In this document: in pieces, positions 1 to 64,000 of the stretch
How the letters are laid out: every line of letters begins with the position of its first letter
How positions within the stretch are numbered: the first letter of the stretch is position 1
Assembly (NCBI GenBank): GCA_019096195.1
Contig: JAGTXK010000055.1
Coordinates: 930,001-994,000 of the forward strand
Source of the DNA: Boletus sp. NGJ
Taxonomy: Eukaryota > Basidiomycota > Agaricomycetes > Boletales > Boletaceae
Direction of reading: 5' to 3'
DNA length: 64,000 bases
Translations under genes and position numbers: made by a program
Notes under the pieces: generated by a model
The model's database searches: none
What the model was told of the DNA's origin: nothing
What the model saw: only the letters and a program-made list of their open reading frames with translations

Positions 1-961
1 ACGCAGAGCACGCCGAAGTTTTCCCAGTGGATATCAAGCTAGACTACAAACCTCGACGTGTTGACTACAGAGCATTGCGAGACGGCAGAACGATCGAGCT
101 GATGAACTTTTTCCATTTTGATGGAGCGGAAATGACATTACGACATTTGACTCTGCACGGTGTGCGTTCGCTCTAAGTAAGGAGAACAAACGGCTAATGC
201 CCCACTAGATCACCGGATGGCCACGTTTCTTCGACACCCTAAATGACCTCTGGACTCCAGATGTAAAGGCTACGCAACTTGTCGATGTCATCTCCGGTGT
301 AGCTCCGATTCGGTCCGTGGTCAATGTCGGTTCGGGGGTCGCAGACCTCGTCCTGCTCCCGATTGCACAATACAAGAAGGATGGACGCGTAGTCCGCGGG
401 CTACAGAAAGGTACCAAGGCGTTCGTCCAGTCTACTGCCATGGAGGCTGTCAAACTTGGTGCTCGTCTGGCCACTGGTACGCAGGTAATTCTGGAGCAAG
501 CTGAGAATGTGTTGGGTGGTCAGTTCAAAGACCCCGTCACCACTGAGGCCCTTCAAATACCATACGAGAATGAGGGTGCAGAAGGCTCGGATGAAGACCT
601 GATTAGTCGTTACGCCGCTCAACCCGCTGGCTTCAAAGAAGGGGTACAATCTGCCTACCATAGTATGCAGAGAAATTTGCACTCTGCTGCTCAGACTATA
701 CTTGCGGTACCCATGGAAGTATACGAGAGATCTGGAAACGAGGTGAGTCGCAAAAGGCGGGTTCGCGATCGAGACTGGCATCAATCTAATCATCTTCACG
801 TGCAGGGAGCGGTCAGAGCTGTTGTACGCGCAGTTCCGATTGCCGTTTTGAAACCCATGATTGGTGCTTCTGAGGCAGTCAGCAAAACCCTTATGGGGCT
901 TCATAATACCCTAGATCCCAATATCCGACTCGAGAATGAAGCCAAGTACAAACACCGCTAA
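1..961 (+). CDS. ATG2: Autophagy-related protein 2 (ATG2), 3' end only
   Basis: This is the C-terminal end of ATG2, the bridge-like lipid transfer protein that joins ER to the growing autophagosome; the 5' part lies left of the window. By eye the exons are <1-161, 209-742 and 806-961, with introns 162-208 (donor GTGCGT) and 743-805. Family motifs seen in order are NFFHFDGAEMTLRHL, GWPRFFDTLNDLW, ATQLVDVISGVAPIR, NVGSGVADLVLLPI and TGTQVILEQAE, which form the conserved fungal ATG2 C-terminal block. The second intron is 63 nt, a multiple of three without a stop, so an unspliced message would stay in frame and add 21 residues. The gene converges on the RPA32-like gene, 201 bp away. Confidence 0.92.
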
Positions 962-1162
962 TTTACGTTTACTTGCAAGTCTGTACCATCTAGCATCAAT
1001 TCATCATTTGCATTAAACATTATCACAATGTGTCGAGTTGTTGGGGGTCATAGACTTAGTACTTTTGTTCGTCATCGCTGCGGTAAGATCAACAAGCTGG
1101 TGACATATCCAGATCTGATATCTGACATCAAGATTACAAAGGCAGATACACAAGTGAATCTC

Positions 1163-2300
1163 TCAGTGTCTCGGTGTGATGACTACATACCCATCATCAA
1201 GTGGGCTGGTAAGATAAGCCTCTGACAGTAGTGCCTGAAAAGCCACACTAAAGGTGATAGCTGCCTTTCAGTATCCTCAATGATAGGCAGTTGGAGAAAG
1301 ACCTACTTGAATTGAAGCCCTGTGGAACCACATGATGCCTGAATTGCTTGTGCCAATTCTACAATCAGAACCTGATGATTGCTGTGGTGGGACATATACT
1401 TCATGATAGCCCTTTCAAGTGGTTTGAGGGTAGCATATGGCCGATGCTTTTGGGGTGAAAAGGTATTGGGGAGGACTGCATGAGAAGCTGGAATGGTATC
1501 AGTGATGTGTTGGATACTGATATCATCTTGATAGGTTTGGCCATCATCTGAGTCCACAGGGGTGTAGATCTTCATGTCATCATCAGAAACGTCCTTGTCA
1601 GAGTCATATGGCTAGTCCGAGTATACTATCAGCAGCCTTTTGGCACTAAAATTTGACTAGCCCACCTGGATATGCTGCTGAGTGAGCATGTTACTATGAA
1701 TCACATTCAGAGTGTGATACAGGACATGGTGAAACCCATGGACTGGGCGAATAGAGCTGATTGTAAGTATAGTCATATTAAAGTTATCCTTTCTTGGAGT
1801 ACCCAAGACCTCAACATAGGTATGTTCCCTTCAGAAGTATGATGATTGTCGACATGTAAGAATGACATGATCATAAGACTTACAAGGCCCGATATTGATC
1901 TGTTTCTTCTTTCTCTACCACTTCAGACAAACCATGTCCTCGAGTTAGACTATCGAAATCTTTATACCCCTTAATTCGCCCAGTTCCATCCTCAAGTATG
2001 CAACGTGCGCTTGCAGCCTGTATCTCTACACTTGTTGCGTGAGCGACAAGTGTGACCTGTGCGTTACAAATCAATGATGATAGCGCGATTAGCTCTCAAA
2101 CCCCAAGTTGATGATGCACCCACATTACCAAACCCTCTCCCCTCAATTACCAGAGATTTATCCCCAAAGAAAGGTGAGGGCTCTGCTTGAAGCAGTTGGA
2201 AAATCGTGACAGGACGAAGAATTTTTTTCCAGGTATCCTTCTTGGGTGGAACCCAAGGAACAATGATAATAGGCTCATCATGTTGCTGATCAGACTCCAT
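1163..2300 (-). CDS. Divergent RPA32 (replication protein A subunit 2) paralogue
   Basis: This is a second RPA32-like gene in tandem behind canonical RPA2. Five exons can be joined in frame: 2300-2124, 2056-1884, 1828-1666, 1611-1307 and 1205-1163, giving about 286 residues. Visible parts are ILRPVTIFQLL (matching LRPMTIYQLI in RPA2), the OB-fold strands VTLVAHATSVEIQAA and CILEDGTGRIKGY, then TYVEVLGTPR and ISSIRPV, and a C-terminal winged helix starting LKPLERAIMKYM and ending PLDDGYVVITPRH. All four introns sit at the same homologous positions and phases (0, 2, 0, 2) as in RPA2, which shows a DNA-level duplication. The Gly/Ser/Tyr-rich N-terminus of RPA2 is replaced by an unrelated acidic, Trp-containing stretch, and an Asp/Ser-rich insert precedes the winged helix. 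No stop interrupts the join, so it looks functional. A recent pseudogene is less likely but not excluded. Confidence 0.75.
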
Positions 2301-2469
2301 GAATCGAATGTAGTTACAATGAGATGAGGATACTCAGGCTGCAGTTGACCAGTGTTATGTAATCATGGACTCTCAAGTTCTTCAATGCATTCAGTCAAAT
2401 CACAGACCAGCCGTAGCTATAACAGAATACCATACTACAGCATCAATCAGCCCAGCACGTATATCTCAC

Positions 2470-3594
2470 TTAACACAGCAGGAAGTGAGATTCATCAGCA
2501 GCAGAATACACAATCCCGTCTTCCGTCAGTTTGTCGAGAGCATCACTGAATAGCGGGTTAAGCGTGGGTGATAATGGAGCATGACCGCATACCTTATTGT
2601 CACAGCATTCCCTCCCACCGCGCGGGCGATAGCGCTGACATGAATGCCTTCTGCATTACTCGGTTGAGCTTGCATAAAGGCAATTATAGAGCGAGGCAAA
2701 TTTGGCAGGTGTGAATACCGGTCGCTAGAGACTGCCAGTTGAGCTGAATATGCGGTGCTTGAACCAACCCCGTTCTGCCGCGGTGTTACTTCTTGAAGAT
2801 TTTGACCAGGTCTTGGTGGCTGTGGCAAGTTAAAGTTGAGCTGATCCCGGCAAGTATCAGACTTACTGGACCACGCTCCCATATCATGGTGACAGTCATA
2901 GCTTCTAGAAGGTGAAAGTAAATCTCGGCAGGTGAATCAATCGGGCGTATAAGATTGGTGTTGATGTATTTTTTGTTCCCGAACGTCTTCAGACTCCCCA
3001 GAACCCGTACATATGCTCCCTCGCTACAAGAGTCAACAGCTAGTCTGAAAGGCGACAAGCAAGTTAACTCACGCAATGCCATTCTTCTCTGACTCATCCT
3101 CCATAGAGGAGTCGGTCCAATGACGAGCTTCGATTCGACCTGAACCATCATCGAGCAGATATTGACTATTCGTTGCCTGTGCCTGTACTGAAGCAATATA
3201 TGCGACAACGGTGACCTGCACGGTTGAATTGATAAGTTGTACATCCAAGTATCGTGATTCTTTACTTGTCCAATTTCTTGGTCGTCGAGGACCCAGTCAG
3301 CGTCTGTGTGTGCTTGATTGGCTTGAATGAGTTGGTAGATCGTCATAGGGCGTAGTGAATGCGCAGTTTCACTTTTCTGAATGCCAAGGTAGATGAAAAT
3401 GAGCCATGAGGACGAGAAGGGCTAACATACACGAGCGAAACCTCCGGGGCTACCAGCTGCGCTGCCATACGGTGAACCCGTTGTCATGTAGCCACCGCCT
3501 GCTGTTCCACCGTAGTAGTTATTGTCGTTGACTGTGAGATTTAAATGAGTGCCAAATCGAATCTCGGTTTCTGCGCCGACCTACATTGGCTCAT
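2470..3594 (-). CDS. RPA2: Replication protein A 32 kDa subunit (RPA2/Rfa2)
   Basis: This is the middle subunit of the nuclear single-strand DNA-binding complex RPA, used in replication, repair and recombination. The start exon is only 10 nt (3594-3585); a 53-nt intron then joins it to a Gly/Tyr-rich N-terminus containing NDNNYYGGTAGGGY, the region that is phosphorylated in the family. The OB fold follows (LRPMTIYQLIQANQA, WVLDDQEIGQ, VTVVAYIASVQAQ, YLLDDGSGRIEARHW, YVRVLGSL), then a linker and the C-terminal winged helix (LPRSIIAFMQAQ, ALDKLTEDGIVYSA). Seven exons give about 270 residues, normal for the family. It lies 180 bp downstream of NAA25 on the same strand and 169 bp upstream of its paralogue. 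MluI boxes lie 50-64 bp upstream of the ATG. Confidence 0.93.
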
Positions 3595-3643
3595 TGCGGT
3601 GTAGGACGATGTGTGATTTATTCAAGTCGCTCGACCTCGCGCG

Positions 3644-3685
3644 ACGCGTTAAGACGCGACACGTCACGGCATTACGTCACGTCAC
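3644..3685 (-). promoter_or_regulatory. MluI cell-cycle boxes and ACGTCAC repeats upstream of RPA2
   Basis: A perfect ACGCGT lies at 3644-3649 and a second ACGCG core at 3654-3658, about 50-64 bp upstream of the RPA2 ATG. Three copies of ACGTCAC follow at 3661-3667, 3674-3680 and 3679-3685. ACGCGT is the site of MBF, which drives G1/S transcription of replication genes, including RPA subunits, in yeasts. The ACGTCA cores resemble ATF/CREB sites. The assignment to RPA2 rests on position; the sites lie between the 3' end of NAA25 and the RPA2 start. Confidence 0.6.
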
Positions 3686-3773
3686 GCAAGAGGAGACTGC
3701 GGTTATGCGTTGCGTATACAGGAATGAGTGGGGCTATCGATAATGTATGCAGTGATATATATACTAAGGGGCC

Positions 3774-6700
3774 TTATGATTGCCCATGTGCAGCGTTGAG
3801 TTTCGCCATTCCCTTCCCAACCCCTTCGAGTACCTTCTTCCGTGATTCAGTCACGCTCTTGGCAATATTCAAAACGAAGTCATGGGTGATCTGAAGTCCG
3901 GTAGAGATTGTTGTTAAAATCCAGAATAGCTCTCGAAGAAAAGAAGGATGAACCTGATCAATGGTCGCAGCTGTACAGGCTTGCACAAATGCTCGGCGAT
4001 GCTCCGAGGAACCCTCGACCTCTCCAATTTTGACCAACGCTGCTGACATTTCTTTCAATACACAACTAGCTTTCGACCGAGCCTCCTTGAACTGTGAGAC
4101 AAGCTGCCCATGTATCCATCCATCAGCAGGCACAATCAATGGATTTTTGGTGCTACAACTGACGTTACCAAGTTTGTGAATTTTGACCACGGCGGGAGAT
4201 TTGAAGCGCATCGTCTCGATTGTGAAGAGGATGAACGCCTAGAAGAAATACATTACCCGGAGATACAAGGTCGGAGGCTAAGCAATTAATTACCTCCTGC
4301 GTGATTGTGGCAACATGCAACAACTCCGATGGTACGCATTTCGACTCTAGTAAATGCCTGAAACGAGAGAGCATGGTGTCGAAAAATACAGTGAGTATGC
4401 TAGGCGCTTCCTTGATAGGAGGTGCCTCTTCATCCTTCTTGGGGTGAGCATTTGCGTCACCATTGTGAGCTTGGAGGTCAACGCCACGTAATGGGAACCC
4501 GGTCTTCAGTTCTGTTTGTCTGGAAGCCTCCGCCAATACTACCGCCGGAGGAGGGCGAACATAGTTGTGATGAGGCTCAAGCCAGTCACCAAGGGCAGTG
4601 GCCCAATCGAGCAGTTGGGCCTCTTCGGATGTCAACTAAAGGTAACATTAACCATGCATGAAGACTTGAGCTAAGGCGCTATTACCTCCGCGGTTTCTTC
4701 TGCTTTCCTCAAAGCGAGTCGCTCTGGGAGGGGTAGCTGTACCTCGGGATCTGCGCTCTTCTTCGGCCGATCACCTACGAGCAATTTCTCTTCAACAATA
4801 TCATCCAAGTCACTAGCGTGCTGGAATGCACGGATATAGATTTTCAAGAAGCACCACAACCACCCTTGCTGAAAAAATGTTACTTGAATATTTAGGCATA
4901 CAACTATTGTGATACTCACGCCAGTTGATGTCCCAAACAGCAAACTCTGGTCATTAAAGGTTGGCTTACAATGAGGTTGATAGTTGGGAATGATGACGAA
5001 ATCGCGATTGTCGTGATGAGCTATTTATTTTGCCAATTTTGTCAGAATCAGCCATGAAAAAATCGAAGGAACGCACCGCGGTCAAACATGAATTTGAGCT
5101 CGATGAGTTCCATATCTATGATATCTGTGTTCAATGGTTCGTGCGTGAGCCGCATGCGGACATGTTCCAACTTAACGACGTCCCTCTGGAGGGAGTTCTC
5201 CAGTCTGTCCTCGAAATCGATGAAATCCGGAATTTGAGTGTACTTCTCTGCAGTGAACGAACGAACAATAAAGTCCGAGGTCTAGACTAACTTTGGACAA
5301 GAGAATCTCGGCGTGACAGGAAGACGAACCTCTTGAGAGCTTGCCAGGTATATCTGACTAGACTCTAAGCATTCCGAAGGGTATGTTAAGTCCCCAGTGG
5401 CAGCAAGCGAAAACGACAAAGTGCGAGTAAGAATAAGATGGGACAAAGTGTCGTTCTGAACTTGCTTGATATTCATTTGGCGGTAATGCTCCAAGGCAAG
5501 TGATGATGCACCTTACTCAAAGAGTTAGTAACTCAACGATCATAAACCAAACGTACGCACCCAAAATGCGATATATCCGAACAAGCATTATGCGCATTTG
5601 AAATGACATACGACTCTTGATCAACCCATATTCTAAGATTGTGGCTGCCTGGTAGAGAGCCTCTTGCGAATGGTCGAGTACCCAGACCATCACAAGAGCA
5701 TTCGCAGCCAGAAGAACCAGGTCGTCAGCAGGCTGTAGCTCGGTTATTGGGAGATCTCTGCCAAGTGCGAGGCCTTCCAGGTATTCTTTGAGGTACTTCA
5801 ACCCGCGAGCAGTCTCAGACTCGACCGTGATTTCCGAATCCAGGAGCATGTAGCGCTCGAGCTTCCGTACGTTAATCAGTCGTTGAAGGTCAGCCACGGA
5901 CGCCTGAGATGGGGCTGCGAATTGAAAAAAGAACTCATCACCGCGTAATTGCGGATGGTGCTTACGAAGGATGGTTGGTGGTGTGCGAAGAATGCTTTCC
6001 ACCGATCAAGCGACGTAGTCTCCAAATCAAGGAAGCTGATCAAATCCTCGAAGCAACATGGTTTGTCACCAAACTCAGTGAAGTAGTTCTCCATCATGCC
6101 GACAACCACACTGTCATCTGTGGTCTTAAGTTTTAGCATCTGCAACGTCGGCAAAGTCCTCAAGAACTAACCAGACAAGCCAGACTTTGCCGGCGCGATG
6201 GTCTAATTCAAGCAGAGCTAGAGGAGCGGCCCGGTTCTTTGTACCATCCTTCTCCGCAACCTCTGCGAGGAATGCGCGAGCCTTGGAAACATTCTCCAGA
6301 CATTGATTTTTGCTCTCTTCGGTGATTTCTCCTTCTCGCTGAGACGAGACTGGAGCAAAAGTCGAATCGAGAACGGACAAAAATTCTAGCCAGTTACGAT
6401 CTCTAAATAAATGATCAGCTCTGGAGAGCGACAAAAACCGATGACAAGCATGGGGTTAGACAGACCCATTTGAGATTTTTTGTTGTGCGCGCTCTCCTTC
6501 CTCCCTGAAAAGACCTCTACCTCGCCAGATCTCCCGACGTGTCTGATCACATGCGAGACTAGTTGAACAGATCGTCTTCCCAACTTCACTTTCTAGCAGT
6601 GTGTTCGCTTCGTCGTACAACTCCAACTCCTTCAGGATACTGATGTGCATGTGAAAGCGATCCGCAGTTACGTAGGATGGGGACGGCGACGAGGTGACCA

Positions 6701-7507
6701 GCCTGTGAGCAAGCTTATAGAGCAGGGTCCTCATGGTTGGAGTTGTTGTCGGATCACTGGCCTGGGAAGGGATGATGTGAGCTCGTGACTGTTTGCACGG
6801 ACGAGACGGACCTGGAGGATCGCTCCCATCACACTCCAATACAAGTATCGGTCTTCCTGGAATTGCCTGTGCATTCTTGTAGAAACCTATGATGACGGTC
6901 ACGATAGATGTCAAGCCAATATGGGCAAGCGCGGGAGAGATATACCTGTTGTGCAGACTTCCAATTTGCGGTGCGTACGTGTGCAAAGAACGTCTGAGCG
7001 CCGTATTCTTCGTTCAGAGGTTGTTGCTTGTAGGCGTCCTCAAACATGCTGACCATGTCGGTAACTAACAATAGTGATGTAGGTCGCTGAAAGCGGCAAA
7101 GGGTGAGGACGTACTGCGTCCAAGACCCTTTAGGACGTGCATCATGGCAGAAATGGTGGCGTCGTCCAGGGATTTGACGGCGAGTACCTCATCGCATAAT
7201 GCGAGAGATTCTTCTACTTTTTGGGAGCGGACGAGTGCAAGGGCCTTGAGAGACTATTTATTCAGACAGATAAGCTGAACGCTGTCGGGATGTGGCACCG
7301 AAACGTGCCTTGACTAGTAGGTTGCTGGGATACTTTTTGAGCAACTTGTTACAAGAAACGATTGCCGATTTGTTCGAGCCGGTGTCAAGAGCCTCTGCGG
7401 TCGAGGTAGTTGACTAGTTAGCATTACAGTTGAGCAAAGGATGGCCGAGGTTGGGACCAACCATAGATGGGACGAATCTGGCGTTCGAGGGTGACTGCGG
7501 CAGACAT
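3774..7507 (-). CDS. NAA25: NatB N-acetyltransferase auxiliary subunit (NAA25/Mdm20)
   Basis: This is the ribosome-anchoring, TPR-like subunit of NatB, which with Naa20 acetylates Met-Asp/Glu/Asn N-termini in the cytosol. The start is MSAAVTLERQIRPIYG at 7507, followed by the helical repeats ALDTGSNKSAIVSCNKLLKK, LVKALKALALVRSQKVEESL, SMFEDAYKQQPLNEEYGAQ and RTANWKSAQQ. The mid-region has RNWLEFLSVLDSTF and NRAAPLALLELDHR. The family signature HYRQMNIKQVQNDTLSHL lies near 5480, and the C-terminal half has YTQIPDFIDFEDRLENSLQR and FVIIPNYQP. The protein ends TESRKKVLEGVGKGMAKLNA, for roughly 950-1000 residues. Many short introns split it. An acidic/Pro stretch near 4400-4750 is less conserved. 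Internal exon joins were made by eye only where both sides matched the family. Confidence 0.9.
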
Positions 7508-8224
7508 ATTGGTGTGGAAGACAAACGGTTGTTTGTACGCGAACGTTGAAGGAAGGGCAGAGGACTCGAGCTGGGGATGGAGCTGTGTCTGCGAAACGAC
7601 GGGGAACACACGAATTTTAACAACAGAGCCGACGTTCCGTTAGCATACGGCATTTTTCGGCGGTAATTGAGGGATGTGTCTTTTTGGACTGCACCACGAC
7701 ACGAAATGTCGCATCAAGTGTTACTTTCACGGTTGGCCACCAGTTGTCACTACAAAGTTTGATTCAACTCGCTGACTCTGTGATAGTGGAATAGACCCTC
7801 TGCTGGGTGTGTTTACGGGGTGCTTTGCTTACTACCTCTACGAGACGAATCCGCGCACCGCGCTGCCCCACGACCAACGACTGGGTGCTCTTCTCCAGTG
7901 GAAGTGGGCCAAGCGACAACGTACCTAATTAAGAAGGAGGGCTGTTGGTCCGTGCGCAGAGGGGAGAGCCATAAAAGCGAGGGGCAGACAAGCTGAAATT
8001 TTCATACTTACCTTGATGGCGTATGCCCTTTCATGTCACCGGGTGTGCGGGCGGTGGGGACCTTCCATAGCACGGCGACCTTGTCCACACAGAGGGTAAC
8101 CGCGGCTTGTATGCGCTTCGGCTCATGCACTGTCTCAATATTTTCCAGTCCTGCCATGGCCACTCTGGCTGGGCAGGCCGTCTTTTTTTCGCACTTTCCT
8201 CTTCCTAACCCTAACCCTACTACA
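7508..8224. other. Intergenic gap between NAA25 and PSMG3
   Basis: There is no supportable gene here. Both neighbours are on the minus strand, so the left part is the NAA25 promoter and the right part is the PSMG3 3' flank. Short open frames have no family resemblance and no plausible splice partners. The only structured element is the telomere-like motif at 8204-8219. Confidence 0.6.
8204..8219. repeat. Telomere-like CCTAACCCTAACCCTA motif
   Basis: Sixteen bases form 2.7 perfect copies of CCCTAA/TTAGGG, starting 6 bp beyond the PSMG3 stop codon. TTAGGG is the usual telomere repeat of filamentous fungi. Here the copy is interstitial and too short for a telomere scar to be certain; it could be a chance telobox or a 3'-end element. 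Confidence 0.5.
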
Positions 8225-8681
8225 TTACTTCAACATTGTCTGCAGAGCTTCCATCACCCCATAAAAGTTTTGCTGCTCCTCCTCTGATCTCCAAAGTGCA
8301 ATCCCAACGACAACACTGCGAGGTTCACCTCCAGTGGCCAGCCAGACTAGAGTTGCAATCTGTGCGGCATAAAGCGAGTAGAGTGTTTGCATGTGCACTG
8401 ACGGTGCACTCCCAAAGATTGGTGTGAGTTGTATGGCCGGAGAGGGGGAAGGCAAATGTCCTCGTGGACCGGGGGCATGCAAATCTGTTGTCGATGGAAT
8501 GGACGCTTGGATCTGAACACCCTTTAGCAGCAGACCCTTGAGAGGAAGAAGACGAGTGTACCAAATTCCCTACTTTGCCCATCTGGGTGACGAGCACAAG
8601 GATCCGATCAGCAAATGGCTGAACAATAAGTTCAGTGCGTAGACCATGTACAACTACAGATGTTTGGAGAAACTTGGACAT
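8225..8681 (-). CDS. PSMG3: Proteasome assembly chaperone 3 (PSMG3/Poc3-like)
   Basis: This is a small cytosolic chaperone that, with its PSMG4-type partner, helps build the 20S proteasome alpha ring. Two exons, 8681-8562 and 8512-8225, are joined across a 49-nt intron and encode 135 residues, close to the family length. The N-terminal part reads MSKFLQTSVVVHGLRTELIV and RILVLVTQMGKVGNL, matching the family's ILVVVTQFGKMGTL strand. The C-terminal part is AQIATLVWLATGGEPRSVVV, then GIALWRSEEEQQNFYGVMEA. The start ATG at 8681 leaves 84 bp to the MED16 start, so the two genes share a promoter. Sequence identity across the family is low, so the call rests on motif order and length. Confidence 0.8.
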
Positions 8682-8765
8682 GGCGTCGGTAGTGCTTAGC
8701 AGTCTCGCTCGTCGCGTTGATCGCACCTTGATCACGTGTCCCTATTACTGTCCACGACGCGCTTG
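8682..8765. promoter_or_regulatory. Shared divergent promoter of PSMG3 and MED16, with a CACGTG box
   Basis: Only 84 bp separate the two start codons. A perfect E-box CACGTG lies at 8733-8738. Such sites bind bHLH factors of the Cbf1 type in fungi. No TATA box is obvious. Shared regulation is inferred from the spacing. Confidence 0.5.
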
Positions 8766-11700
8766 ATGGCAGAGCCGACGCGAATGTCGACTTTGGAACC
8801 CAAAAGTTCTCCTGCCAAAGGAAAGACCAATGACAATGGGAGATGGCGAGCAAATTGGTGGGACTTGCATCCTCTCGTGGAGGACGTTCGCAGGTATGTC
8901 CGTGTTTTCCCCGAACACATATCCCTATCACCCTGACCCACTCGCATCCTAGGCCCGTTGCTTGGTCTAGCTCCTCTACGATATTCACCGCCCATCCAAT
9001 ACAGCCCATCATCATCGCCCATCTCTTCCAATCTTCAAAGCAATTTTTGGTGGTTTCCCCAGACCCAATTCTCCGCTCCCCCGCTTCTTACGGGCCACCG
9101 ACTCTCATCAGTGTATCCCCAAACGACCAATGGTTATTCGCATTTTTCCCTAGTCACGAATCTGACGGTATCGCTTGCCTTTGGAATCGTGGATCTCGTG
9201 TGGACGCTTGGATAGTCAAGGAGTGCTGGCCATTCAACCGCGGCGCTGGCGTCATCACATGTGTTTGGGCGGGCACTGAACGCGAGGTGTGTCCTCTCAG
9301 GTTTCGAGTCCACACACGCGCTCTCATTCATACGGAATAGTGGTCAACCTCTCCAGATGGTTCATCGTTTCGTCTTCCACCCTGGGGCCCACTTATACCA
9401 GTGTCGAATCCAACTCTCCTGCTTGTGACCCAGGCACACCAGCTTCATGTTTGCTACCTCCGCACCTATGTCCCGTCTCTTAAAATGTTGCTCTGCTCCT
9501 TAACTCAGCCTTATTTCACTTCCGAGGGTCAGCCACTCGGTGCGACACACGATACCCCCGCTGGTCCCAAGACCTCGAGATTATGCATCTTTGCCGCTAT
9601 CGGATTTATTTACGGCGGTAAAACTTTTTCTTCTATTTTCCTTTCATCCCGTCTCACCCTGCGGTTGTATCAGAGTCCTCCATTCTCGTCGCTATGAGGT
9701 CTAGGAGGTATCCCACCTCTGACAGCTTGAAACCGGCCGCATATAACGATCTCGACCTTGGTATTTCATTAGATATTCCACAATCGCAGGATCCATCTCC
9801 AGAGGATCAACTTCCACCACTAGACTGGGGCGCATTGGCGGAAGAACAGACAATCGAGCTGTGTGAAGTTAAGCTCCGTTTCGATGGATTGCATCTAAGT
9901 ATGATCTCGATCACTGTCGTGTGCGAACTACTCAAGCCTGGATTTCGAAACGCTAGGTCTCATCAGTCAACCACTGTCTCCTCTTCATCTCCCCCTTCCT
10001 CACATGAGCAGCCTCACGTTCGTCTGCTCTCCACCTCCCCAACCCGATCCCTCAGCTTCACCGAGAACCTCACCTAAGAGGGATAAGCAACCTATACGTC
10101 CGGCGGACCCCCCATCAGCATTCCTGGTGGCATCTTTCTTGGACTTTGAAGAATGTAGGGCTCCCCATTTTCATCTGCGCTTGGTCCGCTGACATGAGCT
10201 ATAAACCTCATTTCTGCCAAGTAGACACCACAATCCCTAAATCAGCTGTTGTAACGTACACTCTCGCACGCGCGCCTTCAGCCATGCCGGTTAAGGCAGG
10301 TTGGGTAATATTCATCATAGTATCTCGTTTGTAAATTCTAACACACTTAACCAGACTATCCACCAGGTCGGGGAGCGCTCATTTCCTCCCCGTATTTTGA
10401 CGCTCTCGTGTCCGGCATGGGTCTCATCTAATCCCCGGAAGAGGGGTCTGATAGTCATGTTGGCGGATGCAGGTGGTCCTTTGTCCCGACGAAGCCAGAA
10501 AACGAGGCAAGTAGTGGTTGGTAATATTGTTTTTCTGCGAGTGTGCGTTGTGGTGATGTATAAATATTCAATCACTGATGTATTAGAATCATTTTTGCAG
10601 ACCTGACCTTACTGACGACCCTGAATGGGAACAGTTGCCAATCATGGCACCAATAAGTAGGGCAGGCATGGATTGTAAGTCCATCCATATCAGCAAGTAC
10701 TCTGCACATTCGAATCCGTGTGTTCCAGGGCCGGTGAATATGGTAGTGTCAAGAAATCAAGTGCTTTTGTGTGCAATGGCGTTGTGTAGAATGTCAATCA
10801 ATACTCTACCCAGGCAACTCACGAAAACATCAGCATCAGGGGGTACATACATTCCGCATTTCCGTGACATTTCTCAACCTCATAACTCTTAGACTCTGTT
10901 CCGAGACACATCTCACCTCTTTCCGCCGCACTTGTTACTTCTCTCCAATCGCGCAGATCGATAGCGGACATTGTTCACGTTCTTGCTACACCTGCTGTGC
11001 CGTTGGATACCGTTGTGGATACCCTGAAGGGGACATGGTTAGCGTTTGAGGTAAATGTACGTGCTGGAATAGTTGGCGCGTTTAATATTGCGGATGCTCT
11101 GGGAGCCACTGTCGAACTTTATAGGTCAGTTGATTTCCATTTTCCTTGACCGTTTGTCACACCACTTCTCAGAACAAGAGCACGACTTCTCGTGGACGAC
11201 GATGAAAAAGACTTGTTGTCGTCGCTTTGGAAGAATGCCCACGACATGTGTTCTGTAGCAGCCTGCCTTACTGCATTTGAGGACTGCAAGGAGCCTGAGG
11301 GATACGATTTGGGTAGAATGATATTTTCCTCTTGATAGAAACGATTTCCCTAACCTTTTCTGACCAGAGGCTATCTGGCAGCTCGTTAGTCTGTCAATGT
11401 GGGCAGTCGGCTTTCTAGAGAAGCTCGTGCAGGAATGCCTCTCTGCCGCTGACTTGGCCGACCTAACTCCAAATACGAACGAGTTTCAACCAAAACTCGA
11501 GCCTGTTGATGACGCAAATGTTCTCGCCCTGGACGGTATGTTCCTCTGTATCCTGCACTCGTATGGAGCGACTCACCCACTCCAGAAAGCAAGCGGGCTC
11601 CTCTCTCCTCGCCCTTTGATTCACCTATCTTGCTCCACCTCACTCATCCATTCGTCCTAACGAACCTAATCGGGGTGATCATGCATGTGAATCGGTTCTA

Positions 11701-12333
11701 CCATTCACTCATTGCACTCTCACCCAAAGGAGAAAACTCTCAGATTGCACGGGATATCCTTATGGATGTTATCGGATGCTCTGGGCTTGATCTCAGGGGA
11801 ATAGAAGAGATATTAAAAAGCGCATTGCTTGACGTGAGAAATATTCCTGGTGTGTGGATATATCTTGTTCCCATCATCACAAGGCACAATCGTTGACGGA
11901 ATAAATTTTCCACGTTGATTCCGTCATACCTCCCCCAACTTTTGCAACAGGAGATGAAACGAGAATGTCGCTATCGAAATGTCACCCGGTGCCTGCTCAA
12001 TACCCACTTTTACGAAAAGTGGTAAACGCAATGTATACATCTACAGCGATCGACAAAGCACGTTTGTTTATCAAGGCTGCAGATCTCATCGATGCATTCG
12101 CAAGCTTGTCAACCTCTGAGGAGTCCGGCAAACTGCAGGACAGGGACGTAGTCACAAAGAGTGTCTTGATACGGCACATCCCCGGCTTGCTATGCCTCCG
12201 GTGCGGGTATAGGTCAGAGATAGGCGGGGAGGTGAGCGTTGCAGGACATGTCTCATTGAGGTGGAGAACCTGGGAGAAAATGTGGGCGAGCCGCTGTATT
12301 TGTGGGGGAGCGTGGATCAGTGGAAACGTATAG
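8766..12333 (+). CDS. MED16: Mediator complex subunit 16 (Med16/Sin4)
   Basis: This is a tail-module subunit of Mediator, acting in the nucleus between activators and RNA polymerase II. Two in-frame ATGs (8766 and 8784) are possible starts; I use the first. Early exons show NGRWRANWWDLHPLVED, then FTAHPIQPIIIAHLFQSS and a WD-like N-terminal propeller (SPNDQWLFAFFPSHE, ACLWNRGSRVDAWIV). They continue with LKPAAYNDLDLGISLDIPQ, LPPLDWGALAEEQTIELCEV and PDLTDDPEWEQLP near 10600. The last exon ends in a zinc-ribbon-like segment, LCLRCGYRSEI followed about 20 residues later by MWASRCICGGAW, which is typical of fungal Med16. About ten or more short introns are implied. Its end faces the MFS gene, 209 bp away. 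Confidence 0.85.
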
Positions 12334-12542
12334 GACATTCACTGTCGTGAAACTCCGTTCACTTGCCCATCTGCGAGGCCTGGCCGAGCAAAAACAATTT
12401 CAAGTTGAAGTGCATATCACCGTTCGATTTTTTCGAGTTTGAGAAGACCCATCTGTTTCACAAGCGGAACCCGTGCACACCCACAACTCTGTCCGCCACT
12501 TTCTTTGAATATGCGTACCAAACGTCCCTCCGAACACATAAT

Positions 12543-14633
12543 CTAGAGGTTGTAGATGAACCATGCACTGCGATCCCCCAAGCCCGCAGGTTCCTTTTCC
12601 CTTGTAATCTTCTGTCTCTTCTCAGCTTTCAAACGGTTTTCGCGCGAAAGGTATGCCAAGTTGACAGCTGAGAAGACCACCATGCCGATGGACATTATGA
12701 TGAACGTGATCGTTGCCTTTGTGTAGTTCGGAGCAGGAGCCAAGGAGCCAAGGAGCCAAGTGGCAAGGATACCACCCGCATTGGTCATGATAAAAGCAAT
12801 CGCGACAGAGGTCGCCCGCCTGACGTGCGGTGCGCTGTTGTTAGCCATCCACGTCGTCAATGCAGGCGCGGTGCAGTACGCCCCTGTGATCGAGAAGAAA
12901 AGAGATCCATAGCGAATATGTGATGAATCACTTGCTACAAGGGTATCAGGAACGTGACCATGCTAGATCGGCGAGAGCGAACCGTAAAACATGGAAAACC
13001 CTATAATCTCCAGGATAGAAAAAAATATTGTCGTCCACCCACGACAGTGGTAACGGTCCGACATAAAGGCAGAGATCATCGAGCCTAATCGCAGTGAGAA
13101 GAGTACCACAAAGACGATCGTCTTGGGCCACGCACAGACAAAAGCGGTAGCGAACGGAGGAACGCTCATGAGCTGTGCTCGGTTGTTCGCGTAACCAAGA
13201 CCAGCCACGATCGTTGGTTCGAAACTATCCATCCAACATGATGAAAGCCAGAGGAATTGATGAACAAAACTCACTAAGCCAGACCATACAGGGTCGTGCC
13301 TGAGAGATGTGGAATGAGCCCAAACTAAATGGAAACGTTCGGCCATACCATTGAAAAACAGGACAACGGCAAGAAGCCAAACATGTGGTGATTTTGCTGA
13401 TTCAATAACTTCTGTCCAGCTGAAGCTGTCTTTCTTGTCATCCTGCGATACGGCGCCATCTTCTTTGAGACAAAACACAACATATGTCCGCTCTTCTTCC
13501 GAAAAAAAGCGTGCCTTTTCCGGTGAACGAGGAAGCAGGAAAAAAGAGATGATTCCAAATAGGAAGGTAAAGATTCCCTCCTGTCGTAAGGGGTAAACAA
13601 AACCTCAGGAAGTAGTGCATACCTGCCTACAAGGATGAATATCCATGCCCAGCCAGGTCTACCACCCTTTCCATTGACCTCATCAATCGCTGCAGCAAGT
13701 AAACCAGAAAACGCCCCCGATAAGGAAGCTGACGCGAAGAAGGTAGCCACTCTGTCAAGAGGGTCGTCAAGAGGTAGACCAACGGTAACCTGACACTTGC
13801 CTTATTTGCAGCCTCTTGCGAGGATAAAAGAAGGAGAGATAGAGTACAAGGCCAGGGAAAAGGCCACCTGGGTCAATGATGAATGAAAAGCACTGGATGG
13901 GCACTGACCAAACCTTCTAATAACCCCAAGAAGAATCGACAAGCAAGCAACCCAGAATAGTTATGGACGAGACCTCTCAGCGCTCTGAGCAAATGTTCGA
14001 ATTCAGGTTGACAGCGACACTCTGACCTTGTAAGGTGGTAACAAGACCCCACATAGTGACCATGGCGGGAAGCATGAGATTGGGCCCGATATGCTAGAAA
14101 GCGAAGACATGTAACAAGTCACAGTCTCAACATCATTGCGATCTACCTTCAAGAGCAAGTTCGAGGGGAATTCCGTAGAAATATAGGGACTGCATGCCCC
14201 TCAAAGTCGTGCCACGCGTGGCAAGTGTTCAAGGACTTACACATAAGTGACAGTCAAAGCCACGGAATACTACACGATGATGAGACAGAACAAAATCGAA
14301 ATTGAGTAGTGCATTCCAATGTACCTCGTAGTTTGACATTTTCAGTGATGTCTGCATTCCAGCTACGCGGGCGTTTGAGACGTTGCTCCTATCCTACGAG
14401 TCCTCTACGATTTGAGCAGTGAAAGCAACGAAACTGAACGCGAAACATACCAAGAAAGAAAGCAGATAAAAGATTGTGCATATCGGAAGAACCCATCTGT
14501 CGAGCTTCCTCCAAACAGACCCCTCGAGGGCAGCGCGTCCCGCGTCTGAATGTTCGTCGTCCATGGCTTTGTCGAGTTCCTTGATCCTGTCCGGAGTGGG
14601 AGAGTCGTGCAATGTCTTTGGTTCGTCCATCAT
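12543..14633 (-). CDS. MFS transporter, allantoate/nicotinate permease (Dal5/Tna1) type
   Basis: This is a 12-helix plasma-membrane proton symporter of the anion:cation symporter family, whose members import allantoate, nicotinate, biotin or similar organic anions; the substrate cannot be read from sequence. The start is MMDEPKTLHDSPTPDRIKEL at 14633. It is followed by WRKLDRWVLPICTIFYLLSF, the signature DRSNVSNARVAGMQ, YISTEFPSNLLLKHIGPN, MLPAMVTMWGLVTTLQG, LLACRFFLGLLEGGLFPG and LVLYLSFFYPRKR, in the order seen in Dal5 proteins. The second half has SPHVWLLAVVLFFNG, YANNRAQLMSVPP and, near the C-terminus, NAGGILATWLLG. Roughly ten introns split it, and the reading frame can be followed throughout. 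Confidence 0.88.
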
Positions 14634-15165
14634 ATTGCGGATGGAGATCACAAGGGCGCACAATTCGTCTTTTCAAACGTACGACGACCTTATAAGGTTG
14701 TATGGCCGCATTACCACGCATGGGAGAGTTCTTGCAAGCGGGACTATTCTGAGAGTGAGATTTCCAGTGGCCGGCTGAAGGGGTTGATCTACTGATCAAT
14801 TGACAACGCAAGTTGCGTGCGTTCGACTGCACGTCAGCCGTAGGACGAGCGAAAATATCCTCGCCGACTACCCACTGGGATGTCCGGTGAGAATGTCACC
14901 ACTTTGAGTGTGTGCGGTCTGCTCGACCCAGGGCTGGACTAGTAAATTGAGCGCCATTGCCAAGAATCCAGCACTCTGACCCTTGCCGAGTACTACATAC
15001 TTGCAAGTTGCAATCGACAGCCCCCGATTACTCGACACTCACTCGTTGTCCATTCAACGGTCCGCGGAGGCTGAGCGCTGATTGGGTGGTGCGTCGCAGG
15101 TTGGTTAAATTTCCGCCTCTTTCGGGCAAACACCTCAACCTCCAATCCTCCGGAAAATCTTCAGC
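14634..15165. promoter_or_regulatory. Divergent intergenic region between the MFS gene and PUS4
   Basis: This 532-bp gap between divergent starts holds both promoters. An ATTGG (inverted CCAAT) lies in GCTGATTGGGTGG near 15080, about 85 bp before the PUS4 ATG. I see no other element and no gene. Confidence 0.4.
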
Positions 15166-16326
15166 ATGCCTAAAGTAGTCGTTCCTCCTTTGCCCTTGTC
15201 TGGCTTATTTGCAGTCTCAAAGCCTTCGGGCCCAACCTCAATGTCCGTTATTGAAGACATAAAGCAACTCGTCGGCAACTCGCGCCTATTTGTGGACCCC
15301 CGCAAATTAGAGAACCGGATTGGAGGGGAGAAAAGGAAGAGGAGAAAAAATACTGTCAAGATCGGCCAAGGCGGAACGCTGGATCCACTTGCTGACGGGG
15401 TACTAGGTAATTTCTACATCGTCCTTCATGTCGATACGTTAGTGATTCATCGGGGTCTAGTCGTTGGCGTCGGAAAAGGCACCAAACGGCTGTCCGACTT
15501 TCTGGATTGCGTCAAGGTACCTCACTCTCCCGGATTACCCATTCTATCTCGAGAGTTCAGCCAGGATACATAGGAGTATAGGACCACCGCCCTGCTGGGA
15601 TGCGAAACAGATAGTTATGACTGTCATGGTTCCCGTGTGCGCGACGCTCCATGGCGCCATGTCACCAAGGGAGCGGTGGAGGCGATCCTTGATAAGTTCA
15701 GAGGGGAGATATACCAAACACCGCCCATGTGCGTCTCTCCCACAAACCCTCGTGCTCGTTACTCAGTCCTCGTCAGATTCTCCGCGCTGAAGATGGATGG
15801 TAAGCCGCTGTACGAGTATGCCCGCCAAGGCATACCATTACCTCGGCCCATCGAACGGAGGATGGTTACTGTCCACTCTCTGGATCTGGTCGATTGGAAG
15901 GGGAGTCATCACAACTTTCGATGGCCAGAGAAGGAGTTCACCTCAGATCAGAAAACTGCCCTCGAGACAGCGCTGAAGTCTGATGAGACCGATCCCGCCA
16001 TACAAGATAAGCCTGACGAGCAGACTGAAGAGGTTCCGACGGCGTTTGTTCTAAGCATGAGAGTCTCCGGAGGCACGTATGTCCGCTCAATCGTTCATGA
16101 TCTCGGTCGCGCTCTAGGTTCTGCCGCGCACGTGGTCACTTTGACTCGGTCTCGACAAGGAAAGTTCACCCTGGATCCCGGAGATGGAAAAGACAAATCG
16201 TGTGTGCCATGGGACGTTTTTGAGAAAGCTTTGGAAGACGAGGGCGAAGGAGATGAAGACGGCTGGAGAGCATGGGAGAAGGAGGTTCTCGATCGATTAG
16301 AGATAGTCGACGCGCAGAAACAGTAA
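15166..16326 (+). CDS. PUS4: tRNA pseudouridine-55 synthase (Pus4/TruB)
   Basis: This enzyme isomerises U55 to pseudouridine in the T-loop of tRNAs, in nucleus/cytosol and mitochondria in fungi. Three exons, 15166-15406, 15461-15516 and 15574-16326, give 349 residues, with frames consistent at both joins. The N-terminus has LFAVSKPSGPTSM (the TruB KP motif). The catalytic block is GQGGTLDPLADGVL, whose Asp is the nucleophile, followed by VVGVGKGTKRLSDFL. Then come EYRTTALLGCETDSYD, IYQTPPMCVSPTN, GKPLYEYARQGIPLPRPIER and, near the C-terminus, SGGTYVRSIVHDLG. An Arg/Lys-rich insert near residue 60 is a fungal addition. The ATG at 15166 is the first in frame. Confidence 0.94.
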
Positions 16327-16465
16327 AATGCCCAACCTACAAACAATGAAAGACTGGTCGGCCCGGCATTGATATTGTAAGCACGTACATCAATTCACTA
16401 GGCACACACTGACGCGGGCCGGGCTCATCACGGGCTCGGACCGCTCTCCGGAACCAACGGAACTC

Positions 16466-16472
16466 TATATAT
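16466..16472 (+). promoter_or_regulatory. TATA-like box upstream of the DHDPS-family aldolase
   Basis: TATATAT lies 60-66 bp before the ATG at 16532, in the 205-bp gap after PUS4. Position and sequence fit a TATA element; nothing else supports it. Confidence 0.4.
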
Positions 16473-16531
16473 CCGCTCAGGATTGCAGACGCTGTTTGTG
16501 AGCCGTCCCTTTCTTCGCCCCGTTTTCAAGC

Positions 16532-17778
16532 ATGGCAGCCAACGATACCAATCGTCGTCACACCTCTGTAACCCGCCCATTGAGTCCTGGCGTATATGCT
16601 CCTATTCCAACGTTTTTTCAACTGGAATCAGAGGATCTTGGTTAGTGGTGCTGATTGGGTGCTGTGAAATGCACTGCTGAAGGGAAGAATAGATCTGGAC
16701 GCATTCGAGAAGCATGTTCTTCGAACAGCTTTAGCCGGCGTCCGACCACTGTTGTCAGGTTCCATGAGCGAAGCCATTCATTTATCGCATGTTGAGCGGT
16801 CAATGTTAATCAAGACAGCGAGGAAGGTTTTGGACAACGCAGGTTTGGACAGGGTGCCGATCATCTCTGGAATTGGTGCTGGTAGCACACGGGAGTGCAT
16901 TGAGTTGGCAAATGAAGCAGCTGACGCTGGCGCGGACTGCGCTATTGCCATCTGTAGCGGATACTTTTCCGGGGCGCTCGCTGGCAACAAGAAAGCACTC
17001 AAGGCATTTTGGACAGAGATCAGCCAAGAGAGTCCGTTACCCGTCATGATTTATAACTGTGAGCACGACACTCGTGTACGTGATATGCAGCTGACTTCTT
17101 GTCTTAGATCCTGGAGCTGCTGGGGGAATCAACCTGGATTCTGATCTTATCGCTGAACTCGCCGTAGAGTGTCCCAATTTAGCTGGTGTCAAACTTACGT
17201 GTGTTCATAAGAAGCAAATTATGCGAGTGTCCATGCTGATCCTTGTGTATAGATGCGGTGATGTAGGAAAGCTAACACGGATCGCTGCCACTGCTTCCGA
17301 CCCGACCTTTTCTTCCAACCATCCTCGGAAGAACAAGGATGCACCATTCCTTGTCCTCGGCGGGTTCACCGACTTCCTTCTCCCAGGTGCATATGCCAAC
17401 GGCCACGGTGCCATTACAGGTCTCGCGAACGTCGCACCGGTAAGTAAGCAGACGCTTTACAACGCTGTGCCAATGATGTCCCTGTTGCAACAGCATACAC
17501 TAGTAAAACTATTCCAACTAAGTGAGGGATCCAAGACTGATCCAAAGCTTCTTGGCGAGGCACAAAGATTGCAAGGAATTGTTGCACGGGCGGATGCCAC
17601 GATCGCCAAGGCTTCCATAGCTGGAACCAAGTTTTTGCTAGATAAACTTTACGGATATGGGGGTAATCCTCGGCGGCCACTTCCTCCCATCGAACCTGCA
17701 GCGGGTGAGGCCCTGTGGGAACACGCACACACTCGGGCGCTCGTGGACGTGGAGCTCTCGCTCGCCAAGGCGGGTTAG
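16532..17778 (+). CDS. DHDPS-family aldolase (4-hydroxy-2-oxoglutarate / 2-keto-3-deoxy acid aldolase type)
   Basis: This is a class I (Schiff-base) aldolase of the dihydrodipicolinate synthase family; fungi lack lysine synthesis by DapA, so members act on hydroxy-oxoglutarate or 2-keto-3-deoxy sugar acids. Five exons (16532-16640, 16693-17058, 17108-17198, 17253-17439, 17494-17778) give 345 residues in one consistent frame. The barrel start is YAPIPTFFQLESEDLDLD. The substrate loop reads GSMSEAIHLSHVER where bacterial DapA has GTTGE. The catalytic Tyr lies in YNYPGAAGG and the Schiff-base Lys in GVKLT. GGFTDFLLPGAYANGHGAIT follows. The loop form is typical of fungal homologues. The exact substrate is not decided by the sequence. 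Confidence 0.88.
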
Positions 17779-18190
17779 AAGGTCGGCTTGTATGCGAAAT
17801 CTGTAGCTATGGGACAACGCTACCGCAAAGAAATTTTTGTTGGGCAAGTTGTAATGCTAAACAAGTTACATCGCCCGCAATGGAGATGGTCGTATCAGCT
17901 TACGAGTTGTTCCGAGGCAAAGGGGTCTGCAGGAACACTAGGACCAGCGGTCGGCCGTCGCATGAGCGTGAGATGCGGAGGCCGGACTGCGACGACAAAG
18001 CAGCGTGTATCACACGAGTTCCACATGAGTTTCACGAGATGTCTCGGGTGTTTCGGGTGTAGCTGGAATGTCTGCTTTTCAATCAGCTCAGGTGAGGAGG
18101 TTCGGTTAAAGCAATCACAGACTAGTAACTCAGCGTCTGTAACTCCGACACCAGCCAGTCCTACGAATAGTTGTCTCTTGAACCACGACC
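17779..18190. other. Intergenic gap upstream of NNT
   Basis: This 412-bp gap holds the 3' flank of the aldolase gene and the presumed NNT promoter. No conserved coding signal is seen on either strand, and no clear TATA or CCAAT box. Confidence 0.5.
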
Positions 18191-21100
18191 ATGTACATGT
18201 CGGCCTGCAGGCCGTCCGTGACGATCATGAACTGCCGGTCGTTGGGCAGCATAGCGTGCAAACCACTATTTTCAGGTTATAATGGTCGACACGCAAACCT
18301 CTCGACGAGTTATTCAAGTGCACCAATAATATCCACAGGCATCCGGTCATTCCACTGGTCCGTATACCGTAGAAATCCATCATCATCAACCACTTCGGAG
18401 ACAAAGAAGGATTCTGGTGCATGTCATCGCCTGCATCACTTGACTGTACGCGCTGATATATAGCCCCTCGCCCTACAGGCACTCCTTATTCTTCTCTCAT
18501 CGTCGGTGCGCCAAGAGAGACGTATCCAAACGAACGTCGTGTATCTCTTACGCCTCAAAATGTTGCTCTGCTGAGGAAGAAAGGCTTTAGTAATATTCTG
18601 GTCGAAACAAATGCAGGTGCTGCCGCACAATTCTTAGACGGAGACTACGCCAAGGCTGGAGCTACCTTGGTCTCCAAAGAAGAACTCTACAAGAAGACGG
18701 ACATTTTACTGAAAGTGCGGCCTCCTTCACAAGATGAGGAGGTCGCTGCCTTGAAAGAAGGTAGTACTGTTATTTCTTTTCTATACCCTGCGCAGAACAA
18801 GTCGCTTGTCGAGAAGCTGGCCTCACGTAACGTAAACGCATTTGCCATGGACATGATTCCACGCATTTCGCGCGCTCAAACATTCGATGCCTTGAGGTGA
18901 GCATAAATATCACATCCAGAACCCATACTTAATGCCCTCGGATCAGTTCCATGGCCAATATTGCAGGCTACAAAGCTGTTTTAGAGGCCTCCAACCACTT
19001 TGGTCGTTATCTTACCGGACAGGTCACGGCAGCTGGGTAAGTGCATGGTTGAGAGTATTAGGTATTTCTAACTCTTTCGTTACAGAAAGGTAGCTGCGCG
19101 TTTTTTCATGCACTTTCACGCGTCTTACGCGCATGTAAGGTTCCCCCTGGCAAGGTTCTCATCATAGGTGCCGGTGTCGCCGGACTCAGTGCTATTGCAA
19201 CGGTTCGTCCTTTTGACTTGAATGTATATTCTAGGAAAAAACAAACTCACTCATGATAGGCGCGTCGACTTGGTGCCATTGTCCGAGGATTTGACACTCG
19301 CTCAGCCGCGCGTGAACAAGTTCAATCTCTTGGGGCCGAGTTTCTCGAAGTCTCTGTCCAGGAGGAAGGTGGCGGAGCAGGAGGTTATGCCAAGGAAATG
19401 TCCAAGGAATTTATTAAAGCAGAGATGGCGCTTTTCATGGAACAATGCAAGGAGGTCGACATCCTCATAACAACTGCGCTTATTCCTGGCAAACCCGCTC
19501 CTAAGCTAATCACGTACGAGGTCAGTAAAGGGTCAGTATTTGAGGCATCTGAACTCACGTTCGCCTGCAGATGGTTGCAGCAATGAGGCAGGGTTCAGTT
19601 ATCGTTGACGTATGTTATGTCAAGTCTGCGAGGTCTCAAAACTCATGTTCTTGGTCAAGTTGGCAGCCGAAGCGGGAGGTAACTGTCAAGCCACTGTACC
19701 AGGGGAGTTGGCTGTTAAGAATGGGGTCACTATTATCGGTAACGTGACCCTTTATGGAGATCAGTTAGATACCCATTGACTTGTGCAGGTTATACCGACC
19801 TTCCATCGCGGTTGCCAACGCAGTCATCAACCTTGTACTCAAATAACATCACCAAGTTTCTTTTGTCTATTGGTGAAGGGAACAACAACTACAACATTGA
19901 CTTGAGCGACGAAGTAGTCAGAGGTTCAATTGTGGTTCATAAAGGTGAACAACTACCACCCGTTCCCCGTCCAGCTCCTCCCCCAGCTCCCCCTCCAACA
20001 CCCAAGGTGGAGGAAGTACAAACCAAAGCCATCACTCCATGGCAGAAGGTCACTCGTGAAGTTGCTACTGTTACTGTGGGAATGGGATCTACAGTTGCTC
20101 TTGGGAAGCTCACCGGGGCTGCCTTCATGAGCAACTTTTTTACATTTGGGTTGGCGGGTCTGGTTGGATACCGTGTTGTTTGGGGTGTGGCCCCAGCTCT
20201 ACACTCACCGTTGATGTCAGTTACAAACGCAATCTCCGGTTAGTCCACTCATACTCGAATCAAGCTCGATGCTAAAATGAAATTTACAGGAATGGTTGGT
20301 GTTGGAGGTTTGTTTGTGATGGGTGGAGGCTACTTGCCAGAGACCATTCCTCAAGTACTCGGTGCTCTGTCAGTTCTTCTCGCCAGTGTGAATGTCGCTG
20401 GGGGTTTCGTCATCACCAAACGTATGCTTAATATGTTCAAGAGTAAGTCCATGGTCATGGAATTTGGGTTGCGGCTCAATATTTTACAGGACCAACTGAT
20501 CCACCTGAATATTCATGGCTGTACGGAGTTCCTGCGGTTGTGTTCACAGGAGGGTTACTGGCCGCAGCGAGCACTGGGATGGCTGGTCTTGTCCAAGCGG
20601 GCTACCTGACGAGCAGTCTCCTTTGCATTGGTGAGTGGCATGATTACAGCTTTCTTCTCAATTAAGTGTGACTTTTTGAAGGTTCTCTGTCTGGACTGTC
20701 TTCGCAAACTACGGCGCGCCAAGGCAATGCACTCGGTATCCTCGGTGTGGGCTCTGGAATTCTCGCGTCGTTGTTAGCTGTGGGCTTCCCTCCAGAACTC
20801 CTAGCACAGTTTGCTGGAGTTGCCACTGTTGGTGGCACATTTGGTGCAATCATCGGTCGGCGCATCACAGCCACGGAACTTCCGCAGATGGTCGCAGCTT
20901 TGCACTCTGTCGTTGGTCTTGCAGCTGTGTTCACCTCCATTGCCAGTGTGCTCGCCGACCCATCGCACCTTTCTGTGCTCCACCAAGTGACAGCCTACCT
21001 TGGAGTTGTGATTGGTGGTGTCACCTTCACCGGTTCCGTCGTAGCTTTCCTAAAATTGGCGGGGAAGATGAGCTCAAGACCATTGATGATGCCTGGAAGA

Positions 21101-22371
21101 CACCTCATTAATTCCGGGCTTCTCGGTGCCAATGTACTGACGATGGTTGCCTTTGTCACCGCTGCGCCAACCGTACCTCTCGTTGCGGCAGGTTACCTCG
21201 GTGCAAGCACAATTCTCAGTTTCATTAAGGGTTTCACGACGACAGCAGCTATAGGAGGGGCCGATATGCGTAAGTGTTGATCACAGCAGTGTTCTCGATT
21301 AGCTAATTTGTGGGCATATCCTTAGCTGTCGTCATTACCGTTCTGAATGCTTATTCGGGCTTTGCGCTTGTTGCGGAAGGTTTTATGTTGGACAACCCGC
21401 TCCTTACGACCGTCGGTTCATTGATTGGTGTTAGCGGTTCTATCCTTTCATATATCATGGTTCGCAAATTAAGTTGCCTCCATAGCAATCTTGTCGTACT
21501 CACCAGCTTGCAGTGTGTGGCCATGAATAGGTTCTTGACCAACGTTCTGTTTGGTGGTATTGGCACAATTGCACCATCGGAAGCTACCAAGATCGAAGGC
21601 ACAATCACTAAAACCACTGTAGATGATACGGTGGAAGCTCTTACCAATGCTGACAGCGTCATTTTGGTAAGTCGTTCTCTCTATTCTCCATTCTTCACCT
21701 TAATCTCACTCTCTTTAGGTTGTTGGATACGGCATGGCTGTGGCCAAGGCTCAATATGCTATCTCAGAAATCTGTTCAATGCTCCGCGCAAAAGGTATCA
21801 ATGTGCGCTTTGCCATTCACCCGGTGGCGGGTCGCATGCCTGGCCAATGCAATGTGCTTCTGGCAGAGGCTTCGGTGCCATATGACAGTGAGATGGGTCC
21901 CTGCTTCGACGAAGCTTGGCTGATGATGTAAATTTTATACTTCCTTGATCGCTAATCCATATGTAGTTGTTCTGGAGATGGACGAAATTAACGACGACTT
22001 CGGCGAAACGGACATTACACTCGTTATAGGGGCAAACGATACCGTAAATCCGATTTCCCTGGAGCCTGGTTCACCGATAGCGGGCATGCCTGTTCTCCAC
22101 GCGTGGAAGAGCAAGCAAGTCATCGTCATGAAGAGAGGCATGTCAAGTGGTTACGGTATATCTTGTCTGCACTGATGCTGCGCATGCATACTGACATATG
22201 CGTTTTGCTCTAGCTGATGTTCCAAACCCCATGTTTTATATGCCGAATACGAAGATGCTGTTCGGTGATGCAAAGGATACCTGTGATGGTGCGTGTCTGC
22301 CCTCTCCCATTGAGCCTTCGTCACCTATGACGATCCCAGCTATCAAGAGAGGTCTCGAATCGCGCAACTAA
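18191..22371 (+). CDS. NNT: NAD(P) transhydrogenase, mitochondrial (proton-translocating)
   Basis: This inner-membrane enzyme couples proton re-entry to hydride transfer from NADH to NADP+, supplying mitochondrial NADPH. The first exon (ATG 18191) is a Ser/Arg-rich, acid-poor presequence including [11 protein letters not shown]. Domain I follows: [33 protein letters not shown], the Rossmann loop [12 protein letters not shown] and [15 protein letters not shown] Pro-rich linker ([14 protein letters not shown]) leads to domain II with many hydrophobic spans, such as [16 protein letters not shown] and [19 protein letters not shown]. Domain III binds [44 protein letters not shown] and [20 protein letters not shown]. 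The order I-II-III in one chain is that of eukaryotic NNT. More than ten introns are needed. The 18191 start is the least certain part. Confidence 0.9.
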
Positions 22372-22853
22372 GGGCATTGTTACATTTATCCCCCCGGAAT
22401 AACTTGTTGTACACCCTGTTTATTCACTCATTTGTGGAACTGTTGCTAGTGCTAGTGCTGTGCGTGTTTTTGCTGCCAGTTTCTCCAGGTTGTGCACACT
22501 TTAGATGTTTTGCATACTCGATTACCAACCGGAGCAGGAAGTCGTGGAAACTGTTTGTGGAGTATAGTAGTGTTTATATCACATCGTTATATCGTAACTG
22601 AGGGGCGGCTCGAGCATGAGGAACACGGAATACGAAGAGGACCTATATCATATACGAAAGCTCCCTCAGTCCAGATGATCAAGTCCAAATCTAAGAGGGT
22701 TTTTTTAAAAAAAGGTCCGAAAGGCGTACAAAGACAGGTTATTGTCGCAAGATGTCCGTTGCTCTCCACCAAGTCACGCATGGTCACAAGCGGAGAGGCT
22801 CCCCGTAAAGCCGGCTGCCACCTTCATTCAAGATTCAACGCTTCCAGAAGCCA
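22372..22853. other. Convergent intergenic gap with a T7A7 palindrome
   Basis: This gap lies between the 3' ends of NNT (+) and the UDP-sugar transporter (-). A perfect 14-bp TTTTTTTAAAAAAA palindrome sits at 22700-22713 and could act as a nucleosome-free or 3'-end element for both genes. No coding signal is visible. Confidence 0.45.
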
Positions 22854-24163
22854 TCAATTCTTTACAATCGAATAGCCCAGTCGGGATGAGCTTGGGCTGC
22901 GGCTTGGCTGGTTATACAACCAAGTGGCGATGAGGACAATGACAGAACCAAGAATAAAGGTGAACGTGATTTGGAAATCGAAGAGTGCCACGGACGCCAG
23001 GAACGATATCACGATGCTGAGACTGGTCGCGAAACCTTTGAGAATGTTATCAGAGTATTTGATGACCATAGCAGTCACCAGACCGCCAAGAACTTGGATT
23101 GCGACCGTGGACCAGGCCCAGGCACCAAAGTTTTGGAAGAGCGACCGAAATAGCCCTGATTGCGAATGCTCGGTTATGAGGATAGGCACGAGTGCGGGGA
23201 GAAGTGAAAAGGCAGAGAGCTGAACGTTGCGTATCCAGAGATCTGACTGAGAGTTCTTCAACACCATTTCAAAATAGACCCCTGCGAGACCTGATGTAAA
23301 GCACGCTGCCACGACCGCGAGAAAGCCTTTAAGAGCGTTCATCGAAGTACCCTGGAACAGGAGAGAGGCCGTCTTGGTTGAACCACTCGCCCCAGTCTGA
23401 ATCTGCACGATGCCTACTCCGATAGCCAGGAAGAAGAGCGCTACCCATTGACTAGCGCTCAACTGTTTTCGGAGGAGCAGGACAGAGAAGGCTGCTGTTG
23501 TTAGGATCTTCATTTGATAGCTGACTTGGAAGGTAGCGGCTTCCAAGTTTGTGGCTGCAACATATTGCAAGTTGTTCTGGATGACTTGATGTGGAAAGGA
23601 GAGGGGATGAAAAGGGGCGGTGATAGCAAGGGAGGAATGTACACACCATAGAGGATGGCGGGTATGGACAGTTTCCAGCAGTCTTGGCTGAAAACCTCCC
23701 TGCCCAATCTACGCATACGGAGCAATATCTTGGATGGATTCCAGAAGCGGCCTGTGGTGAGACCGAGCTGGGGCGTGTCGGAGGTATAGGGGTCTATTTG
23801 AATGAAGGCAATCGCGAGTGATATCGAGCCTTTTAAGAGTTCGTTGAGCAGAACGGCGGCTGGCGCGGAATATGACTGGGAAGGAGGGATAGAAACGCGA
23901 GAATAGTGCATTATTATCGTTAGGAGCGAGTTTTGTACGGCGAGTGTGACGAGACTGGCGTTAACAGGGATGAACCAACGGTTGGCCGGGTCCGACTGCG
24001 GATCGGTAGAGAAGAGGACGACTCACGATATATATTTCAAAGGCATGCCGCATAGAGAAGGGACTGGAGGGGTGTCTGGCAGGAGACCGAGCTCCTCGAA
24101 TTCGAGCTGGGCGTCGCCGCCTTTTGCGGCATCCTGGCGTGGTTGGACGGGGGGCTGGGACAT
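22854..24163 (-). CDS. UDP-galactose-type nucleotide-sugar transporter (SLC35A family)
   Basis: This is a ten-helix Golgi antiporter that brings UDP-sugar into the lumen in exchange for UMP. The ATG is at 24163 (MSQPPVQPRQDAAKGGDAQL, a short cytosolic tail). A first intron joins MPLKYIS to LVTLAVQNSLLTIIMHYS, a family hallmark. LLNELLKGSISLAIAF is the second hallmark. NLQYVAATNLEAATFQVSYQ and MKILTTAAFSVLLLRKQLS follow and are near-diagnostic for SLC35A. GLAGVYFEMVLKNSQSDLW and WIRNVQLSAFSLLPALVP also match. The C-terminus carries NILKGFATSLSIVISFLAS and a short Ser-rich tail. The length is about 380 residues. UDP-galactose is the likeliest substrate by family, but UDP-GlcNAc is possible. Confidence 0.9.
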
Positions 24164-24365
24164 GATGAGGGGTATAAAGAAAGAGTTTGGGGGTATGTTG
24201 GGGAGCTGTGAAAAAGGTTGCCACTGGGCCTAAACAGAATTTGGCCAAGACGCGCGTGGGGCCGTGCGTTCAATTTATTTTCTGTCTTTCCGCAGCAGAT
24301 AGCGCAGGTTTAATCAGTGCCCAGCCAAGACTAAGGAACTCGTTATACAAATCTTTCCTACAAAT

Positions 24366-26363
24366 TCAATATCCGTAACGACTAGTCTTGCCATCTCCAT
24401 CGTACAGCCCATAGATGCTGTATGTCGGACTGTGATAGTCTGCGTACCCCTCCGGGTCTGCGTGCTGCAACGCCATCTGCGCCAACGACGGAATCGCTGG
24501 TGGCGATGGCACTCGCGGTGGCTTATCTTCTACCCTCCTCTTAAGGTTACTCTTCCCCGTCACCGCCCCACCATATGTGCCCCCCTGTCCCTCCCGCGCT
24601 CGAGCTGCCTCTGATGGTCGGATGTTCACCAGCGACGCCGTCGACTTGGACCCCGCAAAGTCCACCATCATCAAGCTCCCCAGCGCCGCCGCATCAGACG
24701 GCGGGCTATCACAGTGGGAACTCGCCTTTGGCACTGGCTTTTTTTGACTTCGTCCTGTGAGAGTCACCTTTTTTGCTTCTCCAATCACGCTCATCGAGTC
24801 GTCGGGATACAGAGTAGGCTGTGGAGACGGGGGAATTGGCGACGTTAGACCGAGGGCCGAGGTCAAGTCCCTTCCCCGTCGAGAATCCGTTCGCTCGACC
24901 TTATTTTGCTCAAGATGGACCTCATCGCGTTCATGATCAGGGTTGCGTTTACCATAGTTTGTTGGGGCCGCCGACGTCCGAGGGTACGAACCCGGCGTAT
25001 AGTACGCTGATTTAATTCGAGCCCGCCCGCTGTTTAACTGCGCCATGTGGGGAGACGCAGTCGGTGGTGAAGTGGGTTCCATTCCACCATATGCAAAGCT
25101 TTGTGACCGCCTGAGCGCTGCGGCGTCCTTGGCACTTCCAGGTGCTATCATACTGGTTCTGTTGCGCGACACCATCATCCTGTCCTTGTATTTTGGTACC
25201 GCCACATTGACTGGTTCGTCGTGTGTAACACCGTCAATCGCAAGGCCAACATCCGCTCCTACTTGCGAATACCCGCCGGGTGAATTCGGATAAAGGGACA
25301 TGGATACTGTGGAGAGCCTCGATACTGCACGAGTGATTGCGTTCTGGACTGGCTGCAAAGGGATCGGACTCTTGGTCTTCAAGATAGCGTTTGAGCTACC
25401 GTATCCAACAAACGGATACTGACGTCCTTGGACATATCTTGTGTCGCTGTCGACTACACCAACAATATCATGTGGCGTGGTTTGATTGGCAGTCCGTAGT
25501 TGATCCTGAGAACTCGACCGGGTCACTGTTACCGTCGGGGCAGGTTTTGGGATTCCCGAGTTGTATTGGGTCCACGTCCAAAGTCCGGTGTTTCCTTTCG
25601 CGCTGCGTGCTTGGAGGGTAAGGGACGAGCGTTCCTTGCCTCCAAATATCGGAGAACCTTCGTTTTCCACTTTATCGTCCGGAAAAGTCCCGTCATGAAG
25701 GATGGGTAGAGAGGGAGTAGGGGTCCTTCGCCGGCGGGGGCGCTGGAAGAGTTTGACCAGGATGACCACGATAAAGAGTGTGAGACCACCGCTGATAGCA
25801 AGTGCAATAATCGCCGTAGTAGACAAATGCAAATGAGACGTGTTCAGTTGAGGACTGCGATCGTGCGACTCGCTACTTGCTGTAGTGACCGCCACAGGTC
25901 GCACGGACGGCGTCGGGTGAATTACCAAGGATGAGTGAGCAGATGTCTCTTCAATCTCCGTAAAGTTTTGAGTCTTCAAATATGGTAGTGGCACAAAAGT
26001 CGATTTCGATGCCACATGTGAACGACTCGAGGAAGCTTTCGGTATTACGGAGGTATTAGAAACTGAGGTAATGGGGGTGGCTGTATCTGCTGACGGGGGC
26101 GGTAGGCCGGTATCTGGGATGGGTGCCGGAACGTTGGTGATCTCGTGCACACTATAGTCGTGGTGAGGTGCCGGCTGAGATACCTGTGGTAGCTTGGGGC
26201 GAGAGTAATGGTGTGTGCGCGCCGGATCAGCCTCAAGGTCCTCCGAGTTTTCCTTGGAGCTGGACATGAGTTTTTCGGTGTCATCCGCGAGTTCGACGGG
26301 TGCCCGCAAGGGTATCTTGCGCGCGGGAGGCCCTCGCGTAGTCTTGCGAGGCCTGCGCGACAT
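24366..26363 (-). CDS. Single-span membrane protein of unknown function
   Basis: This is one uninterrupted frame of 665 codons from the ATG at 26363; the open frame extends 40 codons further upstream but without an ATG. I do not recognise a family. The first 180 residues are Ser/Thr/Pro-rich with a basic start (MSRRPRKTTRG) and an N-glycosylation-type NTS. A single hydrophobic span lies at about residues 182-205 (IIALAISGGLTLFIVVILV), followed by a stop-transfer cluster KLFQRPRRRR. The remaining 460 residues are disordered-looking, rich in Ser, Pro and Thr, with many possible kinase sites. There is no clear signal peptide. The layout resembles fungal stress-sensor or mating-type single-span proteins (Wsc/Mid2/Axl2-like) but no domain links it to them. 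It is divergent from the checkpoint gene across a 536-bp promoter. Confidence 0.75.
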   Translation of the reverse strand: MSRRPRKTTRGPPARKIPLRAPVELADDTEKLMSSSKENSEDLEADPARTHHYSRPKLPQVSQPAPHHDYSVHEITNVPAPIPDTGLPPPSADTATPITSVSNTSVIPKASSSRSHVASKSTFVPLPYLKTQNFTEIEETSAHSSLVIHPTPSVRPVAVTTASSESHDRSPQLNTSHLHLSTTAIIALAISGGLTLFIVVILVKLFQRPRRRRTPTPSLPILHDGTFPDDKVENEGSPIFGGKERSSLTLQARSAKGNTGLWTWTQYNSGIPKPAPTVTVTRSSSQDQLRTANQTTPHDIVGVVDSDTRYVQGRQYPFVGYGSSNAILKTKSPIPLQPVQNAITRAVSRLSTVSMSLYPNSPGGYSQVGADVGLAIDGVTHDEPVNVAVPKYKDRMMVSRNRTSMIAPGSAKDAAALRRSQSFAYGGMEPTSPPTASPHMAQLNSGRARIKSAYYTPGSYPRTSAAPTNYGKRNPDHERDEVHLEQNKVERTDSRRGRDLTSALGLTSPIPPSPQPTLYPDDSMSVIGEAKKVTLTGRSQKKPVPKASSHCDSPPSDAAALGSLMMVDFAGSKSTASLVNIRPSEAARAREGQGGTYGGAVTGKSNLKRRVEDKPPRVPSPPAIPSLAQMALQHADPEGYADYHSPTYSIYGLYDGDGKTSRYGY

Positions 26364-26899
26364 TCTTTGCGTTCTGTTAAGCGTCCGGCGCAAATTGAAA
26401 GGAGCGACTGGGGTAGCGACAGATAAATGAACAAGGCGAGATGGATGAACAAGTCGACACGTGTATGAGCGCGTCGAGGTCACGTGAAAATGATTTTGCG
26501 CACGTGCGGCAGTTCAATTGCGTTAAACGTTTCAGTAGAGCTACGCGGGGCGACCCTGAGCTGTTCTTCGGCGTTCAGCGTGTCCAGAACCAGAGCAGGA
26601 ACCTTCGCATGTGCTGAGCGTTGAATTTTGAGTCGTTGGTGTGCAATTTGCTACGAGGTATAGGCGGTGAAGATTCATCGAGAAGAGACTTTCTGGCATG
26701 GACAGGCGCGTCTCTCTCGTCCCTCGGAATGAAGTCGTCGAAATCCTGACACGTCGACAACCAATATACTTGTAGTGATCCTTTATCGTCTCAGCCGACC
26801 CAGCTTTTACAGCATGCATTAGCACCTGCACAGGAACAGAGCAAAAATTGGGATCTAGCCTCGCCAAGCAACGATGGCAACGCAGAAAATGACTTTTCA
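26364..26899. promoter_or_regulatory. Divergent promoter with three CACGTG boxes
   Basis: The 536-bp gap separates the starts of the unknown membrane protein (-) and the Crb2/Rad9 gene (+). Perfect CACGTG hexamers lie at 26458-26463, 26481-26486 and 26501-26506, three in 49 bp, the last two exactly 20 bp apart. They sit 95-144 bp upstream of the membrane-protein ATG and about 400 bp from the Crb2 ATG. The sequence shows the sites; binding by a Cbf1/bHLH factor is inferred. Confidence 0.55.
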
Positions 26900-29800
26900 A
26901 TGGATTCAAGGATAATCCCGGCTCGGCTGGCGACACCTCGTTACCATCTGCAGCTTTCATTTTTGCAGAGTCCGGAAGGTAGTGGCGAGCGAGTGCTAGT
27001 CGAAGATTCTCAAAAAGAAGAGCGTCAAGAGCTTGTCAGCGAACTGGCCGGAATATCTGTAACTTCGCCAGCCTCGTCCGAGTCAGACAATGTCCCAGTG
27101 CAAGGCTCAGGCCGTTCAGGTTCGGTATTTTTTCACGGAGATACTAGTCCACTCTCGGCACCCGCTGGAAAGGTAATCGGTGAGCCACTCTTCATGTCCC
27201 CCGTCACCCCTACTTTCAGATAATTACCTCTTAGTCTCTAGGGACGAGGTCCATATCCTTTCACTCTCCCCCCACCACAGCTGCACTCCATCCTTTCTCT
27301 CGACCAACAAAGCCCATGCCCGTCGCGAATAGGCACTACCGTCGTTCTCCTTCCTTTCCCTCCCAAGACTCGTTTGGTGGCCCCGTCTCACAGGATCCGG
27401 CAGAACAATTTCTCGCGTCAGCAAAGCAGTTCGATGTGCCACTCTCTGATCTGGGAGAGACGCCAACTCAAGTGGTCATTCATTCGCCCACAGTTCCTGG
27501 CATGACGCTCCCAGATGCCAGTGAGCACAAAGAGTTCCTCGAGGGTGCTATGCGCGAGTATGAAGCACAAAGGGCGAACAGGGCCACTTCAAATCGTCGC
27601 CCAAATATTCTTGTGGCTGCCACTCCCAGCAATTCCGGTGAATATTCAGGCACGTCACAGCACAAGGATGACGATTTCTCGTTTCGTGGTTTAGAATTTG
27701 CTGGTCAGGAGTCGAGGTTCGAGTTTGGCGGCTCATCGTCCTTTGATAAGATGCTCGACCGGGGCCTCGCTGACGCTCCGGATCCGACCCCAGAGTCCAC
27801 CCACCCCAATGAGACCGAACCAGCACAAGTTGACGGCGTTGTTGGTGTTGAGCCCTCTACCGGAGATGGCGTCCTCACCACGCCACTACGCAGTAGCAAC
27901 CGGCGCTCTCCACCCTTTGAGTGGATTGCTCCCACTCCTAGTGCGGCTGTCGCATCCAGCAATCCCAGGAGCTTGTTAAGAATGGTGAATCCGGGCAACA
28001 AGTATCGAATCGCCAGGATGCTGGCGGGAAATGTGGAGTCCCCCGCGTGCGTAACCACGGGAGCGGTGACGCAGCCTTCTCGCATGGAAGAAACACAACC
28101 TTGCCACACCGATGAATCGACCTACTCAAATGCTCTCCCACCAGTTCGACCCGCATCGCGCCAAATGAAGATGGCCAATTCTCGCCCAATTAGACACCAA
28201 CCTCAGAGAGAGGACGATGACGATGAACCTGAAGATGCGCTGGACATTGTCCCGGACTCTGAACCACTTCGAGCTGGACCCAGTGCTCAAACACCAGGTC
28301 ACCATCGAACTGTGACGCAAAGTCCGCTTAAGAAACTTTTCCGCCCTCTCAGCCCGATGTCCGTGCATGGATCCGGAGACCTTGCTCCCGATTCCCTGGA
28401 GGTTGAGGAAAGCGAAGCTGATGTTCCGCTGGCCATCGAATTAGCTTCCAGAAACACGAAGAGATCCGTGGCTCCTACAGAAGACATCGCTGTGCATGGC
28501 AGAAAACCGAGGAATACATCTTCTGTTGTTCCTGAAAAAGTGATTTGGACCACTCCTTCGATGACCCTAACTGTAAACTGATACCATCATTACCTCGGCA
28601 GGCCCCATTACTTGCTCTTGAAAAACAACCTCGAAGACCTACTTCGTCCTCGATGAAAGGGAGGAACTTGAGACCAGGCCCTTCAAAATCGGAGTCCACA
28701 GAGGTTCCGACGTCACATCCAGAGCAGGATCTACAAGGTCAAGCATTCCCCTGCAGGGAACCCCCTTCTGCTGCAGTAAACATGCCACCTTTGGGGGGGA
28801 AGAGAAAAGGGCCACAACCTTTGGAACCTTTGCGAGTGTGCCACGCTTCCACAATGTGTCTTCCCGCGACCAAGCCTGTCGCTGGAAAAAAACGTTCCCA
28901 TAATTCCGATACCGAGAGCTCAGAAGACTCGTCACGCCACGCCACTGAGGATGAGGGGGTTATGCATCCCAGGGTTCAGAAGGAGGAAGAGGAGGAGTCT
29001 GCAGATGAACATGATGCTGACTCGCCGCCACCCCCACCTTCAAAACCTGACACATCACGTAAGAAAAGAAGACGGAATGAAGACGTAAATCCAACTCGCG
29101 GAATGTCGAAAGCTTCAACTTCGACTCGAAACAAGCGGTCTGAGACTCCTGCAATCGCTACACGTTCTGTCAAGAAGTTACGCTCTGAGGTATCATCCAC
29201 CCGCGGACTCACAGTAGAGCCGGCTACACAAGTCTTCGCGTTATGGAAACAAGATGGTCACTATTACTCCGGCGTCATCCACTCCCGCGGACTGAAAAAC
29301 AAGCATTTGGTGAAGTTTGATGATGGGACGGAAGATGAAGTCGAACTCAAAAATATACGTCGCCGAGAGCTTCTGGTTGGAGACAGAGTTATCACCATTC
29401 AGGACAATGTCAAAGGCGTGGTTAGCGATGTCAGCCATGGCTCGCTTAAATTGGAGATCGACAACGGGCAGGCAGTAGCAACTGTTCAAGTGGGATTCGA
29501 TGATATTCGCATTGCGAATCGGACGATTCAAAGCCAGTGGAAGGAGCGCATGATCGTGGCAGAGAATATTGTCACTGTGGTCAAACCAAAGCCTCGCATT
29601 GACGCGACGCCATCCAAACAGTCGGTTACGAGCACGACCTCCAGCAAAGTCCAGCGACAGTTGGTCAAAACAGGCTTCGTAGTCACCATCAATCCTAGGA
29701 ATGAAGACCCCATGCAAACGAAAGACGAGGCAATGTGCGCTATCAACCGGCACGGAGGGTTGGTGATTGAAGATTGGTCTAGTGTGTTCACAATGGAAGG

Positions 29801-30558
29801 CAAACATAGTCAATCCAACAAGCGATGGATCGCGACGCCACAAGATTTTCGTTGGAGGTCGGAAGTAAACCTGGATCGCGTCTTCCTTCTATCCGATGAC
29901 GCGCATCAAAAGCCTAAATTTCTCCTAGCGCTTGCGCTTGGTATTCCCTGCCTCTCGTTTGAGTGGTTGACAAGAGGGGGGAAGTTCTCGTCGGTATGTT
30001 TTATATGCGTCCTTCAAATATGTATGGCATTGAATCGAATACATGTCAGGACTGGCAACCGTTCCTTCTCTCAGCGGGGTATTCTGATACGCTCGGTGCT
30101 AGAATCTCCCAACTCGTTGATCTTGACTGGGGAAATTGTACAGAACACCTCACCGACATTATGGCCAGTCGGGTGCCAATCAAGCTGTTTTCGCGAAAAA
30201 AGGTGCTGTGCATTGGTGCAGACCTAGTTCCTCTTCCCCCGAGTCGGGCAAGAAGAGTACGTCTGATAATTTAACTTCAATACACAGGCCCTAATGCCAA
30301 ACGATTCAGAATAATCCCGAAGAAGCCAGCCGATATGTTCCCTGGATCATTTTATGTATGGGTGCGGACAAGGTCGAGGCGGTCACAGATACAAAACAAG
30401 TCTCCCCTGGTCACATGAAGACCTTCAACTATATCATTGTCAAAGAACGAAACCTTCTCGGATCAGTCAAGGTTGACGACGATATCGTCGTGGGGGATGT
30501 TAACTGGGTAAAGGAATGCCTGGTCTCGTCGCGCTTATCCACACCTGAGCTGGACTAA
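26900..30558 (+). CDS. DNA-damage checkpoint mediator, Crb2/Rad9 (53BP1-like)
   Basis: This is a nuclear adaptor that binds modified nucleosomes at breaks and passes the Mec1/ATR signal to effector kinases. Five exons (26900-27179, 27242-28539, 28602-29993, 30050-30256, 30310-30558) give 1141 residues in one frame. The N-terminal 700 residues are disordered and rich in SQ/TQ and SP motifs (RVLVEDSQ, FPSQDSFGG). A Tudor domain follows (QVFALWKQDGHYYSGVI, LVKFDDGTEDEVELKNIRRR). The C-terminus is a BRCT pair: FVVTINPRNEDP with GIPCLSFEWLTRGG, WQPFLLSAGYS, then KTFNYIIVKERNLLG and VVGDVNWVKECLVS. Tudor plus tandem BRCT after a long SQ/TQ region is the Crb2/53BP1 architecture. The first intron uses the donor GTGAGC at 27180; only that choice keeps the frame. 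Confidence 0.88.
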
Positions 30559-30752
30559 CACCCGTCCTTCATGAATTTTATGCATCTACTACATGTTGAT
30601 TTCATCTAACCCTTGTCCTTGGTATGTTACTGTAATTGTAGTGTAAGTTAAATGAATGTGGATGCCTGAAATGGAAATTTGTTCCCGTCGGCTGAGTCGC
30701 GCATAGGAATTTAAACGCCAGCGCGGAGTCGTGGTTGGTCTTGACTACTCGC

Positions 30753-33549
30753 ATGGACGGACCGCAAGAGTACGAAGTCGGTCAGTGTTTCTTCTTCTTG
30801 TACTCAATCGGGATCCATACCGACTCGACTTCCCGTATGCAGAGTCTGTCACCAGGGCTCGCGTTCACGACAAGAGGGGCAAGAAAATTACATGGGTACG
30901 ACTCATCTGTGTTTAGTACTTCACTCGGACTAAATCGACTTGTGCAGAAATACTATGTCAAGGTTCGTCCAGCGTTTCATCTTATTCACTATCCACTTAT
31001 TGGTCGTGTCCTAGTGGAAAGGGTATGATTGGGATGAATGCACGTATGTCACTTCCGAGAACCTGTTGGAGCCCTAACCGATCCGTTCGAGTTCAGTTGG
31101 GAACCTACAGATTCGTTTCAGGGAGGCTCTGAACACATTCTAGAGTCTTTCTGGGAACGTATAGACACTGGCGGTAGAGATATCTCCGATGCCACTGCCT
31201 TCAAGAAGGGAGAGGAATTGTTAATCTCTGGACCGCCAGGTATCTTCGCACCCCAATGATATCCATTACGTTGCGTAACTGACACCAATTGCCAGGCAGA
31301 AAGGGTTTGAAAAGAAAGGCCAACCCGGCAAAAACCCAACTGTCGCCTTCTTCCAAGGATATTCCAAGTCCAAATGGCGCAAGCATCTCGGCGCCACCGT
31401 TGGGGCCCCGAAAGCGCCGGCGGGTGCAGATCACTGCTGTTGATGAATGGGGATTGCCGAAGCCAAAGCGTAGGGTCTCCACAGCGGCGCCGGAAAACGG
31501 GGCAATATCTGCCAAGTCACCCAAACGGAGACGAGTTTCTTCTCCAGGACCACGGAAGTCAGCCCCCAAACGCCTGCCATCTGCAGGTGACTCGCAACTC
31601 GACGCAGATGGTGAGACGGATCCAGATATAGTGGAAGTGGAAGACGAACTCATGCAAGTGAGTGCAGAGGATGCAGAAGAAGATACCGCCGGGGCGCAGG
31701 ACTTGGCCACGGCAAGCGGAAGTGTAAATGGACACAAAAAGATTTCATTCGACGATCTCGAGCACTTTTACAGTGACAATCCGATTGACATCGATCAGAA
31801 CACGGATGAATCAGTAACCGCCCCCAAACCAGAAGCTCGGCCACAACTGCAATCCCCACCTCCGACCACCTTTCCGCCTCCAGACGATACCACTTCCGAG
31901 TCTCAACTTCTTCCTTCGCCAACGCTTAGCTCTCCTGATCCTCTTTTTGATTCGCCGTCGCGTTTCTTTGAAAAAGCACCAGAAATTCAGAAAGACCCCA
32001 TGCTCCCCCACCACCGTGCCCGGGTTGTGAATCCTCTCGTCAAACTTATCGATACAACCACGTCCGAGACCTCGAGCAAACAATCCCGCATAACCGCTAA
32101 AGCTCGCCTGATGTCCATACACACAGTTGAGGTACCTTCCACCAGTGGTCCGAGTCGCAACATCGCCAAGCGAGGCGGCAAACCCGGTCCCAGTCGGTCC
32201 TCTTCTGGCCTGGTCACCAGGAACCGCAGCTCCTTGCTCACTGCCACCAAAGGCACTCTGAAGAGCATTAAGGGAAACTATACAGGTACCACCCTAGAAC
32301 GTGATGTACCCGACGAAATTGAAGATGCCCCAGTCGCTGGTGGCACGAGTGGAGGAGAAAAACTCCTTGTCACCTCATGGAGTGATGAAGATGTTGTAGT
32401 TGACCATCATCATCAGACGATGTCTGGAGATGAGTTGCTTAAGCTAGCGGGGCTCCAGACGGACCCAGAAACCCTTCCTGATTACGAAGATGATTCCGCA
32501 ACACAACCCCAAAAAGTTGAGGAGATACATGGATCAAGCCTAACGTCAGCACCAGCGCAGGAAGAATTGCCCAATCAATCATCGGTCGAGATTATAGAGG
32601 GGTGCAAGGCGAGCGACCAGGTCGTGGACGCCTCGCCCTCCGTGTCTGAGGCGGGGCAGCAAACTTCAATTCCAGTTATTGGCGACCCATCTGATGGAAC
32701 AGATATTGCTCCTCCGGCAGATGAGGCTGTGAAAAAGAAGTATGGCATACCACACCTAAATGGTTGATCTGGTATTGATTAACGTATGATTCAGCATCGA
32801 GCTCGCCAAGGAGCACCTCTTTCCTTCCACCCAATCGTCTTTCAACTCCTTCGGCACTACTCAGTCTTCCTTTCAGTCAACCATCTTCGGTCCATTGTCA
32901 GCTGAAGTTACCTCCTTGTTATGTATCATGCTAAATTAGGCCACAGATACCAAGGCTCCACGGTAAACTCTGTGCCGGCCGCTAAAAACGAGTCAGGGTT
33001 TCATCCGAACGGTTGGAAATCTGACTCATTACTGTTGCAGGTTCACAACGACGTTCAAAGTGATTCTGAGTGATAACGTTGAACTTCCGCTGATTCTCAA
33101 GGATTGTGGCGAAATCAAGGCCCGAATAAGCGATATCCTGATTGGTAACTCCTCTTGCAGCAAAGTAGCACTCTTCTACGCCGCAGAGGATGCGCTTGCC
33201 ATGGTAAGCACCCTCAAGAGCAACGGCACGGCTCGGGTTGTTCTCGACCCCTCTGCGAAGACAACGCAGCAAGAACGTTTCTCGACGTTCCTGCAACGTT
33301 TTGAGTCGTCCCAAACGGTATGGCAGAGTTTTCAACCCTTGACCCATGCTGAGCCACGTTGTTCAGCTTATTGCGCCAGTTGGTAAAGAAGTCTGTGTGT
33401 TGTACTCGTCCGAAAACACCGATATTGCTGAGAAACTCGGGGCTCCCACCCACCTTAGGGGACTTTCGAGCACGCTTCTTATTTCGCGTGCTTCCATCGA
33501 GAATCAACTTGCGTATGTAGCTGTCATTATGAAGGCGCCGGCTGTTTGA
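30753..33549 (+). CDS. Chromodomain protein with an unassigned C-terminal domain
   Basis: The protein starts MDGPQEYEVESV and has an N-terminal chromodomain assembled from five exons (30753-30780, 30843-30895, 30948-30962, 31015-31043, 31097-31239): RVHDKRGKKITWKYYVKWKG then YDWDECTWEPTDSFQGG. The aromatic cage residues (Y in EYEV, W in VKWKG, the aromatic of YDWDECTW) are present, so methyl-lysine binding, probably H3K9me, is expected from the family. A 480-residue disordered, basic then acidic linker follows (31296-32739). A C-terminal block of about 160 residues looks folded (FKVILSDNVELPLILKDCGE, SKVALFYAAEDALAMVST, GKEVCVLYSSEN). It is not a recognisable chromoshadow domain. Exon 3 is only 15 nt. 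Splicing between 32880 and 33041 is uncertain; one option uses a weak donor, GTCCAT, and a 16-nt exon at 32947-32962. Confidence 0.75.
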
Positions 33550-33640
33550 CCTGGAGTATCTGGCTCGCTTGCTTTACGAACTCACTACATACCTAGTTCG
33601 TCGCTTAATTTAAATTTGGATATTTGCATCCTAGTACGCT

Positions 33641-33650
33641 AGTCACGTGA
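33641..33650. promoter_or_regulatory. Palindromic E-box GTCACGTGAC upstream of LIN1
   Basis: This perfect 10-bp palindrome is centred on CACGTG in the 161-bp gap before the LIN1/CD2BP2 start, 61 bp from its ATG. It matches the Cbf1-type consensus RTCACRTG on both strands. The role is inferred from position. Confidence 0.5.
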
Positions 33651-33710
33651 CTCTCTTGTGGTCATACCGTCTATCCATAAGTCATTCACATATCCTCCCC
33701 TCTGTACAAT

Positions 33711-34942
33711 ATGCAGACTCGCACGGCACAGAAGCGGTCTGCCACCTCTGGAGAGCAACAACCTCCCAAAAAACTGCGCTTCGTCGACCCCAGCGATGAC
33801 CCCATCAACTTTGCCGATGAGGTCGACAGCGCTCTCGAGAACCCGTCCGCAAAGCGTAAAGGACGCGTACGAAATGAAGGGTACGAGAGCGACTCGAGCG
33901 ATGACGGGGAGGGCGTCGTCTACAGTCGCAGAAAGGGCGAAGCCGGAGAAGCAGGTGGGGACGATGACGACATGTTCTCGATGGGAGAAAAGGAAGCAAA
34001 GAAAGACGAGGAGAGCACGCCTTCTCAAAAGAAGGAAGAATTCTTGCGTCTCGGAGACATCGAGGGACAGGAGTTCAACGAGTCCGAGCACGAGAGCGAA
34101 AGCGACGACGGAGGCGAGCCGGAAGATGAGGACGACGCAAGGCGGAGGCAGCAAGGCGGGATGGGGTACGAAATGTCGTCGTTCAATATGCGGGAGGAGA
34201 TGGAGGAAGGCAAGTTTGCTGCAGACGGGACGTATGTCAAGACGTTTGATCCGCATGCCGTGCACGATCGGTGGATGGATGGAGTCGACGAAAAGGAGAT
34301 CAAGATAGCCCGGCGCAGGAAACGTCAACAGGACAGGATGCAGAAGGAGAAGATGAAGGCAGAGGAGAGAGAGCTTGAACAAAGCGGTGGAAAGAGCGCG
34401 TTGGAAATCCAACTTGTCGGTATGCTCAAACGCGGAGAAACAGTGCTAGAGGCATTGCAGCGGCTGGGCGTAAGGTCGAAGAAGAGCTCCGGGTACGTTC
34501 TTCATGCAAAAGTCATAATAGTCATGCATTGATTGCAGCCGCCAGAAAACATGCAGACGGCAGATTAAGGAACGACTCCAGCATGGTGGTGGACAAACCA
34601 CCATCGAAGGGCACGACCGATATTGACCTGATCACTCATCTCGCATCGAATATCATGTCCCTCGGAGACACCGACATCTACTCGAAAACCTACGAGGAAC
34701 TCGTCCGTGATGTACGGTCTAGCGGTCGGGTCAACGACAATTGGGTCCCTCCCTCGGCCGATGTGAAGTACGAGTATAGGTGGAATGTGCCTGTACGACA
34801 GTCAGGAGAGTCTTATGGACCCTTTGGAGAAGAGGAGATGAGAATTTGGTTCAAAGCTGCGTACTTTGGAGTATCCGGGGAGAAAGTCCAAGTGCGGGCA
34901 GTCGGCGGTGAGTGGGGTGAGTGGGACGACGTCATGATATGA
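33711..34942 (+). CDS. LIN1: GYF-domain U5 snRNP protein (Lin1/CD2BP2)
   Basis: This is a component of the U5/tri-snRNP, the orthologue of human CD2BP2 and yeast Lin1/Snu40; its GYF domain binds proline-rich spliceosome proteins. Two exons, 33711-34492 and 34546-34942, give 392 residues. The acceptor CCGCCAG at 34545 is the one that keeps the GYF frame. The N-terminus has the family start KKLRFVDPSDDP. A long acidic region leads to MSSFNMREEMEEGKFAADGT and YVKTFDPHAVHDRWMDGVDE, which are strongly conserved in CD2BP2. The C-terminal GYF domain reads YEYRWNVPVRQSGESYGPFG, followed by EEMRIWFKAAYF and GEWGEWDDV. The helix EIQLVGMLKRGETVLEALQR fits the family's central segment. Confidence 0.93.
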
Positions 34943-35252
34943 TTCGAGTGAATTTTTTTGTTCGTAGTAGCATCTGTATGCTATTATGTGCAGTATCCAC
35001 CTTTTCACTCCAGCTTCTAATGGAGACGGACATGTACGTATCAACCTTGGCTTTCTAATTCTCGTTCGCACATTGCGGTACTAGTCGCATTAATCCTGAT
35101 ATCCTTCCGTCGTTACTACGTAGAATCGCAAATCAAGGAGTGGAGGCTAATGTGGGGATGAATAAATAGAATACAGTGATAAGGGCATACAAAAGGGGTG
35201 CAAGGTGTGGTGGGGCAAAACAAATAGCAATAGATCATGCAAACTTCCGAGA
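34943..35252. other. Convergent intergenic gap between LIN1 and the flippase
   Basis: This 310-bp region lies between two 3' ends. It has no coding signal and no strong hairpin, only A/T-rich stretches that would suit 3'-end formation. Confidence 0.5.
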
Positions 35253-38200
35253 CTAATCCTCCTTGTTCGGTGTTGTGGGCTTTTTGCGCCTTAGCGAAGA
35301 GAAAATGCGCAAGGAGGTTTTCCGCTTCGGCGACTGTCTCGACTCTTCAGGCAGAGGAAGGTGACGATTGCTCTGTCGACGCTCGGATAAATTGCTTTGC
35401 ATCCGACGCATCGCAACACCGCCCTCTTCTGTCGCAAAGTCGAAACCGCGGTGTACGGAGCGCACTCCGGTCGACATGTCCGTGCGGCTCACAGGGGTTC
35501 TGTGGGGGTCCAGAGAAAGCGTGTCCACACTGTGGTTCATGGCTGGTATTCCAGCTGCTGGGGTACCCAAAGGCGCTGATGAGATCGACACCGGGCGTGA
35601 CATCCTTGATGATGGTCTCCATCTCGATAGGGAAGACCGTGGAACTGCACCATCCTGATTACGGCGTAGAGCGGTGGCCATGTCGAGATCTGGTTGCGTT
35701 TTCCTGATGTAACGAAGCAGCTCCAAATCACCTGGAGCATAGCCGGTTTGCCATGCGCGGTATAAATACCTGGGAAGAAGTGCAATCGCGACACAGAGTG
35801 GCTGACACAACCAGAAGTAGGCAGATCTGAATAGAAAATAGTTGTTGCCATATACGTTGGTCACAAACCAGCCTGGGCTGATAGCATTATATATGAGCTA
35901 CAAGAAAGGAATGAGCCCTTGAAGTGCAGCAAGCAGAGCAAAAGCGGTACCGTATAGAGAAGCAGCAACACAATCCCGAGCAAAATCGCGAAGAAGACCC
36001 ACCCGGTCCACACGTTGGTATTTAGACCGTTGAACAAGCTGACAGCTACCACAGCGGAAAAGACCATAGTCTGTGGGACGTCAGAGAACTGCGATGAGGT
36101 CAAGGAGAATTGCTGACAGTAGTATACTCGTACAACTGAATGCCATAACCGTCGGGACGAGTGGTGGTGGTGAAATATGTGTGAGTGACAATGAAAAACA
36201 ACGAGACGGACTAAGAGAGCGGTCAACGCCAAGCAACCGGCAAATCAACATAACATGCCTGTATGACACCATCAACCATGTAGATGAAAAAAAGCTTCAA
36301 AGTGAACCACGTTCGTTCGCGACCATATCGATACAGCTCAGGGAAGGCCATAAGAATATCAGCATCTGAAGACGAGTGAGACAAATGCCATGGGGGGAGC
36401 CTAAACTACGGACCAACTATGCGGTCAAAAAGACCAATACCAAGCACAGGAGCGAGGGTCCAGAATGTGTTCCAGAATAGAAGGTAAGTGTACTCAAAGG
36501 CACTATGGGGAGTGAGTTTTGAGATCGAGAAAAGGATCATGATTGGATGGACGTACTATGCCGAACTCCAACCACAATAGATTTGGAACCACCAAAGCGC
36601 TCCTACTGCCACAATATTCTTATAGAAGAAATTGACGACCCTACAGCGAGTCAAGGTCACGGGAATTTTGCGTCGAAGATGGGAATAACTTACATCGTTC
36701 CATTGCGCGCATAAGACCAGTGGCCGTGGACAAGAATCAGTCGCTTAAGGAACCGAAACTGTTCAAAAGAGGGATGATGAAATACCGTACATTCCCTTGG
36801 TGGGACAACATACTTGTGCGATAGCATAATCGGAAGAGTTGACAGCCTGTAAACCTTCCTCACCAGTAATGCCGACTCCAACATCAGCAGCTTGGATCAT
36901 GCTGACATCGTTGGCACCATCGCCGATCGCAAGGGTCATTACGCGAAGGCCGTCTTTGACCAGTTTGACAACGAGAGCTTTCTGGAGAGGGGAGACACGA
37001 CAGCAAATGACGCCTTCGCATCGAGTTCCGAGGTACAACAGCAATCGCTTGTTCTGATCGTCAGAAAGAGCCTAGACCAGGTGTAAGTGTTCGAAACCCA
37101 TCCGTGCACGGAACGCCCACATAGCTCAACGCCGTGCCATCAATGATAAGGACGTATCCCCCCGGCCGTGTACCGTTCCCTTCGCCCACAATGGAGGGAG
37201 CGCTAGTGTTTAGACTGCGCAATGGATACGGACCAGATTCTGAAGCCGCAACACCGGCAACCTCTTCCTTTTCCAGAACGTCAGCATCCGGGAAGAAATC
37301 TTCAACAGCTCTGGCCATCTGCTGGTAAACGGAAAGTCCAGCATCCCCACCGCGAATGATGATGACATTTGAGTCATCAGCGATGAGATTCGTACTGTAA
37401 CCGATGGCTACGGGGAAATTCAGCAAACGTGGGGACAATCATAATGAACGAATACCGATTGCGGTCTCGAGCTTGTCACCGGTAGCCACCCAAATCTTTA
37501 TACCCGCAAGCTTAAGGTCGGCGATCGTTTCGGGCACGCCATCTTGCAGACGATCTTCAATGGCAGTAGCTCCTAGCAGACGAAGATCTCTTTCCATCTC
37601 CTCGCTCACAATTTCCACTTTCTTCTCCCGATCTTCGAGCGCAGTGGAAGCCTCATGATATCGTTCGCTCCAACTCTCGTACTCATCGTCTGAATGCAGA
37701 AAGATGAATATGAATATATGAGAGGGGCGAAGGGGCTGTACGTACCCGGTATGACCTTGTAGGCTAAAGTGAGCGTCCTCAACCCCGCGCTAGCAAAATC
37801 GTCGAGATGCCTCTCAGTCGTTCGCTTGAACTCGTCGCCACCCGACTTCAACCTCTCAAAAATGACACTATCGGCCCCCTTTGACAGGAGGAACAACCGA
37901 GAGTCGTGTCCGTTGAGTTTGCGTACAATAACACTCATGCGCTTGCGAGTACTTGTGAACTCGAGGATGTCGAGTAACTCGTACCGTTCTATTTCCTTTG
38001 AAAACGGCGTTTGGAGCATGAGAACCTCCCTATCCCGACCGCGGAAAATGAACCCGACGTCCGCAGCTGCCTGAACGAGAGCCGCCTCATCGGGTGACTG
38101 AGCCTTGTATTCAATGGCACCTGTCTCCGGATCAACAGCAGTGAGGACAGTGTGACATAATGCCAGGACGGAGAAAAAGCCATTCAATGCGCGGGCTTGT

Positions 38201-40157
38201 GCCTCGTTTTCGGATCGAGGTTCGGCATTGACAGCCCGAGCCAAGTCTTGCCTGAGCTGTTGATCACTGAAATGTCTGAGCACACCACTAGAGAGCCTGA
38301 CGAGCGCCGGTGGGTGGATGCCTTCATCAATCGTGGGGCTGCCAGGGGAGGTAGAGCCGAACGACGAGTCACGGCTGTTGGCACGGTCGGCGGTAGTGCG
38401 TTTCTTGACGTCAAGAACCTCGTCCCCTTCGGGATCACCGTGATATACAGCACCACCGATGGAACACTCTCTAAATACCATCGAATTCTGAGGTCGCGTG
38501 AGACAGTGTCACCAGATATGTAAAAGGAACAAACATACCTGTGTCAATGTCCCGGTCTTGTCGGAAAATATGTATTCAATCTGACCGAGATCGTCGGACA
38601 AATTATAACTCCTAGCGAGTGTAGGTTGGTTGGTCTTCTTGTAATATATGTCATAATCAAAGTAAATGAACAACGCTTGACAGGTCTTGACAGCCTCTAT
38701 AGATATGTACAATGATATCGGCACAACGTTCTGGAACCTATAAACAAGGTATGAGCACCTGGAACATGAGGTGATAGGGGCTACTGACGTGATGAGCGCA
38801 AACGCCCAGGTGATAAGGCCGTTGATGTTTGGGTTGTCGGAGGAAGTATCATCGCCATAAAACCATGGCGCGCCCTCCGGATAAAGTTGCTTTTCGATCT
38901 GTGAGTCAGCGATACCGCAAACGACTGCCATCAGTGCTAGCATAGCGAGGTTGATGAGACTAGAAACGAATGAGCATGGTCATGGGGGAATTAAAGGGAG
39001 GAACGTACACTTGAGGATTGATCTGACGCTCTACTTTGCTGCGCTTGCTAGGGGTGCTGCTAGAGTTAAGGACGATCTTGGTATCCACGCCAGTGAAGAG
39101 GACGAGGCCGATAGCCCAGTCTGTATTCCGGAGGACAGTTCCACGCAAGAGGACCATCTGGATGTCGACGGGAGACGTTTGTCCGTTGCGAGTAACAGCA
39201 GCGTTGAGCTTGTACATGTTGGTGTCCGGACGGTCGCATTCGACTGTGAATGGATTGAGGGTGCTGGCGCAGTCCTGGGCGGTGCAAAGATTAGCGAGAG
39301 CCGAAGATGCATTGCGGGACTTGAGGTTGGTCTCTCCATCGAGGTTCTTGGTTTCGACAAAGGCGACGTTCTCGTCCTCGGAGGTAGCGCATATAAGGAT
39401 GTCTGCGGGGATCGGTTCGTTGTTCATGATCTTGACAAAGTCACCGACACGAACGTCCTCCCAGAGGGTCTTGCTCCAGTATACGTTGGGGGTCTTGTGA
39501 TCAGGTAGGAGATCGGAAGGGTGGGCATGGTCGAACTCGATGGCGGTGTCCGACGGCGCGGCAGACTCGGGGTCGCTGTGGAAAGGGGTCCGCTTGGGAA
39601 TGATGCCCCTGACAAAGGTGCGGCTCTTGGTGCCTGAAAAGTTTGGATTGGACGAGGCTGGACCGGAGAGGACTCGGACGGTAGAGTGATTGACGCGACG
39701 GTCAGATTGATGGCGCTTGATGTCTTCGTAAGCATCCTTGATGGCAGTGATGCTGAGGACGACGAGGATGGGCAAGAGGACGACGCCGGGGGAGATGGTG
39801 GAGAACTCTGGGAAAAACTGGAGGACGGCTATGAAGAGGAAGAAGCTGGAGGGGGGGTGAGAGGGGGGCAAGGGGGCAAGGGGGAACATACATGTTGGCG
39901 ATGCGGCGGAACTGTTCGAGGAGGTTGCGTGGAACAAAGGTGATGATGGTGTACTTTGAGGAGATGACCTGATTTGTGGGATGGACGAGGGCCTTGAGCG
40001 CCCTACGCTTGTGGTCGAAGAAGTGGTCGGGGAGGGACTGGTTGGCAAAAACGGTGCGGGGAGAGGTGGAGGCACGTTTGCGGGCAAAAAGTGACTCGAT
40101 GTTAAAAGTGTAGAGGGTTGGGCGCCAACTGGGGAGGAGGGAGGGGAAGGGACCCAT
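35253..40157 (-). CDS. Phospholipid-translocating P4-ATPase (Dnf-type flippase)
   Basis: This is an aminophospholipid or lysolipid flippase of the plasma membrane/trans-Golgi system that needs a Cdc50-type partner. The ATG is at 40157. N-terminal blocks are [40 protein letters not shown] and [20 protein letters not shown]. The actuator loop has [16 protein letters not shown], where DGET is the P4 form of the phosphatase motif. The phosphorylation site is DKTGTLTQ near 38560. The nucleotide domain has [13 protein letters not shown] and [14 protein letters not shown]. Hinge motif [19 protein letters not shown] is at about 36900. The C-terminus after the last helices is a Ser/Arg-rich cytosolic tail. 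The length is about 1350-1400 residues over many exons. One intron (39891-39846) is unusually C-rich on the coding strand. Confidence 0.9.
39846..39891. repeat. G-run tract (quadruplex-type) inside a flippase intron
   Basis: On the plus strand, runs of 7, 6, 5 and 5 G lie within 39851-39884, separated by short A/C/T loops, which fits a G-quadruplex pattern. The stretch is a 46-nt intron of the minus-strand flippase gene, so the G-rich strand is the transcription template. The splice joins an ATC (Ile) codon before FFLFIAVLQ, which matches the family. Confidence 0.6.
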
Positions 40158-40384
40158 GGTGGGCAGGGAGAACGATGGTGGGAGCGGGCATAACGCTGGG
40201 CCGAGTTGATTAGAAAAGCATCCAGTCCGAGGGGGGCCAGATGTCCAAAGTGATGACACAGCATAAATTCACAATGTATTAAAATGACCGTGAGCAATCA
40301 ATCACAAAACCAGTCAAACGTCCGTCAAGATCAGAATGAATGCATAGCCCTCTGGGTATCCTCGGCCAACCACCGTATCATCAT

Positions 40385-41595
40385 CTATTGGTTCGTCGCC
40401 GGCCTCTGCTGCACTCCCTCCTTCAACGCAAGCAACTGCTTCGATCTGAACGCCTCGTAGTGGATCTGCGCAGTCGTCTCAATCAGGTCTTGCAGGTGCG
40501 TCCTCGTCAGGAAGTTGCGCAGGTGCATAAACTCGCAATGATTCTCGTCCTCCACATTCACCACACCCCAGCGGTTCTTCCGCCCACGCACCGACTTGCC
40601 GTCAATGATCACGCTACGCTCAGATCCAACCACTGCAAACGGAATGATGTCCTGCGAAACAATGTCTCAATTCACCAGTCAGCACCCACTTTGACCGACG
40701 CACCCGGATAGATTCATTCAGCTGAACTTCCTCTTCGTCGCTGTCATCAGTGTCAAACGGATACAACCGAATGTTGTTGTACACCAATTCAGCCCGAATC
40801 TGTCGCTCTGTCAGCCCGACTTTTCTTACGCGAATCGTCATGCTGTACCTTTTGCTTAAACGCCTCTCTCTCCTCCAGGGTCAAGCTGTCGGCCTTGGCG
40901 ATAACCGGAACGACATTGACCACCTCGCTCAACTTTTTCATCACAATGACGTCAATGGCGCGCAGCGAATGGCCAGTCGGACTGATAAAGTAGAGGCAGC
41001 AGTGGATGCGCGTGTCCTGAATGTACCGGTCACGCATAGCCGTCAGCTCTTTGCGCAAGTACGCGCTGTGTTGGTCCTTGATGTATTTCACAATGGGATC
41101 CCAACTGTCACCCATCATCAGAGCACATCACACCACAAGACATTCCACACACCAGTTTTCGTTGTTCACCTGGTCCCCGTAACCAGGAGTGTCAACAATG
41201 TTCAAGCGAAGCTTGACGCCATTTTCAACGACGACTGTCCGGTTTGCGGTCATCAATACACTGATGAGTCCAGCCGAGTGAAAAACACACCATGTGACAC
41301 GGTCTGAATCTCAGTGGTCTGTCTGACAGGCTCATCAGACTCCAGACGACCCTTGGAGTCGATCAAGTGCGACGCGAAAATTGTGTTGATGAGCGTCGAC
41401 TTTCCAAGACCGGTTTGTCCTACATTTTTAGGATATCGTGGACGGTTTTGCTTTTCAATGAGACTACAACGCACCAACGACGATGACATTAAACTGAAAA
41501 CCACGTTTCAAGAGCTTGTGCTCAATTTGCTGCGTGATAGAGTCGAAACCGACGTAGGAAGTAGCACGGATTTCCTCGACTGCGGCGGCGGCCAT
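40385..41595 (-). CDS. CDC10: Septin Cdc10
   Basis: This is a GTP-binding septin that forms the filaments organising the septum and cortex. The start MAAAAVEEI is at 41595, followed by YVGFDSITQQIEHKLLKRGF, a Cdc10/SEPT9-type start without a long N-terminal extension. The P-loop GQTGLGKSTLINTIFASHL is split by an intron after VIVVG. Switch II is NIVDTPGYGD and the G4 motif is AKAD. The septin unique element follows DIIPFAVVGSERSV as NRWGVVNVEDENHCEFMHLR, then NFLTRTHLQDLIETT. The C-terminus ends about 35 residues later without the coiled coil of Cdc3/11/12, as expected for Cdc10. The length is about 330 residues. It is tandem with the flippase (227 bp) and AHA1 (367 bp). Confidence 0.93.
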
Positions 41596-41962
41596 GTTCA
41601 ACGCGGTCGTCTTTGAAAAAAGGAGAGGAAAAGTAGGGAGGGCGCAAAGGGAGTGAAAATATCGACGACGACGAGAAACAGGCGAACAGAGTTCGAATGT
41701 GGCGCTAAATTTGTTTGCTTGTTTACATACGCTTCGGGGTCCTTTAGCTAAAACTAACACGCCCTTCTGACACCCCCTTGATCGCCGATTGTAATACAAT
41801 TTCTACATACTTGTCGTCTACACCTCTGTTGGACCTTTCTCCCTCGTCGCCAACTCTTTCCTTGCCCAGCAAGCCGCCTGTTCAAAGCACGGTTCCCAAC
41901 CTGTATCACCAAACGCGCACCAAAACATAGATTATCAGCATAAGCATAACGACCACATGAGT
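41596..41962. other. Intergenic gap upstream of CDC10
   Basis: This 367-bp gap holds the CDC10 promoter and the AHA1 3' flank. I found no conserved element and no gene in it. Confidence 0.5.
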
Positions 41963-43405
41963 TCACTTTGCAAAGGAACGGTGCGAAATGGACGAGTAGG
42001 ACAAATAGGGTACAGAGAACGCCGCAGCGAGGACCACGACCGCGATTGCGATCGCTGTGGCTGTTTTGTTATCCGCGACGTCGCCTCTATTCTTCGGCGG
42101 TCGGGATTTTTGCGGTGCCCGTCCAGGCTGTGTGTGTGTGGGAGAAACAATCAACTGTACATACCCGATGGATTTCAAACCATGAACGCTGGATATGAAA
42201 TCCTCAGTCACGTTTGACAGGACATCATGGGAGCACTCACTAATACCCGTCGATATTACGTCCAAGCTCGTCCTCCAAGCCTTTTGGCACACCCGCCAGG
42301 GTGAACGTTACTTTCGTCGAATCCGATGATTCCTCGAGTGTCGTGGTGAGCGTGGCCTCGTGTTCTACGTTACACCTAAGGTGGTCATTCAAAATACCAA
42401 ATCAACATGCATACCCGACGGCCATATTGGACTTGTTAACGCCCATGTCTGTACAATTTCCTTGCCTGGCGTTAGCGAGAGATATCTGCCCTTTACGCCT
42501 CCGTCAAAGAGCGAGTATGGCGAATCGGCCTTGGCGACTGACTAAAAGTTCCAAATGATCTTTCCAGACCGGTTCTACTCGTTGTTACTCGACGCACCTC
42601 TGCGCGCGCACGTGTCCACGAAGGGATGCGCTTCGGGTCAGTGAGCAATCCGAATAGGTCATCAGCCGCAGCCATGAACGTCGCTTCCTTGACAATCTTG
42701 GACGTGTTGAGAGCAGCCACAATGGGTTTTGCTGGGGCACGCGCCGACGGTGCAGCGGGGCCGGTGGCTGCGACAGGTGCGGACGTTGGGGCGGGTGTCC
42801 CAGTCCGACTAGGCCCCCCACCAATGGTCAAGTCTTTACCGTGCTTCTCGATGATTGCGACCGGAAACTCGGCAAACTTGGCCTCGAGCGCTACTGGAAG
42901 ATGCCCCTTTGCAAGTGCGTAAAGTGCTGTGGCACCCGGGTTGGTGCTCCCGTTCTCCGACCATTGGTACTGTCGCATTATGAAAGAGTGAGTCGACGAG
43001 GAGGTAAAGAGTGAAGGCGACTTGCGGTGTAATCGGATAGGTGATCCAGTGTGATTTCATGAGACACTTCGGGGATGGTCACCTTGCCTGTGACTTCGGT
43101 TCCATCAGTCCCAGTCCCAGTCCATTCAACAGAGATTTTGCAATCGTAGATGGTTATCAGTCTGTGGATGTGCATCCAGATTGGTGAGGATACGCTGATA
43201 CATGGGCATGATATACACACTTTGATTTGCGTTGACCGAGTTCCGCGTCTCCCTCTAGCCACGAGGTCGAGGTAACCTTGATGTTTTCCTCTCCGTCTCC
43301 TTGAATAAAGATTTTTGTGAGTTCTTCTTGAAACCAAGTCTTCGCCCACGATGTCACATTCTTGTTCTTCCAGTGCCAGTTTGCAGTGGTACTTGACATT
43401 GACAT
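41963..43405 (-). CDS. AHA1: Activator of Hsp90 ATPase (Aha1) with a predicted C-terminal membrane anchor
   Basis: This co-chaperone binds the Hsp90 middle domain and stimulates its ATPase. The ATG is at 43405 (MSMSSTTANWHWKNKNVT, then SWAKTWFQEELTKIF). The N-domain continues with VTSTSWLEGDAELGQRKSK, ISVEWTGTGTDG and GKVTIPEVSHEITLDHLSDY. A Pro/Ala linker precedes the AHSA1 domain (KEATFMAAADDLFGLLTDPK, FSLFDGG-type and LSLTPGKEIVQTWAL segments, ATLTTTLEESSDSTKVTF, GVPKGLEDELGRN). A 50-nt intron joins GYY to VHGLKSIGY, where yeast Aha1 ends. Here the frame runs on for about 60 residues: a basic Pro/Lys/Arg stretch, then ATAIAIAVVVLAAAFSVPYL and a short polar end. That looks like a tail anchor, unusual for Aha1. 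Splicing at 42140-42175 could change this end. Confidence 0.85.
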
Positions 43406-43879
43406 TTCGCGTACGGACGTTCACGACTTGAAGAGAGCTTGAATTGGATGACGGAGGAAAATTAAAGGAAAGCACTGCGGCGCAAATCGCGTTCGTGAAG
43501 CGCGTTGGGTGAGAAGTGCTGTCGTGAGTTAAGAGTTGTCTGAATTTGAGCCTCCAGAACATTCCACCATATGCTCGCAACATCGCTAACACCGTGGATG
43601 CAGTTACACTTGTACCTCACATGAGCAATTATTGTCGGTGTCAGGAAATATGATTTGCCATTGCATGATCACTCGAACAAGTACTCTCTCGCACCACGTT
43701 TTCGTTTCTGTAAGGTTCCCTAAGCCTTCGCTCAAGTTTCGAACTTGACTACTTCGGGGTGACGTCGTTGGTTGGCAAGATAAATGAGACAATCCATGTC
43801 TCAGCCAATACGTTAACCATTAGCACAGAGCCACAATGTAAACGACCGTGGGTAACGTCGGGATATTGTCTGCTTCTGC

Positions 43880-44660
43880 ACGATTCAGATAATTGATCAC
43901 ACCATACCGTGAAAAGCAACCTACACAGAAAGCAGAGAGTTGACATATGGTTGAGAGGGCGGTACTTATTTCTGGAGTCTTACTTGGGAGTATACTACAG
44001 TACTCTCCAGTGAGTATGCACTAAGTTGCTGATCAGCTTGCGCCAGCTCCGATTATGGGGATACGTACCATCACGAACCATAGTCACCCTAAACGACAGA
44101 TTCAGTGTACTTTGAGAGAGAGTATGAACTGGCCACATACGCGGTAAAAATCCTGCCATCACAAAGAACCTCCCAACCCCATTTCATCCCTGGCGAAGAT
44201 GGTCTTTAGCACAGAATTGACCCCCACATCACAGAGCACAGCTGCCAAAGCGCTCGACGGCAAATACTACAGTGATGTTGTCATGGATGTACAACCCAGA
44301 TACAATGGCGGACATACCTTGGATGGATAAAGCGCCACGCAACTGTGCGTACAGACCATGCGATGGTAATTAATAAACGATGTCACCCAAGAGGCGTCGA
44401 ACCTACAATCGAGGATCTCCGAAAGAGAAAAGAAATAGGTACTCACATCCTTGCAGATCATACCCATTCCGAATATTGCATTTCCCCTGTATCTCGGTGA
44501 ACAACTGTTCAAAGACGAAATGCCAGACGAAATTGTAAAATGGCAGTAACGGACCGGTGAAAAAAATGCATTGGCCCAGTGAAGTACCATACATCCTTTA
44601 GGTGGAGGTTTAAATCCTCTTGACGAAGCTGAAAGGGTTAGCTCGACCGAGGACATGGCT
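43880..44660 (-). pseudogene. Decayed or highly divergent DUF6534-like membrane protein
   Basis: Pieces match the DUF6534 gene at 49961-51814 in order along the minus strand. MYGTSLGQCIFF (about 44600) matches MYGSGLGQSLFY. ALAAVLCDVGVNSVLKTIFA (about 44240) matches the VCDVIITSSVVYFLRDG span. PYVNSLLSV (about 43960) matches AYINSMLSM. The stretches between do not join into one clean frame by eye, and the LNARK end is missing or changed. I found no matching N-terminus in 44660-45120. It is therefore either a host pseudogene or a fast-evolving paralogue. It lies between AHA1 and the F-box gene. Confidence 0.4.
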
Positions 44661-45150
44661 TATGAAGATAGGTTCGGATAGCTCACCACCACTTGACCGG
44701 TTGCGAAGCTACCAGCACCCGCGGTACCAGATATCTGAGAGCTCCAAGTCGAAACCTCAGTCTAAGTTGACATGGGGTGGTAGTTGTGAATGAACAGCGG
44801 ATATTGACTCGGTCCCCAAGCCTCATAATTCTCTGCGACTTCGGATGGCATCGGCCCAGGCCAGCGATGTAGTAAACACAATGATAGCCTGAAGGGTCAA
44901 CCGATCATGTACAAGGTACCCGTACCACGCGAGTTGATGCCCTTCTGTGAGCATGTCCACGGAGCGATTTCGTTCGACAAACAAAACGGGCAGAGTTCCA
45001 AGACTTGCCTGATTGTCAATGATAGGAAGAATAGCTTTAAGTTCCACGCCCCACATGCAGAGTGGCTCATGACATTGCCTGTCAGCGACAGCTGTCGTCT
45101 AAAATGTATATGAAGCTGGTGGACCATCCTCTTCCTCTTAACAACATACC

Positions 45151-47725
45151 ATGACCAGCCTGCCCCACGAAGGCTCTTCTGATGCAGGCATCAAACGTGT
45201 GGACATGTCTCCATCTCCTTGCAGTCGCGAATCTGCCAATGCCACTGTCGCTGGTGTCACCCAACCCTTGAGCTCGTTGTTTGAATACATCCCACAGTTC
45301 GCCCCTCCGAAAGCGCATGAATCTACCCGGCTCAAAGGCCAACGGCCCAACAACAAAGGCAAAGGCGTACAACGCAGTTTTGATTGGCACATGGCCACCC
45401 ACGGATGCGATGCGTCCGAGTCGGAACGTGAAGGCAAGTCGAGCGTCTTTTTTCCACCAGATTGCGGTACTCAGGTCGTCTCGATCTTTATACCTATACA
45501 TAGAGCTCGCATACCAACTACTAGCATCACTGCCTCGTTCTCGACTGGCCACCGTCCAACGACGAATCGTGCCCCTGCTCCAATTCGATCTTGTAGGAGT
45601 GAGTCTCGTGCCTCCTCAGTTGATTAAATCTACATTATTTGCATTTTTCCCGGTGTAGTCTCTGCCACCAGAATTAGCTTTGCAAATATTTATGTTGCTC
45701 CCTGCCGCCGCCCTCTTCAGTTGTACACTGGTTTGCAAGCGATGGAATTTTCTTGCCAACGATCAAACGCTGTGGCGCAATCTCTGTCACGCCCGCGGCT
45801 GGGAGTGGCGGCCCCAACTAATCAGCTCTTCGCCTCGGCAGACTGAAGCTATCATCAATGCGTCCACCTCTGGCACGGCACGCGAGGACAGGGATGAAGA
45901 TGAAGGTATGGGCGACGAGGAAGAGGGAGAGGACGAGGGTAGTGCTGTGGATGCCGAGGACACCCGAAGTGGAGACGCGGACCTTGACAACGAGTCCATT
46001 TCTATGAACCTGAGCCTTCAGGATCACGACTTCCAGAACTTAATTGGCCAGTTTGCTTCCATCTCGACTCCAACGACGTTGATGCCGATAAGCAGAAGCA
46101 ATTCCACTGCTACCACAATGATACGAACTTTCTCACAGCGCCATGCCTCGTCCAGCAGTTCTCGGACTGGTACAATCCTAACGGTTGACTACAAACTTCT
46201 CTACCGAACCCAGACACTTCTCCGCAGTCGCGTTCGCCACGGAGCATACCGTCTACGAACTCTCCCGGGAGCCGAGGGAGGCGGCCACACTGCTGCTATT
46301 TATTGTCTTGCGTTATGGTCTTATGACTCGGCCTTCGGGCCACTTCAAGTGCTCTTCACGGGTTCTAAAGACCGCACTGTTCGCGAATGGGATCTAAACA
46401 CAAATAAGGTTCGACGCAGGGTTGTGGGTATGCACGCTTCCAGCGTGTTAAGCTTGTGCGTCACAGCCACGACAATACGAGTGCCCGAGGACGGTTCCTA
46501 TGGATTATTAGACCATGCAAGAGAGGGTCACAAGAGCCCCGAAGCTGGGATCCTTGTGAGCGGTGGAAGCGACTGTCGTGTTGTTATCTGGGACTTGGCC
46601 AAATTCAAATTGATAAAGGTGTTAAAAGATCATCAGGACAGTGTTTTGTGCGTCCGAATTGATAGTGGAAGATTGGTATCATGTTCCAAAGGTATGTAAA
46701 CGTTGACCGCATGGGAGGTAGCTGGGCTGAATATTGGTTTGCCAGATCGAACTATTAGGACTTATGCGTTTCCCTGCCTCAAACCAGAGTTGGTTCTCCG
46801 AGGGCACCGAGCCGCTGTGAACGCAGTATCGATTTCCGGTGACGTAGTTGTCTCTGGGTCTGGAGATCGGTCGGTTCGAGTATGGGATGCACGAACAGGG
46901 GTATTGATCAGTAATTTCGAAGACCATCATGCGAGAGCGTGCGTCCTGCCATCCCTTGATAAAATATTTCTAATCTCTGTCTTTAGGATTTCTTCTGTAG
47001 AGCTGAGCCCGCCGTTTATCTTATCTGGCTCTTCGGATAGGCATGTTCGGATGTTCAACATGAGGACTAAACGGGGATGGTCGACTTGTCCAGAGTTTGA
47101 TAATCCAACCGCGGGTCAGCCGCTGAATCCTTTAGTAATGGCACAAGAAGGTTTAGACGGCGAGATGGCGGCGTCGGGGGGCACATTCTTCTTGCATTCG
47201 TCGTTGTCGCAGTCGTTCCAACAGGCACAACAAAGCTCGCATGTATCGGAGGGCGAAATCAAGATCTGTAGCGTTTGCGGAGCTCGGGTTGCTTCTACAG
47301 GGACGGTCCGTGGGCCAGAGAGGCACTCGCACCCAGTGCGAAGCGTGGCGGTGGGAGACGAGTTCGCAGTGAGTGGCAGCTATGATTGTACGGTCAAGGT
47401 ATGGACCAGAAAAGAGCTCGTGTTTGAATGGACTGAATCGAGCGAGCTAGGTGTGGGATCGAACAACGGGGGCGTTAGTAGCTGACCTGACTAGCGGACA
47501 CACGGGACGGATCTTTTGTGTGGCACAGGATAGTGCGAAGGTGAGGAAACAGAGATATGGTTAGTCATCGTGCGACTAATGAGCCTGTTGTAGATCGTGT
47601 CGTGTGGAGAGGACCAGGTGAGGGCGTGATCGACTTGGGATATGCTGACAGTGCTGACAGTTCAATAGAGGATCTGTATATGGGACTTTTCTCATGGGAT
47701 CGATACGTCGTTCATCAAGCTGTAA
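45151..47725 (+). CDS. F-box/WD40 ubiquitin-ligase adaptor, beta-TrCP/FWD-1 type
   Basis: This is a substrate receptor of an SCF ubiquitin ligase. The ATG is at 45151; the first exon is a Ser/Pro/Lys-rich tail ending FFPPDC. An intron leads to ASLPRSRLATVQRRIVPLLQ and, after a second intron, the F-box SLPPELALQIFMLLPAAALF, then CTLVCKRWNFLA. An acidic stretch near 45900 separates it from a seven-blade WD40 propeller: LFTGSKDRTVREWDL, ILVSGGSDCRVVIWDL, LVSCSKDRTIRTY, LVLRGHRAAVNAVSISG, VVSGSGDRSVRVWDARTG, ILSGSSDRHVRMF, AVSGSYDCTVKVW, GHTGRIFCVAQDSAK and ICIWDFSHGIDTSFIKL. GHRAAVN and CSKDR are shared with beta-TrCP. A 24-nt microexon (47594-47617) encodes IVSCGEDQ. A frame change near 47450-47490 needs either a 28-nt intron or a sequence error. 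Met30 is the alternative family. Confidence 0.82.
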
Positions 47726-47910
47726 TAAGTAGGTTGGAGCGTAAATTGATGCCCAAGAATGTCCCAGTTTCAGGTCTGTGTGAGGGCGGTAAGTCAGCAT
47801 AAGTTCTTCGGCGGCCACTTCCAACGTCGTCACGGGGTGTCACGCGACTCGAAATATAGGAGGTATTTGAAGTGCCGCCCACATTGAGCTCCATTCTCTT
47901 TGTGCCCTGC

Positions 47911-49136
47911 ATGAGTGCTCTTTCCCGCCCGCTTCGATTCGCACCTGCCCTGCGCGCCTCGCGCCGAGTCCAGCACCAGCACCAGCACTTTCGCCCTGCC
48001 CTGCCTCTCCTCCATGCCCGCTTCGCCGCGAACTCAGTCTCCGGGAGACCAGGCAGCCAGACTATCGAGCACGCCCGGTTGAATGTCAAAGAGGAAATCG
48101 GAAATTCTCTTACAGACTGGGCTCGCTCCATCGCGGGTGGCGTGTTCACCGTCGATAGTGTCAAGCCCGCAAAGGACTCCTTTGTGAGTGTTTAACTGTG
48201 CTCACTACACTGCCACCCCCCTCGTACACTATTTATATGCCATCGCTAGATTGGAATCACCACGGCAGTCGCCACAACAGTGCCTACCCCATACCTCGTC
48301 ATGGGTCTCGCTGGTGGCCTGCCCTATATTGCATCCGCAGGAACTACCGTCTATCTCTCCCGCCAAGCTGGCCTGGCCGCCGCGGGCACGCTCACAAACA
48401 TCGATCCAGGTGTCGCACTCACAATCTTGGATCAAGCCCTTAACTTCCAAGTCACGTACGGCGCTGTTTTGCTCTCCTTCCTCGGTGTGTCTCTTTTTCA
48501 CGTGTTCACTCGTTCAGAGCTCACCTCGCGGCAGGTGCCCTCCACTGGGGTATGGAGTTTGCCGGTCTCGGGGGTTTCAAGGGCTATCCTCGCCTGATGC
48601 TGGGTGTATCCCCCGCCGTCGTCGCTTGGTCCACCATCACTCTTCAGCCCACCTTTGCTCTCCTTTACCAATGGCTCGGTTTCACCGCGCTCTGGTATGC
48701 CGACAACAAGGCTACCGTGGCCGGCTGGAGTAAGCTTTTGCTGTTTGACATCAAGCTCGTCGCTGAGAACTTACTTACTCTGTCAGCACCGAAATGGTAT
48801 TCCCAATACCGTTTCTATTTGTCTATTCTCGTCGGCACCTGCATCATTGGATCGTTGGCAGGAACGTCGTACTGGGGGCCTGTTGCCGGTCATGGTCTCC
48901 TTTCTGATGATCTCGACCTCATTCGTGCAGAGAGGTGACATCTCTCCAAGTGCATTACGCTTTCCGCAGTACTCAGTCTACATTTCAGGAAAAAAAGCAA
49001 ACCTGAGCGTGTTGGTGTCATCCCTGGCGATATTGAAGCGGTCAAGGGGGGGGCAGCAAGCGACGCTTATGTTGTAATTCGCCACAAGTCCAAGCAGAAC
49101 GGAGACTCCATTGAGAGCAATGGTGAAAAGCATTGA
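47911..49136 (+). CDS. DUF3429 mitochondrial inner-membrane protein
   Basis: The first exon encodes an Arg-rich, acid-free presequence (MSALSRPLRFAPALRASRRV) and then a matrix-side region with VKEEIGNSLTDWARSIAG. After the first intron come hydrophobic spans typical of the DUF3429/TMEM69 family: TPYLVMGLAGGLPYIASA, LTILDQALNFQVTYGAVLLS, FLGALHWGMEFAGLGGFKGY, PRLMLGVSPAVVAWSTITL and LYQWLGFTALWYAD, followed by YSQYRFYLSILVGTCI. The motif W-G-M-E at the start of a helix is a family hallmark. About 330 residues over roughly five exons. The role is not known in detail; the family is placed in the mitochondrial inner membrane. It is tandem behind the F-box gene, 185 bp away. Confidence 0.85.
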
Positions 49137-49960
49137 CCTGACGGAGAGATGCAAGATAGTCTTTCATGGGATTGTATGGCCGTTGTGTAGTTCCTATGCA
49201 GGTTACTGTGTATCATACCTTGTATTGTTATTCCCGCCCACCTGAGGGTGACTATGATGTGGTAACTGAGAGGTCGTCGCCTTAGGAGGGTTCTTCAGAA
49301 CTGGAACTGGTTCCACGAAGTGACAGGTGACCCGCAGTCGGACCATTCGTTCTACCACTTTCGGCTACACTTCAGCACTAACTCCCTTCAAATCTGTTCT
49401 CACTCACGCCGTATCACATCTACTCGCTCTTATCTCAAGAGGGTCAGAGATATGGAATTCAGGCACTGGGTGGCACAAAGGCGCCTTTAATTCCATGGCT
49501 CGTGGAATGCAATTGTCCGGTTACACATATCTTATCCACAGAGACGACACCTGGACCCCCTTGTCGCGTTTCGTCCTAGAGCTACAATCGGCCAAGCGGT
49601 GGAGCGGTACAGATGTCTGGCGTGGAACGTCGAATAGTAAAGAGTATGTTATGCACGTGGTAACTCGCATCTGCCGTCGGGAAGATATCCACGCCGCATA
49701 AAATTACCGTGGTACCCGAGATTGACGGTATGTAGTAAGACTATGTGCTTTCAAGGCTGAATCGATTTCGAATGCAGGTGAATGCCGCTAAGCTCTGTCA
49801 GGTGAGGTACATGTGCCGTATACATTGTCTGTTTTCGGTGTCAGTCTGGGAAGATGTGAGCCGAGATTATTTAAGTGCTTGGAACAAACTATGATCAGAT
49901 GCGGCCCAGGCTCTCTATGCGGTCGCTGCCACTGCCTTGAGCCATCTTTTGAGCGCCTCC
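49137..49960. other. Long gap upstream of the DUF6534 gene, no firm gene
   Basis: These 824 bp separate the DUF3429 and DUF6534 genes. An open plus-strand frame at about 49440-49700 has a protein-like composition (for example YLIHRDDTWTPLSRFVLELQ) but no family match and no obvious start or splice partner. It may be a remnant or chance. Nothing else is seen. Confidence 0.35.
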
Positions 49961-51814
49961 ATGGTAGAGGAATTCCAACCTCGCTCTGTCGGCGCGTCCT
50001 GGGCCCCAGCAATTATCGGTGAGTTTTCCAGCACTGAGTCAAGCTATTGACGATGCCGACAACTAACATGCTATGCATAGGACTTATGCTGTCCTTGTGG
50101 CAAGTTTTTCGTCACTCTACACCCATTTTGACCGCGACGAACAACTTTGCTAGCATGTACGGTTCAGGACTTGGCCAGTCGTTGTTCTATTCCTATCATT
50201 TCCCAAACGACCGTATCCTGATAAAAACGGCGGTGAGCATAGTAGACATATACACAGAGTTGGTCAATCTAATTTTTTTCCAACCGCCAAAGGTAATGAT
50301 CACGCTGTGCGTAGCGATTATCAGAACGTGAACGAAATCGTTTAACTACAACTGCGCCCAGAGCCTTGGATACTATCCATGTTTATGGTTGCGTGCAGTT
50401 GTATTGGCAAATATTGATTTCCTGCCGTCGTGATCTCTCAACAGAATGCTCAACCCGATTACCCATGTAAGTAATCTGTACAATTCAACAAAACGAAAAG
50501 ATTGACTCGTTGATACAGGGGTTTTGAAGTGAGTTTGTCGATTGGTCGAATAGCCATTAGTCTCACCTCCTGCTCGGCACAAAGCTTGCGGTGTTAGCCA
50601 ACGTAAGGTTTATCTGACCAGAGATTCTGGATTGAGCTCTAATCTCTCCACCAGTACATGGTTACGTTCATCGTTCAATGGTGATTACCCTCTCGTTGGA
50701 AACAGTCCTTTGTCTGATACCTGGCCAGCTACTATGCTCAGCGAGTATGGATTGGTGAGTTCTTTTATGATTTTGAAGTTAGCTTGAGTATATGGTTTTG
50801 TAGTGAGCGGAAGACACAAGTTAATTACTGCTCTAGTGGTATGGTTACTGTCATTCTTTGGAAATGCATCTCATCAGAACCAGGTGATTACAGCAGCTGC
50901 GGATTTTAGTGAGTATTCTCGGTGTCTCCAAACACTACGATGATCGCTTACCATACCCAAGTTATCGGCCTAGGTTTGTCGAATGTTTATTCATGCTTCG
51001 TCATGATGGTAACATTCCTTACTCCTTAGTTTGCGCCATTTTCACGTACAGGAATTTCTTGCATGTGATGACACCCTACTGAGTTGGATCCCTCACATAC
51101 TCTAGGTTTCAACGGCAGACCATTCAATACATATTTTCCACCCCGGTCGGTGTTGCTCCTGCTCCTTGGGAGATGTGCTAATCATCTTCATTCGAACAGC
51201 TTGTTGCATACTCTTCAGTTATGAGTACCGTCTGCGATGTCATCATAACTAGCAGCGTTGTCTACTTCCTCCGCGATGGACGGTTTGAGCAGAGACTGTG
51301 CGAACTCAATCTTATCTTGTATACTGTACAGATATTGAGCTCACTGACAGGAAGCGGGGGAATCTTATTCAACAGCTCAGGAGAGTGTGTATCAATTGTG
51401 GGCTTCTCACTTGGTAAATTCTTGACTGTGGGATGGACAAACTACTGATCGGAAATCTTTTCAGTACTATGTCACTAACGACGGTTCTCCTTGTAAGTAA
51501 CCAACATCTTACTTTCGTGTGCTGTCCTGACACACAAAAAGTACGCCTTCCAAGGGGACAATTATTGGGTCGAAATAACCGGGGTAGTCTTGAGTCGGTG
51601 TACGTCTTCCCTCATGTCTGCGAAAAACAGTTTCACAAAAAATAATCACGCAGCATACATTAACTCGATGCTCTCGATGTAAGGCATTTCCCCTTGGGCG
51701 AGGTCCGTCAGTCTAACGCATTTCCTTAGGCTGAATGCAAGGAAGTCGATCCGAGATCACGAACGCGACTGTCGTGACCGAACTATAGAAATTCCTTCGA
51801 TACAGATAATTTAG
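49961..51814 (+). CDS. DUF6534 seven-helix membrane protein
   Basis: This belongs to a large Agaricomycete family of multi-span proteins of unknown function with a GPCR-like layout. The start MVEEFQPRSVGASWAPAIIG is at 49961. Exons then give GLMLSF, MYGSGLGQSLFYSYHFPND, EALDTIHVYGCVQLYWQ (the LDTLH-type family motif), GFEVSLSIGRIAISL, VMSTVCDVIITSSVVYFLRD, LNLILYTVQILSSLTG and AYINSMLSM. The last exon is LNARKSIRDHERDCRD, the common SLNARK ending. Many introns of 50-60 nt split the gene, and some middle exons (50600-51200) were not resolved by eye. The order of motifs and the C-terminal LNARK signature make the family call good; function is unknown. Confidence 0.72.
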
Positions 51815-52308
51815 TGCTTGGCCTCAAGCAGTTTTAAGTGTGTCGCGCGCACACTGCAGGAATAAGACATGATCTGCTAGCACTCGCTCTAGAACGTGAT
51901 TATCAGCAACAAGCCGCTGTCTACTGGCTCGCATAGCATTGATCACACAAATTACTGAACATGATACAGCAAGCTGAAAGTGTCACATGGGGAAATTCTG
52001 GTCCGCTGACATACAAGCCAATAGACAGACAGTACATGATATTCTCGAGGTTGCTGTATAACTCGATCGTCCCCTTAAAAAAAAAAACAAGCTACAACTG
52101 GTAACGGTATCGAGAAGGTTACAAGCATCCCTCCGTCCTATAAAAGTGACGGGGGAGTTTGAGAATGGGGGATATAGAACGATGACATATGTCGCAGGCA
52201 GAGATGGGTATCGTGATAAATACTAGGCGATGTCTTAGTGGCAGGTCAGATAACGAGTTGGCGATTTCAAGTATTTTCGCACCTATTTGACGTGTCGTTC
52301 AATCACGA
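51815..52308. other. Convergent gap between the DUF6534 and SH3 genes
   Basis: This 494-bp region between two 3' ends contains an A12 run near 52077-52090 and no coding signal. Nothing else is seen. Confidence 0.5.
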
Positions 52309-53442
52309 CTATAACCTTCCATCAGGATTTAAACTGCTCAATCTTTGCACGTTCCTCCAACCGATGTCAGGCTGATCGGAGGGTGTGCGCTCTAAGCATT
52401 CATGGGGGACCATTCCGCGTTCACCTCTTCTATTCGCGCATAAGTCCCAGCCATCGTCATATTGTTCGACGACAAAGATGCGTTCGCCTGCCGTGATAGA
52501 AAGCTCATCCGGAAGAGTGGGCACAAATGTACACTTGACCAATGCCTCCACTGGCGCGTGTTGTGCACGTGCAGAGGGTAAGGTAGAGGGAATGCCTGTG
52601 CCTGCGGCTACACGCGCCATCGCAAGTGCATTAGTATTCGCAGGGCTGTATGTTGAGGGAATAGGCTGTGTGGGGTAAGCAGCGACTGGGGTGGGGTTGT
52701 TGTATGTTGCTGGAGGAGGCGTAGGAACAGCGTAAGCGGGCATGGTAGGCCGCATGTGCATGACGGGGGGAACAGGAGAAGAGTACATAGGCTGACCATA
52801 GGTCTCAAAAGGTGATAGAGGTGCACTTCTATGTGGAGTGTTGGTGGCGCTGGTAAAAGACGCTGGCGGTTCGATGATATCTGGGAGAGGTTTAGGTTCA
52901 TCTAGACCCGGAGGCCCATTCCACGAGATGTGCTTGCGTTCTCGCCGGCGAAGATAGGTCTTTCGAACGAAAAATACGATGAGTGCTACGCCAACTATGA
53001 CACCCCCGGCAACGATGCCAGCAATCGCGCCGCCAGAGAGGCCGTTGCTCGTCGCCGCAGCCACATTCGTCTGCGGAGTGGATGTGGAAGAAATTGGGGA
53101 CGTTGACGTGGGTGGCAAAGTGATGAGGGTTGAAAGCGGCGTAGTGACAGCAGGTGACTGTGTACCTGTAGAGGATGGGACGGACGAGGTCGATGACGTG
53201 GTAGCAGAAGAGGGCGCAGAAGAGGATTGAGGCGAGGAAGAAGGAGCGCTGCTCGAGGGCTGGCTTGTAGGTGCGGTAGTGGTGGTGGTCTGGCTGGACG
53301 CGGTAGTCGCAGAGGTCGCACTCTGCTTCGACGCCGTTGTCGTTGTAGTCGTGCTAGTGGAGGCAGCTGCTAGTTGAACGTGTCCCAGGCGCTTTGCATG
53401 CCGAGCCCGCTCAACGGGCATGCGGCGCACTGCGGCGTGCAT
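52309..53442 (-). CDS. Fus1-like single-span membrane protein with C-terminal SH3 domain
   Basis: One exon of 377 codons from the ATG at 53442. The N-terminal 130 residues are almost all Ser, Thr, Pro and Ala, a heavily O-glycosylated type of ectodomain. A single membrane span follows at about residues 135-159 (GGAIAGIVAGGVIVGVALIV), then a basic stop-transfer RKTYLRRRERK. A Pro-rich cytosolic linker (residues 190-275) leads to an SH3 domain at about 300-355: VKCTFVPTLPDELSITAGER, then IFVVEQYDDGWDLC and GMVPHECLE, with the DDGW and VP residues of the ligand groove present. This is the layout of yeast Fus1, which acts in cell fusion during mating. Orthology to Fus1 is not shown by sequence. 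No classical signal peptide is visible before the Ser/Thr region. Confidence 0.8.
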   Translation of the reverse strand: MHAAVRRMPVERARHAKRLGHVQLAAASTSTTTTTTASKQSATSATTASSQTTTTTAPTSQPSSSAPSSSPQSSSAPSSATTSSTSSVPSSTGTQSPAVTTPLSTLITLPPTSTSPISSTSTPQTNVAAATSNGLSGGAIAGIVAGGVIVGVALIVFFVRKTYLRRRERKHISWNGPPGLDEPKPLPDIIEPPASFTSATNTPHRSAPLSPFETYGQPMYSSPVPPVMHMRPTMPAYAVPTPPPATYNNPTPVAAYPTQPIPSTYSPANTNALAMARVAAGTGIPSTLPSARAQHAPVEALVKCTFVPTLPDELSITAGERIFVVEQYDDGWDLCANRRGERGMVPHECLERTPSDQPDIGWRNVQRLSSLNPDGRL

Positions 53443-53725
53443 TCTGAAGGAGAGGAAAGGTGGTGGACTTTTTACAAAGGCCTTTTAAGATAAGGTGTTC
53501 TTAGAAAGGAGCGTCAAGAGTGGGTGGTCGAGTAGAATGTAACGAATGGCACGACGGCCTGCGCTGGAATGGCAGGTCGAGGGAAATTTTTCAAGGGCTG
53601 TCATGCCAACGCCGCACTTGGTGTCAAGGAACAAATTTAGACCAAGTATTGTACAGACAACCAAATCGTTAGCATGAACAAAAAAAAAGATAATGAGAGT
53701 GAGCGAGAATACGGTACAGACAACG

Positions 53726-55686
53726 TTACATGTCCCCTGCCTTCTCTAGTTGTACTCTTTTCCTCGAGCACCCCACCTCCGTGTCCAATCCTCGTTTCCG
53801 ACCCCCCTTGGCCTCGTCCAAGAACTTGTCCAGCCCGAATACGTCCCCCGAGTCCTTCTCAAACTGCACAGGCCCCTCCCTCACCTCCTGTTCGCTCGCA
53901 CCTTCAAAGCCTACACGGGGTTGGCCCAGCCCGAACCGGTCATTGGAGAGGGCCTTCCCTATTCCCTCTTCTGTCCCACCACCAAATGCCTCCTCACTGC
54001 TCCCTTCGGCAGCGATGTTGCCACGCGCCTTGTAGATCGCCGCCGCTGCAGTCGACCCGTGGAACAACGGCCGGTCATATAACCCGTAGTTCTCGTCATC
54101 CCCAAACGTGCTACTGAGCTGCTCCCTGTTGAAGAGTCTCGAGTCCAGCATACTTTCCTTGGATAGCGTTGGCTTCGCGAGGCCAAGCGCAATTTTCTCG
54201 GATATGTCACGGTTTTGTTGTCGAGCAAGCATCTTAGCACGCTGCTCCGTGCCCATGTTTGACATTCGCATTTCTCGCTCGCGTTCGCGGCGTTTCTCCG
54301 CGCGCATGGCATCCCTAATCTTTGCAGCTTCTTCGTCCTCCTCCTCCTCAGAGTTGGCAGCCTCTGACTCAGCCTCTGACTCGCTCCCATAGCCCCCTAG
54401 TGCAGAGGTAACGGCAGTGCGCGATTCCGCAGTGGGCCGTGAAGGCCCCGATGGAACAGTGCCACTGCGCTCCTCGCGTGCTCGTTGGGCAAGAAGACGG
54501 AGGTTCTCCTCTTTGGCTTCCTTTTGCTTTTGTGCCAACTTTTGTTGCATAAGTGCTCGTTGCCGGACTTCCTCGCGGGCATGCCTGTCAGCGACGAACA
54601 GGGCCTCGGAGAACTTGGCAAAGTTATCATTGATGGATACCTATGGGGTGAGGTGAGGAATAGTGAGCACAACCATCGGCGGAGGAAACCACGGGAGAAA
54701 CCAACATCTTGGAGACCTCGCCCATCGGCAGCCAAACGTTTGTCGAGCGGAATGGTGAAACCCTTGTTGTTCTTCCAATTTGATATACATGGAGGGATCA
54801 TCCATTCTTTTTGCTCCGCAGCCGTCGCTTTCCGTGGTGGACTCCGTAAGACAGGCGGAGGCGGACTTGGTGGTCCTCGAGGGATCTTCTTGTGCTTGAA
54901 GCGAGGGGGCTCCAACGGGTCCTCAACCACTTCAGACATCTTGATAATCCTTTGTTTCAGCGCTCCACCGTCTCCACCTTGCTGCTGACCAGGAGTATAG
55001 CGAACGTATGTCGTCTTACCGACTCCATCAGGCACGTTCTTGGGCTGGGCAGCTTTAATCTTGCCGGTGACCAATTTTTCGAGAGCTTGTCTAGTCCGTT
55101 CTGCAGTGGTCTGAACTTCTTCTTCGGACGGTCGCTCCATGGAACGTTGATTGTCGGTGATGTCTTTACGATGTGAAAGAGGGACGAGGTCTTTGAATTG
55201 AGATTGCACGATCTTGCCGGTTCTCTGGCCTTGGTGTGCGATAGCATCGTATCGAACGTTGCCTTCGGAATCGACCTGGAGGGCAAGGGTGTTTCCTGCT
55301 TGTGTCTGGGAGATGGGTCATTGGGCATGTCCATGGGTGGGGAAGACTCGACCGACCTTTTTCTTTCCGAGGTTGAGAGGATACTGGGCGACGTGACACT
55401 CAGGGTAGGCTCCACCATCACCTGTGGCGGGTGAGTAATCGATGGGCGAGTGGTGAATGGGACATACCAAACTCCTCTGGTGATGTCGGTTTCCATCCTT
55501 TGCGCTTCCCGTAAGGGGGGATTGCCGCTCTGACGACCACGGCCTGGGAAGGGATTGCAAGTAATACCTGGTCTTCGTCGTCCGGGGTAGCGGAGATGCG
55601 AATGGGTTGTGGTAATACACTGGCAAGGGGAGGGTCAGACAGTGGCTAGGAGGGAAAGAAATCACGCACGCAGCGAGAGCAGCCAT
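53726..55686 (-). CDS. PRP45: SNW/SKIP pre-mRNA splicing factor (Prp45)
   Basis: This spliceosome scaffold, also a transcription co-regulator, threads through the activated spliceosome. Exon 1 encodes MAALA only (start 55686). The next exon gives VLPQPIRISATPDDEDQVLL and PPYGKRKGWKPTSPEEFGDG, then GAYPECHVAQYPLNLGKKK. The SNW block follows: YDAIAHQGQRTGKIVQSQF, TGKIKAAQPKNVPD, YVRYTPGQQQ, RIIKMSEVVEDPLEPPRFKH and the signature ISNWKNNKGFTIPLDKRLAA. A coiled, charged segment and RDISEKIALGLAKP are also typical. The C-terminus has DNYGLYDRPLF-type and FGLDKFLDEAK-type segments and a basic end SRKRVQ. The length is about 570 residues in about six exons. It shares a 128-bp promoter with TIM54. 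Confidence 0.94.
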
Positions 55687-55814
55687 CGGGCTTGAATGAC
55701 AAAACGGAACAAACTCGAATATCTTGCCTTATGTCAGCATCCTGTTTACTGGTGTCTGTGTTCCGTGGCTGTGCTGAAATATTGTTTTCCGAATTCCGAA
55801 CCGTTCTGCATTCC
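55687..55814. promoter_or_regulatory. Shared divergent promoter of PRP45 and TIM54
   Basis: Only 128 bp separate the two start codons, so both genes must use overlapping promoter sequence. I see no TATA, CCAAT or E-box in it. Confidence 0.4.
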
Positions 55815-57350
55815 ATGGATGCGCCGTCGCGCAAGTCTGGCGTTCGGGCTGCCCTCGAGTACACGGGCATCCCAGCAAGTTGGCTGTCGGCGCGACCCCG
55901 TCTTCCCTCGAGAAACTGGTGCATATTCATTACCCTTACTTCTTCACTCGTCTCCTACTATGCATACGACCGTCACCAAGCACGCGCTATTCGTCGCTCA
56001 TACATTGACCGTGTCAAACACCTTGCTGACGAGCCGATGAAAAGTACAGACCTCCCTCGCAAGGTGGTCGTGTATGGTGCCAAGTGGCCAGGGGACGAGG
56101 ATCATCAACGGGCTGTCAGGTTCTTCAAAAAATATGTCAAGGTGTGTGCAGGTCTCCCCGACAAGCAGAATATTACAACCCATGCATCACAGCCTGTATT
56201 AGTCGCCGCTGCTATTGACTACGATATTGTCGCCACCCGTCACTCGGGTGACCTTGCCAGACGCATCGCTTCAACCGTCGTCAAAGACCGTCGTCTCCTG
56301 ATGGGGGTGGACCAGTCTGCCGCACTCCCACTCACTCTTCCTAATCAGCCTACTCAAGAGCAAAAACGTGCGCGAGAACTAGAAGGAGGGGTTGTCCTTA
56401 TAGGAAGACACACTTTCAAAGAGTACATGGCTGGTTTGAAACGAGGTTGGAGTGGGGGGTTGGACCTCGTAGACAGAGAGGAGAAGTTGGCACAGGAATT
56501 AGCGTCAGACGGAACCTTCGACGAAACATATGAACTCAGCAGCCCTCCAATTGGAATTGTGGATGACCCAAACGCTGAACCAATACCAACTCTGTCTCGT
56601 CTTCCTCCTTCTCATAACGCCGATTTTTTTTCTCCCCTCAAGTTGCCTACTTCTTCCAAGGATCAAACCCCTACCACATTAAATCCATCACTCATAGATT
56701 CCACGCCACCTGCAACCGTACCTCCCCAGCCCCCACTCCTCCTTGTTCCGTGCGTCAATTACGTCGGCTTTCGTTTTATCCCCCACATGATCTGGGGTTT
56801 CTTCAACGAGCGCCACAAAACACAAATAGGCTGCGAGGCTGCTTACTCTCTAGTTATCAACAAAACACGTGAATTTCAGGGACCAAGCTTGATACTCGAT
56901 CCCAGCCACGATGTCCAACCCGGTGAAGGTTGGGAAGCAAGCAGTGAGGAAGGGGAAGAATCGAAAATCACTCAAGGTCCACCACAAGGCGGCGATCTCG
57001 ACTTCGGTTTATCCTCGGAGTCTGTGCTTGTGCCTCACTCCCCCGTATCCAACATAGCTTCCTCTCGCAAATCGTATTACAAAGCTCTTCCTGAACGTTT
57101 GGTTACTGCACGCCAACTTGCGCGTGGTGAGCGTGCGCCTACCAAGGAAGAGGAAAAAAACCCACCGCCAAGCGAGGTCGAGCTCAGAGCAGAGCGCCTC
57201 AATAAAGAACTGAGGTGGAGGGGAGAAGAAGAAGCTTGGGGGATTGTCGAGCCAGGCAGTGGCGTCAGCTGGGATGCAAGATTCAGGGGAGTACTGGAGG
57301 TGTTTGATAACCAAGGAGCTGATGATGAGGGGCTTGGAATTGATAAGTGA
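55815..57350 (+). CDS. TIM54: Mitochondrial import inner-membrane translocase subunit Tim54
   Basis: This is a subunit of the TIM22 complex, which inserts carrier proteins into the mitochondrial inner membrane. A single exon of 511 codons starts at 55815. Features: GVRAALEYTGIPASWLSARP, RLPSRNWCIFITLTSS leading into a membrane span (about residues 35-52), YDRHQARAIRRSYIDRVKHL and the family block PRKVVVYGAKWPGDEDHQRA. Further on come AAIDYDIVATRHSGDLARRI, GVVLIGRHTFKEYMAGLKRG and, late in the protein, LLLVPCVNYVGFRFIPHMIW, which is diagnostic. Upstream in-frame codons lack an ATG, which supports this start. The lack of introns is unusual beside its neighbours. Confidence 0.92.
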   Translation: MDAPSRKSGVRAALEYTGIPASWLSARPRLPSRNWCIFITLTSSLVSYYAYDRHQARAIRRSYIDRVKHLADEPMKSTDLPRKVVVYGAKWPGDEDHQRAVRFFKKYVKVCAGLPDKQNITTHASQPVLVAAAIDYDIVATRHSGDLARRIASTVVKDRRLLMGVDQSAALPLTLPNQPTQEQKRARELEGGVVLIGRHTFKEYMAGLKRGWSGGLDLVDREEKLAQELASDGTFDETYELSSPPIGIVDDPNAEPIPTLSRLPPSHNADFFSPLKLPTSSKDQTPTTLNPSLIDSTPPATVPPQPPLLLVPCVNYVGFRFIPHMIWGFFNERHKTQIGCEAAYSLVINKTREFQGPSLILDPSHDVQPGEGWEASSEEGEESKITQGPPQGGDLDFGLSSESVLVPHSPVSNIASSRKSYYKALPERLVTARQLARGERAPTKEEEKNPPPSEVELRAERLNKELRWRGEEEAWGIVEPGSGVSWDARFRGVLEVFDNQGADDEGLGIDK

Positions 57351-57627
57351 AAGGACGGTGGATCAGCTATTCCGACTAACGCTATAGATCAGCAACGTCG
57401 CCAGTTATAGCATGCTAATTAATTACCTTATCGATACCAATCCTATTACACTTGGACAACAATACTGACCTTCTGTTAGACCCGTTAGATTCAGGCCACA
57501 CCTAGGGCCTGATTACTGCTGTGACCTTCCTCTGGATACAGAAAACATGATCGTATTGGTTGCAAGAAGGATAGTATACAGCTTTGTGCAAGTTCGGACA
57601 CATCAAAAAGAAAAACATGTAGTCACT
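57351..57627. other. Convergent gap between TIM54 and HFM1
   Basis: This 277-bp A/T-rich region lies between two 3' ends. No gene or strong repeat is seen. Confidence 0.5.
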
Positions 57628-60600
57628 TCAGTCCGGAATTATCTCCACGGCTCCACTCGCAAGCCAACGGTCGAATTCTGCAAGAGGATCATCCAGAGTG
57701 TCATTCAAACCGCTGGGATCGACGGGAGTTTGTGAGTTGATGCCGCTGGTGTCAGGAATGTTTCCTCCACGGAAAGCGAAACCGTGTGAGTCGATTGTGG
57801 AATCAATGGTTGAATGATCTTGGGTGTGTAAGTGAGAACGCCGTATAAAGCCCGTGAACCTCGAAGGAGAAAGTGCGTAAGAATTGGTTCTTCTCATGTT
57901 AGACGAGGCGGACCCTCGAGTGCTTCTGTATGGAGTCACGCCGAAACCGTCGTAAAGCGAATTCGCATCGTCTCTGGACCGTTGGCTAGAGGCTGGTTGA
58001 ATGCTGTTCCAGTCACCCGCAGGGATTTGGCCGACACCAGGATCAAGAGTAGCATCAGAGCAGCTTTCATCAAGGTAAGAGGTTGGGTTCCTGCCCGCAG
58101 AGTGGTTGTCGCAACGATCCGCTGTGTCTTCGTCACTAGAACCAGGGTGAAACAATCGTTTGTTGAAAAACTCGGTAGACGGTCGAATTTTTTCGTGCGA
58201 AATGGTCTAATATCCATCAGTATGGAGAAGCAGATGAGGTGCAATAAACCTTTTTGTGCGAAGGGGGTGGTCCCAACGAACCCGTGGCAACATCCGTTCT
58301 GCTCCGTTTTGGTGGTGGGACTTCGCATCCCCGGACTTCCGCAGTATCAATTTCTGATGTCGCTTTGCCTTGCTCCCAGATCTCAGAGATTGATGGGAGC
58401 TCGTCGCAGCAGTCATCTGTTGACGTTGGTTCCCTCGGGGTAGGCGACCGTGAGCGTTTCAATGTCGTTAACTGCAAGTCAAAATTTGGCACTGGTTTAC
58501 TCTTCTGTGACTTTTTGGAATGGTTGGGCAACTCCAAGTTCGGCCCGACGGAATGAAGGTTGCGCGCGATATTAGCATTCTCATTCATCTTGCCTAACTG
58601 TTGGGAGATGGGGTTCCGTTTAGCAGACTTGGTTCGGCTTTCCCCTACAAATTGAATTGATTCGTCCTGGCACTTCTGTTCGTCCTGCAATGACCTCGTT
58701 GTGATGGCATTTCGTGGTGGGGGAACGGCTTTCGCGACGGAATCATGTGCATTTACTTGTTGTTTCTTCTTCGTCGCACGTGGAGGCTCAAGTAATCCCT
58801 CCTGGCAGCTATAACAGAGTTTAGTGATCGAAAGAATTCAGTGACAACGCACCAGTAATGACGACACTTGAGTTTGTCCTTGCAAGCATGATTGCACCTG
58901 GACAAAGGTACATACGTCAGATCATATACCGAGCTGAAAGAAGGCGAGCTCACTCGTACTTCCCATCCGGACGTCTCCTCGAGTCTCGTTCCACCTGTTG
59001 CTTTATAGGTGGATTCAACTGAGGTTGTTGCAATTTCGATGCATTGTCATCTACATAGAAGGAAATGCAAATCAGTGAATGTCTGCTTCAACAATACACC
59101 TGCCCACGACGTTTTGCAAAATCCAACACACGGGAATCTGGAATCTCATCACCATCGTCTAGGTCGATGTCCCAGAAGTCAGGAATGTCCTCGAGCCCTT
59201 GCAAGTCCATTTCCTTAGTTACATGAATGTCTCAACAATGGCCGAATGTAATACTGAACATACGATTGATGTCAATGGTCGGGTTTCCAGTGTTGGATAC
59301 TTTCCGGGTGGAACGCTTGGCGCCAACGTTCGAGCAATTGTGATGCCGGCAAATTTTTCCTACATATTTGTAAACTGCTCTGGATCAGGGGGAAAGAAGG
59401 AGAAGGTTGAATACAGAAGCGATGTACACATTAATCAGTTGGCTTGGCTTCGTAAGTTGTGCTGTGAGGGTAAATTCTCTCTTCTCTTTGAGCGCCTTTG
59501 TGCTTGTGTCGAGAAACGAGATCAGTGCTTGATCGGCAGAAATGGGGTGAACCTCTTACGCGATGCGCCGGAAGTCAATAAAGACCATATCGGAGGTCAC
59601 TATTAGAAGAGTCGTCATCTCAGTTTTACCCCACTTAGGCTTTTTAACTCTTTGGGGCACTGAGTCGCTGGAAGTGAGACCACACCGAATAACAAACTCC
59701 ACTTCCACGGGTGAATTTCCATTACTGTGGATAGACCTTAGTTCCTTTATGTCTAGATGATACCTTGGAAACTCGTTTGCGGCAGCCAGAACTTCAAAGC
59801 CAAACGGCGGGCGACGGTTAAGAAGCTGAGGGTGATCAGCGGCAACAGGTAGCTACAGAAAGGGAGGTTTACCTCTTCGATTCGAAGCGGAGACATCTGC
59901 AACAGTTTTTGGATCGAGTTGACCCCATTCTCAGCCAGCACCTTGTGCAGTTAGTTTCCAACGGTTGATATGTCATTCAGTGTCTACCTTTACTCTGTCA
60001 TGGCGTTAGATCACAGTGAGCTTGGGCCTGCGCTACTACTTACGATTTTTCGCCGATGTGCTCAATCTGTCTGAGGACCAGCGGCCTGTCTTCCCATGCT
60101 TTTGCATTCAAACAACGTACTCTGGAAGCCAACCCGTAAGAAGTGCAGAATTTACCAGAGGCTTAATAAGTAATACTTGCAGCTCGAGTGCGTGTTTCAG
60201 CTGTGCTCCATTCTGGCTGATAATAGCAACCTCTGCTACAGCTGAAGCGCAGTGAGTGATGACCTCGTATGCTGTAACAACTCACCCGTTACAATGCGTA
60301 TTGCGTGACGGAATATGGTGATGGCTTCCACGTATGGCTGGCCTTCTGTGGATTTAAATTCAGTGCTGTTGAGTGGGAGGCCAGCGAGGATTGCCTGCAG
60401 GTTTTCTAAGGAATTGTGATCTTACTAAAATAAGATTCTCACTTGAATCAATAGAAGTATCTTATCGCTCGTACTAGCAATCTTCTTAGGAGGAAATCGA
60501 ATATCGCTATGACGACGAATCTTCTCATACATCTGAAAGTAGTTGAGTATAGCGAGTTTGCGATGGGCAAATTTGCTACAGACTGGCTTCTCCCCGCTAC

Positions 60601-63600
60601 GCAGCTTCAGGTCCGAAACCCTGCAACGAGCATCAGGCTAGAAGAATCACAGAGAGGATATTGCTCACTCTTCGGATACGGATACAAGTTCAAGCTAGAC
60701 ATTTTTCAGGATGTAAATTAATTCACTTTGTAAGCCTCTCACAATTTCGCGCATGGCGGTTGAACAAGGCAGGTTGAGTATTGCTCGCATCTCCCACCAA
60801 AATGAGGCTCGAGAGTCAGGGTAAATTGACTGAGAGCACGTACGGTTGTTTGCCGAATGTAAAACTGGGAAAATTACTACAAAGTATCACAAAGTCTGAA
60901 CACTCCTACCTTGCTCATAATATCCCCATACTCCGTTGAAGAAAGCATTCCGTCTCTTTCAATGTACGCGATCAACTGAGTGTCGCGTAAGCTGAGTATG
61001 CTTTGCATGACAATCTCGTCAATTTTCTCTTCCCAAGTCTGCTTTTCGTTTTTGCCGATTTCATAATGACGGGGATTTTTTTGGATACGACGAAAGAGAA
61101 AAGAGCGCCTAAGCCAATCCTTCGCATTCTCCACAGTTGATATAGTCCCCATTCCGATTTCCGAATTTAAGTGTTCGGCGAGGTTTTGATGAAGGCTACT
61201 CTCTAGAGTCGTGTTTCCTTGGGCGAGGGTGCGATACTTATGCTCTAGTTCTAGTTCGCACAGGATTATCGCAATACCTTCGTCATCTAAGATGCCACGT
61301 CAGCGAATACAGGCAGACAGGGAAACTACGTACCAAATTGAGGTCGCCCCTAAATGGACGAGGACTCGAGTATGACCACAGGATCAAGAGATGCAAACTT
61401 ACCGCCCGGCCCATCATCTGCATAATATCGAGATCCGAGTACTCTCTCATCTCTCCGTTTTGGTACAATTTGACACCCTTAATGACAACCATTTGGGCAG
61501 CTTGATGATGGTGAGGTGTTATCATCGCTGTCGCTCGTAATAACGAACTTACGCAGATTAACGCCAACCGCCAGGGTCTATGGGACAGTGAGAATAGTAA
61601 GTGTAGATAGGAAAATCCCCTACGGATGTAGCGACTAAGACGCGCAGAGCTTTTCTTAAATATAACTCTTCCACCGCTCTCCTATCATCTGTATTCAAGC
61701 CGGCGTGATGAACTGCGATTCCCACTGATGCAAGAGCTATCACGTTGTCAGGTTTCCCCTATATCCATCAGAAGCGTAGACGCACCAGCCAAATCCTTAT
61801 CATGAAACTTCTGATCGATACTGAACAGCGATGAGCAGAGTATCGTGGGGAATGGATTAGCATACCGTGTAGGAGGTGGCCACGGTAAATTCTCTTTCCT
61901 CTTCATGGCCTGTTCATAATCCTTTGCTAACTGTTTGGCTGTATCCAGCGTGCCTGTGGGTAGCATCAAGCTAGTAAGTCCTCTCTATGTCAGAGGTCAT
62001 GGCCTCTCGCATACCTTTCCTAGTAGGGCAGAAGACAAGGATCGGCTTGTTGGTTGAGTGTTGCTGTATGATAGGGAACAGACGCAAATCGAGGGTACGA
62101 GCATATGCAAAATCATTCTGGCCCTTGGGTTTTGCCACGCCATAGACGAATTTCGTAAGTTTGCAGGGCCGGAATTCTTCACCGAACTGCAAATACTTGT
62201 TAGAAAACTACAGCAACGGGGAGGTAAATCAACCTGGAATATTCTAGCACGTTGGTCACTACCGTTGCTGCTCCCAATCCAACATGCAACATCTTCCACA
62301 TTCGGAACAGTAGCGGAAATAAGAAGAAATCGGGTGCCGGAGCCACGTGCTTTCATACGGGAAATTATGACTTCCAAAGTGCTCCCTCGTAGTTCATTCA
62401 GGACGTGTACCTGAATACGACATGAATGATCGATCTTTATACTTTCCTCAAGCAATGTGATCAACGTACCTCATCTACGAGGAACAACTTAACCCGGGAT
62501 AGTATCCCAGAATGATCAGCCCTAACCCAATGGTTATCGCAAAAATTGCTCCAAGAAGGGAGAAACACACCAATTTCGCGTCAAGCTGTCCCACTTCTCA
62601 GCCTAAAATGATTAAACAGACACTCGGAGACGAAAGATGTGTAGCATCCTCACTGTTGTTACACTGAAGGCGACATGTCAATCAATTCAACAGCGGGTCT
62701 TGCCTGATACGGATACGCACATTATCTGTGAACTTTTCGCATCACCCCAAACTCCCCTTCCTAATAGAAGCGTATCACCAGTTAATTCGCAGCCTGATAG
62801 AGATAGCGTTTGATCACGTTTGTAACCTTGGCCATTGCAAAGTGCCTACATTTAACACCAAGTCCTCCAAATTTCGCAATCCACTCATTATGCTTCTCGG
62901 TACATAATGCCTGAAAAATTTTGGTGACTCAGATTTGAAGTCGAGAGAGGAAGCCTGACCTTTGTTGGCGCAACATAAACACACTTGGCGGGTTGTGCGT
63001 CATTCGCGGTTTGTGTCAGCATTCGAATCATGCTCAGCTCGAAGAGGACAGTCTTTCCACTTCCAGTGGGCGCTAGCAGGAGTCAGGGGATCCTGGACAA
63101 TGTACAAGTCACGGAACCAACCACTGATAACCTAGGAACTTTTCAGTGACGAAACCGGATCGTATAGGGGTATAACTACCAGATTTTCCTCCGAATGTAG
63201 GACCTACAGAAAGTGGTGATATTCCATCTCGCCCATGTAAACAGATTCAAACCTGGTCAAAACATGCTGATTGTATCGCATTAAATACTCCGAATTTGAA
63301 TACCCCGCGGAACCTGTCAGCTGGGATCGATAATTGATGAGAAATGAACAATACATCCTTGTTAACTAACGCACGCAATTCGGAAACGGGGCGTAATCTC
63401 CACCCAAATCCATTTCGTGTTGTATTCTCATTTCTAGAGACAACATGGTACTGAGGGGTACGTTCGTCTGGGCTGGCCGGGCGGGGTAACCGAGAAGAAT
63501 GCTGATCCAAGTTGATCGGGTGATGCAACCCCGACACCTCCAAATGATCCCAACGCGTATTATAGCCGGAACGTTCTGTCGGACAGAAAGGTCGGAGGCG

Positions 63601-64000
63601 GGGAACGTACGTGGAAATGGAACAAGCACTTACCACACTCGACGTGCGATGGAGTATGGCTGGATGATCGAGTGGGAAAGCCGGAACGTTGTACCTCACT
63701 GCGATCATGTCCGCCATAGTAATGTCTCGCAGATGGAGACGGAGAGCGGGCGTAACTCGCTTCCTGAAATGCTGGCGGAGACGGAGACGGGTCTGAGGCA
63801 GCATATGATAAGATATAAGACAGGCAAGGCGCATATACTCACCAGTGCGATTCCAAAAATCGGGGATTTCGTGGTGGATGTGCAAAGCACCTGGCGACTC
63901 TGGTGTTGGAGATGAAAACTGCTCTACATTGAATCCATCGTTATGGGGCCGAAAAGTATTGTTCACCCTTGGGACCCAATTCCCAAGAGTCCGATTGTTG
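57628..64000 (-). CDS. HFM1: Meiotic DNA helicase HFM1/Mer3 (5' end off the window)
   Basis: This Ski2-like superfamily-2 helicase stabilises recombination intermediates for class I crossovers. The open frame runs past the right edge, so the N-terminus is missing. In order on the minus strand: RFRGVFKFGVFNAIQSACF, Walker A APTGSGKTVLFELSMIRML (about 63060), EKWDSLTRNW, the DEVH box split by an intron (FLVDE/VHVL, about 62470), RFLLISATVPNVEDVACWIG, ILVFCPTRKGMREAM, GIAVHHAGLNTDDRRAVEEL, VVIKGVKLYQNGEMREYSDL and DIMQMMGRA. A Sec63-like domain follows (LAENGVNSIQKLLQMSPLRI near 59900). The C-terminal zinc-binding motif CNHACKDKLKCRHYC lies near 58870, as in Mer3. A 400-residue disordered tail ends at 57628. 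Many introns split it; several middle exons were not resolved. Confidence 0.9.

Follow-up and report, generated by a model that had tools for sequence, protein, structure and literature searches.

The 64,000-base stretch of DNA analysed here (the window; C22:930001-994000 in an assembly of 141 contigs and 32.8 Mb) contains a canonical RPA2 (RPA32) gene and, beside it on the minus strand, a strongly diverged RPA32-like copy with an open reading frame. The gene structure, homology, residue pattern and CpG depletion of this copy are directly established. The sequence tentatively favours the view, held at slightly less than even confidence, that the copy is an old tandem paralogue whose frame was long kept by selection, and that it serves as an alternative or competing RPA subunit that is methylated and expressed rarely, if at all.

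The RPA2 locus and its tandem copy

RPA2 occupies positions 3594-2470 on the minus strand and encodes 274 amino acids in 7 exons. It matches RPA32 chains of known structure (4gnx_B, E 5.4e-32; 2pi2_A, E 2.4e-20) and the Pfam family RPA_C (E 9.2e-12). We take 4gnx_B to be the Ustilago maydis protein, 2pi2_A the human protein and 6i52_B the yeast protein; the PDB table names 4gnx_B a putative uncharacterized protein. Between the RPA2 stop and the ATG of the copy lie 169 CpG-poor bases (2301..2469; 3 CpG seen, 7.3 expected).

The copy runs from ATG to stop at 2300-1163 on the minus strand and encodes 300 amino acids in five exons, as given by a gene model rebuilt from the sequence and by an OB-fold match to 4gnx_B. 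Exon 1 (2124..2300, 177 nt) encodes an N-terminus without detectable similarity to the Gly/Ser-rich region of RPA2 and the beginning of the OB fold. Exon 2 (1884..2056, 173 nt) encodes the OB-fold core, and exon 3 (1666..1828, 163 nt) completes the OB fold and adds the C-terminal helix. Exon 4 (1307..1611, 305 nt) contributes an enlarged acidic linker, with 12 Asp/Glu against 4 Lys/Arg in 57 residues, and the first part of a probable winged helix, which ends with the stop codon in exon 5 (1163..1247, 85 nt). Measured from stop to stop, the frames that hold the exons are 89, 71, 57, 102 and 34 codons long, and the spliced frame contains no internal stop.

All four introns of the copy are GT-AG, measure 54-67 nt and have phases 0, 2, 0 and 2. 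Introns 1, 2 and 4 share both alignment column and phase with RPA2 introns 3, 4 and 6; intron 3 has the phase of RPA2 intron 5 and lies one column away, in a linker that is poorly aligned there. The initial annotation held that four core introns are common to both genes, and this is correct in phase for all four and exact in position for three, with the fourth within a codon. Exons 2-5 of the copy are longer than their RPA2 counterparts by 30, 6, 78 and 9 nt, all multiples of three, the copy's splice sites having been picked to preserve the frame.

Homology between the two genes is strongest in the OB fold. The copy matches 4gnx_B at E 6.9e-11 over copy residues 25-164, that is, the OB fold only, and its alignment with RPA2 has a z of 27, with 0 of 1000 shuffles scoring as high. 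OB-fold identity is 43/127 (33.9%) between RPA2 and the copy, 55/127 (43.3%) between RPA2 and the U. maydis protein, and 40/127 (31.5%) between the copy and the U. maydis protein, so that RPA2 is nearer to the U. maydis protein than to its own neighbour. Thirteen OB-fold residues are exclusive to RPA2 and the copy and 10 to the copy and U. maydis, counts that do not fix the age of the duplication. It is the tandem position and the common introns that would place it in the intron-rich mushroom lineage. Two earlier proposals are supported: a tandem duplication, and an intact yet strongly diverged copy.

The two ends of the protein are less clearly related to RPA2. The copy has no match to Pfam RPA_C at E <= 1. 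Its winged-helix region scores z 5.1 against the RPA2 domain (1/1000 shuffles as high); 67/1000 shuffles score as high against human RPA32, and hhalign returns a probability of 3% with an E of 0.014. An OB fold together with a winged helix had been proposed; the OB fold stands, and the winged helix is weakly supported. The N-terminus of the copy has no detectable relation to that of RPA2 (171/1000 shuffles as high) and contains no SQ, against one in RPA2, in agreement with the proposal that the N-terminal phospho-type region has been replaced.

Protein and DNA searches of the assembly recover the RPA2 and copy loci only, with no close further copy or allele; these searches are weak for short diverged exons, and an equally diverged third paralogue could escape them. 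As a protein query the copy does not recover RPA2 at E <= 10, and RPA2 recovers the copy through one exon only (E 0.06). An RPA_C family search of the genome matches nothing and misses RPA2 itself, probably because of its short exons. The RPA1 families PF08646 and PF16900 mark one locus, C122:133960-134983, in a search that could miss a diverged paralogue. MEIOB-like RPA1 paralogues are described in some fungi (PMC4830875). Scans of viral contigs with the RPA2 and copy proteins find no relative; one scan gives no pattern match and the other six, none of them confirmed.

Two other genes were noted in the window. The gene end at window 1-961 on the plus strand, convergent with the copy, presumably encodes an ATG2-like C-terminus, judged by eye, and its CpG ratio is normal to slightly low. 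Long frames at 27235-30227 on the plus strand, some 25 kb away from RPA2 and its copy, resemble by eye what we take to be a BRCT/Tudor checkpoint protein of the Crb2/53BP1 type.

Conserved and DNA-contact residues

The copy keeps 14 of the 22 residues that are invariant in RPA2 and in U. maydis, yeast and human RPA32. Those lost, in RPA2 numbering, are Glu71, Asn90, Arg105, Trp107, Leu133, Phe136, Glu155 and Glu162. Trp107 is replaced by Asp92 of the copy and Phe136 by Asn132, and the OB fold of the copy is left without any Trp. In the alignment the two RPA2 residues fall on human W107 and F135; a published prediction has these human residues, together with H82, stacking on ssDNA (PMC3136212). 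At the H82 position RPA2 and the copy have Ser, and yeast and U. maydis have Asn, which indicates that DNA contacts differ even among canonical RPA32 proteins. Loss of the predicted stacking Trp and Phe, which the initial annotation had not noticed, marks the copy as a diverged paralogue and not a canonical RPA32. A Phe lies one column beyond each of the two lost aromatics in the copy, and this one-residue shift may preserve some ssDNA contact.

The C-terminal helix of RPA32 serves trimer formation. Of its four invariant columns, His159 and Leu161 are kept in the copy and Glu155 and Glu162 are changed; by eye, its hydrophobic pattern looks kept. The residue pattern as a whole suggests a protein that could still assemble while touching DNA less.

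Selection on the frame and loss of CpG

The frame of the copy is open where simulated neutral change gives 4-10 stops, a result that is new relative to the initial annotation. In a neutral simulation of the RPA2 coding sequence (substitutions only, 500 runs per level, the copy branch's share of the divergence not being fixed), 4.2, 5.9, 8.5 and 9.9 stops arise at 0.2, 0.3, 0.5 and 0.7 changes per site. The probability of no stop is 0.012 at 0.2, and 0/500 runs are stop-free at each of 0.3, 0.5 and 0.7. A second simulation with 300 runs per setting places this probability at 0.3 changes per site at 0.007 without CpG excess and 0 with it. Mononucleotide shuffles of the copy coding sequence contain 16.3 stops on average, with 0/2000 stop-free. 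An open frame in the face of these stops means that selection most likely maintained it for most of its history.

Other measures of constraint are less decisive. Neutral change retains as many invariant residues with probability 0.74, 0.32, 0.028 and 0.002 at 0.2, 0.3, 0.5 and 0.7 changes per site, and the values at 0.2-0.3 mean that residue retention alone is no proof of constraint. Hydrophobic positions remain hydrophobic in 27 of 33 cases, which is not significant at any simulated level, and retention grouped by human/yeast conservation shows no dependence (23/40 versus 7/15, p 0.34). Synonymous sites between RPA2 and the copy are saturated (pS 0.781, pN 0.456), which makes dN/dS between them unusable. 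A test, by codon phase, of whether selection acted while CpGs were being lost gives p 0.028 alone and p 0.12 against decayed retrotransposons.

The copy is also the most CpG-depleted stretch found, a feature absent from the initial annotation. Its CpG observed/expected ratio is 0.34, falling to 0.16 at 1251-1750, compared with 0.90 in RPA2 and an average of 0.93 over 255 windows of 500 bases. Among 1064 sliding windows of 1138 bases, which cover the window plus 49 kb in five other stretches (taken at round-number places, one of them the left flank), 7 fall below 0.45, every one over the copy. The depleted stretch, which has no strand, comprises the copy and its flanks (963..2469); without 1884-2123 it contains 16 CpG where 57.8 are expected. 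Segment 1884-2123, which holds the copy's exon 2 and intron 1, is normal (11 seen, 12.0 expected), and its contrast with the rest of the stretch has a p of 0.003 for a segment that was selected after inspection. Depletion is thus confined to the copy and its flanks, except for exon 2 and intron 1, with normal neighbours. Recent gene conversion as the source of the CpG-normal exon 2 is ruled out by a third-position identity of 14/48. Within the window, the second most CpG-poor stretch is 19501-20750, where 500-base windows give 0.50-0.68; it lies inside a gene that by eye presumably encodes an NAD(P) transhydrogenase.

CpG methylation followed by deamination is the likely cause of the depletion. 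Methylation at the copy is inferred because many decayed retrotransposons of the same genome bear the same CpG mark. Twenty RVT loci, each about 2.5 kb long and selected for carrying at least two stops, have a median CpG ratio of 0.53 (range 0.20-1.01; 6/20 above 0.8); TGA makes up 51 of the 57 stops found in their cores, as expected from CpG decay of CGA. For the 25 best RVT matches the median is 1.12 over the locus (4/25 below 0.7) and 1.46 over the core; stop counts for the cores of these best matches are left out, since minus-strand loci seem to have been read on the opposite strand, to which CpG ratios are indifferent. The DNA methylase family PF00145 has five matches at four places in the genome. 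Repeats in Coprinus are methylated during the sexual cycle. In basidiomycete transposons, a CpG to TpG signature has been attributed to methylation and deamination (PMC4352252).

Locus L015 (C81:1729000-1731200) carries at about bases 576-730 a 5.8S rRNA match that is CpG-free, as if CpG had become TpG, and the adjoining ITS2 is CpG-decayed too. It is the sole match among 39 scored of 947 candidates, lies about 9 kb from the contig end and looks like a decayed rDNA fragment; intact rDNA was not seen among the same scored candidates.

Because the depletion falls on exactly the copy locus, a silenced duplicate competes seriously with the working paralogue as an explanation and is nearly as likely. 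The copy would then have been functional for long, been methylated and quickly lost its CpGs, so that it now stands at the start of decay with its open frame as a remnant. The confinement of the CpG loss to the copy and the shared mark of the decayed RVT loci favour this account, as does the state of methylation in fungi, where gene-body methylation is described as largely lost and 5mC as specialised for transposon silencing (review, PMC13297926). CpG decay should yield stops only from CGA, so a fast burst could have spared the frame. Slow deamination is harder to reconcile with silencing: at an assumed rate of about 10 times the usual, it brings 0.15-0.2 neutral changes per site, for which the probability of no stop is about 1-4%, and slow loss would also add frameshifting indels. 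The nearest RVT match on the contig, among 150 scored of 471 candidates, is more than 640 kb away, which also speaks against silencing. In sum, the open frame favours a working alternative RPA32 and the CpG depletion a silenced copy. Slow CpG loss would tip the balance back towards the working copy, since the frame came through it open; a fast burst would give no such support.

Possible roles and known systems

A paralogue outside RPA, such as an RPA32-type OB protein in a Stn1/CST-like or other complex, is improbable. Long divergence, the different N-terminus, the acidic linker and the weak winged helix would fit such a role, and Pfam Stn1 has no match in the genome, so that Stn1 is not located elsewhere. 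However, the same Stn1 search matched no control genome either, and its silence carries no meaning; in sequence the copy is closest to RPA32 chains, and none of the 5 matches listed to E 10 is a Stn1 chain. Slightly less probable still is an artefact of the gene model, in which splice-site choice would make a pseudogene look open: judged by eye, the donors GTGGGT and GTGGGC are unusual and no clear pyrimidine tract precedes the intron 2 acceptor, but the introns lie at RPA2 positions and phases, the exon frames are open where homology demands it, and shuffled copy coding sequence gives 16 stops.

If the copy is a working paralogue, as tentatively preferred, it would take the place of RPA32 in an RPA-like trimer through the partly conserved C-terminal helix, and its DBD-D would contact ssDNA more weakly. 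The changed N-terminus and winged-helix surface would make this trimer an alternative or competing RPA and not the replication RPA. CpG methylation at the locus, if it is the cause of the depletion, would probably keep the gene off or low in most cells, and any use of the copy would be confined to a narrow stage. The alternative RPA trimer suggested in the initial annotation is plausible on these grounds: some C-terminal-helix residues are kept, the frame was probably under past selection, and the RPA1 at C122 is a possible partner. A meiotic or tissue-stage role would be drawn from analogy only.

A more specific version, considered unlikely, has the copy act as an RPA subunit under epigenetic gating. 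It would be methylated and off in vegetative cells and switched on briefly, for instance in basidia or in a damage response, to lower the DBD-D contact with ssDNA, and 1884-2123 would be an unmethylated control segment. Were this true, methylation would control which RPA a mushroom makes.

If expressed, a fungal RPA2 paralogue would provide an independent test of the purpose of alternative RPA in an organism whose meiosis can be staged. That a host gene with an open frame carries the CpG mark also bears on whether basidiomycete methylation, described as aimed at transposons (PMC13297926), can settle on duplicated host genes, where it could shape their divergence.

Human RPA4 is an intronless retro-copy. 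Like the copy described here, it accompanies RPA2 as an additional protein of the RPA32 type. Primates, worms and plants are known to have RPA2 paralogues (PMC7913698, PMC10779431); the titles and abstract openings of the papers listed on RPA32 paralogues mention no fungal duplicate, though one may be in print. RPA4 can substitute for RPA32 as the partner of RPA70 and RPA14, and its function with DNA polymerase alpha is deficient (PMC10779431). Its identity to its own RPA32 is given as 47% (PMC10779431), compared with 34% over the OB fold for the copy. Unlike RPA4, which is known here by description, the copy is without the Trp/Phe pair, keeps RPA2 introns, lies in tandem and is CpG-depleted.

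C. elegans RPA-4 is likewise an RPA-2 paralogue, taken by description as an independent duplication. It pairs with RPA-1, is little used in normal growth, is recruited after damage and is antagonistic to RPA-2 (PMC7913698). Ustilago maydis RPA32 (4gnx/4gop) is the closest solved structure to both RPA2 and the copy and, by eye, resembles them in its C-terminal helix pattern; unlike the copy, it has the Trp and Phe in place.

CpG-decayed basidiomycete transposons, associated with Masc2/DNMT1-type methylation, carry the same CpG signature as the copy. Unlike them, the copy is a host gene with an open frame, no further copy found and CpG-normal neighbours. It is an apparently independent RPA2 paralogue that bears an unusual epigenetic scar and may work like human RPA4 or C. 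elegans RPA-4.
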